The position numbers and the translations under genes were made by a program. Below, piece by piece: positions 1 to 64,000 of a stretch of 64,000 nucleotides of DNA; the stretch's first letter is position 1; each line of letters begins with the position of its first letter. Under the pieces are notes generated by a model. That model saw only the letters and a program-made list of their open reading frames with translations, did no database searches and was not told the DNA's origin. The stretch lies in the NCBI RefSeq assembly GCF_900186535.1, contig NZ_FYDE01000005.1, forward strand, positions 1,216,895 to 1,280,894, in the 5' to 3' direction. The stretch is from Marasmitruncus massiliensis. Lineage in GTDB: Bacteria > Bacillota > Clostridia > Oscillospirales > Ruminococcaceae.

Positions 1-893
1 TTTGCGACGTCCGCGGTTTCGGCCCTTGTGGGGCGGGGTTTGTGGATCATGCTTTCCAGCATCTGGGTGGCGGTGATTACCATTTTGCCGGCCGCACAGC
101 ATTTTTTAATCAGCAGCTTTTGCAGAACCGGCACATCTTCAAACGGAACTTCAACGCCCATATCGCCGCGGGCCACCATAATGCCGTCGGATACGCGCAG
201 AATTTCGTCAATATTGGCGACGCCTTCCGCATTTTCAATTTTTGCGATAATACGGATCGTATGGTTTCCCTGTTCTTCCAACAGCTTGCGGATTTCCAGA
301 ATATCGTTGGCGCAGCGTGTAAAGGAAGCGGCGATGAAATCAAAGCCGGTCTGCACGCCGAAAATAATGTCCGCGCGGTCTTTTTCGCTGATATATGGCA
401 TGGACAGGCGAACGCCCGGCACATTAACGCCCTTGCGATCCGAAATCTTGCCGTCGTTGAGCACTTCGCAGACGATATTGGTTTTGCCGGTGCGCACAAC
501 GCGCAACGCGATCGCGCCGTCATCCAGCAAAATGCTGTCGTCAGCTTTCACATCGGAAACGAGGCCGGGGAAATTGATTTGGACGCGGTTGGAATCCCCC
601 TCGCAGTCAGCCGAGGTCAGGATAAACTGCTGGCCGGTTTGCAGCTGCGCGGAGCCGTCCTTGAACGTACAGAGACGGATTTCAGGCCCTTTGGTGTCCA
701 GAAGGGTAGCGACCGGGAGACCCATTTTACGGCGAAGCCGGTCAACAATTTCAAACGTTTTTTTGTGGCTTTCATGTGTGCCGTGCGAGAAGTTAAATCT
801 TGTCAGATCCATTCCGGCTTGAATCAGTTCGCGAATCGTTTCCTCACTGCCGGATGCGGGACCCAGTGTGCAGACAATCTTGGTTTTCCTCAT
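1..893 (-). CDS. pyk: Pyruvate kinase, N-terminal part (runs off left edge)
   Basis: Cytosolic glycolytic enzyme that converts phosphoenolpyruvate and ADP to pyruvate and ATP. The first 297 residues are visible. They open with [14 protein letters not shown], the usual start of the family, and carry RFNFSHG (Arg32, Asn34, Ser36 of the active site), a KIENAEG segment and ARGDMGVE, which bind phosphoenolpyruvate and the divalent metal. The B-domain lies between roughly residues 70 and 170. The ATG at 893 is preceded by an AAAGGGG ribosome site. The C-terminal allosteric domain lies outside the window. A leftward promoter sits at 1016-1043, giving a leader of about 115 nt. The long plus-strand reading frame across the same bases is a shadow. 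Confidence 0.96.
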
Positions 894-1015
894 ACAGATA
901 AAACCCCTTTTTCATGTCCCTGTATTTCTGAAAAGGCACCGCCGGATAGTTCGGAGCCGGAAAACAGGGCTTGTAGTCAAAGCATATAGTCAACAGGCAA
1001 GAATGACCTTTTTAA

Positions 1016-1043
1016 AGTATACCATCATTTTTGCGGGTGTCAA
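1016..1043 (-). promoter_or_regulatory. Promoter of pyk
   Basis: On the minus strand a perfect TTGACA (1038-1043) is followed after 16 bp by TATACT (1016-1021), with a TGG extended -10 just before it. The predicted start is near 1009, about 115 nt upstream of the pyruvate kinase ATG. Confidence 0.7.
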
Positions 1044-1116
1044 ATTGGTTGGAATAAAATTCATAAAAATGTTAAACAATTGCCTTTTTTCATTTGGAAA
1101 AAATTTTAAAAACAGC

Positions 1117-1145
1117 TTGCATTCTTAAGAAACAAGTGATACCAT
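1117..1145 (+). promoter_or_regulatory. Promoter of the GntR/ABC operon
   Basis: TTGCAT (1117-1122) and TACCAT (1140-1145) are separated by 17 bp. A TGA triplet immediately before the -10 makes it an extended -10 promoter. The predicted start is near 1152, inside the adjacent inverted repeat. Confidence 0.55.
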
Positions 1146-1150
1146 ATAGC

Positions 1151-1171
1151 TGTATTAACAAGACCAATACA
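1151..1171. promoter_or_regulatory. Candidate YtrA-type operator
   Basis: Inverted repeat TGTATT-N9-AATACA at the predicted transcription start of the GntR gene. YtrA-family regulators usually repress their own operon, so this is the likely autoregulatory site. A second, weaker pair, CACAT (1170-1174) and ATGTG (1185-1189), overlaps its right side. Confidence 0.4.
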
Positions 1172-1208
1172 CATAATACATCGAATGTGATGGAAATGGG
1201 GTGAAACT

Positions 1209-1586
1209 GTGCTGCAACTGGATTTACAAAGCAGACAGCCAATTTATGAGCAGTTGATCCAAAAGCTTTCCGAAATGATATCCGCAGGGGCGATCAAGCC
1301 GGAAGAACAGCTCCCTTCCGTGAGGACGCTTGCAAGGGATCTGGGCATCAACCCCAATACCGTGCAAAAGGCCTACCAGGAACTGGAGCGCGGCGGGATT
1401 ATTTATTCAGTGGCGGGAAGAGGCAGTTTTATTGCACCGGGAAACCGCGCAAATGAAACACTTTGCCGTCAAAGCCTGATCAGGATCAGGGAAGCGGTAG
1501 CGGATGGCAGGCGGACAGGGCTTAGCCATCGGCAGGTGGAAGAAACAGTACGCTCAGTATATGAGGAGGGGACAAAACATGATTGA
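1209..1586 (+). CDS. GntR-family repressor, YtrA subfamily
   Basis: Small (125 aa) DNA-binding regulator. The winged helix occupies about residues 10-75, with the GntR signature QLPSVRTLARDLGINPNTVQKAYQELE. The short C-terminal tail without a large effector domain is the YtrA pattern. It starts with GTG at 1209, placed by the AAATGGGG site upstream. It overlaps the start of the ABC ATPase gene (1579), so the two are translationally coupled. YtrA-type genes typically repress the ABC exporter they precede and respond to cell-wall-active compounds. That role is inferred here from family and position, and the inducer cannot be read from sequence. Confidence 0.88.
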   Translation: MLQLDLQSRQPIYEQLIQKLSEMISAGAIKPEEQLPSVRTLARDLGINPNTVQKAYQELERGGIIYSVAGRGSFIAPGNRANETLCRQSLIRIREAVADGRRTGLSHRQVEETVRSVYEEGTKHD

Positions 1587-2478
1587 GGCAAAATCGTTGG
1601 TGAAGTGCTTTGACGATTTTACGGCGCTGACAGCGCTGACCACCACCATTGACAAAAATTCGATTTACGGGCTGGTTGGAAGCAACGGTTCGGGAAAATC
1701 CACATTTCTGCGCCTTTTAGCCGGCGTTTATATGCCGGACGGCGGAACCATCACGTTGGACGGCCAGCCGGTTTTTGAAAACACGGCTGTCAAGGAACGC
1801 ATCTTTTTTGTGGCGGATGACCTGTTTTTTCTGCCGCAGTCCAATATGAATGATATGGCATCATTCTATAAAGGCATCTATCATAGCTTTTCGGAAGAGC
1901 GGTATGCCAGGCTCTGCACCATTTTCCCGCTGGACCCGAAAAAGAAGATCAACACCTTTTCCAAGGGAATGAAGCGGCAGGCGGCGCTGCTGATGGGGCT
2001 TGCCTGCATGCCGGATGTCCTGCTGCTGGACGAAGCATTTGACGGGCTTGACCCGGTCATCCGCGGAGCGGTGAAAAAACTGCTGGCGGACGATATTGCT
2101 GCCCGTGGCCTGACGGTTATTATCACCAGCCACAACCTGCGCGAGCTGGAAGACCTGTGCGACCATGTAGGCCTGCTGCATCAGGGGCACATCCTGTTTG
2201 AACGGGAAATTGACGAACTGAAGCTTGGGTTCTGCAAGGTACACGCGGCGTTCCCGAACGGCGTTTCGGATGAGGTGCTCGGAAAGCTGAACCTGATGCA
2301 GGTCTCCCGGAGCGGCAGCCTGCTGAATCTGGTTGTGCGGGGAACCTCGGCGGAAACCTCGGATTATCTGCTCTCTCAGGGGGCGGTTTTTGCGGAGGGC
2401 GTGCCGCTGACGCTGGAAGAGGTATTCATTCATGAAATGGAGGCGGTAGGCTATGACTACAACAACATCCTATTCTGA
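1579..2478 (+). CDS. ABC transporter ATP-binding protein (YtrB-like)
   Basis: Cytosolic ATPase subunit of an exporter, 299 aa. Walker A is GSNGSGKST (about residues 35-43) and Walker B is VLLLDEAFDGLDP, followed by the H-loop region IITSHN. The signature motif is FSKGMKRQ, a variant of LSGGQ that is common in the YtrB/ABC-2 group. The start chosen is ATG 1579, directly after AGGAGGGGAC. The in-frame ATG at 1504 lies inside the regulator gene and lacks a ribosome site. The 3' end overlaps the permease gene by 26 bp, which indicates coupled translation of one exporter complex. Confidence 0.93.
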   Translation: MIEAKSLVKCFDDFTALTALTTTIDKNSIYGLVGSNGSGKSTFLRLLAGVYMPDGGTITLDGQPVFENTAVKERIFFVADDLFFLPQSNMNDMASFYKGIYHSFSEERYARLCTIFPLDPKKKINTFSKGMKRQAALLMGLACMPDVLLLDEAFDGLDPVIRGAVKKLLADDIAARGLTVIITSHNLRELEDLCDHVGLLHQGHILFEREIDELKLGFCKVHAAFPNGVSDEVLGKLNLMQVSRSGSLLNLVVRGTSAETSDYLLSQGAVFAEGVPLTLEEVFIHEMEAVGYDYNNILF

Positions 2479-4783
2479 CCACGGGCGCTCCAAAGCGCTC
2501 TACCGGAACGCGCTCCGCCGCAGCAGGGGATATTTTGGGTTGCTCTCTGTGCTGCTTTTGATTTTTTATCCGTTTCAGTATGCGATGAAAATTTTCCGTG
2601 ATCTGAGCGAATCACAGCAGCTGCGGCTTGCGCAGGGCGCGGAACTGATGGATTTATTCGGGCTTGCCGGCATGGGGCGGCAGTTTACAGCGGTGTCCGC
2701 TGTGTTTTACACCGTTCTTGTTCTTTTGGCTCCGTTTGTGCTTGCTTTGGTGCTTAACAGCTATATGCACAACAAAAACGCCACCGATGTCTATCACTCC
2801 CTGCCTGTCAGGCGTGAGACGCTGCTCGGCGTCAACACGGCGGTCGCGATGACAATCATTACAATACCTGTATTGGCATGTAACCTGCTGGTTATTCTCA
2901 TGCAGACCATTAAATTCGGATTTCATCCGTTTTTAGTGGGGCAAACCCTGCTTGACACCGCCGGATGGCTGATCTGCGCGTTGTTTATCTATCTGCTGAC
3001 CACCGCGGTCTGCACGCTGGTTGGCACGGTGTTTGATTCCTTTACCTTTTCAGGAATCCTGATGGCGGCGCTCCCGATCCTGATGGCGATTTATACCGTG
3101 CTGGCAGGCATGTTCCTGTTTGGATTCGAGCCAAGTGCGACCTTTCTCCAGACCCTGCTGGATATTTGCCCGCTGACTCTGATGCCCGCGAGAGTCGCTT
3201 TTTCGGGCTTTGTTACGCCGAACGGGTTCTCGGGTCTGTCGCCGGAGAACTCGGCGCTGTTGTTCCGAAGCAATGCTGCAATTGTAATCTATCTGCTGCT
3301 GTCTGCGGTGCTCCTGTTTGGGGCAATGCGGCTGTACCGTCATCGCGGCAGCGAAATCGCGGAGACCACGACGTCAAAAGGAATTCTCCAGATTCTGGTG
3401 AAGTTTCTCGGTACCGCGATCGGCGGCATCTTCATCGGAATGATGTTCTATGCGGTCAACGCAGAGGACGGCGCTACCGCGGAAATGCCCTTTGTGATGT
3501 GGTCGGTCATCGGCGGCATCCTGACCTACAGCATTATTGAAATCATTCTGAATCGTGGCTTTAAATCCCTGGTGAAAAGCCTGCCGCTCGGCGTGGGCAT
3601 GGTTGCGGTCGTAACCGCGAGTACGCTGACCATTCTGCTTGGCGGGTTCGGTTATGAAAACCGGGTCCCGGACGCCGGCAGCGTGGAATCGCTTGAAATC
3701 AGTTATATGGGGCGCTTTTCCGATTATGGCGATATCATGTCGGCAGCAAAGAAGGAAGGGACATCGCAGCCTCTCAAGTCGATTCAGTCGGTCACATTGT
3801 CCGACCCGGACAATATCGCCGCGGTTTTGGCTTATCATCAGGATGTAGTCGATGTGAAGTTCCGCCCGGGTCACAGCAGTACGGATCGCAGTGACATTAT
3901 TTATTCGAATATGAACATCATCTATCACCTGAAAAACGGGAAAACGATCCGCCGCAGCTACAATGCGGTTACAGCGGATTCCTTTGCGAAGCTGGCGCCG
4001 CTGGAAGTAAACGCGGAATTCCTGGCGCAGACCCACCCGGCCTTTTTTACCGACCCGGAAAATGTGACCAGATGGACCATCGCGGACCCGTTTGGCACGC
4101 ATAAGATCGAGCAGATCTTTTCGGACGAGGACTCCGCCGCGATGCTTGACGCCATGAAAGCCGACCTGCTCGACCAGACCGCCGACAGCCTGCTTCATCC
4201 GGAAAACCGGTTCCTTGCGGTGGTTTCGTTTGACGCTGACCTGCCGGAAGAAGGCAGCGAGCGCTTCGCGACGACAGGATATTTTTATGTGACAAGCGAG
4301 CAGCAGCGTACCTGGAAAATTCTGAGTGAACTGGGAATCGCAGGACAGCTTGAACCGGATTTCAGCAAATGCACCGCGGTTGTTGCCAACTCCCCTGACG
4401 ACGTCCGCCTGTATAATTCCTCGAGAAGCGCGGTCTTCCAGATGCTTCCCCTGCAGAATTTCCGCTATGAGGATCTGGAAGGCATCAGACAGCAGGTTGC
4501 AGATCAGAAGGACCCGTTAGAATACGCAACAGAATATGAAAAATACGGGGCTGATTCCTATGCCAAAGAATATTTTGGCCAGAATCTGCACATCTTTGAG
4601 GACAAAGCGCTGATTGCGCAGATGGCGCAGGAAGTAGTTGCCACCGGCGCAATCAATGAACCGATGGTGACGCTGAGATTCTTCTTTGAAGATTCTGCGG
4701 AAGGAACGATGGTTTCTGTGCCATTCAATAAACTGCCACAGGAGGTTCAGCTGGAGCTCCGGCCGGATGTACCCCAAAAGTAA
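2453..4783 (+). CDS. Large ABC-2-type permease with C-terminal extracytoplasmic domain
   Basis: Integral membrane protein of 776 aa, partner of the preceding ATPase. About nine hydrophobic segments lie in residues 27-410, for example YFGLLSVLLLIFYPF near residue 27. They are followed by a soluble region of about 370 residues without further membrane spans. This layout resembles Firmicutes permeases found beside YtrA/YtrB, some carrying a domain of unknown function at the C-terminus; I recall DUF6449 but cannot confirm it. The ATG at 2453 lies within the ATPase gene, behind GGAGGCGG. A strong terminator follows. The transported substrate is unknown; an antibiotic- or lantibiotic-response role is only an inference from the operon type. 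Confidence 0.82.
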   Translation: MTTTTSYSDHGRSKALYRNALRRSRGYFGLLSVLLLIFYPFQYAMKIFRDLSESQQLRLAQGAELMDLFGLAGMGRQFTAVSAVFYTVLVLLAPFVLALVLNSYMHNKNATDVYHSLPVRRETLLGVNTAVAMTIITIPVLACNLLVILMQTIKFGFHPFLVGQTLLDTAGWLICALFIYLLTTAVCTLVGTVFDSFTFSGILMAALPILMAIYTVLAGMFLFGFEPSATFLQTLLDICPLTLMPARVAFSGFVTPNGFSGLSPENSALLFRSNAAIVIYLLLSAVLLFGAMRLYRHRGSEIAETTTSKGILQILVKFLGTAIGGIFIGMMFYAVNAEDGATAEMPFVMWSVIGGILTYSIIEIILNRGFKSLVKSLPLGVGMVAVVTASTLTILLGGFGYENRVPDAGSVESLEISYMGRFSDYGDIMSAAKKEGTSQPLKSIQSVTLSDPDNIAAVLAYHQDVVDVKFRPGHSSTDRSDIIYSNMNIIYHLKNGKTIRRSYNAVTADSFAKLAPLEVNAEFLAQTHPAFFTDPENVTRWTIADPFGTHKIEQIFSDEDSAAMLDAMKADLLDQTADSLLHPENRFLAVVSFDADLPEEGSERFATTGYFYVTSEQQRTWKILSELGIAGQLEPDFSKCTAVVANSPDDVRLYNSSRSAVFQMLPLQNFRYEDLEGIRQQVADQKDPLEYATEYEKYGADSYAKEYFGQNLHIFEDKALIAQMAQEVVATGAINEPMVTLRFFFEDSAEGTMVSVPFNKLPQEVQLELRPDVPQK

Positions 4784-4808
4784 AATACGATCTCCTGCTC
4801 TCCAATCA

Positions 4809-4840
4809 GAAAGGGCTCCGTTTAAAAACGGAGCCCTTTC
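4809..4840. terminator. Bidirectional terminator between the permease and cls
   Basis: Perfect stem GAAAGGGCTCCGTT paired with AACGGAGCCCTTTC around a short A/T loop, between two convergent genes. The A- and T-rich flanks allow termination in both directions. Confidence 0.8.
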
Positions 4841-4850
4841 CACAGTTTAA

Positions 4851-6398
4851 TCACATCATTGGGGAAAACAGCCGCAGAAACGCGCGAAGGATGCGGCGCG
4901 GAATCGGGACGGTGCTGCTGTAGTTTTTGGGGATTTCCTGGCATTTTTCAAGCGTTTGCCTGATGTCCTCCAGAACGTCCCCGACAATACTGGAATTGTA
5001 AAAGCAGACGCCGCATTCGAAATGCAGATAAAAGCTGCGGTAATCCATATTAGCCGTTCCCACAATGGCGACGTTGTCGTCGCTGACATACATCTTCGAA
5101 TGGACAAAGCCGGGGGTATATTCGAAAATTCTCACACCGGCGTCCAGAAGAATCTGGTAAAAGGACTGGGTAGTCTCATGGACAAACCATTTGTCGGGGA
5201 TATGCGGAGTGATGATCCGGATATCAATCCCGCTGCGCGCGGCTCCGCACAGTGCCGTAATCATTTCATGGTCAATAATCAGATAGGGAGTCGTGATATA
5301 GACATAGCGGGTGGCGCGGCTGATAATCTGCATATAGGCGTCCTCTTCCACATTGATCCGGTCGAGGGGGCTGTCGCCGAACGGCTGCACAAATCCGTTG
5401 CTGTTGCAGATAATGGTTGGCCGGAACCGGTCAAATTCTGTGTCTGTGGGGCAGGAAAAATTCCATAGGGCCAAAAACATGGCGGTCAGATTCAGCACAC
5501 CCTCGCCCCGCAGCAGGACGCCCGTATCTTTCCAATGCCCATATTTCTCATATGCGTTAATATATTCGTCCGCGATGTTGATTCCGCTGCAAAATCCGAC
5601 ATTTCCGTCAATTACCGTAATTTTGCGGTGGTCGCGGTAATTCATCGTCGAATTTAGGTGGGGCTGGAACGGGTTGAACAAAACACATTTGATGCCGGCG
5701 GCACGAAGCTTGTCCGGGAAACGGTGGGGCAGGGTTTTGATGGAGCCGATGTCGTCATACATAAAGCGTACATCCACGCCGTTTGCAGCCTTGTCTTTAA
5801 GAATTTCAAAGACAGAATCCCACATGATCCCCTCCTCGATGATAAAATATTCCATGAAGATAAACTTTTCCGCTTTCGCCAGTTCTTCCACCATGCGCTT
5901 CCAGATCACTTCCCCAATCGGCAGGTACTCCGCTTCCGTGCGGCGCCAGAGAGGGGAATAGGTCGTTGCGGTGATATAGCGCGCCAATGGCACCAGGTGG
6001 GGGCTCTGCCTGTCCAGTTCCTCCAGACAGGGTGAATCGGTTATCAAGTTTGTTCTGGTGCTTTGTTCCGCGCTGCTGATACGCTCGCTCAGAGACTTCG
6101 GCATTCCCTTGTTTCCAAACAGCAGGTAAAACAGCCCGCCGAAGATGGGAAGCGCCATAATGATAAAGACCCATGCCAGTTTATAGGACGGATTTTCGTC
6201 TTTTCCGAACAGCCAGATTACAATAATAATGCTGAGCAGGGTCAGGCCGACATAAACGGCGGCAAAATGATCCGCAAGGCTGATAATTGCCCAGACAAGG
6301 AAGGCAGCCTGAATCACAATCAGAAGCCCGACCGTTACCATTTTTCCAAACAGGAGGCTCAGTACGCTTTTAATGTGCAGTTTCTTTTTCCTTTTCAC
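4851..6398 (-). CDS. cls: Cardiolipin synthase
   Basis: Membrane enzyme of 515 aa that condenses two phosphatidylglycerols into cardiolipin and glycerol. Two N-terminal membrane segments (about residues 18-40 and 45-64) and a third near 75-92 precede two phospholipase D motifs: HRKITVIDG (HxK..D) in the middle and HSKMYVSDD near residue 435. The start is GTG at 6398, five bases after AAGGGGGTG. It lies downstream of galE on the same strand, but the terminator at 6504-6530 probably separates the two transcripts. Length and domain order are standard for bacterial Cls. Confidence 0.95.
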   Translation of the reverse strand: MKRKKKLHIKSVLSLLFGKMVTVGLLIVIQAAFLVWAIISLADHFAAVYVGLTLLSIIIVIWLFGKDENPSYKLAWVFIIMALPIFGGLFYLLFGNKGMPKSLSERISSAEQSTRTNLITDSPCLEELDRQSPHLVPLARYITATTYSPLWRRTEAEYLPIGEVIWKRMVEELAKAEKFIFMEYFIIEEGIMWDSVFEILKDKAANGVDVRFMYDDIGSIKTLPHRFPDKLRAAGIKCVLFNPFQPHLNSTMNYRDHRKITVIDGNVGFCSGINIADEYINAYEKYGHWKDTGVLLRGEGVLNLTAMFLALWNFSCPTDTEFDRFRPTIICNSNGFVQPFGDSPLDRINVEEDAYMQIISRATRYVYITTPYLIIDHEMITALCGAARSGIDIRIITPHIPDKWFVHETTQSFYQILLDAGVRIFEYTPGFVHSKMYVSDDNVAIVGTANMDYRSFYLHFECGVCFYNSSIVGDVLEDIRQTLEKCQEIPKNYSSTVPIPRRILRAFLRLFSPMM

Positions 6399-6503
6399 GA
6401 ACGCACCCCCTTAGAGCAGTTTATCCGAAATCAGCGGCATTTTTCCTGCTGTCATCATAGCAGTTCCTGCCAAATTTTTCAAGTCCGCGTGAAGCTGAAA
6501 AAT

Positions 6504-6530
6504 CGGCGGCAGGCTGTTTGCCTGCCGCCG
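6504..6530 (-). terminator. Terminator after galE
   Basis: Stem CGGCGGCAGGC and GCCTGCCGCCG with a five-base loop. Read on the minus strand it is followed by ATTTTTC, which gives the U-tract. Confidence 0.8.
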
Positions 6531-6539
6531 GTTGTATGG

Positions 6540-7547
6540 TTAAAGCCCGTTGGGGTTTTGCCTGCTGAAATTCCAGCTGTCCGCGCACATTTCCTCCAGT
6601 GATTTTCTGGCAGTCCAGCCTAAAAGATCTTTGGCTTTCTGGGTGTCCGCATAACAGGTGGCAATGTCGCCGGGACGCCGCGCCGCAATCCGGTAGGGAA
6701 GAGCGTTCCCGCATGCTTTCTCGAATGCGTGCAGGACATCCATCACCGAATAGCCGACGCCGGTGCCAAGGTTGACAGCCTCTACGCCTGTTCTATTCAG
6801 GATAAAGTCCAGCGCTTTCAGGTGCCCCTGTGCAAGATCCACCACATGGATATAATCACGAACTCCTGTGCCGTCGGGCGTATCATAATCGTTTCCGTAA
6901 ACGGACAGCTCTTTGAGCTTACCGGTGGCTACCTGCGCGATATAAGGCAGCAGGTTGTTGGGGATGCCGTTCGGGTCTTCGCCCAAAAGCCCGCTTTCAT
7001 GCGCGCCGATCGGGTTGAAGTAACGCAGCAGGCAGACGCCCCATTCCGGGTCCGCTTTTTGCAGGTCGGCCAGAATCCGTTCAATAAACAGCTTGGTTGC
7101 GCCGTACGGATTGGTGGCCGAAAGCGGCATATCTTCCCGGAACGGTACGGTATTGTGCATGCCGTAAACCGTTGCGGATGAGGAAAAGACGATTTTTTTG
7201 CAGTTGTGCGCCGACATGATTTCGCAGAGGATCAGGGTGCCGGTAATGTTGTTGTGGTAATAGCTCAAAGGGATGCTGCATGATTCTCCCACCGCTTTCA
7301 GCCCGGCAAAATGGATAACGGCATCGATCGTATTTTGCTGGAACACCCGCTCTACACCGACGCGGTCGAGCAGATCAACCTCATAAAATTTGAAATCCTT
7401 GCCGGTAATCTTGCGGATACGTTTCAGAGCCTCCGGTTTGGAGTTGGAAAAGTTATCAGCCACTACAATCTCTTTTCCGGCTTTCAGCAGCTCCACACAG
7501 GTATGGCTGCCGATATATCCCGCGCCTCCGGTGATTAAAATTGCCAT
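6540..7547 (-). CDS. galE: UDP-glucose 4-epimerase
   Basis: Cytosolic extended SDR of 335 aa that interconverts UDP-glucose and UDP-galactose for galactose use and glycan precursors. It opens with the NAD-binding motif GGAGYIGSH (residues 6-14). The catalytic Ser/Tyr/Lys are seen in VFSSSATVYG and NPYGATKLFIE (YxxxK). The C-terminal region RRPGDIATCYADTQKAKDLLGW is typical of GalE. ATG 7547 follows AGGAGACC. A clear promoter (TTGACA-17-TATACT) lies at 7598-7626, so the gene is transcribed alone. Confidence 0.96.
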   Translation of the reverse strand: MAILITGGAGYIGSHTCVELLKAGKEIVVADNFSNSKPEALKRIRKITGKDFKFYEVDLLDRVGVERVFQQNTIDAVIHFAGLKAVGESCSIPLSYYHNNITGTLILCEIMSAHNCKKIVFSSSATVYGMHNTVPFREDMPLSATNPYGATKLFIERILADLQKADPEWGVCLLRYFNPIGAHESGLLGEDPNGIPNNLLPYIAQVATGKLKELSVYGNDYDTPDGTGVRDYIHVVDLAQGHLKALDFILNRTGVEAVNLGTGVGYSVMDVLHAFEKACGNALPYRIAARRPGDIATCYADTQKAKDLLGWTARKSLEEMCADSWNFSRQNPNGL

Positions 7548-7597
7548 ATGATCAGGTCTCCTTTTATATGCTTATTCATCCGATACAGGTCGATTTC

Positions 7598-7626
7598 AGT
7601 ATAGCCCGCAGGAATTTTCCTGTCAA
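7598..7626 (-). promoter_or_regulatory. Promoter of galE
   Basis: On the minus strand TTGACA (7621-7626), a 17-bp spacer and TATACT (7598-7603): one of the closest matches to the housekeeping consensus in the window. The predicted leader is about 44 nt. Confidence 0.75.
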
Positions 7627-7669
7627 TTCATTTAGCCGAACAGGATACAATTCTCCATGTTTCCGCAAC

Positions 7670-7700
7670 AAAAAGCGATACGCGTCCGCCGCGCGCTTTT
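7670..7700 (-). terminator. Terminator after the ComEC-like hydrolase gene
   Basis: On the minus strand AAAAGCG and CGCTTTTT form the outer stem, with an internal CGCG/CGCG pairing, ending in a T-run. It overlaps the stop region of the hydrolase gene. The stem is interrupted, so confidence is moderate. Confidence 0.5.
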
Positions 7701-8718
7701 ATTCTTTCTCAGCAGTAACCGTTATATCACCGCCGTCGGAAGCCATCACAATCGTGCCGTTTCGGTCGGTGCGGTAAAAGGTCAGGCCGCGTTCCTCAAT
7801 CCGCTGTAAAATCTCTTTGTGCGGGTGGCCGTATTTATTATCGGCACCCACTTCCGCCACAACAATCTTTGGATTGACCTGATTCAGCCATTTTTCCTGC
7901 GTCGCGGTGTTGCTGCCGTGGTGTCCCAGCTTGAGGACGGTTGCGGAAAGGGTGCTGCCATATCGCTTGATCATATCATTCTCGCTGCTGATTCCCGCGT
8001 CGCCTGTGAACAGAAAAGAGGTTTCCCCAAAATCCAGACGGCAGACAATGGAATTCTCATTTAAATCTTCCTGGTCCTGATTGAGCGGCGCCAGAATTTT
8101 GAGCATAGCGCCGTCCCCCAGATCATAGGCGATACCGGGGCTTGCTTTCGTAATTTTCAGCCCTTTTCCGGCGATACTGTCGAGCAGCTGTTCATAGATT
8201 TTAGTCGTTGGGATTAAATCGGCAGGTACATCGGAAAACAGCACCTTGCCGATTTCAAATGCCTCCACCACCTCGGGCATTCCGCCGATATGGTCCGCAT
8301 GGGGGTGTGTCGCCAGCAGGTAATCAATTCTTTCAACGCCCTGCGCCTTTAAATAATCAACCACCAGATCGCCTTCCCCGACATCTCCGGCATCGATGAG
8401 CACATTAGCTTCGGGCGCCTGAATCAGCTCACAGTCCCCCTGCCCGACGTCGATAAAGTGCACCAGCAGGTTTCCCTGCGCGTCTGTCTTAGCCTGTGCA
8501 AGATCGGCCTTTTGATACAGGCTGTCCACGATGTCGCCGGCGGCATCCAGTATGCCGGAAACAGCGTCGGAAACCGTCTGGGTAACATTCTTTGGGAGCG
8601 GCGGCAGGTCCAGCCGATTGCCCAAATATTGATTGCCTGCAAGCAGCAGGACAGCGGCAAGCGCAAGCGAGGCGACGTTAATGAATACTTTTTTGGCAAA
8701 TTTACGTTTCCGATACAT
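7699..8718 (-). CDS. Secreted or anchored metallo-beta-lactamase-fold hydrolase (ComEC C-domain-like)
   Basis: 339 aa. A basic N-terminus and one hydrophobic segment (about residues 10-28) indicate membrane anchoring or export. The rest is a metallo-beta-lactamase fold with the metal-binding motif THPHADHIGG, an LFTGDAG strand and LGHHGSNTAT, as in the extracytoplasmic domain of ComEC and its stand-alone relatives. These are thought to act on DNA or nucleotides outside the membrane, but the substrate is not shown here. ATG 8718 follows GGAGGCTGAACG. It lies 40 bp downstream of the YgiQ gene and may be cotranscribed with it. No DNA-uptake channel gene is in the window. Confidence 0.85.
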   Translation of the reverse strand: MYRKRKFAKKVFINVASLALAAVLLLAGNQYLGNRLDLPPLPKNVTQTVSDAVSGILDAAGDIVDSLYQKADLAQAKTDAQGNLLVHFIDVGQGDCELIQAPEANVLIDAGDVGEGDLVVDYLKAQGVERIDYLLATHPHADHIGGMPEVVEAFEIGKVLFSDVPADLIPTTKIYEQLLDSIAGKGLKITKASPGIAYDLGDGAMLKILAPLNQDQEDLNENSIVCRLDFGETSFLFTGDAGISSENDMIKRYGSTLSATVLKLGHHGSNTATQEKWLNQVNPKIVVAEVGADNKYGHPHKEILQRIEERGLTFYRTDRNGTIVMASDGGDITVTAEKE

Positions 8719-8758
8719 CGTTCAGCCTCCGTTTGGTCTGTTATGGCTGATCTGCCGG

Positions 8759-10705
8759 TCAGCGCGGCCGTCTGGATTTTGAATAAGCGCTGTTTTTCCC
8801 CGTTTTGGGTTTCCCGGCTGAAAAATCATTGCGTTCGCGTTCCCGACCGCGGACGTGCCGGGACTTGCTGCCCGATTGCTCCGCGTTTTTTGCAGAGGGC
8901 TGAGGGACGGAGCGTCCCGCCTGTTCGCGGTCGGGCGGAATCAGGCAGTTCGGGCCGGTGCCGATCAAATCCTCGCGCCCCGCTTTTTTCAGCGCCGTCA
9001 TGACCGCCCGCCGGTTCTCCGGTTTGAAATACTGAAGCAGGGAACGCTGGAGCCATTTATCCTCCTGCGTCTGCGGCACAAACACTTCCTTGAGCGTATA
9101 GGGGTCCAGCCCGGTGTAGAACATGCAGGTGGATACTGTTCCGGGCGTGGGGTAAAAGTCCTGCACCTGTTCGGGGCGGATGCGGTTCTTTTTCAGGAAT
9201 ACCGCCAGATTGACGGCATCCCTGAGCGTCGAGCCGGGGTGGGACGAAATCAGGTAGGGGACGAGGTACTGTTCCTTGCCCGCCTGTTTGGTCAAACGGT
9301 AGAACCGTTCGGCAAACCGCTCGTAGACCTCGATATGCGGTTTGCCCATGCAGTCCAGCACGTTGGGGCTGCAGTGTTCCGGCGCGACCTTCAGCTGCCC
9401 GCTGACATGATATTGCAGCAGCTCGCGCATAAAGCGGTCGTCCTTTTCGAGCATCATATAATCATAGCGCAGGCCGGAACGGACAAATACCCGCTTCACG
9501 CCCGGCAGCTCGCGCAGGCGGCGCAGGATTTCCAGATAGTCGCTGTGATCGACTTTCAGAGCCGGGCAGGGGGTGGGTGCGAGGCATTTGCGGTCCGCGC
9601 AAAGCCCTTTTTCTAACTGCTTTTGGCAGGACGGATGCCGGAAATTGGCCGACGGTCCGCCGACATCGCTGATAATGCCCTTGAAACGCGGGTTTTTTGT
9701 GAAGCTTTCCGCTTCCCGCACAATGGATTCCTCGCTGCGGCAGGTGACCGACCGCCCCTGATGGAAAGCAATGGAGCAGAAGTTGCAGTTGCCGAAGCAG
9801 CCGCGGTTGTGCATGATGGAAAATTCCACTTCCTTGATGGCGTCCACGCCGCCCTGCACCTCATAGCTCGGATGGTACATCCGCTCAAACGGCAGGGCAA
9901 ACACAGTGTCCAGCTCCCCGGTATTCAAAGCGGGCATCGGCTCCGTCTGAACAAGGAAGAGGTTGTTCCCCTGTTTCTGAATAATTTTCCGGCCGCGCAC
10001 GGCATCCTGCTCCTCAATCTCCGTATGGGTGGCCTTTGCGTAGGAGAGCTTGTTCTCCTTTACCTTCGTGTAGGACGCGACTGAAACGGCATCAGTCGGC
10101 AGCCCCAATTGATCGGTCAGATAGCAGACTCCCCGGCAGCGTATTTGCGAGGCCGGGGTTCCTTTTTCCAGTTCGCGCGCAATGAGTTCCGTCTGCTTTT
10201 CGCCCATGCCGAAGATCAGCAGGTCAGCGGTGCTGTCCACCAGAATGGAGGGCATGACCTCATCCTTCCAGTAGTCATAGTGCGCAAAGCGGCGCATGGA
10301 GGCTTCCAGCCCGCCGATCACAATCCGCGCGTCCGGGTAAAGGGAACGGATGCGGCTGCAATAGACCGTAACCGCGCGGTCGGGACGCTTTCCGGCTTTT
10401 CCGCCGGGCGTATAGGCGTCGTCGCTGCGCAGGCGCTTGGCGGCGGTATAATGCGCCACCATCGAATCGATATTGCCGCCATTTACCCACCACCCGTATT
10501 TCGGCGCGCCGAAGCGGGTAAAATCGCTGTCTTTGGTGGGCTGCGCGATCATCGCGACGCGATAGCCAAGCGATTCCAGCAGGCGGGACACGATCGCGAT
10601 TCCAAAACTGGGATGATCCACATAGGCGTCCCCAGTGACACAGATAAAATCAAGTTCGTCCCAGCCGCGCGCCGCGGCCTCCTCTTTTGTAAGCGGTAAA
10701 AACAT
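8759..10705 (-). CDS. YgiQ-family radical SAM protein
   Basis: 648 aa. The N-terminal region (DAYVDHPSFGIAIVSRLLE) is the characteristic YgiQ start. The central radical SAM core has the cluster motif CFGNCNFCS (CxxxCxxC) near residue 310. The extreme C-terminus is basic and low in complexity. YgiQ proteins bind a 4Fe-4S cluster and S-adenosylmethionine, but their reaction is unknown to me. ATG 10705 follows GAAAGG. Length is within the usual range for the family. The neighbours (FtsK upstream, MBL hydrolase downstream) suggest no clear pathway. Confidence 0.92.
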   Translation of the reverse strand: MFLPLTKEEAAARGWDELDFICVTGDAYVDHPSFGIAIVSRLLESLGYRVAMIAQPTKDSDFTRFGAPKYGWWVNGGNIDSMVAHYTAAKRLRSDDAYTPGGKAGKRPDRAVTVYCSRIRSLYPDARIVIGGLEASMRRFAHYDYWKDEVMPSILVDSTADLLIFGMGEKQTELIARELEKGTPASQIRCRGVCYLTDQLGLPTDAVSVASYTKVKENKLSYAKATHTEIEEQDAVRGRKIIQKQGNNLFLVQTEPMPALNTGELDTVFALPFERMYHPSYEVQGGVDAIKEVEFSIMHNRGCFGNCNFCSIAFHQGRSVTCRSEESIVREAESFTKNPRFKGIISDVGGPSANFRHPSCQKQLEKGLCADRKCLAPTPCPALKVDHSDYLEILRRLRELPGVKRVFVRSGLRYDYMMLEKDDRFMRELLQYHVSGQLKVAPEHCSPNVLDCMGKPHIEVYERFAERFYRLTKQAGKEQYLVPYLISSHPGSTLRDAVNLAVFLKKNRIRPEQVQDFYPTPGTVSTCMFYTGLDPYTLKEVFVPQTQEDKWLQRSLLQYFKPENRRAVMTALKKAGREDLIGTGPNCLIPPDREQAGRSVPQPSAKNAEQSGSKSRHVRGRERERNDFSAGKPKTGKNSAYSKSRRPR

Positions 10706-10745
10706 AAACCAATACCTTTCAAAATCACAATTTTATCGAAGAAAG

Positions 10746-10774
10746 AAAAGGGCCGGGAGATTCCCGCCCTTTTT
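10746..10774 (-). terminator. Terminator after ftsK/spoIIIE
   Basis: GC-rich hairpin (AAAAGGGC-CGGGA and TCCCGCCCTTTT) with one bulged base. Read on the minus strand it ends in TTTTC. It lies just after the FtsK stop. Confidence 0.6.
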
Positions 10775-10778
10775 CCTG

Positions 10779-13409
10779 TCAGTCCTGCCTGGAGAGCTTC
10801 ATCTCCGCCAATCGTTCGGGAGAGATCAGTACCTGCCGGGGCTTGCTGCCTTCAAACGGGCCAACAATTCCGCGGGCTTCCATCTCGTCCACGATGCGCG
10901 CGGCACGCGCATAACCCAGCTTCAGGCGGCGCTGCAGCAAGGAAGTGGAGGCCATGCCGGCTTCCACGACGCACTCAATGGCCGGCATGAGCATTTCGTC
11001 CTCGCTGTCGCCATCATCGCTGTCGGAACTTTCCGCGCCGCCGGAACGGCTGCCTTTTCCGGCGACCACATGGTTGTCAATCTCCTGCACAATGCTGTCG
11101 TCATATTCCGCGGAAGCGTCATTTTTAATAAAGGCGAGGATACTTTCAATCTCCTCATCGGTTACAAAGCAGCCCTGCACGCGCACCGGTTTTGAGGCAC
11201 CGACCGGGTTAAAGAGCATATCACCCCGCCCGAGCAGCTTTTCCGCTCCTCCCATATCGAGAATGGTACGGGAATCGATTTGAGAGGAAACCGCGAACGC
11301 GATGCGGGAAGGGATGTTCGCTTTGATGACGCCGGTGATGACATCCACAGAGGGGCGCTGGGTTGCGATGATCAGGTGCATGCCTGCGGCACGCGCCATC
11401 TGCGCAAGGCGGCAGATATAATCTTCAATCTCATTTGGCGCCGCCATCATCAGGTCCGCCAGCTCGTCGATGATAATGACGACCTGCGGCAGCTTGTCCA
11501 TTCCTTCCGTTTTCTCGGCGAGGTGGTTATAAGAGGTGAGGTCGCGCACCGAATTATCCGCGAACAGCTTGTAGCGCTTGAGCATTTCAGTGACCGCCCA
11601 GGAAAGTGCGCCGGCTGCTTTTTTGGGTTCTGTCACCACAGGGACAAGCAATTGCGGAATGCCGTTATAGACACCCAGTTCAACTACCTTGGGGTCGATC
11701 ATCAGGAAACGCACCTCATCGGGGGTCGACTTATACAGCAGGGAAATGATAATCGAGTTGATGCATACCGATTTTCCGGAGCCGGTGGAACCTGCGATCA
11801 GCAGGTGAGGCATTTTCGCAATATCAGCGAGTGTGACATTGCCCGCGATGTCGCGTCCGAGCGCGACGGTCAGCTTGCTTTTAGAAGAGCGGAACGCTTC
11901 GGAATCGATGATTTCGCGGATGGTTACCGTGCTGATCAACTTATTCGGCACCTCGATGCCGACGGCGGCTTTATTCGGGATCGGCGCTTCAATACGCACG
12001 CCCGCGGCCGCGAGGTTCAGCGCAATGTCGTCCGCAAGGCCGGTGATTTTACTGATTTTCACGCCGGCGGAGGGCTGGAGCTCATAGCGTGTGACGGCCG
12101 GTCCGCGTGAAATATCCACAATGCGCGTCTGCACGCCGAAGCTCGAGAGGGTATCGACAAGCCGCTGAGCGTTGGATTTCAGTTCATCCGCCATGCCGGC
12201 TTCATTTTTCCGCTGAGGTTCCCTCAGCAGGCCGACGGATGGCAGGACATAGGCGGGGGGCGCCGGACGTTCGCTTGCCGCTTCCTGCCAGGTCAGTTTA
12301 TCGGGATTTTCAGGTATTTCTGCCACGGAAACGGGAGCCTCAGGCTTGGGAGAACACTTCTCGAAGAGATGCGCCGGAATTGGGTCAGGCTCTGGATTTT
12401 CCGCCGAAACGAGTTCCGTGCCCGGCTCCTGTTCCGGCACAGAGTCGGCGCGGAACTCAAATTTTCCGCTCTCCGTCGCGGCACTGTTAACCAGCTCGTC
12501 CAGTGATGGCTGTGCCTGCACAAACTGCATCGGTTCGCTGTCTGCGACCGACAGTGAGAATCCCCCGGCCTGCGAGGGGTCGAAATTGTCGTCCAGGGGA
12601 ATGTCAATGTCAAATTTCCTGTTCTTGCGGGGGGGAGCGTCCAACGGAAGGTCCGCGCTATGCGCGGGATCTTCGGGGCCGATCTGCTGCGGTGCAGGTT
12701 TTGCGTTCTGTTTTAGAGCCTCCAACGGAATATCGATCGCATCTTTATTGTGGTCCAGCGGAATATCCACGCTGCGTGCGGAACGCCGCTGTTCCATGCG
12801 CTCCATCTGCTCGGCATAGCTTTCCCCAATTTTCTGTACCGGCTGGTGCGCGGCACGCGCCAGACCGATCAGCGTGCTTCCCGTAATCAGCATTGCAAAA
12901 ACAAAAATTAGCAGGACAATGGTGATTCCTGCCCCGAGTTTCCCAAAGGACAGCAGAAGCGGCAGTCCGGTCGCCGCGCCGATGAGGCCTCCGCTTTTCC
13001 CCTGGATGCCAAGTACCACGCATTCTACAATCATATCCAGCACATGGGTGGATTCGGGAATTCCCATGCTGAAAATCTGCCAGGCGCCGCAGAAAAACGC
13101 GAGCAAAAAGCCGGATTCCCACGCGCGTGCTTTCCATGGCTTGTCCATGGTCAGAAGGATGGCTATGTAAATCATCAGAACGGAAACAAAAACGGAACCG
13201 GCACCCAAAATGCCGAACATAAAATTATGCAGCCAGTTCCAAAGGCTGGCCCCCTTAAAAAGGGTCAGTGCCCCCGTAAATATGCCGACAGCAAACAGGA
13301 CCAGTGCGTGCATCTGTCTGCGCGCTTTTTGCTGGGCCGCGTTGCGTGAGCGTGTGGCGGCTGCCTTGCTGCGGCCGCGGGATTTACGGGTTGTTGATTT
13401 TGTTGCCAT
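10779..13409 (-). CDS. DNA translocase FtsK/SpoIIIE
   Basis: Membrane-anchored ATP-driven DNA pump of 876 aa that clears chromosomes from the division or sporulation septum. Basic residues 1-32 and four hydrophobic segments (about 35-180) form the anchor, followed by an acidic linker (about 190-400). The motor has Walker A GSTGSGKS (540-547) and Walker B VVIIIDEL (643-650). The C-terminal winged gamma domain (about 800-876) reads DNA polarity sequences. The linker holds four copies of a DIPLD-like motif (residues 213-273). ATG 13409 follows GGAGGAACATT. uppP, ylzJ and tepA lie directly upstream, a neighbourhood also seen around spoIIIE in Bacillus. Confidence 0.95.
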
Positions 13410-13447
13410 AATGTTCCTCCATGCCTTGTAGTAACTTCTGTCACCTG

Positions 13448-14323
13448 TCAGCCTGCAATCAGACGCTGGATCGCATAGCCGGTGAAATGATCAATCGCGC
13501 CGACAGAGATGGTCGCAATACCAAGTGCCAGCGTGTACCAGCCGAAATAATTCAATTTGTTGCCTTTCACAATCCACTGCACCAGCTTGATGGAAAGGAT
13601 TCCGAACAGCATGGAACTAAAAAATCCAATCAGAATAACAGAAAGGGGAAGTCCAATACTGCCGGCCTCCGCAGCGTCCTTTGCTTCCAGAACAATCGCG
13701 CCGAGAACAGCGGGAATGCCGAGGATAAACGAATAGGTTACCGCATAGGCGCGGTCAAATCCGCAGAGCAAACCGGCGGTAATTGTGGAGCCGGAACGGG
13801 AAATGCCCGGCATGGTGGCAAAAAGCTGCGCGCCGCCCACCGCCAGCGCGTCCCGCGCGGTCATGGAACCGGCTTTTTTCCGCCCCTTGTCTGCGCCGTA
13901 GGCGAACATCAGCAGGGTCCCGGTAATTAAAAAGCAGAATCCTTCCACAACAATGTCCTTGTCTTCGGAGAAAGAGGAAATGGCATCCTTAAACAGGAAC
14001 ATCAGAAACAGCGGCAGAAGGGAAAGCACCAGAAACAGCAGCATTCTGCGCTGGGGACGCATCTGTTTTGCATCAAACCTGCCGGTAAACAGATCATGGA
14101 GCAGGGAAAAGGCTTCCTGAATCAGCCCCCAAATTGTTTTCCAGAAAACAATGCAGACGGCGACCAGCGTTCCCGCGTGCAGCAGAATGGAAAACAGAAA
14201 ACCGGACTCCCCGCTGTTTCCGGTAAAATATTGAAATAAAGAGAGGTGCCCGGAACTGGACACCGGCAAAAATTCAGTCAGCCCCTGCAAAATGCCCTGC
14301 AAAAAAGCTTCCAATACGGTCAT
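13448..14323 (-). CDS. uppP: Undecaprenyl-diphosphatase
   Basis: Polytopic membrane phosphatase of 291 aa that recycles undecaprenyl pyrophosphate to the monophosphate carrier for peptidoglycan and other wall polymers; extra copies give bacitracin tolerance. Both signature motifs are present: [13 protein letters not shown] (about residues 15-27) and [10 protein letters not shown] in the middle. About eight membrane segments are visible. The start chosen is ATG 14323 (MTVLEAF), the family's usual N-terminus, behind AAAGGGG. The longer frame starting at 14371 places that ribosome site inside the coding region. Confidence 0.94.
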
Positions 14324-14383
14324 ATGTAGAAATCCCCTTTTCATGATTATGTACGCCGCCGTCTGCATCAAACGGCGGCAGGA

Positions 14384-14578
14384 TTAGTTCAGTGTGCTGC
14401 CCGGCGTATAGCGCGGGTCGAGATAGAGCGACGGGTCTGTCGAAATCAGCCGGGAAACGGTAAATTTCCCGTTGATATTTACACCTTGTATAAATCCGCT
14501 GCGCATCTGCCGCGTCTCAAATTCCGTAGGCTCGTCAGGAAATATCGCTTCCGGAGGGATAATCGAATGAAGAATCAT
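14384..14578 (-). CDS. YlzJ-like protein
   Basis: 64 aa small protein. It begins [15 protein letters not shown] and contains [22 protein letters not shown], which fits the YlzJ-like family (compare Bacillus ylzJ, next to tepA). Its function is unknown. Its ATG overlaps the tepA stop by four bases (ATGA), indicating translational coupling. A GCCGCCGT/ACGGCGGC hairpin at 14355-14379, between it and uppP, lacks a T-run and may be only a partial transcription barrier. Confidence 0.8.
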
Positions 14579-15336
14579 GCTTTTGTATCCTCCTCAATCA
14601 TCTGGTAAAGGGCGTCGATCACGTCGGCCACTCCGCCCAGAGAGTCGATCAGCCCTTCGTCCACGGCGGCCTGCCCGTCGAGTACGGTACCGACATCCAT
14701 GACAAGCTCATCTTTGTTCATCATCAGCTGACGGAACCGTTCGGGTGAAATTTTTGAGTTTGTGGTGACGAATTTTACAATTCGTTCCTGCATTTTGTCA
14801 AAATAGGATAGCGTCTGAGGAATTCCAAGCACCAGTCCGTTCATCCGCACAGGGTGGATTGTCATGGTAGCGGACGGGACAATGAAGCTTTTGCGCGCGC
14901 TGCATGCCAAAGGGACCCCAATGGAATGGCCGCCGCCAAGCACCAGCGAAACGGTAGGCTTGCGCATTCCGGAAAGCAGCTCGGCGATTGCAAGCCCGGC
15001 TTCCACATCGCCACCCACCGTATTGAGGATGATCACAAGGCCTTCAATTTCCGGGTCCTGCTCAACTGCGACCAGTTGGGGGATGACATGCTCATATTTG
15101 GTGGTCTTGTTTTGGGCGGGCAGGATAAAATGACCCTCCACCTGGCCGATAATGGTCAGGCAATGGATCACATGCTTGCCTTTGCGCGTGGTCACGCCGC
15201 CGGTCTCCACGATTTGCCGGGTCTGCTCGTCGCCGCCGTCCCCCTGTCCGTCATCCTGCTCGGGCTCCTGTTCCTTCTGTGGGGTGTCCGGCTCGTCGTC
15301 TTCCGCCTTCAAACCGTGGTCGTCAAATGCTTTCAA
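14575..15336 (-). CDS. tepA: TepA, ClpP-family serine protease
   Basis: 253 aa ClpP/crotonase-fold protease of the translocation-enhancing protein group, a cytosolic peptidase-like protein encoded beside ylzJ and spoIIIE in Bacilli. An acidic low-complexity N-terminus (about residues 1-40) precedes the protease domain, with [20 protein letters not shown] and [19 protein letters not shown] (nucleophile region) and the later histidine in TIHPVRM. The start is best set at TTG 15336, eight bases after AAGGAGG. The TTG further upstream overlaps that site. A promoter (TTGACA-16-TATAAT) lies at 15417-15444. Confidence 0.88.
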
Positions 15337-15416
15337 ATCGAATACCTCCTTCAAATCGGTAACGACTTTAGCTTTGACAAATCTTCATGAAAACATGCGG
15401 CAAAACATACAAGATA

Positions 15417-15444
15417 ATTATAACATCCATGTATTAAATGTCAA
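15417..15444 (-). promoter_or_regulatory. Promoter of tepA-ylzJ-uppP
   Basis: On the minus strand TTGACA (15439-15444), 16 bp, then TATAAT (15417-15422). It is positioned about 80 bp upstream of the tepA TTG start and just after the dCMP deaminase terminator. Confidence 0.65.
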
Positions 15445-15454
15445 ACGAAAGGGC

Positions 15455-15485
15455 GCGAAAAAAGGGACGGCAAAACGGCCGTCCC
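15455..15485 (-). terminator. Terminator after the dCMP deaminase gene
   Basis: Inverted repeat GGGACGG (15464-15470) and CCGTCCC (15479-15485). On the minus strand it is followed by CTTTTTTCGC. Confidence 0.65.
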
Positions 15486-15518
15486 GCCTTAGAATTTATG
15501 ACGGATAAGAAGGATAGA

Positions 15519-16010
15519 TTAATAGTTCGAAAGTCCGAGAAGAGACTCGTCTTTATCAATCCATTCCTCGGATACATCGAATACACGGTAGTGGTCGCGG
15601 TCATCCCGCACGATAACAGTGGTAATGCCCGCGTTGATAATCAGGCGGGTGCACATGGAACATGGGCAGGCGTTATTCACATATTCGCCTGTGTCAAATT
15701 CTTTGCCCACCAGATAAAGGGTCGCGCCCAGCATTTCCGCGCGGGAAGCGTGGATGATCGCGTTCATCTCCGCGTGGACGGAACGGCAGAGCTCATAACG
15801 CTCTCCACGGGGGACGTTGAGTTTGGCGCGGGTGCAGTAACCGAGGTCGCAGCAGTTTTTGCGTCCTCTTGGCGCGCCGACATAGCCTGTGGAAACAATC
15901 TGATCATTTTTCACGATGATCGCACCGAAATTCCGGCGCAGGCAGGTTCCGCGTTCGATAACGGTTTCGGCAATATCCAGGTAATAGTTGGTTTTATCGC
16001 GTCTTGTCAT
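15519..16010 (-). CDS. dCMP deaminase (ComEB-like)
   Basis: 163 aa zinc enzyme that deaminates dCMP to dUMP for dTMP synthesis. Zinc-binding and catalytic motifs are HAEMNAII (His and Glu) and PCSMC (two Cys), in the normal order and spacing for the cytidine/deoxycytidylate deaminase fold. The N-terminal segment GTCLRRNFGAIIVKNDQIVSTGYVG is typical. ATG 16010 follows AAGGATG. It is divergent from rsmA. The terminator downstream suggests a single-gene transcript. Confidence 0.94.
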   Translation of the reverse strand: MTRRDKTNYYLDIAETVIERGTCLRRNFGAIIVKNDQIVSTGYVGAPRGRKNCCDLGYCTRAKLNVPRGERYELCRSVHAEMNAIIHASRAEMLGATLYLVGKEFDTGEYVNNACPCSMCTRLIINAGITTVIVRDDRDHYRVFDVSEEWIDKDESLLGLSNY

Positions 16011-16138
16011 ATCGGTTCACATCCTTTATAATAGAACTGTTCTGTCAGCCTTCCGCGGGGGAATTTAGTCTATTATACACTGCGGCGGCGGGACAGGCAA
16101 GAATTACATTTTCAAAGACAGAAAAGATTGGAGAATCT

Positions 16139-16984
16139 ATGGAAAATCTTTCCAATATTGGCGTGATCCGGGAGGTCATGCAGAGGCATGGATTTACGTT
16201 TTCCAAAGCGCTGGGCCAGAATTTTCTCATTAACCCGACGGTTTGCCCCCGTATGGCAGAACTGGGCGGCGCAAAGCCAGGAGTGGGGGTCATCGAGATC
16301 GGGGCGGGCGTCGGTGTACTGACAAAGGAACTTTCCAAGCGCGCGGACAAGGTGGTCTGCATTGAGATTGACGACCGTTTGCTTCCTGTATTGGATGAAA
16401 CGCTGTCCGAATGCGCGAACGTGGAAATAATCCATGCCGACGTCATGAAGGTCGATCTCCGGTCGCTGATTGAGGAAAAGTTCCGGGGCATGGAGGTCGT
16501 TGTATGCGCAAACCTTCCTTATTATATAACGTCGCCGATTTTGATGGCCCTGCTGGAGCAGAGGCTGCCCATCCGGTCGATCACTGTAATGGTGCAAAAG
16601 GAGGCGGCGCAGCGTCTCTGCGCGAAGCCGGGTACGCGGGAGGTAGGCGCGGTTACAATTGCCGTGCGCTATTACAGCGAGCCGAAGGTGCTGTTTCAGG
16701 TTTCACGGGGAAGTTTTTTGCCCTCGCCGGATGTGGATTCCACGGTCATCCGTCTGGATATTCATGAAAAGCCCGCGGTTGACGCGGACTGTAAAACTTT
16801 TTTTAAAGTGGTGCGCGCCGCATTCTCCATGCGCAGAAAAACGATTTTAAACTGTTTGTCAACCGGCCTGTCTATTTCCAAGGAACGGGCGGCGCAGGTT
16901 CTGGAACATGCCGAAGTGCCGCCGACAGCCCGCGCGGAGCAGCTTTCCATGGAACAGTTTGCACAGATTGCAAACGCCCTGTAA
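16139..16984 (+). CDS. rsmA: 16S rRNA dimethyladenosine transferase
   Basis: 281 aa methyltransferase (KsgA) that dimethylates two adjacent adenines near the 3' end of 16S rRNA during small-subunit maturation. It has SALGQNFLINP-type motif X, the SAM-binding loop EIGAGVGVLTKEL and the catalytic NLPYYITSPI. The start is ATG 16139 (MENLSN), behind TTGGAGA. The in-frame ATG at 16004 has no ribosome site and would cover the intergenic region shared with the divergent deaminase gene. It is terminated by the bidirectional hairpin shared with rex. Confidence 0.95.
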   Translation: MENLSNIGVIREVMQRHGFTFSKALGQNFLINPTVCPRMAELGGAKPGVGVIEIGAGVGVLTKELSKRADKVVCIEIDDRLLPVLDETLSECANVEIIHADVMKVDLRSLIEEKFRGMEVVVCANLPYYITSPILMALLEQRLPIRSITVMVQKEAAQRLCAKPGTREVGAVTIAVRYYSEPKVLFQVSRGSFLPSPDVDSTVIRLDIHEKPAVDADCKTFFKVVRAAFSMRRKTILNCLSTGLSISKERAAQVLEHAEVPPTARAEQLSMEQFAQIANAL

Positions 16985-16998
16985 GCAAAGCGAAAAAT

Positions 16999-17027
16999 AA
17001 CCCGCCTCCGCATTGCGGAAGCGGGTT
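16999..17027. terminator. Bidirectional terminator between rsmA and rex
   Basis: Stem AACCCGCCTCCGC with GCGGAAGCGGGTT (one mismatch) and a three-base loop. ACTTTT follows on the plus strand and TATTTTTCG on the minus strand. Confidence 0.75.
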
Positions 17028-17031
17028 ACTT

Positions 17032-17685
17032 TTACTCTTCAATACTGGTTTCATCGTTGTCATTGATCCGGTAGCAAAGCGTCATGAGGCTGTCCCCGAG
17101 ATGCACATTTTCCACGATTACATGCTCAAATACGAGCGACAGATCGTAATGGGAAAAATTCCAGAAACAATTGACACCAAGCTTGATCAGGCGTTCGGCT
17201 GTCTCCAGCGTAACCTCCTTCGGGATACAAAGAATTGCGGCTTTTGGGTGGTATTCTTCGCAGAAAGACTCCAAAGTCGCCATATCCCGAACGATCAGAT
17301 CGTTCACAGGCTGGCCGATCACAGCCGGGCTGGTGTCGAATATACCGTCCAGCCGGAATCCGCGGGTTTCAAAATTCATATGTTTCGCAATGGCCCGTCC
17401 GAGATTGCCGGCACCCAGCAGGATAATGCTGGTAATGCGGTTAAGACCTAAAATATTGCCGATTTCGTTATGAAGCGCGGCGACATTATATCCGTATCCC
17501 TGCTGCCCGAATCCGCCGAAGCAGTTCAGATCCTGCCTGATTTGAGAGGCAGTCAAACGCATGAGCTGTGCCAGCTCACGAGAGGAAATGCGGGTGACGT
17601 CTTTTTTCAGTAAATCGCCCAAAAAGCGGTAATACCTGGGGAGGCGCTTAATTACTGATAAAGAGACTCCTTCGTGTTTTGGCAT
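17032..17685 (-). CDS. rex: Redox-sensing repressor Rex
   Basis: 217 aa repressor that senses the NADH/NAD+ ratio and controls fermentation genes. An N-terminal winged helix (about residues 10-80, RYYRFLGDLLKKDVTRISSRELAQLM) is followed by the GYNV linker and a Rossmann domain starting at ILLGAGNLGRAIA (GxGxxG). The C-terminal domain-swapped helix is present. ATG 17685 follows AAAAGGAGAA. The promoter carries a Rex-like site over its -10 (17745-17762), which suggests autoregulation. Confidence 0.95.
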   Translation of the reverse strand: MPKHEGVSLSVIKRLPRYYRFLGDLLKKDVTRISSRELAQLMRLTASQIRQDLNCFGGFGQQGYGYNVAALHNEIGNILGLNRITSIILLGAGNLGRAIAKHMNFETRGFRLDGIFDTSPAVIGQPVNDLIVRDMATLESFCEEYHPKAAILCIPKEVTLETAERLIKLGVNCFWNFSHYDLSLVFEHVIVENVHLGDSLMTLCYRINDNDETSIEE

Positions 17686-17744
17686 AACACCGATTCTCCT
17701 TTTCCTTTATGCACATAATTTTGCTCATATGAGTCTATATATCT

Positions 17745-17779
17745 ATGATAATTTTATAACAAAACCGTCAAAATGTCAA
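17745..17779 (-). promoter_or_regulatory. Promoter of rex with an overlapping Rex-like operator
   Basis: On the minus strand TTGACA (17774-17779), 17 bp, TAAAAT (17751-17756). The stretch TTGTTATAAAATTATCAT (17745-17762) covers the -10 and is a degenerate match to the Rex consensus TTGTTAA-N4-TTAACAA, stronger in its left half. Confidence 0.55.
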
Positions 17780-17797
17780 TCTTTTTTACAAATGCAT

Positions 17798-18103
17798 TCA
17801 GCGGAGCAGGCCTGCGTCAATACAGAGCTTTGCGGCAAGTTGGAGAAACTGTTTTGCCGCTTTCAGCCGCCGCCACACAGTGGAAACGCTTACCTGCAAT
17901 TGCCGCGCCGCCTGTTCGATCGTCAGCCCTTCCTGATAATATAAAACCACAGCTTCCCTCTGTCCGGTGGGCAGTGCTTTGATCGCTGCCGAAAGAAACC
18001 GGCGGTAAGCGTCAAGCTCCCTGCTGTTGTCCGCTTTTGCGGAATCCGCTGAAATCCGCTCAAAATCGGAAAGGGAAAAGGCCCTGCGCTTTTTTTGAAA
18101 CAT
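17798..18103 (-). CDS. Small sigma-70 region 4-like HTH protein
   Basis: 101 aa. The C-terminal half reads IKALPTGQREAVVLYYQEGLTIEQAARQLQVSVSTVWRRLKAAK (in two parts, about residues 40-85), a clear sigma region 4 / LuxR-like helix-turn-helix. There is no region 2, so it is not a complete sigma factor. Similar small proteins control late or transfer genes in phages and conjugative elements (for example Orf7 of Tn916); that comparison is from memory. ATG 18103 follows AGGAGG at ideal spacing. It lies 12 bp after the preceding small gene and shares its SOS/XRE-controlled promoter. Its target promoters are unknown, and no cognate element is visible. Confidence 0.72.
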   Translation of the reverse strand: MFQKKRRAFSLSDFERISADSAKADNSRELDAYRRFLSAAIKALPTGQREAVVLYYQEGLTIEQAARQLQVSVSTVWRRLKAAKQFLQLAAKLCIDAGLLR

Positions 18104-18115
18104 GGATGCCTCCTG

Positions 18116-18322
18116 TCAGTCATTATAGTAATTCCGCAGATATCCCATTACTGTGCGCACATCGAGCAGTTCGGCATAGAGCAGATCGATGCGTTTCTGC
18201 ATCGCAAACGCTTTTTCACCGCGCGCCGTCGGCAGTTCCGCCCGCAGCGCCGCAATCCGGTCCTGGAGCCGATCGGCAGCTGCGCGGTATTCGTCAGAAA
18301 GCTGTTTTAAATTCAATTTCAT
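18116..18322 (-). CDS. Short helical protein of unknown function
   Basis: About 68 aa, charged and helical (RAAADRLQDRIAALRAELPTARGEKAFAMQKRIDLLYAEL), probably a coiled coil; I do not recognise the family. The start needs care. Frames beginning at 18367 or 18352 lie upstream of, or at, the predicted transcription start (about 18359). AGGAGGG abuts ATG 18322 with no spacer, while the TTG at 18316 has the ideal six-base spacing. The true start may therefore be that TTG (66 aa). It is the first gene of the leftward unit of the XRE/ImmA switch, with the sigma-like gene 12 bp downstream. Confidence 0.6.
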   Translation of the reverse strand: MKLNLKQLSDEYRAAADRLQDRIAALRAELPTARGEKAFAMQKRIDLLYAELLDVRTVMGYLRNYYND

Positions 18323-18333
18323 CCCTCCTGTAT

Positions 18334-18344
18334 CACAAATTGTG
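18334..18344. promoter_or_regulatory. Operator-like palindrome O1 (CACAAATTGTG)
   Basis: Perfect 11-bp palindrome in the leader of the leftward operon, about 15-25 bases after the predicted start. It shares the CAC...GTG(T) half-sites with O2 and O3 and is a candidate binding site for the divergent XRE repressor. Confidence 0.5.
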
Positions 18345-18346
18345 TA

Positions 18347-18358
18347 GAACATTTGTTC
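18347..18358. promoter_or_regulatory. Candidate LexA (SOS) box
   Basis: GAACATTTGTTC, extended to a 16-bp inverted repeat TAGAAC-ATTT-GTTCTA. It matches the Gram-positive SOS core GAAC-N4-GTTC. It lies exactly at the predicted transcription start of the leftward operon, where LexA binding would block initiation or early elongation. Confidence 0.6.
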
Positions 18359-18365
18359 TAATTTC

Positions 18366-18394
18366 AAAGTAGCACACGATTCGTGTTATGTCAA
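18366..18394 (-). promoter_or_regulatory. Leftward promoter with operator O2 in its spacer
   Basis: On the minus strand TTGACA (18389-18394), 17 bp, TACTTT (18366-18371) with a TGC extended -10. The spacer contains the perfect 13-bp palindrome ACACGATTCGTGT (18374-18386), so a bound repressor would exclude RNA polymerase. Confidence 0.65.
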
Positions 18395-18426
18395 CCGAAA
18401 GAATCGAAAAAAATAAAATTTAATGG

Positions 18427-18455
18427 TTGCATTTCTACACGTTGTGTGATAATAT
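18427..18455 (+). promoter_or_regulatory. Rightward promoter of the XRE/ImmA pair with operator O3 in its spacer
   Basis: TTGCAT (18427-18432), 17 bp, TAATAT (18450-18455). The spacer contains ACAC-GTT-GTGT (18437-18447), the same half-sites as O2, consistent with autorepression of the XRE gene. Confidence 0.6.
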
Positions 18456-18476
18456 CGAACCAGTGAGGTGATCGCA

Positions 18477-18884
18477 ATGATAGGAAACAGGCTGAAAGCG
18501 CTGCGCAAAAAGCGCAATTTGACGCAGCAGGAGCTGGGAACTGCTTTGGGGGTATCTGCCAGCACCATCGGCATGTATGAACAGGGCAGGCGGGAACCGG
18601 ATCACAAAACACTGACCGCCCTCTGCCGTCTGTTTGATGTTTCAAGCGACTATTTCCTGTTGGGCGGCCCCGCGCCCGGCGATCTCCCGCCAAATGCAGA
18701 ACTTCATGAGGTAATTGATGAGTTCCGCAGCCGTCTGATGAATCAGGAAGGGCTGATGTTTCAAGGTGTGCCGCTTTCTGATGAGGATATCGCGCAGGTG
18801 ATCAATGCGATTGAGATTGGTACGATGGTGGCAATGAATAAGCTGCGCCGCAAACCTCCGGACGGCGGGAATGGTGAAAACTGA
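18477..18884 (+). CDS. XRE-family repressor (ImmR-like)
   Basis: 135 aa. The N-terminal HTH (residues 1-60) reads IGNRLKALRKKRNLTQQELGTALGVSASTIGMYEQGRREPD, a classic Cro/C1 fold. The C-terminal 70 residues probably mediate dimerisation and protease recognition. ATG 18477 is chosen because GAGGTG lies six bases upstream; a GTG nine bases earlier falls within that site. The ImmA/IrrE protease gene follows after 12 bp, the arrangement of ImmR/ImmA in ICEBs1, where the protease cleaves the repressor after DNA damage. The candidate operators O1-O3 lie in the divergent promoter region. Confidence 0.88.
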   Translation: MIGNRLKALRKKRNLTQQELGTALGVSASTIGMYEQGRREPDHKTLTALCRLFDVSSDYFLLGGPAPGDLPPNAELHEVIDEFRSRLMNQEGLMFQGVPLSDEDIAQVINAIEIGTMVAMNKLRRKPPDGGNGEN

Positions 18885-18896
18885 CAGGAGGATTTC

Positions 18897-19337
18897 ATGG
18901 AAGCCATTAAAAATACCGCGGTTGGGCTTGCCGCACGTTTTGGCACTTCCGATCCGTTTGAGATCTGCGAAGGGCTTGATGTTTGTGTACTGCGGGCTGC
19001 ACTTCCGCAAACTATCCGGGGATTTTACACCTTTATCATGGGGATTCAGATGATCTATCTGAATGCCGGACTCTCTGACGGGCAGGAACGAAGGGCGGTG
19101 TGTGCCCATGAGCTTGGGCATGCGGTGCTGCATTCCGGTCATAACTTTATGTTTTTGAAGGAGAACACCGGTTTTATAGCCGCCCGGTTTGAGCGGGAAG
19201 CCGATTTATTCGCCGGCTATCTGCTGCTGGACGAGCAGACGGTTTACGACTGCCGCTGCAATGGTTGGACGGCAGGCCAGATTGCACACATGACTGCTTT
19301 GCCCGAGCGGGTAGTGGACTACTGTTTCAAAAATTGA
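18897..19337 (+). CDS. ImmA/IrrE-family metallopeptidase
   Basis: 146 aa cytosolic zinc protease. The active-site motif HELGHAVLH (about residues 74-82) supplies two zinc ligands and the catalytic Glu. The downstream FEREADLFAGYLLL helix provides the third ligand and is diagnostic of the ImmA/IrrE family. Relatives cleave their partner XRE repressor. The adjacent XRE gene is the expected substrate by position. ATG 18897 follows ACAGGAGGATTTC. A strong terminator ends the unit. Confidence 0.92.
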   Translation: MEAIKNTAVGLAARFGTSDPFEICEGLDVCVLRAALPQTIRGFYTFIMGIQMIYLNAGLSDGQERRAVCAHELGHAVLHSGHNFMFLKENTGFIAARFEREADLFAGYLLLDEQTVYDCRCNGWTAGQIAHMTALPERVVDYCFKN

Positions 19338-19340
19338 ACC

Positions 19341-19374
19341 AAACCCCGCGGCAAAATTTGCCGCGGGGTTTTTT
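19341..19374 (+). terminator. Terminator after immA-like
   Basis: AACCCCGCGGCAAA paired with TTTGCCGCGGGGTT, immediately followed by TTTTTT: a strong intrinsic terminator. Confidence 0.88.
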
Positions 19375-19384
19375 GTAAATAACC

Positions 19385-19413
19385 TTGCATTTTATCTGCG
19401 ATAGTGATATATT
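19385..19413 (+). promoter_or_regulatory. Promoter of the DUF3796-like/XRE pair
   Basis: TTGCAT (19385-19390), 17 bp, TATATT (19408-19413). The -10 lies inside the left arm of the 18-bp inverted repeat at 19400-19444. Confidence 0.55.
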
Positions 19414-19444
19414 TATCTCATTAAGTGATAAATATATCACTATC
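19400..19444. repeat. Perfect 18-bp inverted repeat (operator or RNA hairpin)
   Basis: The left arm 19400-19417 (GATAGTGATATATTTATC) is exactly complementary to the right arm 19427-19444, with a nine-base spacer. The right half itself contains GTGATA-N4-TATCAC. It overlaps the -10 and predicted start of the following operon and ends just before the ribosome site. It is most simply a multi-site operator for the small XRE regulator encoded in the same operon. Confidence 0.7.
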
Positions 19445-19463
19445 TAAGGGGTGCAAATTGAAG

Positions 19464-19829
19464 ATGAAACATACAGTGAAAAATCGGAGAATGTGGATGG
19501 GGTTTCTGGGACTTTTTGGATTACAGGGATTCTCCTATTTCTGGACGGGGGAGGCAACCGATCTGTGCGCATTTGCGTGGTTTGCCTATTTTTCCTATTT
19601 CTGGCTGGCAAGGCTTCATGTGGAACTGCCGGACGAACGGTACCGGGAGGATGTCAAGACGGCAAAAGCGTTCGCGTTTCAGATCGCCTCATTTGAACTG
19701 TTTGTGTTGTTCCTGCTGGTGTTGATATTGCCGGAAAGTAGCACGCTCCTGACACTTGCCGTTTCAATTTGTGTTGCTGTGCTGATTCTTTCCTATGCGG
19801 CTAAACTATATCAGCTGGAGGAAAAATAA
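19464..19829 (+). CDS. Small membrane protein, DUF3796-like
   Basis: 121 aa with hydrophobic segments at about residues 9-45 and 70-115. The opening motif [16 protein letters not shown] and the aromatic-rich [27 protein letters not shown] section look like the DUF3796 family, which is often encoded beside a small XRE regulator; that assignment is from memory. Its function is unknown. AAGGGG lies six bases before a TTG (19458) and ten before ATG 19464, so the true start could be two codons earlier. The XRE gene follows after five bases. Confidence 0.65.
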
Positions 19830-19834
19830 AAGCC

Positions 19835-20044
19835 ATGGAGGAATTTATCTGCAATTTAAAAAAATACCGGCAGCTGGCGGAAATGACACAGGAGGAATTG
19901 GCGTCCAGAGTTCATGTCCGCAGGGAAACCATTATCCGGCTGGAAGCCGGAAAATATAACCCATCCTTAAAACTGGCAATCGATATTTCCCGCGCGGTAG
20001 GGACGCCGATTGAGGAGCTGTTCATTTTTCCAAATTGCGACTGA
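19835..20044 (+). CDS. Small XRE-type HTH regulator
   Basis: 69 aa, essentially a bare helix-turn-helix: [59 protein letters not shown]. This matches the YgzD/Cro-like group of minimal regulators often paired with small membrane proteins. It follows the DUF3796-like gene by five bases. Its probable operator is the 18-bp inverted repeat upstream of the pair. The signal it responds to is unknown; the membrane partner may modulate it, but this is inference. Confidence 0.85.
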
Positions 20045-20047
20045 CAA

Positions 20048-20084
20048 GAACAAGCGCCTGTCTGGCTCAGACAGGCGCTTGTTC
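20048..20084. terminator. Strong hairpin between convergent genes
   Basis: Perfect 16-bp stem GAACAAGCGCCTGTCT and AGACAGGCGCTTGTTC with a five-base loop. T-runs are weak on both sides, but its position between two convergent genes and its stability support terminator function. Confidence 0.65.
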
Positions 20085-20117
20085 TGTATCAATTAGGAGA
20101 AAAATGAAAAAACAGAT

Positions 20118-21206
20118 TCAGATCATGCATCTCAGCGCTTCGGTCAGCTTCTGGACATTTTCCGGTGTCTGAGGGTCAATAAAGGGACTCTCCAGAATGC
20201 CGTTTTTCAGCTTCAGCAGGTTTTCCTCGCTGGGTTCCACATGGATGTCGTGCAGGGAAGCGGGCATGCCCATTTCCTGCATCAGTGCCTTGAATTCCGG
20301 CACCTTTTCGGGGGTCTGGTTGTAATAGAGCTGCGCAAGCAGCCCGACAGCCACAATTTCGCCATGCAGATAGTCTTTTGCTTCCTGCGTAAAATAAGTA
20401 CGGATACGTTCATAGATTTCATGACCGATCGCAGACTGGCCAAAGCCCTTCGAAATTCCGCTGATCATGCCGGTCACCGCAACATTGATAAAGGTGACAT
20501 CCTGGACGGCTTTTGTCATCCGGTGGGCTTCCACATCCTGATAGGCAGTTCTGGCAAGCCGCAGCAGTTCCCGGTAGGTGTACTCCGCAAGCGTGTAAGA
20601 AGTAAACAGATCGACCGGGAAGTCCTCCAGCGTAATCACCGGATGCCCGTTCTTAATTTCAATTAGTTTTGCCATGGCGTCTAAAATACCGGCGCTGACA
20701 TACCGGGGCGGTTCATGGACGATAATGTCCATATCTACCAGAACGGCAGATACCTCAAATTCAAAACGCAGGCTGCCCAAAGAAGCTCCCGCTTCCGTGT
20801 ACATCACGCTCAGCGGGGTGAATGCCGCACAGGTGGCAATTGAGGTGGGGATGTTTACGACGGGGCATCCGGCAAAATAAGCGATTGCTTTGGACAGATC
20901 CATGATTTTTCCGCCGCCAACACCGACGATTACGTCAAAACCTTCCGCCTTGACGGTTTCGGCCGCGGCCTTCGCTTTTTCATAAGTGTTTAAGCCCTGA
21001 TATTCCTCAAACGTGTAGGTGAGGCCTGCCTCGATCAAGCCCTTTTCAAGCCGGTCTTTTGCCACGGCCAAAGCGCGCGGCCCGCCGATCAGATAGGCTT
21101 TTTTCCCGACGCGCAGGATTTCTTTGCCTGCTTTTTCCAGAATGCTTTCCCCCTGAATATAACGCCCCGCCCCGAATTTGTAGGCTTCGTCTAATACCAC
21201 TGCCAT
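20118..21206 (-). CDS. Iron-containing alcohol dehydrogenase family, HcxA (YbdH)-like
   Basis: 362 aa NAD(P)-dependent oxidoreductase of the glycerol-dehydrogenase-like family. VIVGVGGGKIMDLSKA is the nucleotide-binding glycine-rich loop. TSIATCAAFTPLSVMY and YLHGEIVAVGLLAQ match E. coli HcxA, a hydroxycarboxylate dehydrogenase, better than classical GldA in my reading. The substrate is probably a 2-oxo acid or related sugar-acid carbonyl. The start is ATG 21206 (MAVVLDEAYKFG), behind AAAGGTG. The open frame continues 63 codons upstream to 21395, but that part covers the promoter. The leader shares a 23-nt element with the dctP leader, linking it to the TRAP locus. Confidence 0.85.
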   Translation of the reverse strand: MAVVLDEAYKFGAGRYIQGESILEKAGKEILRVGKKAYLIGGPRALAVAKDRLEKGLIEAGLTYTFEEYQGLNTYEKAKAAAETVKAEGFDVIVGVGGGKIMDLSKAIAYFAGCPVVNIPTSIATCAAFTPLSVMYTEAGASLGSLRFEFEVSAVLVDMDIIVHEPPRYVSAGILDAMAKLIEIKNGHPVITLEDFPVDLFTSYTLAEYTYRELLRLARTAYQDVEAHRMTKAVQDVTFINVAVTGMISGISKGFGQSAIGHEIYERIRTYFTQEAKDYLHGEIVAVGLLAQLYYNQTPEKVPEFKALMQEMGMPASLHDIHVEPSEENLLKLKNGILESPFIDPQTPENVQKLTEALRCMI

Positions 21207-21333
21207 ATTGTTATCACCTTTCAAAACCACTTGTGTGGCTGGATTATCTTTCACCGCCGGACCTTTTCTTCGGGCCGCTCTGATGGTCAGCCAGATTGCA
21301 GAATGCAATCCTTGATGCATAATCAGCTCAAGT

Positions 21334-21356
21334 TGAACGACGTCCGACGACGTATC
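21334..21356 (-). promoter_or_regulatory. 23-nt leader element shared with dctP (copy 1)
   Basis: On the minus strand it begins TACG and ends GACGTCGTTCAAC. The dctP leader carries a 23-nt match of the same length ending GACGTCGTGCAAC. Both copies begin within about ten bases of their predicted transcription starts, so this is a candidate co-regulatory operator, possibly for one of the two FadR-type regulators. Confidence 0.5.
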
Positions 21357-21366
21357 TTTCTGGCTA

Positions 21367-21395
21367 ATCGTACCCAGAAAAGGAAGCTCTGTCAA
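21367..21395 (-). promoter_or_regulatory. Promoter of the HcxA-like gene
   Basis: TTGACA (21390-21395), a 17-bp spacer and TACGAT (21367-21372) on the minus strand. The predicted start near 21360 lies just before the shared 23-nt element. Confidence 0.6.
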
Positions 21396-21472
21396 GTGAT
21401 AAATTTGAAAACTGTGAATATTACTGCTTTTTAAAACAGTTTCTTGTATAAATCACACAATATGCATTCAAT

Positions 21473-21502
21473 AAAAACACCGCCGAAATCGGCGGTGTTT
21501 TT
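21473..21502 (-). terminator. Terminator after the first GntR gene
   Basis: AAAAACACCGCCG and CGGCGGTGTTTTT with a four-base loop, located directly after the stop of the minus-strand GntR gene. Confidence 0.85.
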
Positions 21503-21505
21503 ATG

Positions 21506-22216
21506 TTACTGCGCGGATTGCATCTTTTTCTGGATAGATTCCATGCACTGCCGATTCAGCATCGTATGGCACAGCATGGCACTGCGCGCCGCGTCGGGGT
21601 CATGCCGCTCAATGGCATCCACCACTTCGCGATGGTGCTTCAGTGTATCCGGCCAGTATATACGGTTGCTGAGGTCCATAAACAACGCGATACCTTTGTT
21701 TATGATTGGAATTAAATTGGGCACAACAATATTTTTTGTACTGCGGGCAATACAGGTATGCAGTTCAACATCGTATTCCTGATAATCTTCCCCCAGAGGG
21801 GCCAGCCGCTCAATTTCTGCGCAAAGCCTGCGCATTTCCGCCACATCATCAAGGGTGGCGCGCGCCGCGGCCATTGCCGCAATCTGCGGCTCGATCATGA
21901 CACGAATGTCCTGCATATCGGTGGCCAGTTTATGCTTATCACGGATAAAGGTCAGCCCCAGCGGATCATCACTGACGCCAACGCGCTCTGTGACAAAGGT
22001 TCCTTTTCCACGGCGGATCTCCAGCACATTGCGGGAAACAAGCAGTTTGACCGCTTCGCGCACAGTACCCCGTCCGACGTTCAACCTCTGCGCCAAATCA
22101 AATTCGTTCGGCAGTTTGTCACCCGGTTTCAGCTGACTTTCCTGCACCATTTGAATAATTTGGCTGGAAACTCGCTCGGTCAGCGGTTTTCCGTTATCGA
22201 AAATCACTTCAAACAT
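21506..22216 (-). CDS. FadR-type GntR regulator (FCD domain), copy 1
   Basis: 236 aa. The winged helix (about residues 8-76) includes GDKLPNEFDLAQRLNVGRGTVREAVKLL and the wing IRRGKGTFV. The C-terminal all-helical FCD domain (about 95-225) has the metal/ligand residues expected in VELHTCIAR, HHREVVDAI and LCHTML. It is divergent from the TRAP operon, which it probably represses in the absence of a sugar-acid ligand. A close paralogue lies at 27452-28192 on the other side of the operon. Its own upstream region carries AACAATCTTGTT, also present as a near copy by the dctP promoter. Confidence 0.9.
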   Translation of the reverse strand: MFEVIFDNGKPLTERVSSQIIQMVQESQLKPGDKLPNEFDLAQRLNVGRGTVREAVKLLVSRNVLEIRRGKGTFVTERVGVSDDPLGLTFIRDKHKLATDMQDIRVMIEPQIAAMAAARATLDDVAEMRRLCAEIERLAPLGEDYQEYDVELHTCIARSTKNIVVPNLIPIINKGIALFMDLSNRIYWPDTLKHHREVVDAIERHDPDAARSAMLCHTMLNRQCMESIQKKMQSAQ

Positions 22217-22233
22217 TTTAAAAACCCCTAGCC

Positions 22234-22245
22234 AACAATCTTGTT
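22234..22245. promoter_or_regulatory. Candidate GntR operator by GntR copy 1
   Basis: AACAATCTTGTT (AACAA-TC-TTGTT) about 20 bp upstream of the GntR start. A near copy, AACAATCTTGCT, lies at 22573-22584, ten bases before the dctP -35. Confidence 0.45.
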
Positions 22246-22572
22246 ATCCAAAAACACAGCGTAATTTGTAAATACATCATACATCATCCGTCAGCGAAAA
22301 ACAACCTATCTTGAGTTTTATCCAAAGAATAATTGTGCCCGCAATAGAAATTTGTGTGGAATTTCGGGGCAGCAATGATAGATGCCGAAGTTGTTCTTTC
22401 ATATGGACGAAAACAGTTTTAAACATGTGTGATTCCATGAAATTGGTAGGATGTCTCAGGGGAGAATCCAAAATTAATGGGATCTATGGAACAGATCATC
22501 GAATTTGGCGCAGATCAGATTTGCAGGCGATAGCGATTTATACAAAAAAAGAAAAATTAATGTAGCGAATCA

Positions 22573-22584
22573 AACAATCTTGCT
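22573..22584. promoter_or_regulatory. Candidate GntR operator upstream of dctP
   Basis: AACAATCTTGCT, 11 of 12 bases identical to the site in front of the divergent GntR gene, adjacent to the dctP -35 at 22594. Confidence 0.45.
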
Positions 22585-22593
22585 TGAAAATGA

Positions 22594-22622
22594 TTGACAG
22601 AAAGAAAACGAACTGCTAGTAT
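22594..22622 (+). promoter_or_regulatory. Promoter of the TRAP operon
   Basis: TTGACA (22594-22599), 17 bp, TAGTAT (22617-22622) with a TGC extended -10. The predicted start is near 22629, giving a 146-nt leader. Confidence 0.7.
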
Positions 22623-22634
22623 TGGGCGGTGAGG

Positions 22635-22657
22635 TTACGACATATGACGTCGTGCAA
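22635..22657 (+). promoter_or_regulatory. 23-nt leader element shared with the HcxA-like gene (copy 2)
   Basis: It begins TACG and ends GACGTCGTGCAAC, with ACGAC-N7-GTCGT as an internal inverted repeat. It sits a few bases after the predicted dctP transcription start, the same position as copy 1 has in front of the HcxA-like gene. Confidence 0.5.
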
Positions 22658-22774
22658 CAAAAGTGCATTTTGCAGCAAGGAACCGAGTGATGCAGGACTT
22701 CATGCATGTACGTAACGCCATTTCCCAGAGCAGGCGTGGCCGCTCTGATGTCAAGTATGAAGGAGAGTTTTAAC

Positions 22775-23845
22775 ATGAAAAGAACAATGGCTACCATTAT
22801 GGCTGCTGCTATGGTAATGTCGGCGTTTGCCGGCTGCGGCAGCAAACAGGCAGAAACCCCTGTTTCTTCCGCTGATGCATCTGCACCAGCCGCTTCTGCC
22901 GGCTCCGAGGCAACCGATTCCTCTGCGGCTTCGGGCGACGTCATCAAGCTGAAGCTCGGCATGGTCGACCCTGAAAACTCGAACTACTATAAAGGCGCTC
23001 AGGCGATCGCGGAGGAAGTCAAAAAAGCGACCGACGGCAAAATTGAAATCACTGTTTACGCGGGCGGCCAGCTGGGCAATGAGCGCGACATGTATGAAGG
23101 CGCGCAGATGGGAACCATCGACATCTGCACGACCGCTTCTGCTGTGCTTACTTCCTTTGTCCCTGAAATGGCGGTTCTGGACCAGCCGTTCCTGTTTGCC
23201 AATGCCGATGAGGCCCACAAGGTGATCGACGGCAAGCTTGGCCAGCTGATCGCGGAAAAGACCGCGGCACAGGGCGTACATATGGTAGGCTGGATGGAGT
23301 CCGGTTTCCGTAATGTCTTTTCCGTAAATCCGATTGAAAAGATCGAAGACTTCAAGGGCGTCAAGATCCGCACGATGGAAAATGACATCCACATGGCAGC
23401 CTTCAACGCACTGGGCGCGATTGCCACTCCGATGGCTGCCGGCGACCAGTTCACCGCCCTGCAGCAGCACACCATTGACGCTGCTGAAAATGCTACCGCG
23501 AATGTTCTGGCAAATAATTTCTACGAAATCACCAAAAACATCACCCGTTCCCAGCACCTCTTTGTTTTCATCGGTGTGGGCGTTTCCGATAAGGCATGGA
23601 ACCAGATTCCGGATGACCTGAAGGACAAATTCACCGAAGGTGTGAAAGCAGGCTGCGACAAACAGCGCCAGTATCTGGTGGAAGCAAACGAAGCCGCTGA
23701 AAAAGAGCTGACCGAAAAAGGCGTTACCTTCCATGACATCGACACCGCTACCCTGCAGGCAGCTGTTCAGCCCGCTATGGAGCAGTTCAAGGACAGAATG
23801 CCTCAGGAATGGCTGGATGCCATTGCTGCCGACAAAGCTGCATAA
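22775..23845 (+). CDS. dctP: TRAP transporter substrate-binding lipoprotein DctP
   Basis: 356 aa extracytoplasmic solute receptor. The signal peptide MKRTMATIMAAAMVMSAF ends in a lipobox with AGC, so the mature protein is lipid-anchored. A Ser/Ala-rich spacer follows. The DctP fold starts near LKLGMVDPENSNYYKGA and contains the typical carboxylate-binding arginine segments ESGFRNVF and GVKIRTMEN. The ligand is an organic acid; the KduI/KduD-like neighbours suggest a uronate or keto-sugar acid. ATG 22775 follows AAGGAGAG, and the longer frame to 22706 adds a non-signal extension. A very stable hairpin separates it from dctQ. Confidence 0.93.
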   Translation: MKRTMATIMAAAMVMSAFAGCGSKQAETPVSSADASAPAASAGSEATDSSAASGDVIKLKLGMVDPENSNYYKGAQAIAEEVKKATDGKIEITVYAGGQLGNERDMYEGAQMGTIDICTTASAVLTSFVPEMAVLDQPFLFANADEAHKVIDGKLGQLIAEKTAAQGVHMVGWMESGFRNVFSVNPIEKIEDFKGVKIRTMENDIHMAAFNALGAIATPMAAGDQFTALQQHTIDAAENATANVLANNFYEITKNITRSQHLFVFIGVGVSDKAWNQIPDDLKDKFTEGVKAGCDKQRQYLVEANEAAEKELTEKGVTFHDIDTATLQAAVQPAMEQFKDRMPQEWLDAIAADKAA

Positions 23846-23862
23846 TTTAAGCTGATTCAGGT

Positions 23863-23898
23863 TTTCGATTGGGGATGCGCAGGCATCCCCAATCGAAA
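23863..23898 (+). promoter_or_regulatory. Intercistronic 16-bp hairpin between dctP and dctQ
   Basis: Perfect stem TTTCGATTGGGGATGC and its complement with a GCAG tetraloop, starting 17 bases after the dctP stop and ending shortly before the dctQ ribosome site. Such hairpins protect upstream mRNA from 3' decay or partly terminate, which would give the high receptor-to-permease ratio needed here. Confidence 0.75.
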
Positions 23899-23918
23899 TG
23901 TTTTAAGGAGGAGACTAC

Positions 23919-24413
23919 ATGAAGAAAGTCCTTGGCTGGCTGCAGAAGATAGAGAATTTCATCCTTGTGGCAACCTTTGTAGTGATGGTAATCGCTTCGT
24001 TTGCACAGGTTGTCAACCGCAATTTGGTTCACGCGGGAATCTCCTGGTTTGAGGAACTTGCCCGTTATTGCATGGTTTATATGGCGCTGCTGGCCGCTGA
24101 GGCCGGTCTTCGTGACGGTACACAGATTTCCATTACCGCGGTAACCGATCATCTACACGGCATTACGGCAAAAATCGTGCGCGTAATTGCGCAGCTGGTT
24201 GTAATTGGTTTTTCCGCGATCTGTTTCTTCAATTCCTTTACGATTCTTCAGACACAGATCACCTCCGGGCAGATGTCCCCGGGGCTGAAGCTGCCGATGG
24301 TGGTGCCTTATTTTGCGCTGCCGCTGAGCTTTGGAATCATTACGGTGATTCAGTCTGCCGCTTTAATTATGCTGCTCTTGAATAAACAGACCGGAAAGGA
24401 GGAAAACGCATGA
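23919..24413 (+). CDS. dctQ: TRAP transporter small permease DctQ
   Basis: 164 aa membrane protein with four predicted spans (about residues 13-35, 48-66, 87-110 and 128-150), the DctQ layout. VNRNLVHAGISWFEELARYCMVYMALLAAE contains the conserved W-x-E-E motif of the family. It is preceded by AAGGAGGAG. Its stop overlaps the dctM start by four bases (ATGA), so the two membrane subunits are coupled. Confidence 0.93.
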   Translation: MKKVLGWLQKIENFILVATFVVMVIASFAQVVNRNLVHAGISWFEELARYCMVYMALLAAEAGLRDGTQISITAVTDHLHGITAKIVRVIAQLVVIGFSAICFFNSFTILQTQITSGQMSPGLKLPMVVPYFALPLSFGIITVIQSAALIMLLLNKQTGKEENA

Positions 24414-25675
24414 CCGCATTAGTCCTGTTTGGAACATTGATTGTTCTTCTGATCATCGGCGTGCCGATTTCCGTTTCATTAGGTGCCGCGACGCTTGCAT
24501 CTTTGCTGACCTTTGATGTGCCGCTGGCTGTCATTCCGCAGCGCATGTTTACTGCCTTGGATTCCGTTTCCATTATGGCAATTCCATTTTTTGTCCTTGC
24601 GGGCAATTTTATGACCAAGGGCGGTATTTCCCGCCGTCTTGTCGATTTTTGCAACAGCATTATCGGCAACGTGCGCGGCGGCATGGCTTACGCAATGGTG
24701 CTGGCCTGTGCGTTTTTCGCCGCGCTGTCCGGTTCCGCGCCGGCGACTGTTCTGGCAATCGGATCGATGCTGTACCCTGAAATGGTAAAACTCGGCTATC
24801 CGCCGGAACGCTGCGCGGGCCTCCTCGCTGTATCGGGCGGTCTTGGCCCAATTATCCCGCCGTCGATTATCATGGTGGTTTACTGCACGATTACCAGCAG
24901 TTCCGTCGGTGATATGTTCAAAGGCGGTATTGTAGCCGGTGTCATGATCGCAGTCGTGCTGGTAGGGGTTTCCATCTTCCTGGCCAACAAAGAGCAGTGG
25001 CCTAAAAACTCTGAAAAAATCACACTGCGGGAACTTGGAATCAATTTCTTTAAAGCAATCCCCGCCATTTTGCTTCCGGTCATTATTCTGGGTGGTATCT
25101 ATTCCGGCCTGCTGACTCCCACCGAGTCCGCCGCTGTCGCTGTTGTGTATTCTTTCATTGTTGGTGTGTTTGTTTACCGTGAAATCAACCTGAAAGAAAT
25201 CTACCAGATTATTCTGGATTCCGGTAAAAGCAGCGCCATGATGCTGTTCATTATCGCGACTTCTACCGCGTTTTCCTGGCTGTTCACCTTCTCAGGAATC
25301 TCCAACGACCTAATCAGCGCAATCGTCGGCATGAATCTTGCCCCATGGATGTTCTGCTTTATCATTGCGGTGATTCTTTTGATATTTGGCACTTTTCTGG
25401 AAGGAATCGCAACCTGCGTGCTTCTGGTACCGGTACTCTGGCCGATTGCCGCAAGTCTTGGCATCAATCCGATTCACTTCGGCATGATTGTTTCCATTTC
25501 CAACGTGATCGGGACCATGACGCCGCCGGTTGCAGTCAACCTGTTCTCGGCAGCATCCGTCTCCAAGCTGAAAATGGGTGAAATCGCACGCGGAGAACTG
25601 CCGTTTTTTATCGGGTATACCGCGGTGTTCTTCCTGATTGTATTTATTCCAGGCCTAAGTACCCTGCTTGTCTGA
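24410..25675 (+). CDS. dctM: TRAP transporter large permease DctM
   Basis: 421 aa with about eleven to twelve membrane spans. It is the sodium-coupled transport subunit that works with DctP and DctQ. Typical DctM sections are VPLAVIPQRMFTALDSVSIMAIPFFVLAG, ALSGSAPATVLAIGSMLYPEM and GGLGPIIPPSIIMVVY. The length is as expected. Its position after dctQ with a four-base overlap confirms a complete three-part TRAP system. Confidence 0.95.
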   Translation: MTALVLFGTLIVLLIIGVPISVSLGAATLASLLTFDVPLAVIPQRMFTALDSVSIMAIPFFVLAGNFMTKGGISRRLVDFCNSIIGNVRGGMAYAMVLACAFFAALSGSAPATVLAIGSMLYPEMVKLGYPPERCAGLLAVSGGLGPIIPPSIIMVVYCTITSSSVGDMFKGGIVAGVMIAVVLVGVSIFLANKEQWPKNSEKITLRELGINFFKAIPAILLPVIILGGIYSGLLTPTESAAVAVVYSFIVGVFVYREINLKEIYQIILDSGKSSAMMLFIIATSTAFSWLFTFSGISNDLISAIVGMNLAPWMFCFIIAVILLIFGTFLEGIATCVLLVPVLWPIAASLGINPIHFGMIVSISNVIGTMTPPVAVNLFSAASVSKLKMGEIARGELPFFIGYTAVFFLIVFIPGLSTLLV

Positions 25676-25705
25676 TTGATCTAACAGAAAGAGGAGGAAA
25701 CTGAT

Positions 25706-26512
25706 ATGCAAAATCAATCCAATAAGGAACGCATGGAAAAATGGGGATTTCAGTCCCCCGAGACGCCCGGTTTCCATGAGATTATTGTTCCGGGTAAAGC
25801 TGACTGCAAAGCGGTCTATATCTATCGTCTTAACCTTCCGAAGAATGAATATTACATCCTGAATTCCGGTGAACTCGAACTGCACCCCGTTCTGCTTTCG
25901 GGCAGCGCGCAATTGACAGATCATCCCTTGCTGGCGCAAAAGATGGAACGCTTTGACTCCTTTTATATTCCTGGCGGTAATTCCGTGAAAATCACCGCAC
26001 TGGAAGACTGTGTCTTCTATATCGGCGGCGCGAAATGCGAGGGGATCGGGTCCCCGTTCTTCCGGAAATATGACCCGTCGCTTCCCATCGGTGATATCCA
26101 TCAGATTCATGGGCAGGGTGTCGGTCAGCGTGAAGTGATGTTTACTCTGGACCCCAAGACGCCTGCTTCCCGTATCATCGCCGGTTTGACCTGGGGCGGC
26201 CAGGGCGCGTGGACGAGTTGGCCTCCGCATCAGCATGAAAAATATCTGGAGGAAGCTTACTGCTACTTTGATATGCCCCTGCCGAAATTCGGCTTCCACG
26301 TCAGCTATCTGCAAAGCGGGGATGTGGAGGATATCGTAACCCACACGGTTCACAGCGGCAGCATGGTGCTGGCTCCCTGCGGTTACCATCCCACCGTGGC
26401 GTCGCCGTCGGTCCGCAACACCTACTTCTGGGTGCTGGCGGCGTTCGAACCGGACGGCCGCAGCTATGAAAAGGCAGTGGAAGACCCCGCGCTGACCCAG
26501 TATAAGGGCTGA
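25706..26512 (+). CDS. KduI/IolB-family isomerase
   Basis: 268 aa cupin of the PF04962 group, which contains 5-keto-4-deoxyuronate isomerase (KduI) and 5-deoxy-glucuronate isomerase (IolB). The C-terminal half, TSWPPHQHEKYLEEAYCY, with VLAPCGYHPTVASPSV, carries the metal-binding histidines and acidic residue of the second cupin. This half looks more like IolB than KduI. The context (TRAP importer upstream, KduD-like SDR downstream) favours uronate catabolism. The exact substrate cannot be decided from sequence alone. ATG 25706 follows AGAGGAGG. Confidence 0.85.
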   Translation: MQNQSNKERMEKWGFQSPETPGFHEIIVPGKADCKAVYIYRLNLPKNEYYILNSGELELHPVLLSGSAQLTDHPLLAQKMERFDSFYIPGGNSVKITALEDCVFYIGGAKCEGIGSPFFRKYDPSLPIGDIHQIHGQGVGQREVMFTLDPKTPASRIIAGLTWGGQGAWTSWPPHQHEKYLEEAYCYFDMPLPKFGFHVSYLQSGDVEDIVTHTVHSGSMVLAPCGYHPTVASPSVRNTYFWVLAAFEPDGRSYEKAVEDPALTQYKG

Positions 26513-26552
26513 CTGGGCATAACTATATTATAATAAAGAAGGAACTGTGATT

Positions 26553-27311
26553 ATGGCAAATCTATTCGACCTTACAGGAAAAAAAGCAATCGTGACCGGA
26601 GCGGCTCAGGGCCTGAGCAACGGCATGGCGGAAGGGCTTATGGAGGCAGGTGCCGAAGTAACGATTTTTGACATGTCCCCCAAAACCGAAGAAGTTGCGG
26701 CAGAGTTCTGCCGGAAGGGCTTCAAATGCCACGGTATCCGTGTGAACCTCAGCGATACGGCTGAGCGTGAAGCGGCATTTCAAAAAGCAGTTGAACTGAT
26801 GGGCGGACTGAATATTCTGGTGAACGGCGCGGGCGTTCAGAGACGCCATAAATGCGAAGAGTTCCCGATGGAAGACTGGAACTTTGTTTTGGACGTGAAT
26901 CTGACCTCGGTGTTTGCAATGTGCCAGTTGGCCGGACGCCACTTCCTTGCAAACGGCGGCGGAAAAATTGTCAACATTGCCTCCATGCTTTCCTTCTTCG
27001 GCGGCTTCACCGTACCGGCGTACGCGGCTTCAAAGGGCGGTGTTTCTCAGCTGACCAAGGCATTTGCAAACGAATGGGCCTGCAAGAACATTACGATCAA
27101 CGCGCTTGCTCCCGGCTATATGGCGACGGATATGAACACCAAGCTGCTGGAAGACGAGGGCAGGAACGCAGAGATCAGCGCGCGTATCCCGGCACACCGC
27201 TGGGGCCTCCCGGCAGACATGAAAGGCCCGGTTGTGTTCCTTGCTTCCCCCGCGTCCGATTATCTGAATGGTGCGATTATTCCCGTTGATGGCGGCTATC
27301 TGAACAGATAA
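26553..27311 (+). CDS. SDR oxidoreductase, KduD-like
   Basis: 252 aa classical short-chain dehydrogenase. The nucleotide motif is TGAAQGLSNGMA, the NAG motif is NGAGVQRR, and the catalytic residues are in NIASM and YAASKGG (YxxxK). QRR after the NxAG motif and the ending NGAIIPVDGGYL are typical of 2-deoxy-D-gluconate 3-dehydrogenase (KduD), the enzyme acting after KduI on unsaturated uronates. The start is ATG 26553, with AAGGA nine bases upstream; a GTG two codons earlier is less well placed. It is the last gene of the TRAP operon before a strong terminator. Confidence 0.88.
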   Translation: MANLFDLTGKKAIVTGAAQGLSNGMAEGLMEAGAEVTIFDMSPKTEEVAAEFCRKGFKCHGIRVNLSDTAEREAAFQKAVELMGGLNILVNGAGVQRRHKCEEFPMEDWNFVLDVNLTSVFAMCQLAGRHFLANGGGKIVNIASMLSFFGGFTVPAYAASKGGVSQLTKAFANEWACKNITINALAPGYMATDMNTKLLEDEGRNAEISARIPAHRWGLPADMKGPVVFLASPASDYLNGAIIPVDGGYLNR

Positions 27312-27323
27312 AAAGCGCTCATG

Positions 27324-27359
27324 AAAAGCGGCTTAAACAATCGGGTTTAAGCCGCTTTT
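27324..27359 (+). terminator. Terminator of the TRAP-kdu operon
   Basis: Perfect 15-bp stem AAAAGCGGCTTAAAC and GTTTAAGCCGCTTTT with a six-base loop, ending in TTTTGCG. Confidence 0.85.
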
Positions 27360-27375
27360 GCGTTTATCAGAACCT

Positions 27376-27404
27376 TTGACTTGAAAATTTAACCAATTTA
27401 GTCT
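27376..27404 (+). promoter_or_regulatory. Promoter of GntR copy 2
   Basis: TTGACT (27376-27381), 17 bp, TAGTCT (27399-27404), about 48 bp upstream of the GntR start. The match is moderate. Confidence 0.45.
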
Positions 27405-27451
27405 AAAATGAGAATACTGTATCATGAAGAACTGTATAGGGGGTGTAAGCC

Positions 27452-28192
27452 ATGTTCGAAATCGTAAATGAAAATGCGAAACCGCTTGCGGAACAGGTGG
27501 CGGATCAGGTAGTGCAGCTGATTGTTGAACAGAGCCTTGCCGCAGGTGACAAGCTGCCCAACGAATTCGAACTGGCGGAGGAGTTGCATGTGGGGCGGGG
27601 AACTGTGCGTGAGGCGGTAAAGCTGCTTGTATCGCGCAATGTTTTGGAAATCCGCCGGGGAAAAGGGACTTTTGTTTCTGAAAAGACCGGTGTCAGCAAC
27701 GACCCCCTGGGCCTTCAGTTTATTCAGGATAAACGCAAGCTGGCGTATGACCTTCAGGAAGTGCGCATGCTGATTGAGCCGCAGCTTGCCTCGATGGCCG
27801 CTGCGGTTGCCACGCCTGAGGATGTGGCACAAATGAAAGGCATCTGCCGGGAAATTGAACAAATGATTGAAAAAGGGGAAAACTATGTAAATAAAGATAT
27901 CGAGCTGCATACCTGCATTGCCCGCAGCACCAAAAACCTTGTGGTTCCCAATTTAATCCCCATTATTACAGCGACGATCAAGCTGTTTATCGATCTGAAC
28001 AACCGGGTACTCTGGCAGGAAACCGTTCAGTCGCACCGGGCGATCGTACAATATATCGGAGAACACAACGCCGGAATGGCAAGCTATGCCATGGAAAAGC
28101 ATCTTCTTGATAATAAAAGAAATCTGGAAGCGCTGCCCCCGGGCGCGTTCAACAGCGAATATTTCACAGGATTGATCGAAACAATGCCATAG
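27452..28192 (+). CDS. FadR-type GntR regulator (FCD domain), copy 2
   Basis: 246 aa, paralogue of the GntR protein at 21506-22216. The two share long identical stretches such as VGRGTVREAVKLLVSRN and RRGKGTFV, the section after GVS with DPLGL, and ELHTCIARSTKN in the ligand domain. The HTH is at about residues 8-76 and the FCD domain at 95-225. The near-identical recognition helix suggests overlapping DNA sites, while the diverged C-terminal helices may read different ligands. ATG 27452 follows AGGGGGTG. The CHR transporter pair starts 42 bp downstream and may be its regulon. Confidence 0.9.
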   Translation: MFEIVNENAKPLAEQVADQVVQLIVEQSLAAGDKLPNEFELAEELHVGRGTVREAVKLLVSRNVLEIRRGKGTFVSEKTGVSNDPLGLQFIQDKRKLAYDLQEVRMLIEPQLASMAAAVATPEDVAQMKGICREIEQMIEKGENYVNKDIELHTCIARSTKNLVVPNLIPIITATIKLFIDLNNRVLWQETVQSHRAIVQYIGEHNAGMASYAMEKHLLDNKRNLEALPPGAFNSEYFTGLIETMP

Positions 28193-28234
28193 CGTCTGTT
28201 GCGTGTGGATTTTAATAAGCAGGAGATAATAAAT

Positions 28235-28777
28235 ATGAAAATTTTGTGGGAACTGTTCAGCGTATTTGCCCGCATAGGAGGGCTTACCTTCGGAGGCGGG
28301 TACGCCATGCTGCCGATGCTCCAGAAGGAGGTCGTTGAAAAAAGGGACTGGGCGACCGAGGCACAGCTGATGGATTATTATGCCATCGGACAGTGTACCC
28401 CCGGGATAATCGCGGTCAATACGGCAACCTTTGTCGGGTACAGTCAGGCGGGAATCTTGGGGGGCATTGCCGCAACCCTGGGCGTTGTGTTCCCTTCGCT
28501 GGTCATTATTACGATCATCGCGGCGTTTATCCGGAATTTTATGGACTTGGCCGCTGTTGCCAACGCCTTTTCGGGAATCAGGGTGTGCGTATGCGTGCTG
28601 ATCCTGAATGCCGTGCTTCGGCTTCGGAAAAGTTCCGTAATTGATAAATCCACGCTGGTCATTTTCTTTGTGGTACTGGTGCTTACAGTTTTCTTCAACG
28701 TTTCCACGATTCTGTTAATCATATTGGCCGGAGCGGCAGGATTTCTACTGAAAAGAGCGGGGAGCAGGAATTCATGA
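28235..28777 (+). CDS. CHR-family transporter subunit 1 (chromate-type)
   Basis: 180 aa membrane protein forming one half of a two-gene chromate ion transporter (ChrA family). It has the CHR motif FGGGYAMLPMLQKEVVEKRDW near residue 18 and GQCTPGIIAVNTATFVGY, with five to six spans. Short-chain CHR proteins work as a pair with the next gene. The physiological substrate in anaerobes is uncertain and need not be chromate. ATG 28235 follows AGGAGAT. It lies directly downstream of GntR copy 2. Confidence 0.88.
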   Translation: MKILWELFSVFARIGGLTFGGGYAMLPMLQKEVVEKRDWATEAQLMDYYAIGQCTPGIIAVNTATFVGYSQAGILGGIAATLGVVFPSLVIITIIAAFIRNFMDLAAVANAFSGIRVCVCVLILNAVLRLRKSSVIDKSTLVIFFVVLVLTVFFNVSTILLIILAGAAGFLLKRAGSRNS

Positions 28778-29349
28778 TCTATCTGAATTTGTTTTATCAG
28801 TTTTTTATGACCGGATTGTTCGCCGTTGGAGGCGGGCTGGCAACGCTCCCGTTCCTTTCTAAAATGGCGGAAAATACCGGTTGGTTTACACAGATGGACC
28901 TTGCAAACATGGTTGCGATTTCAGAATCCACACCGGGGCCGCTTGGCATCAATATGGCGACTTATACCGGCTATACCTCGGGAGGCCTTCTGGGAGGCAT
29001 CGTAGCCGTAGCGGGCCTGATTACCCCATCGATTATTGTGATTATCCTGGTTGCCCGGGTTTTAAAAAGATTTCAGGACAGCACGGCAGTGCAGGGAATG
29101 TTTTATGGGTTCCGTCCGGCGTCTACGGCGTTAATAGCCGCCGCGGGAATCCAGGTTTTTGAGGTCGCATTTTTCAGCAATGCGAATTTTTCCGCGCTTA
29201 TGCGGGACTGGGCAGGCGCGATTCATTGGAAAGGCATTTTATGGGCGCTGATTCTTTATTTTTTAATTAAGAAGTTTGATAAGCATCCGGCTTTTTATAT
29301 AGCGCTGTCCGCTGTTGTCGGAATTGTATTCCACTTCGGAGGGGTTTAA
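28774..29349 (+). CDS. CHR-family transporter subunit 2 (chromate-type)
   Basis: 191 aa, the second half of the pair, with VGGGLATLPFLSKMAENTGW and ISESTPGPLGINMATYTGY, the CHR motifs in mirror-like arrangement to subunit 1. Its start overlaps the previous stop by four bases (ATGA), typical of obligate heterodimers. A terminator follows at once. Confidence 0.88.
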   Translation: MIYLNLFYQFFMTGLFAVGGGLATLPFLSKMAENTGWFTQMDLANMVAISESTPGPLGINMATYTGYTSGGLLGGIVAVAGLITPSIIVIILVARVLKRFQDSTAVQGMFYGFRPASTALIAAAGIQVFEVAFFSNANFSALMRDWAGAIHWKGILWALILYFLIKKFDKHPAFYIALSAVVGIVFHFGGV

Positions 29350-29353
29350 AAAT

Positions 29354-29389
29354 ACGGGAAACGGTCAGAAGCCGTTTCCCGTGTTTTTT
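29354..29389. terminator. Terminator between the CHR pair and the GGDEF gene
   Basis: Stem ACGGGAAACGG and CCGTTTCCCGT followed by GTTTTTT on the plus strand. It overlaps the end region of the convergent minus-strand gene. Confidence 0.8.
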
Positions 29390-31053
29390 ATTTCCAATTC
29401 TTCTGACAGCAGGCGCTTGTTCTGATACATTAACTCGTCTACATAATGGGAAAAGCTGTCAAAATTAAGCCATCTTTCAGGGTCATAGATCTCGTATCCG
29501 ATTGCGATTGAAAAATCATATTCCGATTCCAGATTGACGGTTTCTACATTTTCCTGAAAAACCTTTAAAGCCGCTTCGAAGTCCCGGCTGCTCATATTCA
29601 GCAGGACACAGGCAAACTCGTCTCCGCCGATCCGGTAACAATATTTCCGTGCACCAAAAGCGCCGCAGATACATCTGTATGCATCTTTCAGCGCTTTATC
29701 CCCCGCAATATGCCCGTAATTGTCGTTAATCCCTTTCAGGTTATTGAGATCAAACAGCACAAGACGAATGTTCGACACTGTTCCGGACATGCCGAAGATT
29801 GCTTCAATATCCTTGCAGTAAGCGGTGCGGTTTCTGCCCTGTGTCAGCAGGTCCTGATAGGCGAGGCGTTCGAAATACCGAGCTTCACGGCCACGTTCTG
29901 CTTCTAGCTGTATTTTGCGGACAGATTGGACTCCAAGCATCACAATATAAATTAAGGCACCGATTTTGGTGTATTTTGAAATCGTCAGATAGTTTCCGGA
30001 AAAGAAATGATAAAACTCCAGCGCGCCGAACAGGATTGGAATGATAAAAGTGGGCAGCTGCCTCTTTACCTGCGGATTCTGATATCTGAAGAGTTCATAA
30101 AGCACCGAAGCCGAAAGGTAAAGCAGCAACAGAAGAAGAAGCCCGACCGGTAAAAACAGGGTTTCATAAAAATCAGCAGTCCCTGTTACCTGTAAAAAGA
30201 TACAGGCAAAAAAGACTACCAGAAATCCGGAGAAAAAGCATTTTAAAAAATTGTGATGATGAGGCCTGTAAGCATTACTGAGGTAAAGGGTAAGAGGCAT
30301 TGGAAAGAGCAGCAGTGAAAAAAAGGACAGGTTTGTAATGAGAAACTGATTGCCGGTAAAGAACTGGAGCATTTTAGATTCGCCTAAAAACCAGAGTGAG
30401 ACCAGGATGGAAAACAGGGAGAGGTAAAGGACATCATTGCTGCGCAATAAGGAACCGTGCTCCACAAAATACATGATAAACATCATAAGCCCGATCAGAC
30501 AGACCGCAACGGAAACAAAGAACCCCAATCCATGTTCGTTGATAATCCGAAACAGGATGGCGCTTTTGCTTCCGTAGGAAATGCCGTTGAGCAAGCCGGA
30601 ATAAGACGGATATGCCGAATTGAAAATAAGCCGGACCTGCTTTCCGGCACATTCGTCCGGAAGCCTTACCAAATTCCAGCAGCTGCCGGGAGTCTTCCCA
30701 ATATGCGAACGGGGATCGGTGCCAAACTCATAGAGCGTCTTTCCGTCCACAAAGATCCGAAGAGACTGCATGGAAGTCCGTATGCAGAGCGTTGCTCCAG
30801 CGATTGTTTGCGGGGGCAGCGTTTTGGCTATGACTACGTCTTCTCCCGCGGAAACATCCAGCTTGATGGGGAGCACAATGGGCAGGCTTGTCCCGTCCGG
30901 ATCGATATAGTCCCAGCCCACATTCATATCAACGGCTTTTTCTGTCTGAAAATTTAAAGATTCCTGAACAAAAAGTATGGATCCGACAACCATAATAATT
31001 GCCGAGAGAAGCACCGCTGTATAAAGCCAAAATATTCGGTTCGCATTTTTCAT
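29365..31053 (-). CDS. Membrane diguanylate cyclase (7TM sensor-GGDEF)
   Basis: 562 aa. An N-terminal membrane segment (about residues 6-27) is followed by an extracytoplasmic domain of about 140 residues (jelly-roll-like, 7TMR-DISM type), seven membrane spans (about 175-375) and a C-terminal GGDEF domain with intact YRIGGDEFACVL. It should make cyclic di-GMP. The usual inhibitory RxxD site five residues before GGDEF is absent (GARK there), so product inhibition may be missing. ATG 31053 sits five bases after GAGGTG. The start at 31104 would lack a ribosome site. No EAL or PilZ gene is nearby. Confidence 0.9.
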   Translation of the reverse strand: MKNANRIFWLYTAVLLSAIIMVVGSILFVQESLNFQTEKAVDMNVGWDYIDPDGTSLPIVLPIKLDVSAGEDVVIAKTLPPQTIAGATLCIRTSMQSLRIFVDGKTLYEFGTDPRSHIGKTPGSCWNLVRLPDECAGKQVRLIFNSAYPSYSGLLNGISYGSKSAILFRIINEHGLGFFVSVAVCLIGLMMFIMYFVEHGSLLRSNDVLYLSLFSILVSLWFLGESKMLQFFTGNQFLITNLSFFSLLLFPMPLTLYLSNAYRPHHHNFLKCFFSGFLVVFFACIFLQVTGTADFYETLFLPVGLLLLLLLYLSASVLYELFRYQNPQVKRQLPTFIIPILFGALEFYHFFSGNYLTISKYTKIGALIYIVMLGVQSVRKIQLEAERGREARYFERLAYQDLLTQGRNRTAYCKDIEAIFGMSGTVSNIRLVLFDLNNLKGINDNYGHIAGDKALKDAYRCICGAFGARKYCYRIGGDEFACVLLNMSSRDFEAALKVFQENVETVNLESEYDFSIAIGYEIYDPERWLNFDSFSHYVDELMYQNKRLLSEELEIKNTGNGF

Positions 31054-31120
31054 AACTGCACCTCGCTGCCTGATTACAAAAAGGCAGGCTCTATTTGTGA
31101 CCAAAAACGACTAAAAATAC

Positions 31121-31172
31121 TTGCTTTCGACATCAATATTTTCATAGACATGAAAACTTTGTCGAAAAGCAA
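31121..31172. repeat. Nested inverted repeat upstream of the GGDEF gene
   Basis: Outer arms TTGCTTTCGAC (31121-31131) and GTCGAAAAGCAA (31161-31172) pair with one bulge. An inner hairpin TTTTCAT-AGAC-ATGAAAA lies between them. It would form an extended stem-loop in RNA from either strand, within the probable leader of the GGDEF mRNA. Confidence 0.6.
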
Positions 31173-31441
31173 AAATAAGGAATAATAGGGGATTATTTTA
31201 CTTGCTGGTATTATTTTACTATATCAGTTTCGTAATTTCAATTCATTTGCCAGTTTACCTGTTAATTTTTTCCTCTGCATTTTTATCAGGAATATAAGGC
31301 TGTTTTGTGACCAATATCCATAAATTACCATATACTAAGAAACACCGGCTAAAGTTCTGATTTTCATGAATACAAAACAAATTAAGTGAAATTATTGTAA
31401 AAATGAAGGATATTTTTATAAAAATATGGAAAAATTGTTGT

Positions 31442-31472
31442 AAAAACCACCTGAAAGCGGGGTGGTTTTTTT
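31442..31472 (+). terminator. Orphan terminator upstream of mraZ
   Basis: AAAAACCACC and GGTGGTTTTT around a ten-base loop, followed by a T-run. No plus-strand gene precedes it, so it ends either an unannotated short transcript from 31105-31440 or an upstream leader. Confidence 0.7.
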
Positions 31473-31492
31473 ATGTGACGAGAGGAAAGCAC

Positions 31493-31521
31493 TTGCAATT
31501 TCCCTTATTTGAAGCTATAAT
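31493..31521 (+). promoter_or_regulatory. Promoter of the dcw cluster
   Basis: TTGCAA (31493-31498), 17 bp, perfect TATAAT (31516-31521). The predicted start near 31528 lies immediately before the MraZ boxes. Confidence 0.75.
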
Positions 31522-31530
31522 ACTATGTAA

Positions 31531-31556
31531 GTGGGGAAAAGTGGTTAAAAGTGGAG
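31531..31556 (+). promoter_or_regulatory. Three MraZ boxes
   Basis: GTGG occurs at 31531, 31541 and 31551 with an exact ten-base period and A-rich spacers (GTGGGGAAAA, GTGGTTAAAA, GTGGAGGCAA). This matches the repeated direct boxes bound by the MraZ ring in front of its own gene. Confidence 0.75.
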
Positions 31557-31602
31557 GCAATGATCCCCGGGCAATGAAAGATTACCCAATGGAGGTGATA
31601 AG

Positions 31603-32022
31603 ATGCTCACAGGACAATATGCCCATAGTCTGGACGCAAAGGGCAGGGTGAATTTCCCGGTCCGCCTGCGCGAGGAACTCGGAGAGCATTTTATCATTAC
31701 GCGCGGGCTTGATAACTGCCTGTTTGTTTATTCCATGGAGGAATGGGAGCGGCTCGCCGCCAAGCTTCGGGAACTTCCGATTTCCAAATCGGCGCCGCTT
31801 AACCGGTTTTTCTTTGCCGGCGCTGCCGAAGTGGAGGCGGACAAGCAGGGGAGGGTATTGATCCCGGCCCATCTGAGGGAATTTGCCGGAATTCAGCGGG
31901 ACGTTACCGTTGCCGGGGTTTCCAACCGCGCGGAAATTTGGGATTCTGCGCGCTGGGAGCGCAATAATGAGATGCTGACCGCTGAAACAATCGCTTCCGC
32001 CATGGACGAGTTAGGATTTTAA
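31603..32022 (+). CDS. mraZ: Transcriptional regulator MraZ
   Basis: 139 aa, first gene of the division/cell-wall cluster and its repressor. It has two SpoVT/AbrB-like halves, each with a DxxGR signature: DAKGRVNFPVRLREEL (about residues 9-24) and DKQGRVLIPAHLREF (about 80-95). Eight to twelve such proteins form a ring that binds tandem GTGG boxes, which are present just upstream. ATG 31603 follows GGAGGTGATAAG. rsmH starts two bases after its stop. Confidence 0.96.
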   Translation: MLTGQYAHSLDAKGRVNFPVRLREELGEHFIITRGLDNCLFVYSMEEWERLAAKLRELPISKSAPLNRFFFAGAAEVEADKQGRVLIPAHLREFAGIQRDVTVAGVSNRAEIWDSARWERNNEMLTAETIASAMDELGF

Positions 32023-32024
32023 TC

Positions 32025-32963
32025 ATGGAACATGCAGATTTTAAACACATTTCCGTGCTGCTCGAGGAATGTATGGACGGGCTGGCAATCCGGCCGGACG
32101 GCATCTATGTGGATGGGACAGCCGGCGGCGCCGGGCATTCCTGTGAAATTGCAAAACGTCTTTCCCAAAACGGAAAGCTGATTGCGATCGATAAGGACCC
32201 GGACGCAGTGGCAGTTGCCTCCGCGAGACTTGCCCCGTATCCTGTTGCGCAGGTGGTGCAGAGCGATTTTTCCAGGCTTTGCGACGTACTGGACAAGCTG
32301 GAAATCATCCGGGTAGATGGAATTCTGCTGGATCTGGGCGTATCGTCTTTCCAGCTGGACACACCCGACCGGGGATTTTCCTATATTCATGATGCGCCGC
32401 TGGATATGCGCATGAGTAAAAACGGACTTTCTGCTTATGATGTTGTCAATACCTATGATTTTAGGAAGCTTTGCCGGATCTTTCACGACTTCGGCGAAGA
32501 AAAATTTACCCCCGCGATTGCGAAAGCAATCTTAAAACAGCGGGAGGTCGCCCCGATCAAAACGACCGGGGAACTGTCGGAGCTGATCCGGCAGGCGATC
32601 CCCGCAAAAGCGAGGCGGGAGGGCGGCCATCCGGCCAAGCGTGTCTTTCAGGCAATCCGGATTGAAGTGAACGGTGAGCTTGCAAGCCTGTCAGAGTTTT
32701 TGGAGGATGCGTTTGACCGTCTGAATTCCGGTGGAAGGCTGGCGATCATTACGTTTCATTCCCTGGAAGACCGAATGGTGAAGCAGCGCTATGCAAGTCT
32801 TTGCAAAGGCTGCACCTGCCCGCCGGATTTTCCGGTCTGTGTATGTGGGAACCAGCCAAAAGGCAGGCTGGTGAACCGCAGGCCGATAGAAGCTTCGCCG
32901 CAGGAACTGGCGGCCAACAGCAGGAGCAAAAGCGCAAAGCTCCGGGTGATAGAGAAACTATAA
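32025..32963 (+). CDS. rsmH: 16S rRNA (cytosine-1402-N4) methyltransferase
   Basis: 312 aa (MraW). It methylates N4 of C1402 in the decoding centre. Its start HISVLLEECMDGL and the SAM motif DGTAGGAGHS are diagnostic. LLDLGVSSFQLDTPDRGFSY and TFHSLEDRMVKQ are further family blocks. It contains the cysteine-bearing insertion CKGCTCPPDFPVCVCG near the C-terminus. It is tightly coupled to mraZ. Length and order are standard. Confidence 0.96.
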   Translation: MEHADFKHISVLLEECMDGLAIRPDGIYVDGTAGGAGHSCEIAKRLSQNGKLIAIDKDPDAVAVASARLAPYPVAQVVQSDFSRLCDVLDKLEIIRVDGILLDLGVSSFQLDTPDRGFSYIHDAPLDMRMSKNGLSAYDVVNTYDFRKLCRIFHDFGEEKFTPAIAKAILKQREVAPIKTTGELSELIRQAIPAKARREGGHPAKRVFQAIRIEVNGELASLSEFLEDAFDRLNSGGRLAIITFHSLEDRMVKQRYASLCKGCTCPPDFPVCVCGNQPKGRLVNRRPIEASPQELAANSRSKSAKLRVIEKL

Positions 32964-32991
32964 ACCATAAAGCAATGAGGAGGGATTCGCC

Positions 32992-33495
32992 ATGCGAACT
33001 CATTTTGTCAGTGGCAGTGCAGCTTATGATTTTGAAAAGTTTGAAACAAAGCAGCGCGCGCAGGTAAGAAAACCACGGCTGACGGTTGCTAAGCCAAACC
33101 ATAAAGCGAAAGTGCGGGCAAAAGTCGGCGCGACGCTGAAACTGCTCGCCACGGTGGCGGTACTGGCGGGAGTGGTCATCTCCATGCTTTACAGCAGGGC
33201 ACTGCTGACAGAACTCAACGCCCAGATCAGTAAGCAAAACGCGTTGCTGGACGAATATAAAAGCGAAAGCACACGGTTAAGCGCTGAACTTGAATCCAAA
33301 GTATCGCTGCGCAACGTGGAGGACTATGCGACCCAGACGCTGGGCATGTATGCGATGGATAAGGGTCAAGTCTCGTACGTCAACCTCTGCGACGGAGATA
33401 AGATCGAATTAACCAGCCAATCCCCCAAACAGACTCTTTTAGACCGGATTCGTTTATCGATCAACAATGTGCAGGCATACATTCAGAAACAATAA
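32992..33495 (+). CDS. ftsL: FtsL-like division protein
   Basis: 167 aa bitopic membrane protein. A basic cytoplasmic N-terminus (about residues 1-45) precedes one span (LLATVAVLAGVVISMLY, about 50-68) and a coiled coil (ELNAQISKQNALLDEYKSESTRLSAELESK). The last part, VEDYATQTLGMYAMDKGQVSYV, is typical of Clostridial FtsL. It is identified mostly by architecture and position between rsmH and the class B PBP. FtsL with DivIC and FtsQ activates septal synthesis. ATG 32992 follows GAGGAGGG. Confidence 0.82.
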   Translation: MRTHFVSGSAAYDFEKFETKQRAQVRKPRLTVAKPNHKAKVRAKVGATLKLLATVAVLAGVVISMLYSRALLTELNAQISKQNALLDEYKSESTRLSAELESKVSLRNVEDYATQTLGMYAMDKGQVSYVNLCDGDKIELTSQSPKQTLLDRIRLSINNVQAYIQKQ

Positions 33496-33673
33496 AATAT
33501 ACATTTTAATACACGATCGGGTGGTTTCAAAAGCAAGAAGCGTAAAAGGGACAGGACTCTGCCCGGAATACTTCTTGCTTTCGTCACTTTTACGCCCTTT
33601 TCGACAGGTTTAGACCTATCCTCAAACGTTCTGCGATGCAATTTTCCAATTTGTAAAGGACTGGTATATCGCT
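33496..33673 (+). other. ftsL-PBP intergenic region with interleaved inverted repeats
   Basis: 178 bp with no gene. Arm A (33530-33540, AAAGCAAGAAG) pairs with A' (33571-33581). Arm B (33540-33548, GCGTAAAAG) pairs with B' (33587-33595). The order A-B-A'-B' permits an H-type pseudoknot. A small GGGACAG-GACT-CTGCCC hairpin lies between B and A'. This is a candidate structured RNA control element inside the dcw mRNA. Confidence 0.6.
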
Positions 33674-35923
33674 ATGGCAAAAACTCCAAGCTACCGGATG
33701 AAAACCCGCATGATCATTGCTTTGTCGGGCATGATCGTGTTGGGGTTCAGCGCGGTTCTGCATTCCCTTTTTCAACTCCAGATTGTTCAGGGCGCCGTTT
33801 TGCAGGAAAAAGCGCTCAATCAGCAGATGCAGAGCACGCGTATCGGTGCTGAACGCGGGGAAATCCGGGACAGGAACGGGAAAGTTCTTGCCAAAAGCGC
33901 GACCGTTTCCTCTGTGTGCATCTCACCGCTGCAGGCATCTAAACTGAACGAGGAAAAACAGAAAGCGCTTGTGGATGGCCTATCGCAAATTTTAGGGCTG
34001 GAAAAAGATTATATTACGAAAAAGATGAAGAAAACCGAAAGCCAGTATGAGGTGCTCAAAACCAAGGTTGAAAGACCGGACGCGGATAAAGTGACCGAAT
34101 TTGTACAGGAGAACGGAATCGGCAACGCCATTTTTATGGAGGAAGATACCCGCCGGTATTACCCTTACGGCAATTTTGCAGCAACTGTCCTTGGGTTCAC
34201 CAACAAGGATAACGTGGGCGCCTACGGGCTGGAATCCTATTACAACAAAACTCTGGCGGGGACGCCGGGACGTGTCGTGTCTCTGAAGAATTCACGAGGG
34301 GTCACCATGCCGATGCAATACGAGCAGACACATGACCCGAAAAACGGCAACACACTGGTATTGACCATTGATGAACAGATCCAGCATTATCTGGAAAAGA
34401 ACCTGGAAACCGCAGTGCTGGAGCACAAGGTGGGAAACCGTGCGGTCGGGATCGTGATGGATGTGCAGACCGGGCAGATTCTGGCAATGTCCACCAAGCC
34501 CGATTTTGACCCGAATGACCCGTATGCGATATTTGACTCCAATACCGCGAAAGCATTGGAGGAGATGGACACGGTTGAACAGGCCGAAACCAAAAAGGAA
34601 GCTCTGGCGAAAGCGCAGTTTGACCAGTGGAGAAACAAGGCGATTTCGGATCCTTATGAGCCGGGTTCCGTTTTTAAAATTGTTACTTCCGCGGGCGCCT
34701 TGGAATACGGCACCGATACGCCGAACAGCACTTTTTACTGCCCGGGCTACATAGAGGTAAACGGCCGTATCCAGCACTGCTGGGTTTGGGCATCCAGACA
34801 TGAGGGGCATGGCCTTCAGGATTTCACAAAAGCGCTGACCAACTCCTGCAACCCCGCGTTTATCACCATCGGCCAGCATTTGGGGGTACATAAGTTCAGC
34901 GAGAACTTTGCCAATTTCGGACTGACGGAAGGCACCGATATTGATCTGCCGGGCGAAGCGGCAAGCATCTACTATAAAGAAAGCCAGATGGGGATTTCCG
35001 AGCTGTCGTCCGCTTCCTTCGGCCAAACCTTTAAAATCACCTCCATCCAGCTGATCACGGCGGCTTCCGCCGCGGTCAACGGCGGGAAACTGATGCAGCC
35101 TTATATCGTCAAGCAGATCCTGGACCCTGACGGAAACGTCATTGCCAATGTGGAGCCGGTTGTAAAACGGCAGGTCATTTCCGAAGAAACCTCTAAAACG
35201 CTTCGTCTGATGCTTGAACAGGTGGTTGCCAACGGTTCCGGCCGCAAGGCGCAGATCCCCGGTTATCGCGTCGGCGGCAAAACCGGTACCTCGGAAAAAA
35301 TCGGTGAAGGCGACAAGAACATTCTTTCCTTCCTCGGGTTCGCTCCGGTGGATGATCCAAAGATTGCCTGTTTAATCATGCTTGATGAACCCGACCTGTA
35401 CAACGCGTTCGGCTCGACAATTGCGGCGCCGATCGTTGGCGCGGTGCTGGCGGACACTCTGCCTTATTTGGGCATTGAGCCGCAGTATACGCAGGAGGAA
35501 CTCGAGAAAACTACTACCAAGATGATTTATATCACCAATATGGATATCCACGAGGCGGAAGCCGATGTGCGCATAGCGGGGCTCAAGTTCCGCACGGTTG
35601 GCAGCGGTACCAAGGTTGTCCGTCAGATCCCGGGAGCGGGCGAGCTGGTTCCGGAAGGAGGCACTGTGGTCATCTACACGGAGGAGATCGGTCCCGATCA
35701 GATGGTGGCTGTGCCGGACGTAAAAGGAAAGACCGGCAGCGCCGCCAACCAGATGATTACGGATGCGGGGCTGAATTTCGCCGCTTCGGGCGAAGGCATC
35801 GAGGGTTCGCAGAACGTTGCGGTTTCCCAGTCGCCCGCGGCGGGAGAATCGGTGGCACCGGGCACGGTTGTCACGGTAGAATTTGCAAGCGGCGGCGGCA
35901 GCGACAGCCAGCAGAACGGATAA
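33674..35923 (+). CDS. Class B penicillin-binding protein with two PASTA domains (FtsI/SpoVD-like)
   Basis: 749 aa septal transpeptidase. An N-terminal anchor (about residues 12-32) and dimerisation domain (GERGEIRDRNGKVLA near residue 58) precede the transpeptidase domain. That domain has EPGSVFKI (SxxK nucleophile), TNSCN (SxN) and GGKTGTSEK (KTG). Two C-terminal PASTA repeats (about 615-740) are seen. Length and PASTA repeats fit SpoVD/PBP2b-type proteins, so it may serve vegetative division, spore cortex synthesis or both. ATG 33674 lies behind AAAGGACTGG. A 178-bp structured leader separates it from ftsL. Confidence 0.94.
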   Translation: MAKTPSYRMKTRMIIALSGMIVLGFSAVLHSLFQLQIVQGAVLQEKALNQQMQSTRIGAERGEIRDRNGKVLAKSATVSSVCISPLQASKLNEEKQKALVDGLSQILGLEKDYITKKMKKTESQYEVLKTKVERPDADKVTEFVQENGIGNAIFMEEDTRRYYPYGNFAATVLGFTNKDNVGAYGLESYYNKTLAGTPGRVVSLKNSRGVTMPMQYEQTHDPKNGNTLVLTIDEQIQHYLEKNLETAVLEHKVGNRAVGIVMDVQTGQILAMSTKPDFDPNDPYAIFDSNTAKALEEMDTVEQAETKKEALAKAQFDQWRNKAISDPYEPGSVFKIVTSAGALEYGTDTPNSTFYCPGYIEVNGRIQHCWVWASRHEGHGLQDFTKALTNSCNPAFITIGQHLGVHKFSENFANFGLTEGTDIDLPGEAASIYYKESQMGISELSSASFGQTFKITSIQLITAASAAVNGGKLMQPYIVKQILDPDGNVIANVEPVVKRQVISEETSKTLRLMLEQVVANGSGRKAQIPGYRVGGKTGTSEKIGEGDKNILSFLGFAPVDDPKIACLIMLDEPDLYNAFGSTIAAPIVGAVLADTLPYLGIEPQYTQEELEKTTTKMIYITNMDIHEAEADVRIAGLKFRTVGSGTKVVRQIPGAGELVPEGGTVVIYTEEIGPDQMVAVPDVKGKTGSAANQMITDAGLNFAASGEGIEGSQNVAVSQSPAAGESVAPGTVVTVEFASGGGSDSQQNG

Positions 35924-35956
35924 CTTGGCATAACCAATGCAAGGGAGGCTATTTAC

Positions 35957-37405
35957 ATGCGGTTAGAGAGACTGATCGGCGGGCTGGAACTGTCCGGCCG
36001 CGTTCCGGATTGTGAAATTACCGGCGTCACAGCCGATTCCAGACAAATCGAAAAGGGCAACCTCTTCGTCTGCATTAAGGGCGGCAAGTTCGACGGGCAT
36101 GACCACGCGCGTGAAGCGCTGGATGCCGGAGCCTCGGCGGTTATCTGCGAGCGGGACCTGGGGCTTGAAAACCAGCTCCTCTGCACGGACACCAGGCAGG
36201 CTTACGGTATTCTCTGCGGCAACTGGTACGGAAATCCGGCGCAGAAGCTGACGCTGGTAGGCGTGACGGGAACCAACGGGAAAACAACAATTACCTGCAT
36301 GTTAAAACATATCCTGGAGTCTACCGGGAAAAAGGTCGGGCTGCTGGGCACCATCCATAACGAAATTGATGACATCACCCTTCCCGCGAAGCACACGACG
36401 CCGGACCCGCTGGCACTGCACAGCATGTTCTCGCGCATGGTGGGCGCGGGCTGCGATTATGTGGTTATGGAATGTTCCTCGCACGCGCTTGACCAGAAAC
36501 GGCTGGCGGGAGTGCATTTCAAAACGGCGGTCTTTACGAACCTGACGCAGGACCATCTGGATTATCACCTGACGATGGAAAATTACTACCAGGCGAAAAA
36601 GAAGCTGTTTTCCATCTGCGATACCGCTGTGCTGAACCTCGACGACAGCTATGGCCGCCGGCTTGCCTCGGAAGTCTCCTGCGATACGCTTACCTTTTCC
36701 ATTTCAGATAATGCCGCGGATTATACCGCGAGGGATATCCGCCCCTATCCGGACTCCAGCAGATTTATGCTGGTGGGAAACGGCCAGATCGCACGCGTCA
36801 AGCTGCCGATTCCCGGCGATTTTTCCGTTTCCAACGCGATGGCCGCCGCAGTCGCCTGCCTGACACTGGGTCTGACAATTGACGAAGTCGCACAGGGGCT
36901 GAATACCTGTCAGGGCGTCGTGGGGCGCATCGAGGTGCTGCCGACCGATACCGATTACACGGTTATCCGGGACTACGCCCACAGCCCGGACGGTTTGGAA
37001 AAGATTATCACGACGATGCGCAAGTTTGCGCAGGGCAGGGTGGTTACCCTGTTTGGCTGCGCGGGCAACCGTGACCGCGGTAAACGAAGGATCATGGCGG
37101 AAATCGTGGCGCGTCTGTCTGACTTTGTGATTTTGACTTCGGATAACCCGCGGGACGAGGATGAATTACAGATCATTCAGGATGCTATGCCGGGCATCAA
37201 GGAACACCCCGAAACGCCGTATCAGGTCATTCCGGACCGTTACACCGCTATTGAGTGGGGGCTGACGCATGCCCAGCCGGGCGACATTCTGATTCTGGCC
37301 GGCAAAGGGCATGAGGACTATCAGGTGCTGCGGGGAGAAACCATCTGTTTCGATGAGAAAAAGGTGGTCGCGGAAATTCTGTCGCGCCTGAATCATCAGC
37401 AGTAA
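35957..37405 (+). CDS. murE: UDP-MurNAc-tripeptide synthetase MurE (meso-DAP type)
   Basis: 482 aa cytosolic ligase that adds the third amino acid to UDP-MurNAc-L-Ala-D-Glu. The ATP loop is GVTGTNGKTT. The third-residue selectivity motif is DNPRDEDE, the DNPR form that recognises meso-diaminopimelate rather than lysine. The carbamylated-lysine region and VIRDYAHSPDGLE are typical. ATG 35957 follows GGGAGGC. It precedes murF by 27 bp. Confidence 0.96.
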   Translation: MRLERLIGGLELSGRVPDCEITGVTADSRQIEKGNLFVCIKGGKFDGHDHAREALDAGASAVICERDLGLENQLLCTDTRQAYGILCGNWYGNPAQKLTLVGVTGTNGKTTITCMLKHILESTGKKVGLLGTIHNEIDDITLPAKHTTPDPLALHSMFSRMVGAGCDYVVMECSSHALDQKRLAGVHFKTAVFTNLTQDHLDYHLTMENYYQAKKKLFSICDTAVLNLDDSYGRRLASEVSCDTLTFSISDNAADYTARDIRPYPDSSRFMLVGNGQIARVKLPIPGDFSVSNAMAAAVACLTLGLTIDEVAQGLNTCQGVVGRIEVLPTDTDYTVIRDYAHSPDGLEKIITTMRKFAQGRVVTLFGCAGNRDRGKRRIMAEIVARLSDFVILTSDNPRDEDELQIIQDAMPGIKEHPETPYQVIPDRYTAIEWGLTHAQPGDILILAGKGHEDYQVLRGETICFDEKKVVAEILSRLNHQQ

Positions 37406-37432
37406 AGCGGGAAACCGCAGGTGGAGGAACCC

Positions 37433-38791
37433 ATGGAAAAACTAACGATGGCAGAAATCGCGCAGGCTGTCGGCGCCGCCGGCGGCTTCGCGGGTGAAAT
37501 TACTGAACTTTCGACCGATTCCAGAAACATTCCGCAGGGATGCCTGTTTGTGGCGCTTGCGGGAGAATGGTTCAACGGGCACGATTATCTGGCGGACGCG
37601 CTGAAAAACGGCGCCGCCTTTGCGGTTGCCCATGAGCGCCGGGATTACGGATCGGACAATGTGCTTTATGTAAAGAATACGCAGGATGCGCTGATGGCAA
37701 TCGGACGGCTCTACCGTTCCAAGTTTCAGATTCACTGCGTCGGGATTACGGGAAGCGTCGGCAAAACCACAACGAAGGATATGATTGCGGAAGTGGTTTC
37801 GTCCGCTTTTCGCACGCTGAAAACAGAAGGCAATCTCAATAACGAAATCGGCCTTCCCAAAACCCTGTTCCGGCTCGACCCGTCTTATGAAGCGGCGGTG
37901 ATTGAGATGGGGATGCAGGGACTTGGCGAAATTGCCGCGCTTGCCGCGGTCGCGCAGCCGCAGGTCGGAGTCATCACCAATATCGGCGTGTCCCATATCG
38001 AGCGCCTCGGCTCGCGCGAAAATATCCTGAAGGCAAAGCTGGAACTTGCCGACACCCTGCCGGACGGCGCCCCGCTGATTCTGTGCGGGGACAATGACCT
38101 GCTGAAAACGGTCCGGCTCCCCCGGCTGAACGTACTGCTTTACGGCATCGAGAATCCGGACTGCACGTTCCTCGCAAAGGACATTCGTGAAAATGTGACA
38201 GAAACTTCTTTCATATTGTGCTATAACAGCAACCGAACGCCTGTTTCGATTCCATGCGTGGGCAGGCATAATGTGCTCAACGCCCTGGCCGCCTGCGCGG
38301 TCGGAACTGTTCTGGGTATTCCGCCCGAAACATGCGTCGGCGCGTTGAAAAATTACGCGCCGTCCGGCATGCGCCAGAAAATTGTCCCGTTCTGCGGCTA
38401 TACGGTGGTGGAGGATTGCTACAATGCCTCCCCCGACTCGATGAAAGCCGCCCTGTCCACGCTTTCCGCCTATCCGTGCGGCGGCAGGCGCGTTGCTGTT
38501 TTGGGCGATATGTTTGAGCTTGGGGAGATTGCCCCGCAGGCGCACAGAGAGGTGGGAGAGTTTGCCATCAAAAATGACGCAGATTTCCTCTTTGCTTATG
38601 GGAAAATGGCACGATATTATAAACAGGGGGCAATTGACGCAGGCGGGGAATCGGAACTGTATCAGGACAAGGATGTTCTCGCGGCGGCGCTGAAAGCGTA
38701 CCTGCGGCCGGGCGATGTTGTCTGGTTCAAGGCAAGCCGCGGTATGCACCTGGAGGAAGTTCTGCAAAGCCTTTATGCGGATGCGCGCTGA
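37433..38791 (+). CDS. murF: UDP-MurNAc-tripeptide-D-Ala-D-Ala ligase MurF
   Basis: 452 aa ligase that attaches D-Ala-D-Ala to complete the stem pentapeptide. It has the ATP loop GITGSVGKTTTKDM, NNEIGLPKTLF, GMRQKI and the motif VVEDCYNASPDSMKAAL, all diagnostic of MurF. The start is ATG 37433, with GGTGGAGGA just upstream; the GTG at 37421 is part of that site. It acts directly after MurE, matching gene order. Confidence 0.95.
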   Translation: MEKLTMAEIAQAVGAAGGFAGEITELSTDSRNIPQGCLFVALAGEWFNGHDYLADALKNGAAFAVAHERRDYGSDNVLYVKNTQDALMAIGRLYRSKFQIHCVGITGSVGKTTTKDMIAEVVSSAFRTLKTEGNLNNEIGLPKTLFRLDPSYEAAVIEMGMQGLGEIAALAAVAQPQVGVITNIGVSHIERLGSRENILKAKLELADTLPDGAPLILCGDNDLLKTVRLPRLNVLLYGIENPDCTFLAKDIRENVTETSFILCYNSNRTPVSIPCVGRHNVLNALAACAVGTVLGIPPETCVGALKNYAPSGMRQKIVPFCGYTVVEDCYNASPDSMKAALSTLSAYPCGGRRVAVLGDMFELGEIAPQAHREVGEFAIKNDADFLFAYGKMARYYKQGAIDAGGESELYQDKDVLAAALKAYLRPGDVVWFKASRGMHLEEVLQSLYADAR

Positions 38792-38852
38792 AAAGGCGGC
38801 GTTTCCGCCGGATTCTGACTTGATATGTCGCCAATGAGGAGAGAAAAAATCA

Positions 38853-39857
38853 ATGGACAACATGGCATTTCTGCTGACAACGCTGGTCTCTTTCGGTATC
38901 ACCGCCCTGCTCGGCATCGTGATGATCCCGTATCTGCACCGGCTGAAATTCGGCCAGACGATTTTGGATATCGGCCCGGCCTGGCACAAAAAGAAACAGG
39001 GAACTCCTACCATGGGAGGGATAATGTTCATTATCGGTGTTACAATAGCTGTTGTGACCGGTTATGCGACCCTCGCCGCGACGAATCCCGAGCTGCTTGC
39101 GGACATACGCAATAACCTTCGGCTGTTTGCCGGAATGGCCATGGCGCTTGCGTTCGCGGCAATCGGATTTCTGGATGACTATATTAAAGTGGTCAGGAAA
39201 CGCAACATGGGTTTGACTGCCCGGCAGAAATATCTGATGCAGCTGGTGGTCGGCGTATTTTATCTTACCATGCTGTATCTTTCCGGCGATGTCTCGACAG
39301 AGATTACCATCCCGTTTTTCGGACAGCTGAAGCTGGGGCTGCTTTATTATGTGCTTGCGATGATCATCATTACGGGGTTTGCCAACGCCGTCAACCTCAC
39401 CGACGGTATTGACGGCCTGGCTTCCTCGGTTACATTTGTCTATGCGCTGACCTTTCTCATCATCGCGGGAATTCTCCGCTTTGCGCAGACCGGCCTGATG
39501 GCGTGCGCGCTGGCTGGCGGCTGCCTGGGATTTCTGGTGTGGAACTTTTATCCCGCAAAGGTGTTCATGGGCGATACGGGCTCCCTGTTTTTCGGCGGAC
39601 TGGTCGTGGCATTGGCTTTTGATGTCGGGGTACCGCTGCTGCTTGTATTTGCGGGGGTCATCTACTGGTGCGAGGCGTTCTCTGTAATTTTGCAGGTCAT
39701 CAGCTTTAAGACGACCGGCAGGCGCATCTTTAAAATGAGCCCGATTCACCATCATTTTGAAATGAGCGGCTGGAGCGAAATCAAAATTGTCACTGTGTTT
39801 TCCATCGTGACGCTTGCGGGCGGCCTGCTCTCTGTGCTCGCTGTATTGCAGATGTAA
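38853..39857 (+). CDS. mraY: Phospho-MurNAc-pentapeptide transferase MraY
   Basis: 334 aa polytopic enzyme (ten spans) that transfers phospho-MurNAc-pentapeptide to undecaprenyl phosphate, giving lipid I. Diagnostic blocks are GTPTMGGI, FLDDYIKV, NAVNLTDGIDGLA, FMGDTGSL and SPIHHHFE. The catalytic aspartates lie in FLDDY and NLTDG. ATG 38853 follows GAGGAG. In many dcw clusters murD follows here; instead ftsW does. Confidence 0.96.
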   Translation: MDNMAFLLTTLVSFGITALLGIVMIPYLHRLKFGQTILDIGPAWHKKKQGTPTMGGIMFIIGVTIAVVTGYATLAATNPELLADIRNNLRLFAGMAMALAFAAIGFLDDYIKVVRKRNMGLTARQKYLMQLVVGVFYLTMLYLSGDVSTEITIPFFGQLKLGLLYYVLAMIIITGFANAVNLTDGIDGLASSVTFVYALTFLIIAGILRFAQTGLMACALAGGCLGFLVWNFYPAKVFMGDTGSLFFGGLVVALAFDVGVPLLLVFAGVIYWCEAFSVILQVISFKTTGRRIFKMSPIHHHFEMSGWSEIKIVTVFSIVTLAGGLLSVLAVLQM

Positions 39858-39904
39858 GATCTGCGCCGTCTGAAAGGGAAATTGAATTGAAAGGGGCGCT
39901 GCCA

Positions 39905-41071
39905 ATGGATTATGTACAGCCGAAAAGCCTGGCGCAGGGGCGTGTCGCCTCGAAAAAAAGAGTTGTGGAAAAGGGAGGGATCGACCTTACTTTCCTGATT
40001 CTGGTGCTTCTGCTGCTAGCCATCGGCCTGATCATGCTTTTTTCCGCCAGTTATGCCTATGCCTACTATCATGAAAACGGAAACAGCTTCTATTACATCA
40101 GCCGCCAGCTTATGTTTGCCATTGTCGGCGTTCCGGTGATGCTGATTATCGCGGGAATTGATTACCACATCCTGCACCGGTTTGCGCTGCTGGCCTATAT
40201 CGGTTCGGTGTTTTTGCTGATATTGGTGCTTTTTGTCCATACCCGAGAGGACTTTAACCGCTGGCTGCCGCTCGGACCGTTCAGTTTTCAGCCGTCCGAG
40301 CTTGCAAAGCTGGCAATCGTAATTCTGTTTGCCCACCTCATTTCGATCAACCATGATAAAATGAAAGACCCCAAATACGGTGTCTGGCCGTTTTTGGTGC
40401 TTATGGGCGTCGTTGCGATGCTGATGCTGCTCGAACCGCACCTTTCAGGCACAATCCTGATTGTCGCAATCGGAATTGTCATGATGTTTGTTGGCGGTAC
40501 CGACTTAAAATGGTTTATGGTGGGCGGAATTCTGCTGGTGGGCGGCATTGTCGTCATGGTTATGATTCCGAATGTGGTCAGCTACGCCGCGTCCCGAATC
40601 GAACACTGGCAGCATCCGGAGCTTGACCCGCTGGGTGCCGGCTACCAGACGCTGCAGTCGCTCTATGCAATCGGTTCGGGAGGGCTGATGGGGCTCGGCA
40701 TCGGAAATTCCCGTCAGAAGCATCTTTATCTGCCGGAACCACAGAATGATTTCATCTTTTCCGTAGTCTGCGAGGAGCTTGGCTTTGTCGGTGCTACGAT
40801 CATCATTCTGATCTTTGTATTGCTGATCTGGCGCGGGTATGTCATTGCCATGCGCTGCCGCGACCGGTTTGGTTCCATGCTTACGGTCGGGCTGATTACG
40901 CAGGTCGGCGTCCAGACCATCCTGAATATTGCCGTTGTGACCAACACAATCCCCAATACCGGTATCAGCCTGCCTTTCTTTTCCTACGGAGGCACGGCGC
41001 TGCTTCTGCTTCTGGCGCAGATGGGGGTTATTCTTTCGGTATCCCGGCAAACCTCCATCGAGAAAGAATAA
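39905..41071 (+). CDS. ftsW: FtsW/SpoVE SEDS glycosyltransferase
   Basis: 388 aa with about ten spans. It polymerises lipid II at the septum together with the class B PBP. SEDS signatures are FSFQPSELAKLAIVI, the long GAGYQTLQSLYAIGSGG loop, GNSRQKHLYLPEPQNDFIF and NTGISLPFFSYGGT. ATG 39905 is preceded by AAAGGGG at eight bases; a TTG six codons earlier overlaps that site. Whether it acts in division, spore cortex or both cannot be told. Confidence 0.94.
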   Translation: MDYVQPKSLAQGRVASKKRVVEKGGIDLTFLILVLLLLAIGLIMLFSASYAYAYYHENGNSFYYISRQLMFAIVGVPVMLIIAGIDYHILHRFALLAYIGSVFLLILVLFVHTREDFNRWLPLGPFSFQPSELAKLAIVILFAHLISINHDKMKDPKYGVWPFLVLMGVVAMLMLLEPHLSGTILIVAIGIVMMFVGGTDLKWFMVGGILLVGGIVVMVMIPNVVSYAASRIEHWQHPELDPLGAGYQTLQSLYAIGSGGLMGLGIGNSRQKHLYLPEPQNDFIFSVVCEELGFVGATIIILIFVLLIWRGYVIAMRCRDRFGSMLTVGLITQVGVQTILNIAVVTNTIPNTGISLPFFSYGGTALLLLLAQMGVILSVSRQTSIEKE

Positions 41072-41086
41072 AACGGGAGGATGCAT

Positions 41087-42208
41087 ATGAAAATTCTATT
41101 TGCCTGCGGCGGGACGGCGGGCCATATCAATCCGGCCATTGCCGTGGCAAACTATATACGGGGGCGGCATCCGGACTGTGAAATCCTTTTTGCCGGAAAT
41201 CCCCGGGGGATGGAAGCCCGGCTGGTGCCGAACGCGGGGTTCCAATTTGCCCCGATTGACATTATGGGATTCCAACGTCAGCTCAGCTGGTTCAATGTAA
41301 AATACAACCTGCGGTCGGTGCGCTGCTTTTTGCTTGCGTGGGGACGCGCAAAAAAAATGATCCGGGAATTTGACCCCGATGTGATTGTGGGGACAGGCGG
41401 CTATGTCAGCGGGCCCGTCTTGCGGGAAGGCCACAAACTGGGTTATAAAACCGTCACCCATGAGTCCAACGCGTTTCCCGGCGTGACAACGAAGCTGCTT
41501 GCCCCGACAACCGATAAAATGCTGCTGGCGGTGGAAGAAGCCAAACGTTTTTTGCCTGACAACCGCGACTACGTGATCACCGGCAACCCTGTCCGGGAAC
41601 AAATTATTTTTGCGGATCGGGAAAAGGCGCGCGGCAAACTTGGCATAGGAGATAGAATCTGTATTGTCTCCTTCGGGGGGAGCCTCGGCGCGCGGCGCAT
41701 TAACGAAGCGGTGGCGGGCCTGATGGCGTGGGAAGGGGAGCGCGGCGGCATCTATCATATCCACGCCACCGGCAGCTACGAAAAGGACAGGTTCCCCGGC
41801 ATGCTCAAACAGGCGGGTGTGCAAAATGAGAAGAATCCAAACCTTGACATCCGCGAATACATAAATGACATGCCGGAATGCCTTGCGGCCGCGGATCTGG
41901 TTATTTCGCGGTCGGGCGCGATTACGCTGTCCGAGCTGGAGGCGAGCGGAACGGCCTCAGTACTGATCCCGTCTCCCAATGTTGCGGAAAACCATCAGTA
42001 CCATAATGCCATGGTATTGCAGAATCACGACGCCGCGGTAGTCATAGAAGAAAAAAATCTGACCCCGCAGCTGCTCCGAAAGACGGTTGCCGAACTGTGC
42101 AGCGATCCGCAGGCACTTCGAAGATTGGGTAAAAACGCGCAGAAAATGGCAGTGATTGATGCTAATGAGCGAATTTATACTGAAATCATGTCCCTTTTGA
42201 AAGCGTAA
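41087..42208 (+). CDS. murG: UDP-GlcNAc:lipid I transferase MurG
   Basis: 373 aa GT-B glycosyltransferase at the inner membrane face that makes lipid II. The N-terminal glycine-rich loop GGTAGHINPAIA, GTGGYVSGPVL, HESNAFPG, SFGGSLGARRIN and RSGAITLSE are the family markers. ATG 41087 is six bases after GGGAGG; the ATG at 41081 lies too close to that site. The order mraY-ftsW-murG mirrors the lipid II pathway. Confidence 0.95.
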   Translation: MKILFACGGTAGHINPAIAVANYIRGRHPDCEILFAGNPRGMEARLVPNAGFQFAPIDIMGFQRQLSWFNVKYNLRSVRCFLLAWGRAKKMIREFDPDVIVGTGGYVSGPVLREGHKLGYKTVTHESNAFPGVTTKLLAPTTDKMLLAVEEAKRFLPDNRDYVITGNPVREQIIFADREKARGKLGIGDRICIVSFGGSLGARRINEAVAGLMAWEGERGGIYHIHATGSYEKDRFPGMLKQAGVQNEKNPNLDIREYINDMPECLAAADLVISRSGAITLSELEASGTASVLIPSPNVAENHQYHNAMVLQNHDAAVVIEEKNLTPQLLRKTVAELCSDPQALRRLGKNAQKMAVIDANERIYTEIMSLLKA

Positions 42209-42285
42209 CCACTGTTTGCCATCTCGCATACCATAATCGTGTAGGGGGTTTTATGCCCTCGTTACGTTTGAAAGGGTGCGTGAAG

Positions 42286-43539
42286 ATGGAAAAACTTCTC
42301 ATTCGAGGGCAGAACCGGCTGAAAGGAAGTTTGCAGATACACGGTGCGAAAAATTCGGTGTTGCCGATTATGGCGGCGACTTTACTGTCTGGCAATTGTG
42401 TCATACATAACTGCCCCAGACTAACCGACGTAGACGCAGCCTGCAATATCCTCAGTTTCCTCGGAGCGAAAAATAAGCGGGAAGGGGACAGCATCCTTGT
42501 ACAGGAGGCCACCGGCGACTACTGCTGCATTCCGGATGACCTGATGCGCATGATGCGTTCGTCCATCGTATTTCTCGGCGCAATTATCGCTAAATGCGGC
42601 GAAGCGCGCATTTCCATGCCGGGAGGCTGTGAATTGGGTCCACGCCCTATCGATTTGCATCTTGCCGCGTTGGAAAAGCTGGGGGTTTCCATTGAGGAGG
42701 ACCATGGTTATTTGAACTGCCGCGTGAAAGAGCGGCTGCACGGAGCTAAAATCGCGCTGCCGTTTCCAAGCGTAGGGGCAACAGAGAATATTCTGATTGC
42801 CGCGACCCTTGCCGAAGGGGAAACCATCATCCAGAATGCGGCGCGTGAACCTGAAATTACCGATCTCGCAGCGTTCCTCATTGCCTGCGGGGCTAAAATA
42901 AATTTGACCAAGGACGGCGGCCTGCGCGTGGAGGGGGTCAAATCCCTGCATCCGGCGGAACACCGGGTGATCCCGGACAGAATTGCCGCCGCAACCTATC
43001 TTTCCTGCGCGGCGGCAACGGGCGGCGACGTCCTGCTGACAGATGTCTGCACCGAACATCTCTCCGCAGTGCTGCCATGTTTTGAGGAGATGGGCTGCCA
43101 GGTTCTGACGACCCCCGACAGCATTCGTCTGAAATCCGACGGGCCGCTGAAACCGCTGCGCTACGTGCGCACAATGCCTTATCCGGGTTTCCCGACCGAC
43201 GCGCAGTCCCCGCTGATGGCGGCGGCGTGCCTTGCGGAGGGCAGCAGCATATTTGTTGAGAACATCTTTGAAAGCCGTTATAAACACGTGCCGGAACTGC
43301 AGCGGATGGGCGCGGACATCAAAGTGGAGGGACGGATTGCGGTTGTGCATGGCGTGCGGGAACTGCACAGCGCTTCGGTGCGCTGTACAGATTTGCGCGG
43401 CGGCGCGGCGATTGCTGCCGCGGCTCTGGCTGCGCAGGGCGAAAGCGAGCTTCTCCAAATTGAACATATCGACCGCGGATATGAGCATTTTGAACAAAAC
43501 CTTGCCAGTATTGGCGCGGATATCCGCCGCTTAAAATAG
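42286..43539 (+). CDS. murA: UDP-GlcNAc 1-carboxyvinyltransferase MurA
   Basis: 417 aa EPSP-synthase-fold enzyme that performs the first committed step of peptidoglycan synthesis. The start MEKLLIRGQNRLKGSL matches the family, and the loop GGCELGPRPIDLH keeps the active-site cysteine targeted by fosfomycin. The start is ATG 42286, behind AAAGGGTG; the upstream ATG 42253 would add an atypical extension. It occupies the position where murC or murB often sit in other dcw clusters. Confidence 0.94.
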   Translation: MEKLLIRGQNRLKGSLQIHGAKNSVLPIMAATLLSGNCVIHNCPRLTDVDAACNILSFLGAKNKREGDSILVQEATGDYCCIPDDLMRMMRSSIVFLGAIIAKCGEARISMPGGCELGPRPIDLHLAALEKLGVSIEEDHGYLNCRVKERLHGAKIALPFPSVGATENILIAATLAEGETIIQNAAREPEITDLAAFLIACGAKINLTKDGGLRVEGVKSLHPAEHRVIPDRIAAATYLSCAAATGGDVLLTDVCTEHLSAVLPCFEEMGCQVLTTPDSIRLKSDGPLKPLRYVRTMPYPGFPTDAQSPLMAAACLAEGSSIFVENIFESRYKHVPELQRMGADIKVEGRIAVVHGVRELHSASVRCTDLRGGAAIAAAALAAQGESELLQIEHIDRGYEHFEQNLASIGADIRRLK

Positions 43540-43569
43540 CAGCAGGAGAGGAAAACTGGAGGATGCGAA

Positions 43570-44838
43570 ATGAAGCAGAAAATCATTACGTTCGGCGGTC
43601 AGCGCCGTACTGCGCCTGCAAGAGCGCAGACGGCTGCTGCGGGCAGCCAGAAAAAGCGCCGCCGCCGACGTACCGGAAGGCAGACTCTGCACTATCTTCT
43701 GATTTTGCTGGCGGCTGCGGCGATTCTGGCAATCCTCTCTTTGACCGTATTTTTCAAAATTGAAAAACTGGAGATAACAGGGAATACTAAATATGCGGAT
43801 GAAGAAATCCTTGCGCAAAGCGGCGTCAATATTGGAGACAATTTGTTCCGTGTCAGCCAGAGTGCTGTGGAGAAGGCCTTGATGGAAAAATTCCCTTACA
43901 TAGAGGGCGTGAAGCTTAAGCGTTCCTTCCCGCCCAGACTGACCCTTGAAATCACACAGGCAAAACCGCTTGGCGCGGTCAATACAGCGGCGGGATATGT
44001 GGTGATCGGCCGTTCCGGGAAAGTCCTGGAAACCGGCGTGCACACGCTTCCGGAAAACGTCACGGTTGTAAACGGCATGTATCTCAGTCTGGCGGAGGTT
44101 GGGCACCGTCTTGGCGAAGTGGTTTCAAAAGGGGATATCACCTACTCCGCGGACGTGGCGTCGGAAATGGAAGCTTGGCGCAAGGAAAAAGCTGAAAAGC
44201 CCAACGCGAAAGCGGAGGACAAGGAAAAAGAATGGCGTACGAGGTCGGCGGAAAGCGAAGAAGAGAATTTCAAAATGCTGACCTATCTTGTTGAAGCGGT
44301 GGAAGAGACCGGGTTCGGAAAGATCACACTGGTTGATTTTTCGGACAGGCTGAATATGCGGATCGTCTATGACGGCAGGATTCTGATTGAACTCGGCAGT
44401 GAAGCCGATCTCCCTTATAAGCTGAAATTTGTTCAGAGACTGCTTTCGGACGAGCTGCCGGCGGATTATCAGGGCAGACTGGACGCTTCCACCGCTTCCT
44501 CCAGCGGACAGGTTTGGGAACTTGCCCGCGATATCAGTGAAGAACTGGCGAAAATGCAGCCTGAATTCGCGGTTGTGCCGGCTGCTTCGGACGGCACTGG
44601 TTCTGAACCGGAAACGTCCGGAAACATTTCCCAGCCCGATAATCCAGACCTGGCGGTCATACCGGGCAGCGGCAGCCAGGCGTCTTCCTCCTCTTCCACG
44701 GAACAGTCCTCTTCGGCTGTATCCGGCGCTTCGCAGGAAGCTTCAAGCTCCCAGACCTCGTTCAACCGGGCGGATGATCTGGAAGTGATTCCGGACAGCG
44801 GATCTAAGGCAGCGGGCGATACAGTCACATCAGACTAA
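43570..44838 (+). CDS. ftsQ: FtsQ/DivIB division protein with extended tail
   Basis: 422 aa bitopic protein. A basic cytoplasmic segment (1-40), one span (about 42-62), a POTRA domain (63-132: IEKLEITGNTKYADEEILAQSG) and the beta domain follow. A highly charged insertion (about 201-235, Lys/Glu-rich) interrupts the beta domain. A Ser-rich tail (335-422) carries repeated (D/E)-(L/F)-x-V-(I/V)-P motifs at about 332, 360 and 403. The protein is much longer than typical FtsQ (about 250-300 aa). ATG 43570 follows GGAGGATGCGAA. Role: scaffold of the FtsQLB/DivIB complex. Confidence 0.88.
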   Translation: MKQKIITFGGQRRTAPARAQTAAAGSQKKRRRRRTGRQTLHYLLILLAAAAILAILSLTVFFKIEKLEITGNTKYADEEILAQSGVNIGDNLFRVSQSAVEKALMEKFPYIEGVKLKRSFPPRLTLEITQAKPLGAVNTAAGYVVIGRSGKVLETGVHTLPENVTVVNGMYLSLAEVGHRLGEVVSKGDITYSADVASEMEAWRKEKAEKPNAKAEDKEKEWRTRSAESEEENFKMLTYLVEAVEETGFGKITLVDFSDRLNMRIVYDGRILIELGSEADLPYKLKFVQRLLSDELPADYQGRLDASTASSSGQVWELARDISEELAKMQPEFAVVPAASDGTGSEPETSGNISQPDNPDLAVIPGSGSQASSSSSTEQSSSAVSGASQEASSSQTSFNRADDLEVIPDSGSKAAGDTVTSD

Positions 44839-44990
44839 ACACAGCGCAGGAAATATGTGTATTTTGTACTGGAACGTAAAATGCTATTGATTTACCATAT
44901 CCTATCTGATAAAATAATATTCAATAGTATAATTTTGCTTTCCTATCTTGATGGTTAGAATATATTGGAATTAACACAGGGGGAACAACG
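44839..44990 (+). promoter_or_regulatory. ftsZ promoter region
   Basis: The best promoter is TTGATT (44887-44892), 17 bp, TAAAAT (44910-44915) with a TGA extended -10. A second candidate, TTGCTT (44936-44941)-17-GAATAT, lies downstream. The two share the sequence CCTATCT(T)GAT in their spacers. An additional TATAAT at 44928-44933 lacks a good -35. ftsZ thus has its own expression in addition to read-through from the cluster. Confidence 0.6.
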
Positions 44991-46112
44991 ATGTTAATGA
45001 ACTTCGACATGGCGAGTGACTCGGAGAATGTTGTCTCTATAAAGGTAATTGGAGTTGGCGGCGGCGGTGGCAATGCCATTAACCGAATGGTGCTTTCAGG
45101 GATGAAAAGTGTTGAGTTTATCTCGATTAATACCGATAATCAGGCTTTGCTGACTTCTCAGGCGACCTATAAGTTACATATTGGGGACAAGCTCACCCGC
45201 GGCAAAGGGGCGGGCGGTAATCCGGAGAAGGGGCAGCGCGCTGCCGAAGAAAGCAAGGATGAAATCGCTGCGGCCCTCAAGGGTACCGACATGGTTTTTA
45301 TCACTGCCGGCATGGGAGGCGGAACCGGTACAGGCGGAGCCCCCGTTGTCGCCGAAGTGGCGCATGACATGGGAATTCTGACGGTTGGCATTGTGACCAA
45401 ACCGTTTAACTTTGAAGGCAAACGCCGCATGGAACAGGCAGAGATGGGTGTAACGGCTCTGCGCGAGCATGTAGACGCTTTGCTGGTGATCCCGAACGAA
45501 CGGTTAAAGCTGCTGTCTGAAGAAAAAATAACCCTGCAAAACGCGTTTTCGGCTGCTGACGACGTACTCAGGCAGGGTGTTCAGAGCATCTCCGATCTTG
45601 TGAATATCCCCGGTGTTGTAAATCTGGACTTTGCGGACGTAACCGCGATTATGAAGGATGCGGGTTACGCGCATATGGGCGTGGGAAGCGCTTCCGGCAA
45701 GGATAAGGCAAAGGTTGCGGCAGAAAAGGCAATTTCCTCCCCTCTGCTTGAGACTTCGATCAACGGCGCTCATGGCGTCATTGTGAACATTACCGCTTCT
45801 CCGGACATTGATCTGGATGACATTGATATTGCTTCTTCCATGATCCACGACGCCGCTCACCCGGATGTCAACCTGATCTGGGGCGCAACATTTGATGAAA
45901 GCCTCAGCGATGAGTTAAAAGTGACGGTCATCGCCACCGGTTTTGATGACGGGAAGAACTTTGAACTTCCAAATTATGGATTTGTTGGAAACACTGCCTC
46001 CGCCGGCACAAAACAAACGACAACCCCGCCGCCTGTTGTCGCTCCGGATAAGGATGACGATGACGATAGCTATTTTGATATTCTGTCAATATTCAACAAT
46101 AAGAGGGGCTAA
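44991..46112 (+). CDS. ftsZ: Cell division GTPase FtsZ
   Basis: 373 aa tubulin homologue that forms the Z ring. The nucleotide loop is [16 protein letters not shown], preceded by [13 protein letters not shown] near the N-terminus, with the T7 loop region [16 protein letters not shown]. The C-terminal linker is short, and the end reads [15 protein letters not shown]. This keeps the acidic-aromatic start of the conserved C-terminal peptide but not the usual DIPxFLR core. ATG 44991 lies six bases after GGGGGA. ftsA is not beside it. Confidence 0.96.
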
Positions 46113-46119
46113 GAGATCA

Positions 46120-46153
46120 AAAAGAGTATTGCCGGGATAGGCAATACTCTTTT
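46120..46153 (+). terminator. Terminator after ftsZ
   Basis: AAAAGAGTATTGCC and GGCAATACTCTTTT with a six-base loop, followed by CTCGG: the end of the dcw cluster. Confidence 0.85.
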
Positions 46154-46237
46154 CTCGGCTTTGGCCGCTTTTTTACCGGGGGCTCCGGGCGTACTGTTGC
46201 CGGCTGGCAGACGATTATCAACAAAGGAGAACTTTGC

Positions 46238-48433
46238 ATGGATGCAACCACCCCGATACTTTATCATAACCGGGAACTGAGCTGGCTTAAATTCAACCAG
46301 CGCGTTCTCGAACAGGCGTGTGACCGGTCGATTCCTTTGCTGGAACGGATGAAATTTCTTTCGATCTTTACGAATAACCTGGACGAGTTCTTTATGATCC
46401 GCGTCGGTACGCTGACCGATTCCGCGGCGATCAATCCCGATGCGGTCGACAATAAATCCCTGATGAGCCCCTCCGAACAGCTGTCAGCCATATTTGAGGA
46501 GGTCCAAAAACTGGCGGCTCAGAAGGACGAGGCTTACCGTGCGCTGATGAGCGATTTCGCGGGCAGCGGGATTGAGCATTTAAGTATGGATTACCTGACG
46601 CATGAGCAGGAGGCTTATCTGGAGAGCTATTTTAAGAATGAAGTGCAGCCCATGCTGTCCCCCCAGATTATAGACAAGCATCATCCTTTCCCGTTTCTCA
46701 GGAACAAGGAAGCGTATATCTGCATCCAGCTTCAAACAAAGGGCGAATTTGTAAAGCTGGCCATTATTCCGGTATCCACCGGATTTGAGCGGATTGTGTT
46801 TCTGCCGTTTGATAAGACCAAATTCGTTTTGGTGGAAGAGCTGGTATTGAACTATTGTGAACAGATCTTCCAAAGCTATATTGTGGTCGGGAAAACAATC
46901 TTTCGCGTCACCCGCAACGCGGATATCAACGTGGAGGAAGCGCTTTATGACCACGATATGGATTACCGGAGCGCCATGGAAGAGCTTGTCAAGAAGCGCC
47001 GCAAGCTGATGCCGGTGCGCATAGAGTTCCAGAACAGAGCGGAAGAGGCGATTGTCGAGCAGCTCTGCAGGAGGCTGGAGCTGTCGCGCGACCGCGTCTT
47101 TTTCAACCAGACGCCAATGGACCTGACTTTCGGCTTTTTGCTTTGCTGCCGATTTGAACGGACCGGCGGCAAGGGACTGTTTTATCCGGCGCTTGCCCCC
47201 CAGCCACCGGTTATGGTGCAGTCCGGCAAGCCCATCATTCCGCAGATTGAACAGCACGATATCCTGCTGAGCTATCCGTTTGAAAGTATGAAACCGTTTA
47301 TTTCCCTGCTTCTTGAGGCGGCGGGCGATGAAAGTGTCCTGAGCATCAAAATGACGCTTTACCGCGTGGCGCGTGAAAGCCAGATTGTCTCGGCGCTGAT
47401 CAAGGCCGCTGAAAACGGCAAGGAAGTCCATGTTGTAGTGGAGCTGCGCGCACGCTTTGACGAGGAAAACAATATCATCTGGTCAAAGCGTCTGGAAGAG
47501 GCCGGTGTGAATGTCGTTTACGGGCTGGGTGAATATAAGGTGCACTCCAAGCTGCTGGTGATCACCCGCAGGGTCAACGGGCAGATCTGTTTTATTACAC
47601 AGGTGGGCACGGGGAATTACAACGAGTCCACCGCAAAGCTCTATACCGATCTGTGCCTGATCACCGCGAAACGGGAATTCGGCGAGGACGGGAACCGTAT
47701 CTTCACGGGTATTTTGACAGGCAATCCGGCGGACAATACCAAATATCTGCTGGCGGCGCCCAAAAACATGAAAACGATGATCCTGCACTTTATCAACGAG
47801 GAGATTCGCGCCGCCGAAGAAGGGCGGGCAGCCGAAATCACAGTAAAAATCAATTCCCTGACCGATAAGGACATCATCGACCGGCTGATTGCCGCCTCTG
47901 CGGCGGGGGTCAGGATCCGGATGATCATCCGGGGTATCTGCTGCCTGCGGGCGGGTGTTCCGGGTTACACCGACAATATTCAGGTAATCAGCATTGTCGG
48001 GCGGTTTCTGGAGCATTCCAGGGTTTATGTGTTCGGCCCGCCGGAACGCAGCCTGATCTACATTTCTTCAGCGGACTTCATGACCCGCAATACCGAAAGG
48101 CGCGTAGAGGTGGCGGCCCCGATTTTTGATCCGGCTATTAAAAAGCGTATTTTAGTTATGCTCAATCTTGCGTTTTCCGATAACGTGAAAGCCAAGCGCC
48201 TGCTTCCAAACGGGGAGTATGCAGCGGTGAAAAACGGCGGCCCGCCGATCGACAGCCAGATTGACCTGTTTAAAATTGCCTACCTGCACAATGAGAACCG
48301 GAGGGAACAAGGTATGAAGCAGGTTGCAATGAGTGCGCAGACGAAGCGTTCGGATATTGCACAGGAGCATTCTCCAGAAAAATCTCTTTTTGCCAAAGCG
48401 GCGGATAAACTGCGGGCACTGTTCAAAAAATAG
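46238..48433 (+). CDS. ppk1: Polyphosphate kinase 1
   Basis: 731 aa enzyme that reversibly transfers the gamma phosphate of ATP to polyphosphate. The N-terminal NRELSWLKFNQRVLEQA is diagnostic. The two phospholipase-D-like catalytic domains carry YKVHSKLLVITR (phosphohistidine region, about residue 430) and RFLEHSRVYVFG (second histidine, about 590). VGTGNYNESTAKLYTD is conserved. ATG 46238 follows AAAGGAG. It is monocistronic, with a terminator on each side. Confidence 0.95.
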   Translation: MDATTPILYHNRELSWLKFNQRVLEQACDRSIPLLERMKFLSIFTNNLDEFFMIRVGTLTDSAAINPDAVDNKSLMSPSEQLSAIFEEVQKLAAQKDEAYRALMSDFAGSGIEHLSMDYLTHEQEAYLESYFKNEVQPMLSPQIIDKHHPFPFLRNKEAYICIQLQTKGEFVKLAIIPVSTGFERIVFLPFDKTKFVLVEELVLNYCEQIFQSYIVVGKTIFRVTRNADINVEEALYDHDMDYRSAMEELVKKRRKLMPVRIEFQNRAEEAIVEQLCRRLELSRDRVFFNQTPMDLTFGFLLCCRFERTGGKGLFYPALAPQPPVMVQSGKPIIPQIEQHDILLSYPFESMKPFISLLLEAAGDESVLSIKMTLYRVARESQIVSALIKAAENGKEVHVVVELRARFDEENNIIWSKRLEEAGVNVVYGLGEYKVHSKLLVITRRVNGQICFITQVGTGNYNESTAKLYTDLCLITAKREFGEDGNRIFTGILTGNPADNTKYLLAAPKNMKTMILHFINEEIRAAEEGRAAEITVKINSLTDKDIIDRLIAASAAGVRIRMIIRGICCLRAGVPGYTDNIQVISIVGRFLEHSRVYVFGPPERSLIYISSADFMTRNTERRVEVAAPIFDPAIKKRILVMLNLAFSDNVKAKRLLPNGEYAAVKNGGPPIDSQIDLFKIAYLHNENRREQGMKQVAMSAQTKRSDIAQEHSPEKSLFAKAADKLRALFKK

Positions 48434-48485
48434 TCTGAGCAGAAGAGAACCGCAGATTCCGGATAGGAGAATAGATGTGTTTTCC

Positions 48486-48514
48486 AAAAATGTCCGCCAT
48501 TAGCGGACATTTTT
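48486..48514 (+). terminator. Terminator after ppk1
   Basis: AAAAATGTCCGC and GCGGACATTTTT with a five-base loop, followed by GAG. The A/T symmetry would allow function in both directions. Confidence 0.85.
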
Positions 48515-48578
48515 GAGTTGCAATCGCTGATAAAGCACTGGAAAAACGAGGATGGAAACAGAATCCCCTTGACATGAA

Positions 48579-48587
48579 TGTTATAAT
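48579..48587 (+). promoter_or_regulatory. Extended -10 promoter of the topoisomerase pair
   Basis: TGTTATAAT (TGn plus a perfect TATAAT) about 40 bp upstream of the first topoisomerase gene. A TTGACA at 48569-48574 lies only seven bases away and cannot serve as its -35. Confidence 0.5.
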
Positions 48588-48626
48588 GAAAGCTATTGAA
48601 CTAATATTTCTGACGGAGGCTGGGTA

Positions 48627-50612
48627 ATGCCAAAGAAAACGACCAGAGATTATGACAATGAAAGTATCTCGTCTCTCAAGGGCGCGGACCGGGTGCGGAA
48701 AAGGCCGGGCGTCATTTTTGGGTCCGACGGGCTGGAGGGATGCCAGCATTCCGTATTTGAGATTCTTTCGAACTCGATTGACGAGGCGCGGGAAGGGTAT
48801 GGAGACCGGATTATTGTTACCTGTTATCGGGACCAGTCGGTTGAAATCGAGGATTTTGGACGCGGGATCCCGGTGGATTACAATACCCGGGAGCAGCGGT
48901 ACAACTGGGAGCTTGTGTTCTGCGAACTGTATGCGGGCGGAAAATACGCGACCAATGAAGGGGAAAGCTACGAATATTCCCTTGGCCTGAACGGTCTGGG
49001 CCTTTGCGCCACACAGTATTCGTCCGAATATATGGATGTGGAAATTTACCGCGACGGCATGAAATACAGCCTGCGCTTTGAACATGGTGAAAACGTGGGC
49101 GGGCTCCGGAAAGAAGAAACGCGCCGCAGGCAGACCGGAAGCAAAATCCGCTGGCGGCCCGACTTACAGGTGTTCACCGATATTGATATTCCGCTGGAGT
49201 ATTATCAGGATGTCATCAAGCGTCAGGCGGTGGTCAATGCCGGACTGCGCTTCATTTTGCGCAACCAGACGGAATCCGGCTTTGAAGAGACGGAATACCT
49301 CTATGAAAACGGGATTGTAGACTATGTGGGTGAAATCGCGGGCGCGGAAACGCTGACACCGGTGCAGTTCTGGAAGGCGGAACGCAGAGGACGCGACCGG
49401 GAGGACAAGCCTGATTACAAAGTCCTGCTGAATGTGGCCCTCTGCTTTTCGAACCGTGTCAAGCGCACGGAATACTACCACAATTCCAGCTGGCTCGAAT
49501 ACGGCGGATCTCCGGAAAAGGCGGTGAAGCTGGCGCTGGTCTATATGATCGACAGCTTTATCAAAAGCGCGGGCAAGTATACCAAAGGGGAAAGCAAAAT
49601 CACCTTTGCGGACGTGGAGGACTGCCTTGTGCTGGTTTCTTCCAACTTTTCCACGCAGACTTCCTACGAAAATCAGACGAAGAAATCCATCACCAACAAG
49701 TTTGTCTATGAAGCAATGAACGACTTCCTGCGTCACCAGCTGGAGGTATATTTCCTTGAAAATCCGGACGACGCGGCGCGTATCGCCGAGCAGGTGCTGA
49801 TCAACAAACGCAGCCGTGAAAACGCGGAGAAAACCCGCCTGAACCTCAAGAAGAAGCTGGCGGGAAGCATCGATATGTCCAACCGGGTGCAGAAATTTGT
49901 GGATTGCCGCACCCGCGATACCAGCCGGCGCGAGATCTACATCGTGGAGGGCGATTCGGCGCTGGGAGCCTGCAAGCTGGGACGTGATTCGGAGTTTCAG
50001 GCGATTATCCCCGTCCGCGGGAAAATCCTCAACTGCCTGAAAGCGGAATATGATAAGATCTTTAAAAACGATATTATCACCGATATCTTTAAGGTGCTGG
50101 GCTGCGGCGTGGAAGTGACCTCCAAGGCAAATAAGGATTTATCCTCGTTTGATTTGTCTGGCCTGCGCTGGAACAAAATCGTGATCTGTACAGATGCGGA
50201 TGTGGACGGTTTTCAGATCCGTACGTTGATTCTGACCATGCTCTACCGCCTGGCCCCCACGCTGATTGAGGAAGGTTTCGTTTACATCGCGGAATCCCCG
50301 CTTTATGAAATTACCAGCAGGGACAAGGTTTATTTTGCGTATACAGAGTCTGAAAGAACCGATGCGCTTGCGAAAATCGGTTCGCAGAAATATACCATAC
50401 AGCGTTCGAAGGGGCTTGGTGAAAACGAGCCGGATATGATGTGGCTGACCACCATGAATCCCCTGACGCGCCGGCTGATTAAAGTCACGCCGTCGAAGGC
50501 ACAGGAAACAAGCGATATGTTTGATCTGCTGCTGGGAGATAACCTGTCCGGCAGAAAAGAGTACATTGCCGAAAACGGCTACCGCTATCTGGACTTGGCA
50601 GATATCTCCTGA
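48627..50612 (+). CDS. Divergent type IIA topoisomerase, B subunit (GyrB/ParE-like)
   Basis: 661 aa ATPase subunit. The GHKL fold has EILSNSIDEA (45-54, catalytic region), EDFGRGIP (75-82, where gyrase normally has DNGRGIP), GLNGLGLCATQ and the lid ENQTKKSITN. The Toprim domain has EGDSALG (441-447, usually EGDSAGG) and DADVDGFQIRT (523 onward). All catalytic acids are kept, but many surrounding positions differ from GyrB and ParE. Length fits ParE or short GyrB. ATG 48627 follows TGACGGAGG. It is probably an additional enzyme beside the housekeeping gyrase, which would lie elsewhere. Confidence 0.88.
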   Translation: MPKKTTRDYDNESISSLKGADRVRKRPGVIFGSDGLEGCQHSVFEILSNSIDEAREGYGDRIIVTCYRDQSVEIEDFGRGIPVDYNTREQRYNWELVFCELYAGGKYATNEGESYEYSLGLNGLGLCATQYSSEYMDVEIYRDGMKYSLRFEHGENVGGLRKEETRRRQTGSKIRWRPDLQVFTDIDIPLEYYQDVIKRQAVVNAGLRFILRNQTESGFEETEYLYENGIVDYVGEIAGAETLTPVQFWKAERRGRDREDKPDYKVLLNVALCFSNRVKRTEYYHNSSWLEYGGSPEKAVKLALVYMIDSFIKSAGKYTKGESKITFADVEDCLVLVSSNFSTQTSYENQTKKSITNKFVYEAMNDFLRHQLEVYFLENPDDAARIAEQVLINKRSRENAEKTRLNLKKKLAGSIDMSNRVQKFVDCRTRDTSRREIYIVEGDSALGACKLGRDSEFQAIIPVRGKILNCLKAEYDKIFKNDIITDIFKVLGCGVEVTSKANKDLSSFDLSGLRWNKIVICTDADVDGFQIRTLILTMLYRLAPTLIEEGFVYIAESPLYEITSRDKVYFAYTESERTDALAKIGSQKYTIQRSKGLGENEPDMMWLTTMNPLTRRLIKVTPSKAQETSDMFDLLLGDNLSGRKEYIAENGYRYLDLADIS

Positions 50613-50644
50613 CATGTTCCAGACAAAACAATTGGGGTGAACAG

Positions 50645-52882
50645 ATGGCAACAAAGAAACCGAAGAAGGAAGAAAAAAGGGGATCCAATGCGAACGCGGT
50701 GATTGAGAACGCGGGCGTTATGGTGGAACAGCCGATCGTGCAGACGCTGGAAAAGAACTATATGCCCTATGCGATCAGCGTCATTGTTTCGCGCGCAATT
50801 CCCGAGATAGACGGATTCAAGCCCTCCCACCGCAAGCTGCTCTACACCATGTACAAGATGGGGCTTCTGACCGGCGCCCGCACAAAATCCGCAAACGTGG
50901 TGGGCCAGACGATGCGGCTGAACCCGCATGGCGATGGCCCGATCTATGAGACGATGGTGCGCCTTTCACGCGGTTATGAGGCCCTGCTGCACCCTTATGT
51001 GGACAGCAAGGGAAATTTTGGCAAGGCTTTCTCCCGTGATATGGCGTTCGCGGCTTCCCGTTATACGGAAGTGAAGCTCGACGCAATCTGCGCCGAGCTG
51101 TTCGGCGATATCGATAAAGACACCGTGGACATGGCGGATAACTATGACAACACAATGAGGGAACCGACCCTGCTCCCGGTTTCGTTTCCTTCCGTTCTGG
51201 TAAATTCCAATATCGGCATTGCGGTGGGCATGGCGTCCTCCATCTGCCCGTTTAATCTGGGGGAGGTCTGCGAGACCACGATCGCGCTGCTGCGCAATCC
51301 GGACCACAATGTGATGGAAACGCTGAAAGCGCCGGATTTTCCGGGCGGCGGCTATGTGGTTTACAATGAAAAGGACCTGCGGACTATTTATGAGACAGGC
51401 CGCGGCGGTATCAAGGTGCGCGCGCGCTATACCTATGACAAGGCGGGCAACTGCATCGACATCACCCAGATCCCGCCGACCACAACGGTGGAAGCGATCA
51501 TGGATAAGATTGTCGAGCTGGTGAAGTCGGGTAAAATCCGCGAAATCGCGGACATGCGTGATGAGACGGACCTGTCGGGCCTTAAGCTGACGCTTGACCT
51601 CAAGCGGGGAACCGACCCTGACCGTCTGATGGCAAAGCTCTTTAAAATCACCCCGCTGGAGGACACGTTTTCCTGTAATTTCAATGTGCTGATCGGTGGG
51701 ATGCCCCGGGTCTGCGGGATTAAGACGCTGATTACCGAATGGGCGGCTTTCCGGGAAAACTGCGTGCGGCGGAGGATTTATTTTGACCTGACCAAAAAGA
51801 AGGAAAAGCTGCACCTTTTGCAGGGGCTTGGAAAGATTCTTTTGGATATAGACAAGGCGATCCACATTGTCCGCGAGACCGAAGAGGAAAAAGAAGTGGT
51901 GCCCAACCTGATGATTGGGTTTGGCATTGACGAGCCGCAGGCAGACTACGTTGCGGAAATCAAGCTGCGGCAGCTCAACCGGGAGCATATCCTTAAGCGT
52001 CTTGAGGAAACCGACCAGCTTGCAAAGGACATCGCCTTGATGGAGGAGACGCTGAACGACCGAAAGAAAGTCCGCGCACTGATCATCGAAGAACTGAAAA
52101 ATGTCGGGAAAAAGTATGCGGTTCCGCGCAGAACGCTGCTTTATTATCCATCAGAAGAGGATGGACTCGAAGCGGTAGAGGAAGTGCCGGATTATCCGGT
52201 GCATCTGTTCTTCACAAGAGACGGCTATTTCAAAAAAATCACGCCCCAGTCTCTGCGCATGAGCGGCGAGCATAAGCTGAAGGAAGGCGACGGGATCGTC
52301 CAGGCCATGGAAACGCAGAACAGCGCGGAACTGCTGTTCTTCACCGACAAGTGTCAGGTCTATAAGGCAAAAGCGTCCGACTTTGAAGATACCAAGGCCA
52401 GCGTCATGGGCGATTATATTCCTGCCAAGCTGGGGTTCGATGAAGGCGAGCAGACCGTCTATCTTGCGGTCACCATGGATTATGCGGGCTATCTGCTGTT
52501 CTTTTTTGAAAACGGCAAGGCCGCGAAAGTGGACCTTTCCGGCTATCAGACAAAAACCAACCGTAAAAAGCTGGTGAACGCGTTCAGCGACGCATCCGCT
52601 CTGGTTGCTGTTATGCAGATTCTGGAGGACAGGGAATATCTCGTGACCTCCTCTGCGGGCCGCATGCTGCTGGTACACAGCGGATCTGTCAATGCGAAAT
52701 CCACCCGTAATACGCAGGGCGTTGCGGTTATGACGCTGAAAAAGAATCAGTTTGTCAAATCTGTTGTTCCTTTTGAAGAAGATATGCTGGCGAACCCTCA
52801 CAGGTATCGCGCGAAAAATCTGCCCGCCGCCGGCATGATGCCGCGCATGGAAGACCAGGGTGAGCAGCTGAAGCTTGATTGA
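50645..52882 (+). CDS. Divergent type IIA topoisomerase, A subunit (GyrA/ParC-like)
   Basis: 745 aa DNA-cleaving subunit. The winged helix holds the catalytic Arg139-Tyr140 in AASRYTEVK, and the fold begins MPYAISVIVSRAIPEIDGFKPSHRKLLY. Instead of the HPHGDSAVYD of gyrase it has NPHGDGPIYE, lacking the serine that holds fluoroquinolones. The tower, coiled coil (about 440-490) and a C-terminal beta-pinwheel (about 510-735) are present; I did not find a clear GyrA box (QRRGGKG), which argues for ParC-like decatenation or relaxation. It starts 32 bp after the B subunit, behind TTGGGGTG. A basic lysine-rich N-terminus is present. Confidence 0.88.
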   Translation: MATKKPKKEEKRGSNANAVIENAGVMVEQPIVQTLEKNYMPYAISVIVSRAIPEIDGFKPSHRKLLYTMYKMGLLTGARTKSANVVGQTMRLNPHGDGPIYETMVRLSRGYEALLHPYVDSKGNFGKAFSRDMAFAASRYTEVKLDAICAELFGDIDKDTVDMADNYDNTMREPTLLPVSFPSVLVNSNIGIAVGMASSICPFNLGEVCETTIALLRNPDHNVMETLKAPDFPGGGYVVYNEKDLRTIYETGRGGIKVRARYTYDKAGNCIDITQIPPTTTVEAIMDKIVELVKSGKIREIADMRDETDLSGLKLTLDLKRGTDPDRLMAKLFKITPLEDTFSCNFNVLIGGMPRVCGIKTLITEWAAFRENCVRRRIYFDLTKKKEKLHLLQGLGKILLDIDKAIHIVRETEEEKEVVPNLMIGFGIDEPQADYVAEIKLRQLNREHILKRLEETDQLAKDIALMEETLNDRKKVRALIIEELKNVGKKYAVPRRTLLYYPSEEDGLEAVEEVPDYPVHLFFTRDGYFKKITPQSLRMSGEHKLKEGDGIVQAMETQNSAELLFFTDKCQVYKAKASDFEDTKASVMGDYIPAKLGFDEGEQTVYLAVTMDYAGYLLFFFENGKAAKVDLSGYQTKTNRKKLVNAFSDASALVAVMQILEDREYLVTSSAGRMLLVHSGSVNAKSTRNTQGVAVMTLKKNQFVKSVVPFEEDMLANPHRYRAKNLPAAGMMPRMEDQGEQLKLD

Positions 52883-52890
52883 AAAACAAA

Positions 52891-52919
52891 AGCCGGACGG
52901 CAATAAATGCCGCCCGGCT
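52891..52919 (+). terminator. Terminator-like hairpin after the topoisomerase pair
   Basis: AGCCGG-A-CGGCA and TGCCG-C-CCGGCT with a five-base loop and one mismatch. The T-run is weak, so termination may be incomplete. Confidence 0.5.
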
Positions 52920-53023
52920 CCGGGTTTTCGCCCCGTGCAAACGCGAAACGAAGTAAAAACCGTTCTTAGTTTGTGGCAGGCTGCCGGTTTTATGCGTTTT
53001 GTTGAAAAAATTTATAACAGTGC

Positions 53024-53052
53024 TTGAAAAGCTTGTTTGCTTATGGTAAACT
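53024..53052 (+). promoter_or_regulatory. Promoter of secG
   Basis: TTGAAA (53024-53029), 17 bp, TAAACT (53047-53052) with a TGG extended -10, 50 bp upstream of secG. Confidence 0.6.
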
Positions 53053-53101
53053 ATTACGAGTTGAAGAATTCAGAAATGGATATAATCGGAGGTTTTTGTA
53101 A

Positions 53102-53350
53102 ATGAGTGTAATTGAGATTATCGGCGGAATTATCATACTGATTTGCGCTGTGATTGTTGTTGTAACGGTTATGATGATGGAGGGAAAAGGCGGCGGAATG
53201 AATGCGCTGTCCGGTTCCAACGAATCTTCTTATCTGGGAAAAAATAAAAGCAGAACGATGCAGGCTACTTTAAGCAGAGTTGCAAAGTATGCCGGTATTG
53301 TGTTTGTAGTGACAACGCTTGTGGTTTATTTTATCAGCGCGGCGATGTAA
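53102..53350 (+). CDS. secG: Preprotein translocase subunit SecG
   Basis: 82 aa membrane protein with two spans (about residues 4-24 and 60-80) and the glycine/methionine-rich loop MMMEGKGGGMNALSGSNESSYLGKNKSRT, standard for SecG in the SecYEG channel. ATG 53102 follows GGAGGTTTTTGTAA. It is monocistronic, ended by a strong terminator. RNase R and tmRNA genes, often next to secG, are not found here. Confidence 0.92.
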   Translation: MSVIEIIGGIIILICAVIVVVTVMMMEGKGGGMNALSGSNESSYLGKNKSRTMQATLSRVAKYAGIVFVVTTLVVYFISAAM

Positions 53351-53356
53351 GAATGT

Positions 53357-53389
53357 AAAAACCCCTCCGGCTTGGCCGGAGGGGTTTTT
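53357..53389. terminator. Bidirectional terminator between secG and the GNAT gene
   Basis: AAAACCCCTCCGGC and GCCGGAGGGGTTTTT with a three-base loop. It serves the convergent genes on both sides. Confidence 0.9.
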
Positions 53390-53391
53390 GG

Positions 53392-53817
53392 TTACAGCGT
53401 TTTCAGCATCATTTCGTGCTCGCAGAATTCATCCATATAGCGTTTCCCTGTGGGAAGAAAACCGCATTTCTGATAAAACGGCACCGCATACAGCTGCGCG
53501 CCCAATTCCAAAGTTTCAGCGCCCTGAGCTGCCGCGATTTTTTCCAGCTCCTCCACAAGCAGCCTGCCGAGTGAACGCCCGCGCCATGCTTTCAGAACCG
53601 CGATCCGGCCAAGTATGTAGGGGCCGCCTTTTTCTTCGCGAAAAACACGCCCGGTGGCAACCGGCCGGCCGTTTTCGCAGAGCAGCACATGGCAGGCGGC
53701 TGCGTCAAACTTGTCCTGATCCGGGTTGGCAAATCCCTGCTCTTTTGTAAATACCTCGTCACGTATCCACAGTGCTTCGCTCAGGTCGTCACCCGGGCGA
53801 AGAATTTTTACATCCAT
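53392..53817 (-). CDS. GNAT-family N-acetyltransferase
   Basis: 141 aa acetyl-CoA-dependent transferase. Motif A is RIAVLKAWRGRSLGRLLVEELEKIAAAQG with the (R/Q)xxGx(G/A) pyrophosphate loop RGRSLG, and FYQKCGFLPTG is the usual motif B. The N-terminal IRDEVFTKEQGF places it in the ElaA/YjcF-like branch, often of unknown substrate. ATG 53817 has no perfect ribosome site (AGGAGTACAGTTAC upstream, at about eight bases), but the family start agrees. Confidence 0.88.
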   Translation of the reverse strand: MDVKILRPGDDLSEALWIRDEVFTKEQGFANPDQDKFDAAACHVLLCENGRPVATGRVFREEKGGPYILGRIAVLKAWRGRSLGRLLVEELEKIAAAQGAETLELGAQLYAVPFYQKCGFLPTGKRYMDEFCEHEMMLKTL

Positions 53818-53862
53818 GTAACTGTACTCCTGATTTTAAAATTTATTTTTTATTCTACCAAA

Positions 53863-54120
53863 TCAGACGGAAAAAAGCAACCGGATCAGGAGCATTGCCA
53901 GAACGCCGGGTATTCCCAGCAGAGAGGCCGTACCCACGGTAAAGAGATTAATGCCGAGCGCCACGCCGGTGAATGCGCCCAGATAGCTGATAATCAGCAG
54001 GGTCACATTGCCTGTGACAACGGAAAAAAGCAGGCAGCGCAGAAAATGGCCCGAACGGATAAGTGCGATCAGGATAAACAGAGCTGCGAGCGCGGCGGCT
54101 ATGTACCAAAAAGTAGACAT
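53863..54120 (-). CDS. BofA-family protein (pro-sigmaK processing inhibitor)
   Basis: 85 aa with two hydrophobic segments. The C-terminal LGINLFTVGTASLLGIPGVLAMLLIRLL is the BofA signature. In Bacillus BofA sits in the outer forespore membrane and holds the SpoIVFB protease inactive until a forespore signal releases sigmaK processing. It therefore supports a sporulating lineage, though many Clostridia keep BofA without a full sigmaK checkpoint. ATG 54120 follows AGGAGGGATATGC. Confidence 0.85.
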   Translation of the reverse strand: MSTFWYIAAALAALFILIALIRSGHFLRCLLFSVVTGNVTLLIISYLGAFTGVALGINLFTVGTASLLGIPGVLAMLLIRLLFSV

Positions 54121-54160
54121 GCATATCCCTCCTAAAGCACAGTTTATGCGGGAATGCAGC

Positions 54161-54197
54161 CAAAAAGACCGTCACGGGATAACCGTGACGGTCTTTT
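54161..54197 (-). terminator. Terminator of rnpB
   Basis: Perfect hairpin AAAAGACCGTCACGG and CCGTGACGGTCTTTT with a short loop. On the minus strand it ends in TCTTTTTG. Confidence 0.85.
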
Positions 54198-54207
54198 CAC
54201 ACAATAC

Positions 54208-54569
54208 AGAGAGGGAATCTATAAGCCGGGTTCTGTCGTGAACAACGATCTTTCTGGCCCATGCGTTGCCGCATGGCTCTAGCCACCTTTCGGAACACGG
54301 CGGGCAGCCGTATCGTTCCAGCTGGTGTTGCTTCGGATAGGGTTTACATGGCAATGCAGTCACCTGCATTCCGGTGGGCTCTTACCCCGCCTTTCCATCC
54401 TTACCGCCGTCTACCGGATAGTATCCGGCGATACGGCGGCGGTATCTTTCTGTTGCACTTTCCCTCGAGTCGCCTCGGCCTGCCGTTAGCAGGTATCCTG
54501 CCCTGTGAAGCCCGGACTTTCCTCACCACGCCAAAAGGCGCTGTGCCGCTGTCCAACTCTCTCTCTTTC
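54208..54569 (-). ncRNA. rnpB: RNase P RNA, bacterial class A
   Basis: Catalytic RNA that removes 5' leaders from pre-tRNAs. Read on the minus strand it contains the universal core GAGGAAAGTCCGGGC (near the 5' end) and ACAGAACCCGGCTTATAGATT (near the 3' end). AGAGAG at the 5' end and CTCTCT at the 3' end form P1. The long paired arms CCGCCGTAT...ATACGGCGG-type and GCATGCGGCAACGCATG fit a class A rather than class B (Bacillus) fold. The 5' end is set by a promoter seven bases upstream, and the 3' end is approximate. Confidence 0.95.
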
Positions 54570-54574
54570 CTATG

Positions 54575-54603
54575 ATTTTAACGCAAATGAAGCAATTCGT
54601 CAA
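54575..54603 (-). promoter_or_regulatory. Promoter of rnpB
   Basis: On the minus strand TTGACG (54598-54603), 17 bp, TAAAAT (54575-54580). It predicts a start at about 54568-54569, matching the 5' end of the RNA. Confidence 0.75.
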
Positions 54604-54683
54604 GTGGTGGGAGATTTCCTGCATATTTGGCAGTATAAAAGAAATTATTATGCAGAAATTTCTGGGATTATGCAACTTTTTTC

Positions 54684-56136
<1,453 letters not shown>

Positions 56137-56155
56137 TTTTAGAATCGCAAAAATG

Positions 56156-56187
56156 CTGCGCAGCGCCATATGGCGCTGTGCAGTTTT
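56156..56187 (+). terminator. Terminator after gdhA
   Basis: CTGCGCAGCGCC and GGCGCTGTGCAG with a four-base loop and one G-T pair, then TTTTG. Confidence 0.8.
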
Positions 56188-56217
56188 GTATGTTCCTACA
56201 AATAGAATGAAATCTTT

Positions 56218-56246
56218 TTGACATTCGTGCCTTAACGTGCTAAACT
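56218..56246 (+). promoter_or_regulatory. Promoter of ilvE
   Basis: Perfect TTGACA (56218-56223), 17 bp, TAAACT (56241-56246), 50 bp upstream of the aminotransferase ATG. The leader is too short for a T-box. Confidence 0.7.
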
Positions 56247-56295
56247 ATTTCTAATGCGTAGCAATTAAACTTTTAGATAGGAAGTGCACATCATC

Positions 56296-57363
56296 ATGGA
56301 GATCAAGGTTACGTTGACCGACAGTCCCAAAGCGAAACCGGCAGACGAATCCAAACTGGGATTTGGTCAGATTTTTACTGACCATATGTTCCTGATGGAT
56401 TATTCCAATGAAAAGGGCTGGCATGATCCGAGAATTGTACCCTACGGCCCGATTCCGCTGGATCCTTCCGCCGCGTGTTTCCATTATGCGCAGGAAATTT
56501 TTGAAGGCATGAAGGCCTACCGCACCGCGGAGGGAAAAATCCAGTTTTTCCGCCCGCAGGAAAACTTCAAACGCCTGAACGCATCCTGCGGCCGTCTGGT
56601 CATTCCACCCCTGGATGAAAAACTGCTGCTGGATTCCTTAAAGAAACTGGTGGAAATTGAAAAGGACTGGGTCCCTCACGAAAAGGATACCTCCCTTTAT
56701 ATCCGCCCGTTTATTATTTCCAACCAGGCGGTTCTGGGCGTTCATCCGTCCAAGACCTATATCTACTGCGTCATCCTGTCTCCTTCCGGCGCTTATTATA
56801 AAGGCGGCCTTAACCCTGTTAAGATTTACGTGGAAACCAAATATGTCCGCGCGGTCAAGGGCGGCATGGGCATGGTAAAAACCGGCGGCAACTATGCGGC
56901 CTCGCTGATTGCGCAGGAGGAAGCCGAAAAAGAGGGCTATTCTCAGGTCCTTTGGCTGGACGGCGTGGAGCGCAAATATATTGAGGAAGTGGGTGCGATG
57001 AACGTCTTCTTCAAGATCGGCGATGAAATCGTGACTCCCGAGCTTTCCGGAAGCATCCTGCCCGGTATCACCAGAAAATCGGTTCTGGAAGTGCTCAGGT
57101 CCTGGGGCCTGAAGGTCAGCGAGCGCCGCCTGTCGGTAGACGAACTGATGAAAGCCGCTCAGGACGGCACGCTGGAAGAAGCGTGGGGCACCGGTACCGC
57201 CGCGGTCATTTCCCCGATTGGCGAGCTGAAATGCAATGATATCGTTACAACGATCAACGGAAATAAGATCGGACCTCTCAGCCAGAAGCTGTATGATACC
57301 CTGACGGATCTGCAGTGGGGCCGCAGCAAGGATCCGTTCGGCTGGATCGAGCCGTGCTGCTGA
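56296..57363 (+). CDS. ilvE: Branched-chain amino acid aminotransferase
   Basis: 355 aa fold-type IV PLP enzyme for the last step of Leu, Ile and Val synthesis. The PLP lysine is in MVKTGGNYAAS, and LWLDGVERKYIEEVGAMNVFF and GTAAVISPIGEL are typical of the longer BCAT branch related to eukaryotic enzymes. ATG 56296 follows AGGAAG at a longer spacing. The GTG at 56284 is too close to that site. Monocistronic, with its own promoter and terminator. It sits next to gdhA, which supplies its amino donor, glutamate. Confidence 0.94.
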   Translation: MEIKVTLTDSPKAKPADESKLGFGQIFTDHMFLMDYSNEKGWHDPRIVPYGPIPLDPSAACFHYAQEIFEGMKAYRTAEGKIQFFRPQENFKRLNASCGRLVIPPLDEKLLLDSLKKLVEIEKDWVPHEKDTSLYIRPFIISNQAVLGVHPSKTYIYCVILSPSGAYYKGGLNPVKIYVETKYVRAVKGGMGMVKTGGNYAASLIAQEEAEKEGYSQVLWLDGVERKYIEEVGAMNVFFKIGDEIVTPELSGSILPGITRKSVLEVLRSWGLKVSERRLSVDELMKAAQDGTLEEAWGTGTAAVISPIGELKCNDIVTTINGNKIGPLSQKLYDTLTDLQWGRSKDPFGWIEPCC

Positions 57364-57391
57364 GCGATTAAGTTTCTGTAAGTGCATATTG

Positions 57392-57423
57392 AACGCCCCG
57401 CGCAGTCCGCACGGGGCGTTTTG
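57392..57423 (+). terminator. Terminator after ilvE
   Basis: AACGCCCCG and CGGGGCGTT around an 11-base loop, then TTG. The stem is strong but the T-run short. Confidence 0.7.
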
Positions 57424-57474
57424 CCTCACATTTTAACGGTCTGTTTTCAAACATATCCCAACAGGAGGCCCGGC

Positions 57475-58101
57475 ATGAACGAATATCAAACGATACAGGC
57501 ATATGCTGACGCCGAGTTCACAGAGCGGCGTTCGCGCTTTATCGGCGCGGTGTGCCCTGTCACTACCGAAGAAGAAGCGCTTGCCTTTATCAATGAAAAA
57601 AAGGCAAAGCACTGGGACGCCGCGCACAACGTCTATGCGTACCTCCTGCGGGACGGGCAGCTGAAACGCTATTCAGACGACGGCGAACCGCAGGGGACCG
57701 CCGGTGTCCCCGTTCTGGATGTTCTGCAAAAGGAACGGCTGGTCGATATAGCGGCGGTTGTGACGCGCTATTTCGGCGGTATCCTGCTGGGTGCCGGAGG
57801 ATTGGTGCGCGCTTATTCCCATGGCGTAAAGCTGGCGGTGGACGCGTCAGTCCGGATGACCATGAGCGAATGCAGCGAATTTGAGCTGGAACTCGGCTAT
57901 GACCTGTATGGCAAGATCATGTACATCCTTCCGCGCTATCACGCGCAGACCACCTTTTCCGATTTTGGAGTCACAGTCCGGCTGCATATTTTGTTAAAGG
58001 ACTGTTTTGTGCAGGCATTTTTGAAAGAACTTGCAGATTTAACGGCGGCGCAGGTGTGCCCGCGTTTATTGGACAGACGCTGCGCCTGTATTCCGGAATA
58101 A
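57475..58101 (+). CDS. YigZ/IMPACT-family protein
   Basis: 208 aa. The N-terminal IMPACT domain (about residues 15-125) carries YSDDGEPQGTAGVPVLDVL and VTRYFGGILLGAGGLVRAYSHG, and a C-terminal alpha/beta domain (about 135-200) follows, as in E. coli YigZ. The family is linked to translation or stress response, with no defined reaction. ATG 57475 follows CAGGAGG. The frame upstream to 57382 runs through the ilvE terminator and is not used. Confidence 0.92.
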   Translation: MNEYQTIQAYADAEFTERRSRFIGAVCPVTTEEEALAFINEKKAKHWDAAHNVYAYLLRDGQLKRYSDDGEPQGTAGVPVLDVLQKERLVDIAAVVTRYFGGILLGAGGLVRAYSHGVKLAVDASVRMTMSECSEFELELGYDLYGKIMYILPRYHAQTTFSDFGVTVRLHILLKDCFVQAFLKELADLTAAQVCPRLLDRRCACIPE

Positions 58102-58129
58102 AGCAAAAAAATGTGCGAAAACGGAATAA

Positions 58130-58176
58130 TCCTGTCTTTTGCAAGAAATTTCTGCAACAGGCAGGAATTTTTTTAT
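58130..58176 (+). terminator. Probable terminator after yigZ
   Basis: Compound hairpin with TTGCA-AGAAATTTC-TGCAA at its core and CCTG/CAGG outer pairing, followed by AATTTTTTTATTT. The stem is interrupted. Confidence 0.5.
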
Positions 58177-58256
58177 TTGTAGAGTATAATATAATAGATA
58201 TGTTGTGAAAAGTCCACAAAAAGGGCTTCTCCGGCATAAAAAGGGAGGCTGTGCCA

Positions 58257-59270
58257 TTGACCATCCGGGAGCAGACACAGGAAATTCAAAAGAACACGCT
58301 TTCCCAGTATGCCTGCCTTTCTCAGAATTCCCGCGGGCGGGAAAAGGAAATCCCCGAATGTCCGATCCGCACGCCGTTTGCGCGTGACCGTGACCGGATT
58401 ATCCATTGCAATGCGTTTCGCAGGCTCATGCATAAGACGCAGGTGTTTCTTTCACCGGAGGGCGATCACTACCGCACCCGCCTGACTCATACGCTGGAGG
58501 TCAATCAGATTGCCAAGACGCTGGCCGTTGCCCTGCGTCTCAATGAAGAACTGGTGGAGGCAATCGCGCTTGGCCACGATTTGGGGCATACTCCTTTTGG
58601 ACATGCCGGTGAGCGCGCGCTCAAGGAGATCTGCCCATATGGGTTCAGCCACGCCGAACAAAGCGTGCGCGTGGTGGAAGAGATCGAAAACGGCGGCGCG
58701 GGGCTGAACCTGACCTGGGAGGTGCGCAACGGGATTGCCTGCCATTCCTATTCCAATCCCTCGCCGGAGGGCCGCGCGAAAACGCTGGAAGGCCGCCTGG
58801 TCTATTTTGCGGATAAGATCGCCTATCTGAATCATGACATTGAGGACGCGATCCGCGCGAGGGTGCTGGATGACGACGATATCCCGTGGACCATCAAGTA
58901 CCAGCTTGGCAGGACAAAATCGCAGCGTATTACCGCGCTGATCGATTCGGTCATCCAAAACAGCGGGGAAGATATCCGCATGGATGAAAAGACCGCGGCG
59001 GTTTTCGCCGAATTTAACCGGTTTATGCATGACGCGGTTTATCTGAATCCCGTTGCGAAAGGGGAGGAAGGGAAAGCGCAGGCGGTTGTCACAAGTCTTT
59101 ACAACTATTATGTTGCGCATCCGCAGGAGCTTCCGGACGAGTACCGCGGCATCTGGGAAAAAACGGATGCCCACCGCGCGGTCTGCGATTACATTTCCGG
59201 TATGTCCGACCGGTATGCCGTGACTACTTATGAAAACTTATTTATCCCTAAATCATGGGAAGTTAAATAA
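58257..59270 (+). CDS. dGTP triphosphohydrolase-like HD protein
   Basis: 337 aa. The HD domain has RTRLTHTLEVNQIAKT (His), ALGHDLGHTPFGHAGE (HD pair) and a later ACHSYSN histidine. Dgt-family enzymes cleave dNTPs to nucleosides and triphosphate. The start is set at TTG 58257, eight bases after GGGAGG; the GTG at 58251 has only two bases of spacing. It is the first gene of the dgt-dnaG-sigA operon, a frequent order in Clostridia. A TATAAT-rich promoter region lies at about 58185-58195, without a clear -35. Confidence 0.9.
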   Translation: MTIREQTQEIQKNTLSQYACLSQNSRGREKEIPECPIRTPFARDRDRIIHCNAFRRLMHKTQVFLSPEGDHYRTRLTHTLEVNQIAKTLAVALRLNEELVEAIALGHDLGHTPFGHAGERALKEICPYGFSHAEQSVRVVEEIENGGAGLNLTWEVRNGIACHSYSNPSPEGRAKTLEGRLVYFADKIAYLNHDIEDAIRARVLDDDDIPWTIKYQLGRTKSQRITALIDSVIQNSGEDIRMDEKTAAVFAEFNRFMHDAVYLNPVAKGEEGKAQAVVTSLYNYYVAHPQELPDEYRGIWEKTDAHRAVCDYISGMSDRYAVTTYENLFIPKSWEVK

Positions 59271-59305
59271 ATTGCAGAAACAACAAAATGGGAAGGAGGC
59301 GGCCT

Positions 59306-61069
59306 ATGATTTCTGATCTGTTTTTGCAGGAACTGAAAAACAACAATGATATTGAGTCGGTGGTTTCCTCCTATGTCCACCTGAAAAAGCACGGGCGTAT
59401 CTCCAATGGGCTCTGTCCATTTCACTCGGAGAAATCTCCGTCGTTTACAGTGTATCCGGAAAACCAGAGCTTTTACTGCTTTGGCTGCGGTGCCGGCGGG
59501 GATGTGATTACGTTTGTGCGCCGGATCGAAAATCTCGAATACGTGGAGGCCGTCAAATTTCTCGCCCAGCGCGTCGGTATGGCAATGCCGGAGGACGCGG
59601 CCGACGATGGAACGGCCAGGTTGAAAACCCGCGTTTTGGAGATTAACCGGGCGCTGGCTCGTTTTTATCATGAATGCCTGAAGGAGCCGTCCGGGAAGGC
59701 GGGGCTTGACTACCTGCATGGACGGGGGCTGCCCAACCAAACGATCACCCGGTTCGGCCTGGGCTATGCGCCAAACTCCTGGGACGCGGCGATGAAGCAC
59801 CTGCGTTCCAAGGGGTTCAGCGAAGAGGAGCTGCTCGCGGCGGCGGTAGTAGCGCGCGGCCGCAACGGGGGATGCTACGACCAGTTCCGCAACCGTGTGA
59901 TCTTCCCGATTATCGACCTGCGCGGCAATGTGATCGGCTTCGGGGGGCGCATCATGGGGGACGACCGGGGCCCCAAGTATCTCAACTCTTCCGATACGCC
60001 GGTATTTAAGAAAAGCCGCAACCTGTTTGCGCTGAATTTCGCCAAGGCTTCCAAGCGCAGCGGGCTGATTCTCTGCGAAGGATACATGGATGTTATTGCC
60101 ATGCATCAGGCCGGATTCGACAATGCCGTCGCCACGCTGGGAACGGCGCTGACGTCGGAACAGTCCCGCCTGATTGCGCAGTATACCGATCATGTGACGC
60201 TGTCTTACGACTCGGACGCGCCGGGTCAAGCCGCCACCAAGCGGGCAGTGGGGCTGCTTTCCGAGGTGGGGGTCAAAATCCGGGTGCTGACCATGATCGG
60301 CGCGAAGGACCCCGACGAGTATATCAAAAAATTCGGGGCAGAACGGTTCGGGCTGCTGCTGGAGGGTGCTTCCAACGCCACGGAATATGCCATCGCGCGC
60401 GCAAAACAGAAGTATGATCTGGAATCGGCGGACGGGAAAGTGGCGTTTCTGCGGGATTTTGCCGCGTTGATGGCGGAGGTCCCGAACCCCATCGAACGGG
60501 ATGTCTATGTTTCTAAAACGGCGTCGGAACTGGAAGTGGAAAAAACGGCGCTGACAGCCCAGCTCAATCATGAGCTCAAGCGCGCCGCAAAGCGCCAGAA
60601 ACGCAGCGCGGCCGAACTCAAGGTTTACAGCGAGGTTCATACCGAGCCGCAAAAGCAGGACTTTCAGCGGGCGCGGAACATCAAATACGCGCTTGCCGAG
60701 GATAAGCTGCTCGCGATTCTGATGAAGAACCCCGACTATTTCGAGCATGTAGCGGGCCGTATCCGCCTGGAAGACTTTGTGACCGACCGGAACCGGGAGA
60801 TCGCGCGGGTGCTGTTTGACCGGCTGCAAAACGGCCAGTCCGTGGAACTGACGCTGCTTTCCGCGCAGCTTTCCATTGAGCAGATGGGCATTGTAACCGA
60901 ACTGCTGAACTCGATTTCCGGGATGATGTTCGACGTCTCCGCCGTCGATTCTTATATAGATACCATACTCAGCTATCAGGAAAATAAAACGCAGGACGAG
61001 GTCGCGGCAATGTCAGATAACGACCTGAAGGCATACATAGCCTCGCTTGCGTCCAGGAAAAAACAATAA
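59306..61069 (+). CDS. dnaG: DNA primase
   Basis: 587 aa primase that makes RNA primers for replication. The N-terminal CHC2 zinc finger reads [13 protein letters not shown]...FYCFGCG (about residues 36-64). The Toprim core carries [15 protein letters not shown] and [10 protein letters not shown], and the C-terminal helicase-binding domain spans about 440-587. ATG 59306 is six bases after AAGGAGG; the upstream ATG 59288 adds a basic extension without such a site. It lies 35 bp after the dgt-like gene and 20 bp before sigA. Confidence 0.96.
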
Positions 61070-61089
61070 AATCAGGGGGATTAAAAAGC

Positions 61090-62175
61090 ATGGGCGTACA
61101 GGACAAAAAGTCTGTATTGAAAGAACTGCTGGAAAACGGTAAAGCGAAAGGCAAGCTGACGACAAAGGAAATCAGCGACGCTTTGGAAGAACTGGATTAT
61201 GATGTGGAACAGGTCGACAAACTCTACGACCTGCTCGAAAGCAATAATGTCGAGATCGTTGAAGATATGATCACCCCGGTTGAGGAAGACTTTAAAGATT
61301 TAGATAAAGACACCGAGCTGGACGCCGCGCTTGCCGCGGAGGGAATCAGTATTGACGACCCGGTCAAGGTCTATCTGAAGGAAATCGGACGGGTTCCCCT
61401 GCTGTCGGCGGACGAGGAGATCGATCTTGCCATCCGCATGGTGGAGGGTGATATAGAAGCCCGCAAGCGCCTTTCCGAGGCGAACCTGCGCCTTGTGGTC
61501 AGCATCGCAAAGCGTTATGTGGGACGCGGCATGCAGTTCCTGGATTTAATTCAGGAGGGTAATCTTGGCCTGATCAAGGCGGTGGAGAAGTTTGACCATA
61601 CCAAGGGCTTCAAATTTTCCACCTATGCGACCTGGTGGATCCGTCAGGCGATTACCCGCGCAATTGCCGACCAGGCAAGAACCATCCGTATTCCGGTGCA
61701 TATGGTGGAGACCATTAATAAAGTGAAAAAAGTCAGTTCCCAACTGCTGCACAAAAACGGGCATGAACCCTCGGCGGAGGAGATTGCGTCCGAACTGGAC
61801 ATGCCTGCGGATAAAGTGCGTGAGATCATGCGTGTCGCGCAGGAGCCGGTTTCGCTGGAAACCCCGATCGGAGAAGAAGAGGACAGCCATCTGGGAGATT
61901 TTATCCCCGACGACGATGCCCCCGCTCCGGCGGACGCCGCTTCCCATACACTTCTGAAAGAGCAGCTTTCGGAAGTGCTCCAGACCCTGACCCCCCGTGA
62001 AGAAAAGGTCCTGCGCCTCCGCTTTGGTCTGGAAGACGGCCGCAGCCGTACACTGGAAGAGGTGGGCAAGGAATTTAATGTAACCCGTGAGCGCATCCGT
62101 CAGATCGAAGCGAAAGCGCTCCGCAAGCTGCGGCACCCCTCCCGCAGTAAAAAATTAAAAGATTTTTTGGATTAA
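61090..62175 (+). CDS. sigA: Housekeeping sigma factor SigA/RpoD
   Basis: 361 aa primary sigma factor. Region 1.1 is reduced and acidic. Region 1.2 begins [18 protein letters not shown]. Region 2 is [38 protein letters not shown], continuing into [17 protein letters not shown], which reads the -10. Region 3 follows, and region 4 ([25 protein letters not shown]) reads the -35. Length fits Firmicutes SigA. Ended by a strong terminator. Its promoters fit the TTGACA/TATAAT consensus found throughout the window. Confidence 0.97.
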
Positions 62176-62184
62176 TCAGCATTT

Positions 62185-62208
62185 AGGGCGGCTCGAAGCC
62201 GCCCTTTT
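62185..62208 (+). terminator. Terminator after sigA
   Basis: AGGGCGGCT and AGCCGCCCT with a three-base loop followed by TTTTAT. Confidence 0.85.
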
Positions 62209-62220
62209 ATCTGGTTATGC

Positions 62221-62249
62221 TTGACAAACCGCGGAATTTGCAATATACT
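62221..62249 (+). promoter_or_regulatory. Promoter of the Rrf2 gene
   Basis: Perfect TTGACA (62221-62226), 17 bp, TATACT (62244-62249). The AT-rich stretch CTTTAAGTAGATTTAAA (62248-62264) right after it is a possible Rrf2 operator. Confidence 0.7.
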
Positions 62250-62296
62250 TTAAGTAGATTTAAATGGTATACATTCCGCCAAAGGAGACTTCCGAT

Positions 62297-62692
62297 ATGC
62301 ATATTACACTGGAAGCTGATTATGCTGTACGCATTGTGAACTGTCTTTCAAAAAATCAAACCCGTATGGATGCCAAAAACATTGCAGCCTGCACAGGCGT
62401 GACGCTTCGGTTCTCTCTGAAGATTCTGCGTAAACTTGTGGCGGAAGGAATCGTGCGCTCTTACAAGGGCACACAGGGCGGCTATGAGCTTGCCAAACCC
62501 GCCGGCGAGATTTCACTGGGCGAAGTGATCGAAGTGGTGGAAGGGCCGATCACCATCAGCAGGTGTGTGGGGGCTTCTGCCGATTTCCAGTGCAGCCGTG
62601 TCGAAGAGACCGAATGCCGGTTTAACCGGACCTATGGCGAAGTCGCAAAACTGGTCCGTGAAAAGTTATATGCCGTTCACTTTGAACAGTAG
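62297..62692 (+). CDS. Rrf2-family transcriptional regulator
   Basis: 131 aa. The winged helix (about residues 1-80) reads MHITLEADYAVRIVNCLS...LRFSLKILRKLVAEGIVRSYKGTQGGYELA, the Rrf2 signature. Three cysteines follow (CVGASADFQC, then SRVEETEC), at spacings of eight and seven residues, wider than in IscR. They may bind an iron-sulfur cluster or sense redox or nitrosative stress, which is inference. ATG 62297 follows AAAGGAGACTTCCGAT. A small membrane protein gene lies directly downstream. Confidence 0.9.
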   Translation: MHITLEADYAVRIVNCLSKNQTRMDAKNIAACTGVTLRFSLKILRKLVAEGIVRSYKGTQGGYELAKPAGEISLGEVIEVVEGPITISRCVGASADFQCSRVEETECRFNRTYGEVAKLVREKLYAVHFEQ

Positions 62693-62704
62693 GATGTGGA
62701 CGGA

Positions 62705-62971
62705 ATGCTGACCGGTGTTATCATTGGCACAGGCACTGCGCTGCTGGACGCCTTTCTGTTCTGGTACGGTATCCGCAAGGCTGCGGGGCAGCGTGAAAGG
62801 GCTTCCGCCATTGTGATGTCTGTTTTTGCTGCCCGGTATCTTCTGCTGGCTGCGGTGCTGGCTTTCGTCCTGACCGCGGGAAGGGGAAGCATCAATGCGG
62901 TTGGCGTGATTCTTCCGATGATCGTGCAAAAAATCGTTTTGACAGTCCTTTCACTGTTTCCAAAGCGGTAG
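62705..62971 (+). CDS. Small membrane protein of unknown function
   Basis: About 88 aa with three hydrophobic segments (about residues 2-22, 34-58 and 65-85). The first part, GVIIGTGTALLDAFLFWYGIRKAAGQ, recalls AtpI-like/UncI proteins but is not a firm match. The start is uncertain: ATG 62705 follows GTGGACGGA and GTG 62696 is possible. It begins about 12 bp after the Rrf2 stop, so it is probably in the same transcript and may be a regulated target. Confidence 0.6.
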   Translation: MLTGVIIGTGTALLDAFLFWYGIRKAAGQRERASAIVMSVFAARYLLLAAVLAFVLTAGRGSINAVGVILPMIVQKIVLTVLSLFPKR

Positions 62972-62973
62972 AT

Positions 62974-63015
62974 AAAAACAGCCGTTTCCGTTATATAACG
63001 GAAACGGCTGTTTTT
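62974..63015. terminator. Bidirectional terminator, Rrf2 operon / unknown gene
   Basis: AAAAACAGCCGTTTCCGTTA with TAACGGAAACGGCTGTTTTT, nearly perfect over 19 bp, between convergent genes. Confidence 0.9.
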
Positions 63016-63583
63016 AATAATCGATTATGACAAAGTCCCCGAAGTTATTGGGATCGGTCAGCGGATGGCTGAAATCCGCCGGATAAAAGCTGCCCATATG
63101 AGGGCGCGCTGAATTGTCGCACAGTTTATAGAGATTACCGCGAAAGGTCTGGTCTTTTGCGACCACGAGATTGGGAAACAGGGTTTTCAGAGATTTGATG
63201 GGCAAAAAAATGTTGCCTCCCCAATAAACGCCCTGAAGGTCCTCCCCCGTAAAATGATGGACGGTCGCGCCGTCAACCAGATTACCGCCGGAAGGAGCGA
63301 AGCATTTCGCGGAGAAGCGCCCGTCCGCATAAAGTTCCAGAGACAGGCAGGCCGATTCATAGAGCGGCGTCAGGTTAAAAACCGCGGTCATCCGGCTTTC
63401 GGAAAGCGGCGACGCCTCAAAAGCAAGGAGCTGAAGGTGCATGCCGTCTCCGGCAAAGCAGATACGGGCCTGCGAATAGGGCTTATAATCCCGCTTTTCC
63501 AAAGGGAAATCGGTCAGCTTTGCCACATGAAGCGTTTCATAATCTACCGCGCCCTGAAATAGTTTCACTTTAAATGCCATCAT
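63014..63583 (-). CDS. Unknown protein, possible carbohydrate-binding-like beta domain
   Basis: 189 aa without signal peptide or membrane span. The composition (many aromatic and beta-prone segments, LSLELYADGRFSAKCFAPSGG, YWGGNIFLPIKSLKTLFP) suggests a beta-sandwich such as the family-9 carbohydrate-binding module group, but I cannot confirm this. Its ATG overlaps the stop of the upstream gene by one base (TGATG), so the two are coupled. It ends at the bidirectional terminator. Confidence 0.6.
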   Translation of the reverse strand: MMAFKVKLFQGAVDYETLHVAKLTDFPLEKRDYKPYSQARICFAGDGMHLQLLAFEASPLSESRMTAVFNLTPLYESACLSLELYADGRFSAKCFAPSGGNLVDGATVHHFTGEDLQGVYWGGNIFLPIKSLKTLFPNLVVAKDQTFRGNLYKLCDNSARPHMGSFYPADFSHPLTDPNNFGDFVIIDY

Positions 63584-64000
63584 CAGCTTGCCTCCTGGTT
63601 CGGGTAATTGCCGTCGGGACTGTAAAAAATATAGTTTTGGATGCCGTTGTCGGTCAACGCCGCAATCTGATCTTCCATATCTTGAGCGGTATAGGCCTTA
63701 TTATGCGCGAATTGCCCTTCCGCGGTGTAACCCTGTAATACCGCGATCACTTCTTTTCCGGAAAGACCGGGAGAAAGTGTCTTTAAAAGGGTATCCACCG
63801 TCTGGCGCGGGTTGAGCAGCGGCTCTGTGACGGTAAAGCGGTCCTGCGTAAATCCGTCGCCAAACTGTACCGGCATTGCATCTACCAATACGGCGCTGTT
63901 GGCCAGCGCAAGCGGGTTCTGATCGCCGTAGTGACTATTTTCGGTACCTAAGGCGGCGGGGCCGCCGGTATAGACCCAGAGCTTTCCGCCGGCCGTGGCG
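63583..64000 (-). CDS. Unknown protein, C-terminal part (runs off right edge)
   Basis: The frame is open from the window edge to the stop at 63583, so at least 138 C-terminal residues are present and the start lies outside. An internal TTG at 63888 is not the start, because the frame continues upstream (WVYTGGPAALGTENSHYGDQNP). The visible part ends with LTDNGIQNYIFYSPDGNYPNQEAS. I do not recognise the family; an extracellular or envelope enzyme is possible. It is coupled to the next gene by a one-base overlap. Confidence 0.6.
   Translation of the reverse strand, partial: ATAGGKLWVYTGGPAALGTENSHYGDQNPLALANSAVLVDAMPVQFGDGFTQDRFTVTEPLLNPRQTVDTLLKTLSPGLSGKEVIAVLQGYTAEGQFAHNKAYTAQDMEDQIAALTDNGIQNYIFYSPDGNYPNQEAS

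Follow-up and report, generated by a model that had tools for sequence, protein, structure and literature searches.

A putative DNA-damage switch with two candidate locks beside a helical-hairpin and sigma-region-4 gene pair in Marasmitruncus massiliensis and its relatives

The window analyzed here, a stretch of 64,000 nucleotides from Marasmitruncus massiliensis, contains a divergent four-gene unit in which an XRE repressor and an M78 protease (ImmA) are encoded rightward, and a small helical-hairpin protein and a sigma-region-4 protein (sig4) are encoded leftward. We consider that this locus is probably a resident chromosomal DNA-damage switch, with two locks that control the hairpin-sig4 pair. 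Judged from sequence comparison, the apparent double lock of the window is one of several arrangements, in which the operon is faced by either repressor alone, by the two together, or by none. The regulation is of familiar kinds in a new variant, and the gene pair that it drives is undescribed; the literature searched, at the level of titles and abstract openings, contained no description of a hairpin-sig4 operon among the matches listed.

Layout of the divergent locus

The four-gene unit lies in a genome of 3.76 Mb and is flanked by ksgA/rex on one side and by a downstream DUF3796/XRE pair on the other. The rightward genes are xre (18477..18884, plus strand), encoding a 135-residue, ImmR-like repressor of the Cro/CI type (HTH_3, 3.7e-17), and immA (18897..19337, plus strand), encoding a 146-residue metalloprotease of the M78/ImmA-IrrE type that contains an HELGH motif (Peptidase_M78, 2e-13). 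The first gene of the leftward operon (18116..18322, minus strand) encodes the hairpin or 'coil', a 68-residue antiparallel helical hairpin of no named family, and is preceded by a ribosome-binding site, AGGAGGG, read off the sequence at 18323..18329 (minus strand). The second gene, sig4 (17798..18103, minus strand), encodes 101 residues that comprise sigma region 4 only, without region 2. The DUF3796 protein (5.5e-27) and the 69-residue XRE-type regulator that follows it, at 19425-20044 of the window, form a separate small unit adjoining the switch.

The predicted leftward promoter, TTGACA-N17-TACTTT (18366..18394, minus strand; TTGACA at 18394-18389 and TACTTT at 18371-18366), has equivalents in relatives. 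The predicted rightward promoter is TTGCAT-N17-TAATAT (18427..18455, plus strand; TTGCAT at 18427-18432 and TAATAT at 18450-18455), and its equivalents in relatives resemble TTTACA/TTGACA-N17-TAATAT. A preliminary, sequence-only reading of the locus had described these promoters as face-to-face; their orientation is in fact divergent, back to back. Neither window promoter was listed by a consensus promoter scan, each having one hexamer that matches at only 3/6 positions, so both assignments rest on position and on the stronger hexamers of relatives.

Direct reading of both 17-bp spacers bore out the claim that each holds an ACAC...GTGT palindrome. The candidate operator ACACGATTCGTGT (18374..18386) is found within the leftward spacer and is kept in homologous loci, and the 11-bp candidate operator ACACGTTGTGT (18437..18447) is found within the rightward spacer. 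The LexA (SOS) box GAACATTTGTTC is located at 18347..18358, approximately at +1 of the predicted leftward promoter, and a third operator-like palindrome, CACAAATTGTG (18334..18344), is located between this box and the start of the hairpin gene; both were positioned as the preliminary reading had them.

Bare motifs by themselves mean little here. The pattern ACACN5GTGT was found once in the window against 0.30 expected and 19 times in the genome against 43 for the reversed control, and the core GAACN4GTTC was found twice in the window against 0.92 expected and 58 times in the genome against 65 for the reversed control. What places the box and the palindromes above chance is the identity of the former with the recA box and the conservation of both. 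Read as its reverse complement, GAACATTTGTTC is identical to the box that precedes the gene that we take, from its sequence, to be recA of the same genome. The pattern RAACAWWTGTTY had 11 matches in the 3.76-Mb genome against 7 for the reversed control, only a mild excess. Six of the 11 sites are found at recA, lexA, a Y-family polymerase (two), a truncated polymerase copy (by eye), and a radical-SAM/DUF4130 pair; one is the hairpin locus, one is at locus L029, and three have no visible SOS-like gene. The lexA and polymerase boxes of the window genome resemble that of the hairpin locus.

Two of these sites merit separate description. At L029 (3008-3019; G000:C2:241307) a second exact GAACATTTGTTC lies within the spacer of a TTGACA-N17-TACAAT promoter that precedes small open reading frames; those of 121 and 77 residues look by eye like a phage holin region and had no match in Pfam. 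At L030 (3071-3082; G000:C2:275170) a LexA-type box precedes a reading frame that appears by eye to be a truncated version of the L027 Y-family polymerase and that likewise had no Pfam match. A simple pattern search of the 260 bp preceding recA found no LexA-type box in 17 wider-set genomes, seven of which (G303, G305, G306, G307, G309, G310, and G311) carry a full LexA, so the recA box type is confirmed in the window genome only.

The encoded proteins

The hairpin protein is predicted to form a two-helix hairpin (pLDDT 92.9). At E 0.01 the window protein was assigned to no family of Pfam or PHROG, with scattered single matches among 58 members of the family, and it had no PDB fold match at E 0.001. 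A tblastn search at E 0.01 of 50,697 phage and 72,556 plasmid records, which detects only fairly close relatives, gave no match. These sequence and fold searches gave no support for the hairpin being a sigma region 2, a phage protein, or an example of a known fold. The sig4 protein matched Sigma70_r4_2 of Pfam (1.8e-15) and a PHROG sigma-factor family (1.6e-12). Its predicted fold is that of sigma region 4 with a loose N-terminus (pLDDT 85.4), and its best matches are region-4 domains of sigma factors, none of them reaching E 0.001 by fold. With region 4 present and region 2 absent, it differs from a sigma factor of the ECF type or of group 5. The profile models were built from 58 hairpin and 53 sig4 sequences, a part of those available.

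Two known systems are similar in their parts. SigO-RsoA of B. subtilis is a two-subunit sigma factor, in which a region-4 protein is encoded with a small partner, and sig4 is likewise a region-4 protein encoded with a small partner. The hairpin differs in having no match to sigma region 2, by sequence or by fold, among the matches listed. UviA of C. perfringens is under SOS control. It is also the product of a sigma-like gene, described in the available text of one report as a plasmid-borne alternative sigma factor (PMC4885068), whereas sig4 comprises region 4 only and has a hairpin partner.

The same features bear on the possibility that the hairpin and sig4 form an anti-sigma factor or an inhibitor of RNA polymerase, by which transcription is shut off once damage has occurred. 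A lone region 4 could compete for the beta-flap, sigma factors can be bound by helical hairpins, and the hairpin has a weak, sub-threshold match to RsiG (E 0.046). On the other hand, sig4 keeps a conserved region 4 with a helix-turn-helix, which a pure inhibitor would not need, and we regard an inhibitory role as unlikely, at perhaps one chance in a few.

The rightward pair has the composition of an ImmR-ImmA module, with an XRE repressor adjoining an M78 protease that has an HEXXH motif. The best solved relative of the XRE protein is ImmR of ICEBs1 (6.6e-12), and the only solved relative of the protease among the matches listed at E 0.01 is CapP. PADLOC identified the XRE protein as capH (2e-8) and the protease as capP (5.2e-10); of the divergent genes, the hairpin had no PADLOC match and sig4 only weak ones (mad1, CARF). 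In an alignment of the six XRE proteins of the genus, F95, which lies in an LMF-x-G motif, is invariant, as is HELGH in all six ImmA proteins.

Repressors, palindromes, and LexA-type boxes among relatives

The hairpin protein was found in 8 of the 11 genus genomes searched, the window genome included. Six of these (the window genome G000, G004, G005, G007, G008, and G009) carry XRE-ImmA, and in all six each spacer keeps a palindrome, that of the leftward spacer in G008 being degenerate in one half. Rightward-spacer palindromes related to ACACGTTGTGT are found in all five XRE-bearing relatives, and the CACAAATTGTG palindrome is found at the same position in G005 and G007. These conserved palindromes are candidate XRE sites. 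A LexA-type box is located at the leftward start in five of the six XRE-bearing genomes, the relatives being G005, G007, G008, and G009; G004 has XRE-ImmA and the palindromes without the box. Thus sites for both locks appear in the window and in four of the five XRE-bearing relatives. In G001 and G002 the XRE, ImmA, palindromes, and box are all absent from stretches of approximately 10 kb and hairpin-sig4 is kept, a joint absence that we count in favor of the switch reading. The sequence-only reading had proposed that the module and its order of boxes be sought in other genomes, and would have been contradicted by a lack of conservation of the palindromes. In homologous loci both the palindromes and the SOS box at the leftward start are found in equivalent positions, and these sites, like the genes, reappear across genera.

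We extended the comparison by use of the hairpin protein alone as a query. A match was found in 65 of 297 family genomes, four of them in the genus, and wider regions were taken from 39 of the other 61 (40 places). These were picked by hand, roughly by score, with G250, G093, G289, G137, and G174 among those skipped and some weaker ones taken. The resulting 48 loci (the window, 7 from the genus, and 40 from the family) have sig4 beside the hairpin gene in 43 cases, a divergent XRE in 21, and a recognized ImmA in 16. A LexA-type box was found within 200 bp upstream at 27 of the 48 loci, including one GC-rich box (G130) that is possibly due to chance, compared to a mean of 0.61 and a maximum of 3 in 200 dinucleotide shuffles. 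In the 200 bp preceding the hairpin gene, a CACN5GTG palindrome was found at 15 of the 21 loci with a divergent XRE and at none of the 27 without (p 5e-8); a shuffle control over the 48 loci gave a mean of 1.19 and a maximum of 6.

Presence of LexA was scored by a match to TIGR00498 above the curated cut-off, which was obtained for 35 of 47 genomes; those scored as lacking LexA have no match above it, and G020, G124, and G045 among them have partial matches. Some genomes are incomplete (G153, 64 percent; G286, 68 percent; G182, 88 percent; G234, 89 percent) and may be missing genes. By this measure the box was present at 27 of 36 loci from LexA-bearing genomes and at none of 12 from genomes without LexA (p 4e-6). 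The XRE had the opposite distribution, being present at 11 of 36 and at 10 of 12, respectively (p 0.002). The samples count related genomes; when genera were used as units, the box was found in 15 of 20 with LexA and 0 of 7 without (p 9e-4), and the XRE in 5 of 20 and 6 of 7 (p 0.009). These counts indicate that the predicted LexA boxes track LexA and that the candidate palindromes track XRE. Within LexA-bearing loci the box was independent of the XRE (9 of 11 with XRE, 18 of 25 without, p 0.69).

With the box confined, in the hairpin set, to loci from LexA-bearing genomes and XRE showing the opposite trend, LexA and XRE-ImmA appear to substitute for each other in part as locks on a single chromosomal operon. 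This is a trend, not a rule. A strict rule under which XRE-ImmA would be found only where LexA has been lost was rejected, given a full LexA in 32 of the 50 genomes selected by XRE (see below). Most loci with any lock carry a single one; box and XRE occur together at only 9 of the 48 loci, all in LexA-bearing genomes, and 9 of the 48 have neither. The preliminary reading had the leftward genes released only when both repressors are removed. Two repressors of damage type remain plausible for the window, but a double lock is not general, as evidenced by G004, G001, G002, and the nine loci with neither.

Several loci have individual features. Six genomes of 0.7–0.9 Mb (L067, L070, L072, L073, L074, and L078 in G168, G234, G096, G286, G182, and G077), in which no LexA was detected, keep the hairpin, sig4, and XRE, with ImmA recognized in five; four of the six genomes are less than 95 percent complete. 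Retention of these genes in such small genomes suggests a core role. Loci L062 and L064 (G271 and G039) have a divergent XRE and a LexA-type box with no recognized ImmA, and perhaps represent a lock that lost its protease. At L061 (G076), holin-like and amidase-like reading frames, recognized by eye, lie 0.8–1.9 kb past sig4 on the other strand, possibly as a lysis cassette. The neighbors past hairpin-sig4 vary and look chromosomal among the matches listed, and we accordingly rejected the downstream genes as members of the operon. In a class-wide sample the hairpin was matched in 12 of 391 genomes, eight of them in the same order (three in the family of the window and five in family f5). All five loci of f5 have sig4, and a LexA-type box is found at three of them. 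Two of the four matches from other orders were inspected, and one of these two has sig4.

An alignment of the XRE against named genomes provided a second survey, in which we used the best 80 of 288 relatives, 14 of them shared with the hairpin set as judged from record lengths and positions. Among these best 80 of 288 loci, the hairpin and sig4 are both divergent and adjacent in 71 and at least one of them in 77; the remaining three all start no more than 141 bases from the end of a contig. Of 72 spacers between XRE and hairpin, 70 contain CACN5GTG (shuffle mean 2.7, maximum 9), and 61 contain two or more copies (shuffle mean 0.0, maximum 1). In 59 of these 72 spacers a copy starts 20–45 bp ahead of the hairpin match, and in 67 a copy lies further upstream. 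LexA-type boxes were found in 15 of the 72 spacers by a fixed pattern (shuffle mean 1.5, maximum 5), and in 16 by a second definition requiring at least 9 of 12 matching positions. From 77 of the loci we picked 50 genomes by hand. The box by the second definition was present at 10 of 30 LexA-bearing loci with a scored spacer and at 2 of 18 without LexA, so many XRE-guarded operons skip LexA though it is present. ImmA was not recognized within 400 bp of the XRE at 11 of the 80 loci, and at these release by damage is not assured. Distances among XRE, sig4, and hairpin sequences correlate (r 0.71–0.75; 0 of 999 permutations). This is as expected if the three descended jointly, and shared species history alone would give the same result.

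These surveys also bear on whether only one lock of the window works, either a LexA site with XRE-ImmA merely autoregulating, or XRE-ImmA with an incidental LexA box. The predominance of single-locked loci elsewhere and the ability of G004 to manage without a LexA box are consistent with such a reading. Both kinds of site, however, lie at promoter-critical positions, and both are present again in four further genomes of Anaerotruncus as well as in Candidatus Anaerotruncus excrementipullorum (L136) and Acetanaerobacterium elongatum (L188). We would give a single working lock about one chance in five.

Relation to known switches and a proposed mechanism

The XRE-ImmA pair resembles ImmR-ImmA of ICEBs1 (and of TnSmu1) in that an XRE gene is followed by an M78 protease gene and in the divergent promoters with repressor sites, the latter being putative here. 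ImmR of ICEBs1 is cut at F95-M96 according to the available text of one study, and the window repressor has a similar length and an F at 95 (PMC8960796); this likeness is one of position only, not of a residue-by-residue alignment. The window locus differs from ICEBs1 in that the divergent genes are hairpin-sig4 rather than transfer genes, that a LexA box is added, and that a tyrosine integrase is lacking. The claim of the sequence-only reading that no integrase or transfer gene is present stands for tyrosine integrases, the one class that was searched for, none of the 11 PF00589 matches of the genome falling in the window. A pair of the CapH-CapP type regulates a CBASS operon, as stated in the part of the source available (PMC10233336), and the pair in the window, despite its PADLOC and structural matches, faces the hairpin and sig4 instead.

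The box itself is of the GAACN4GTTY type described for the LexA regulon of C. difficile in the available text of PMC4234289. The hairpin locus has the sequence characteristics of a LexA regulon member: a box of the genome's own type at the promoter, identical to the recA box, and kept in LexA-bearing genomes of the hairpin set, though in only a third of those of the XRE set. The available portions of two papers on LexA SOS regulons (PMC4234289, PMC3998124) make no mention of an operon that combines sigma region 4 with a hairpin.

Mobile elements typically carry XRE-ImmA pairs and small sigma-like activators, and the locus might be what is left of an immunity region from a prophage or ICE, in which XRE-ImmA is an old lysogeny switch, hairpin-sig4 an old activator, and the box a leftover, all now useless. 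The PHROG sigma-factor match of sig4 and the relationship of the XRE to ICEBs1 ImmR are in keeping with such an origin. The absence of a tyrosine integrase from the window and of a phage or plasmid match for the hairpin argue against it, as does the presence of rex near the locus in the window and in five of seven genus relatives. The recurrence of genes, palindromes, and boxes across genera, including in genomes of 0.7–0.9 Mb, would also be odd for a remnant, and we judge this origin improbable. The preliminary suggestion that the circuit is 'domesticated' was not upheld, given the lack of phage or plasmid matches for the hairpin; old vertical inheritance fits equally well.

Proteases of this kind are associated with repressor cleavage triggered by single-stranded DNA in PprI-DdrO and CapP-CapH, as reported in the available text of PMC10904395. 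The same text describes PprI(IrrE)-DdrO of Deinococcus as a chromosomal pair of XRE and M78 protease tied to DNA damage, similar to the window pair, with PprI differing in its GAF-like domain; no extra domain was recognized in the 146-residue window protease. That the XRE is, like DdrO, the master repressor of a wide regulon, with ImmA acting as PprI and hairpin-sig4 as one target of many, is very improbable: it is in keeping with the shared protein families, chromosomal location, and damage logic, and with an excess of ACACN5GTGT over the reversed control in G004 (10 versus 5) and G192 (3 versus 0), the locus itself contributing two of the copies in G004 and one of those in G192, but the motif is below the control in 7 of 9 genomes, the window genome among them, and no CACN4-5GTG was found within 260 bp upstream of recA in the 17 wider-set genomes (the window genome not included; the start is poorly placed in some). 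We accordingly rejected the XRE as a global repair repressor, and it appears to be a local one.

We return to the reading of the locus as a resident two-lock switch. In the undamaged cell, XRE would occupy the operators in both spacers and repress hairpin-sig4 as well as itself, and LexA would occupy a second operator at the leftward start. Upon damage, RecA filaments would form on single-stranded DNA and lead to self-cleavage of LexA, and the ImmA-type protease, if activated as in its studied relatives, would cut XRE. With both repressors gone the hairpin-sig4 operon would be expressed, and the two proteins would then act on RNA polymerase, such that a second tier of genes is switched on. From the layout and its recurrence we infer that the repressors bind, that ImmA cleaves, that release follows an AND logic, that sig4 and the hairpin act as described, and, at most tentatively, that damage induces the leftward operon.

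No target genes of sig4 or the hairpin were found. We considered competence, in the manner of a ComX-like regulon, and rejected it: the pilus component T2SSF (PF00482) is found in 171 of 297 family genomes and is listed as missing in hairpin-bearing genomes such as G002, G009, G020, G042, and G050. By gene content, the competence pilus is not a general target of sig4, as its occurrence does not consistently follow that of the operon.

A broader proposal, which we put forward tentatively and at somewhat less than even odds, is that the hairpin and sig4 are a new two-part transcription factor that launches a second, activator-driven wave of the damage response in Anaerotruncus and its relatives, with LexA and ImmR-ImmA as interchangeable sensors and ImmR-ImmA able to take over after loss of LexA. 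In different genera the same operon appears to be under one or the other of two unrelated damage-sensing repressors, and in some genomes under both, such that the replacement of one DNA-damage sensor by another becomes directly testable. The locus suggests that a switch of the ImmR-ImmA type may serve the host chromosome rather than a mobile element. Its output, a sigma region-4 protein and a hairpin of an unnamed family, gives a hint that the SOS response of gut bacteria may include a branch driven by an activator.
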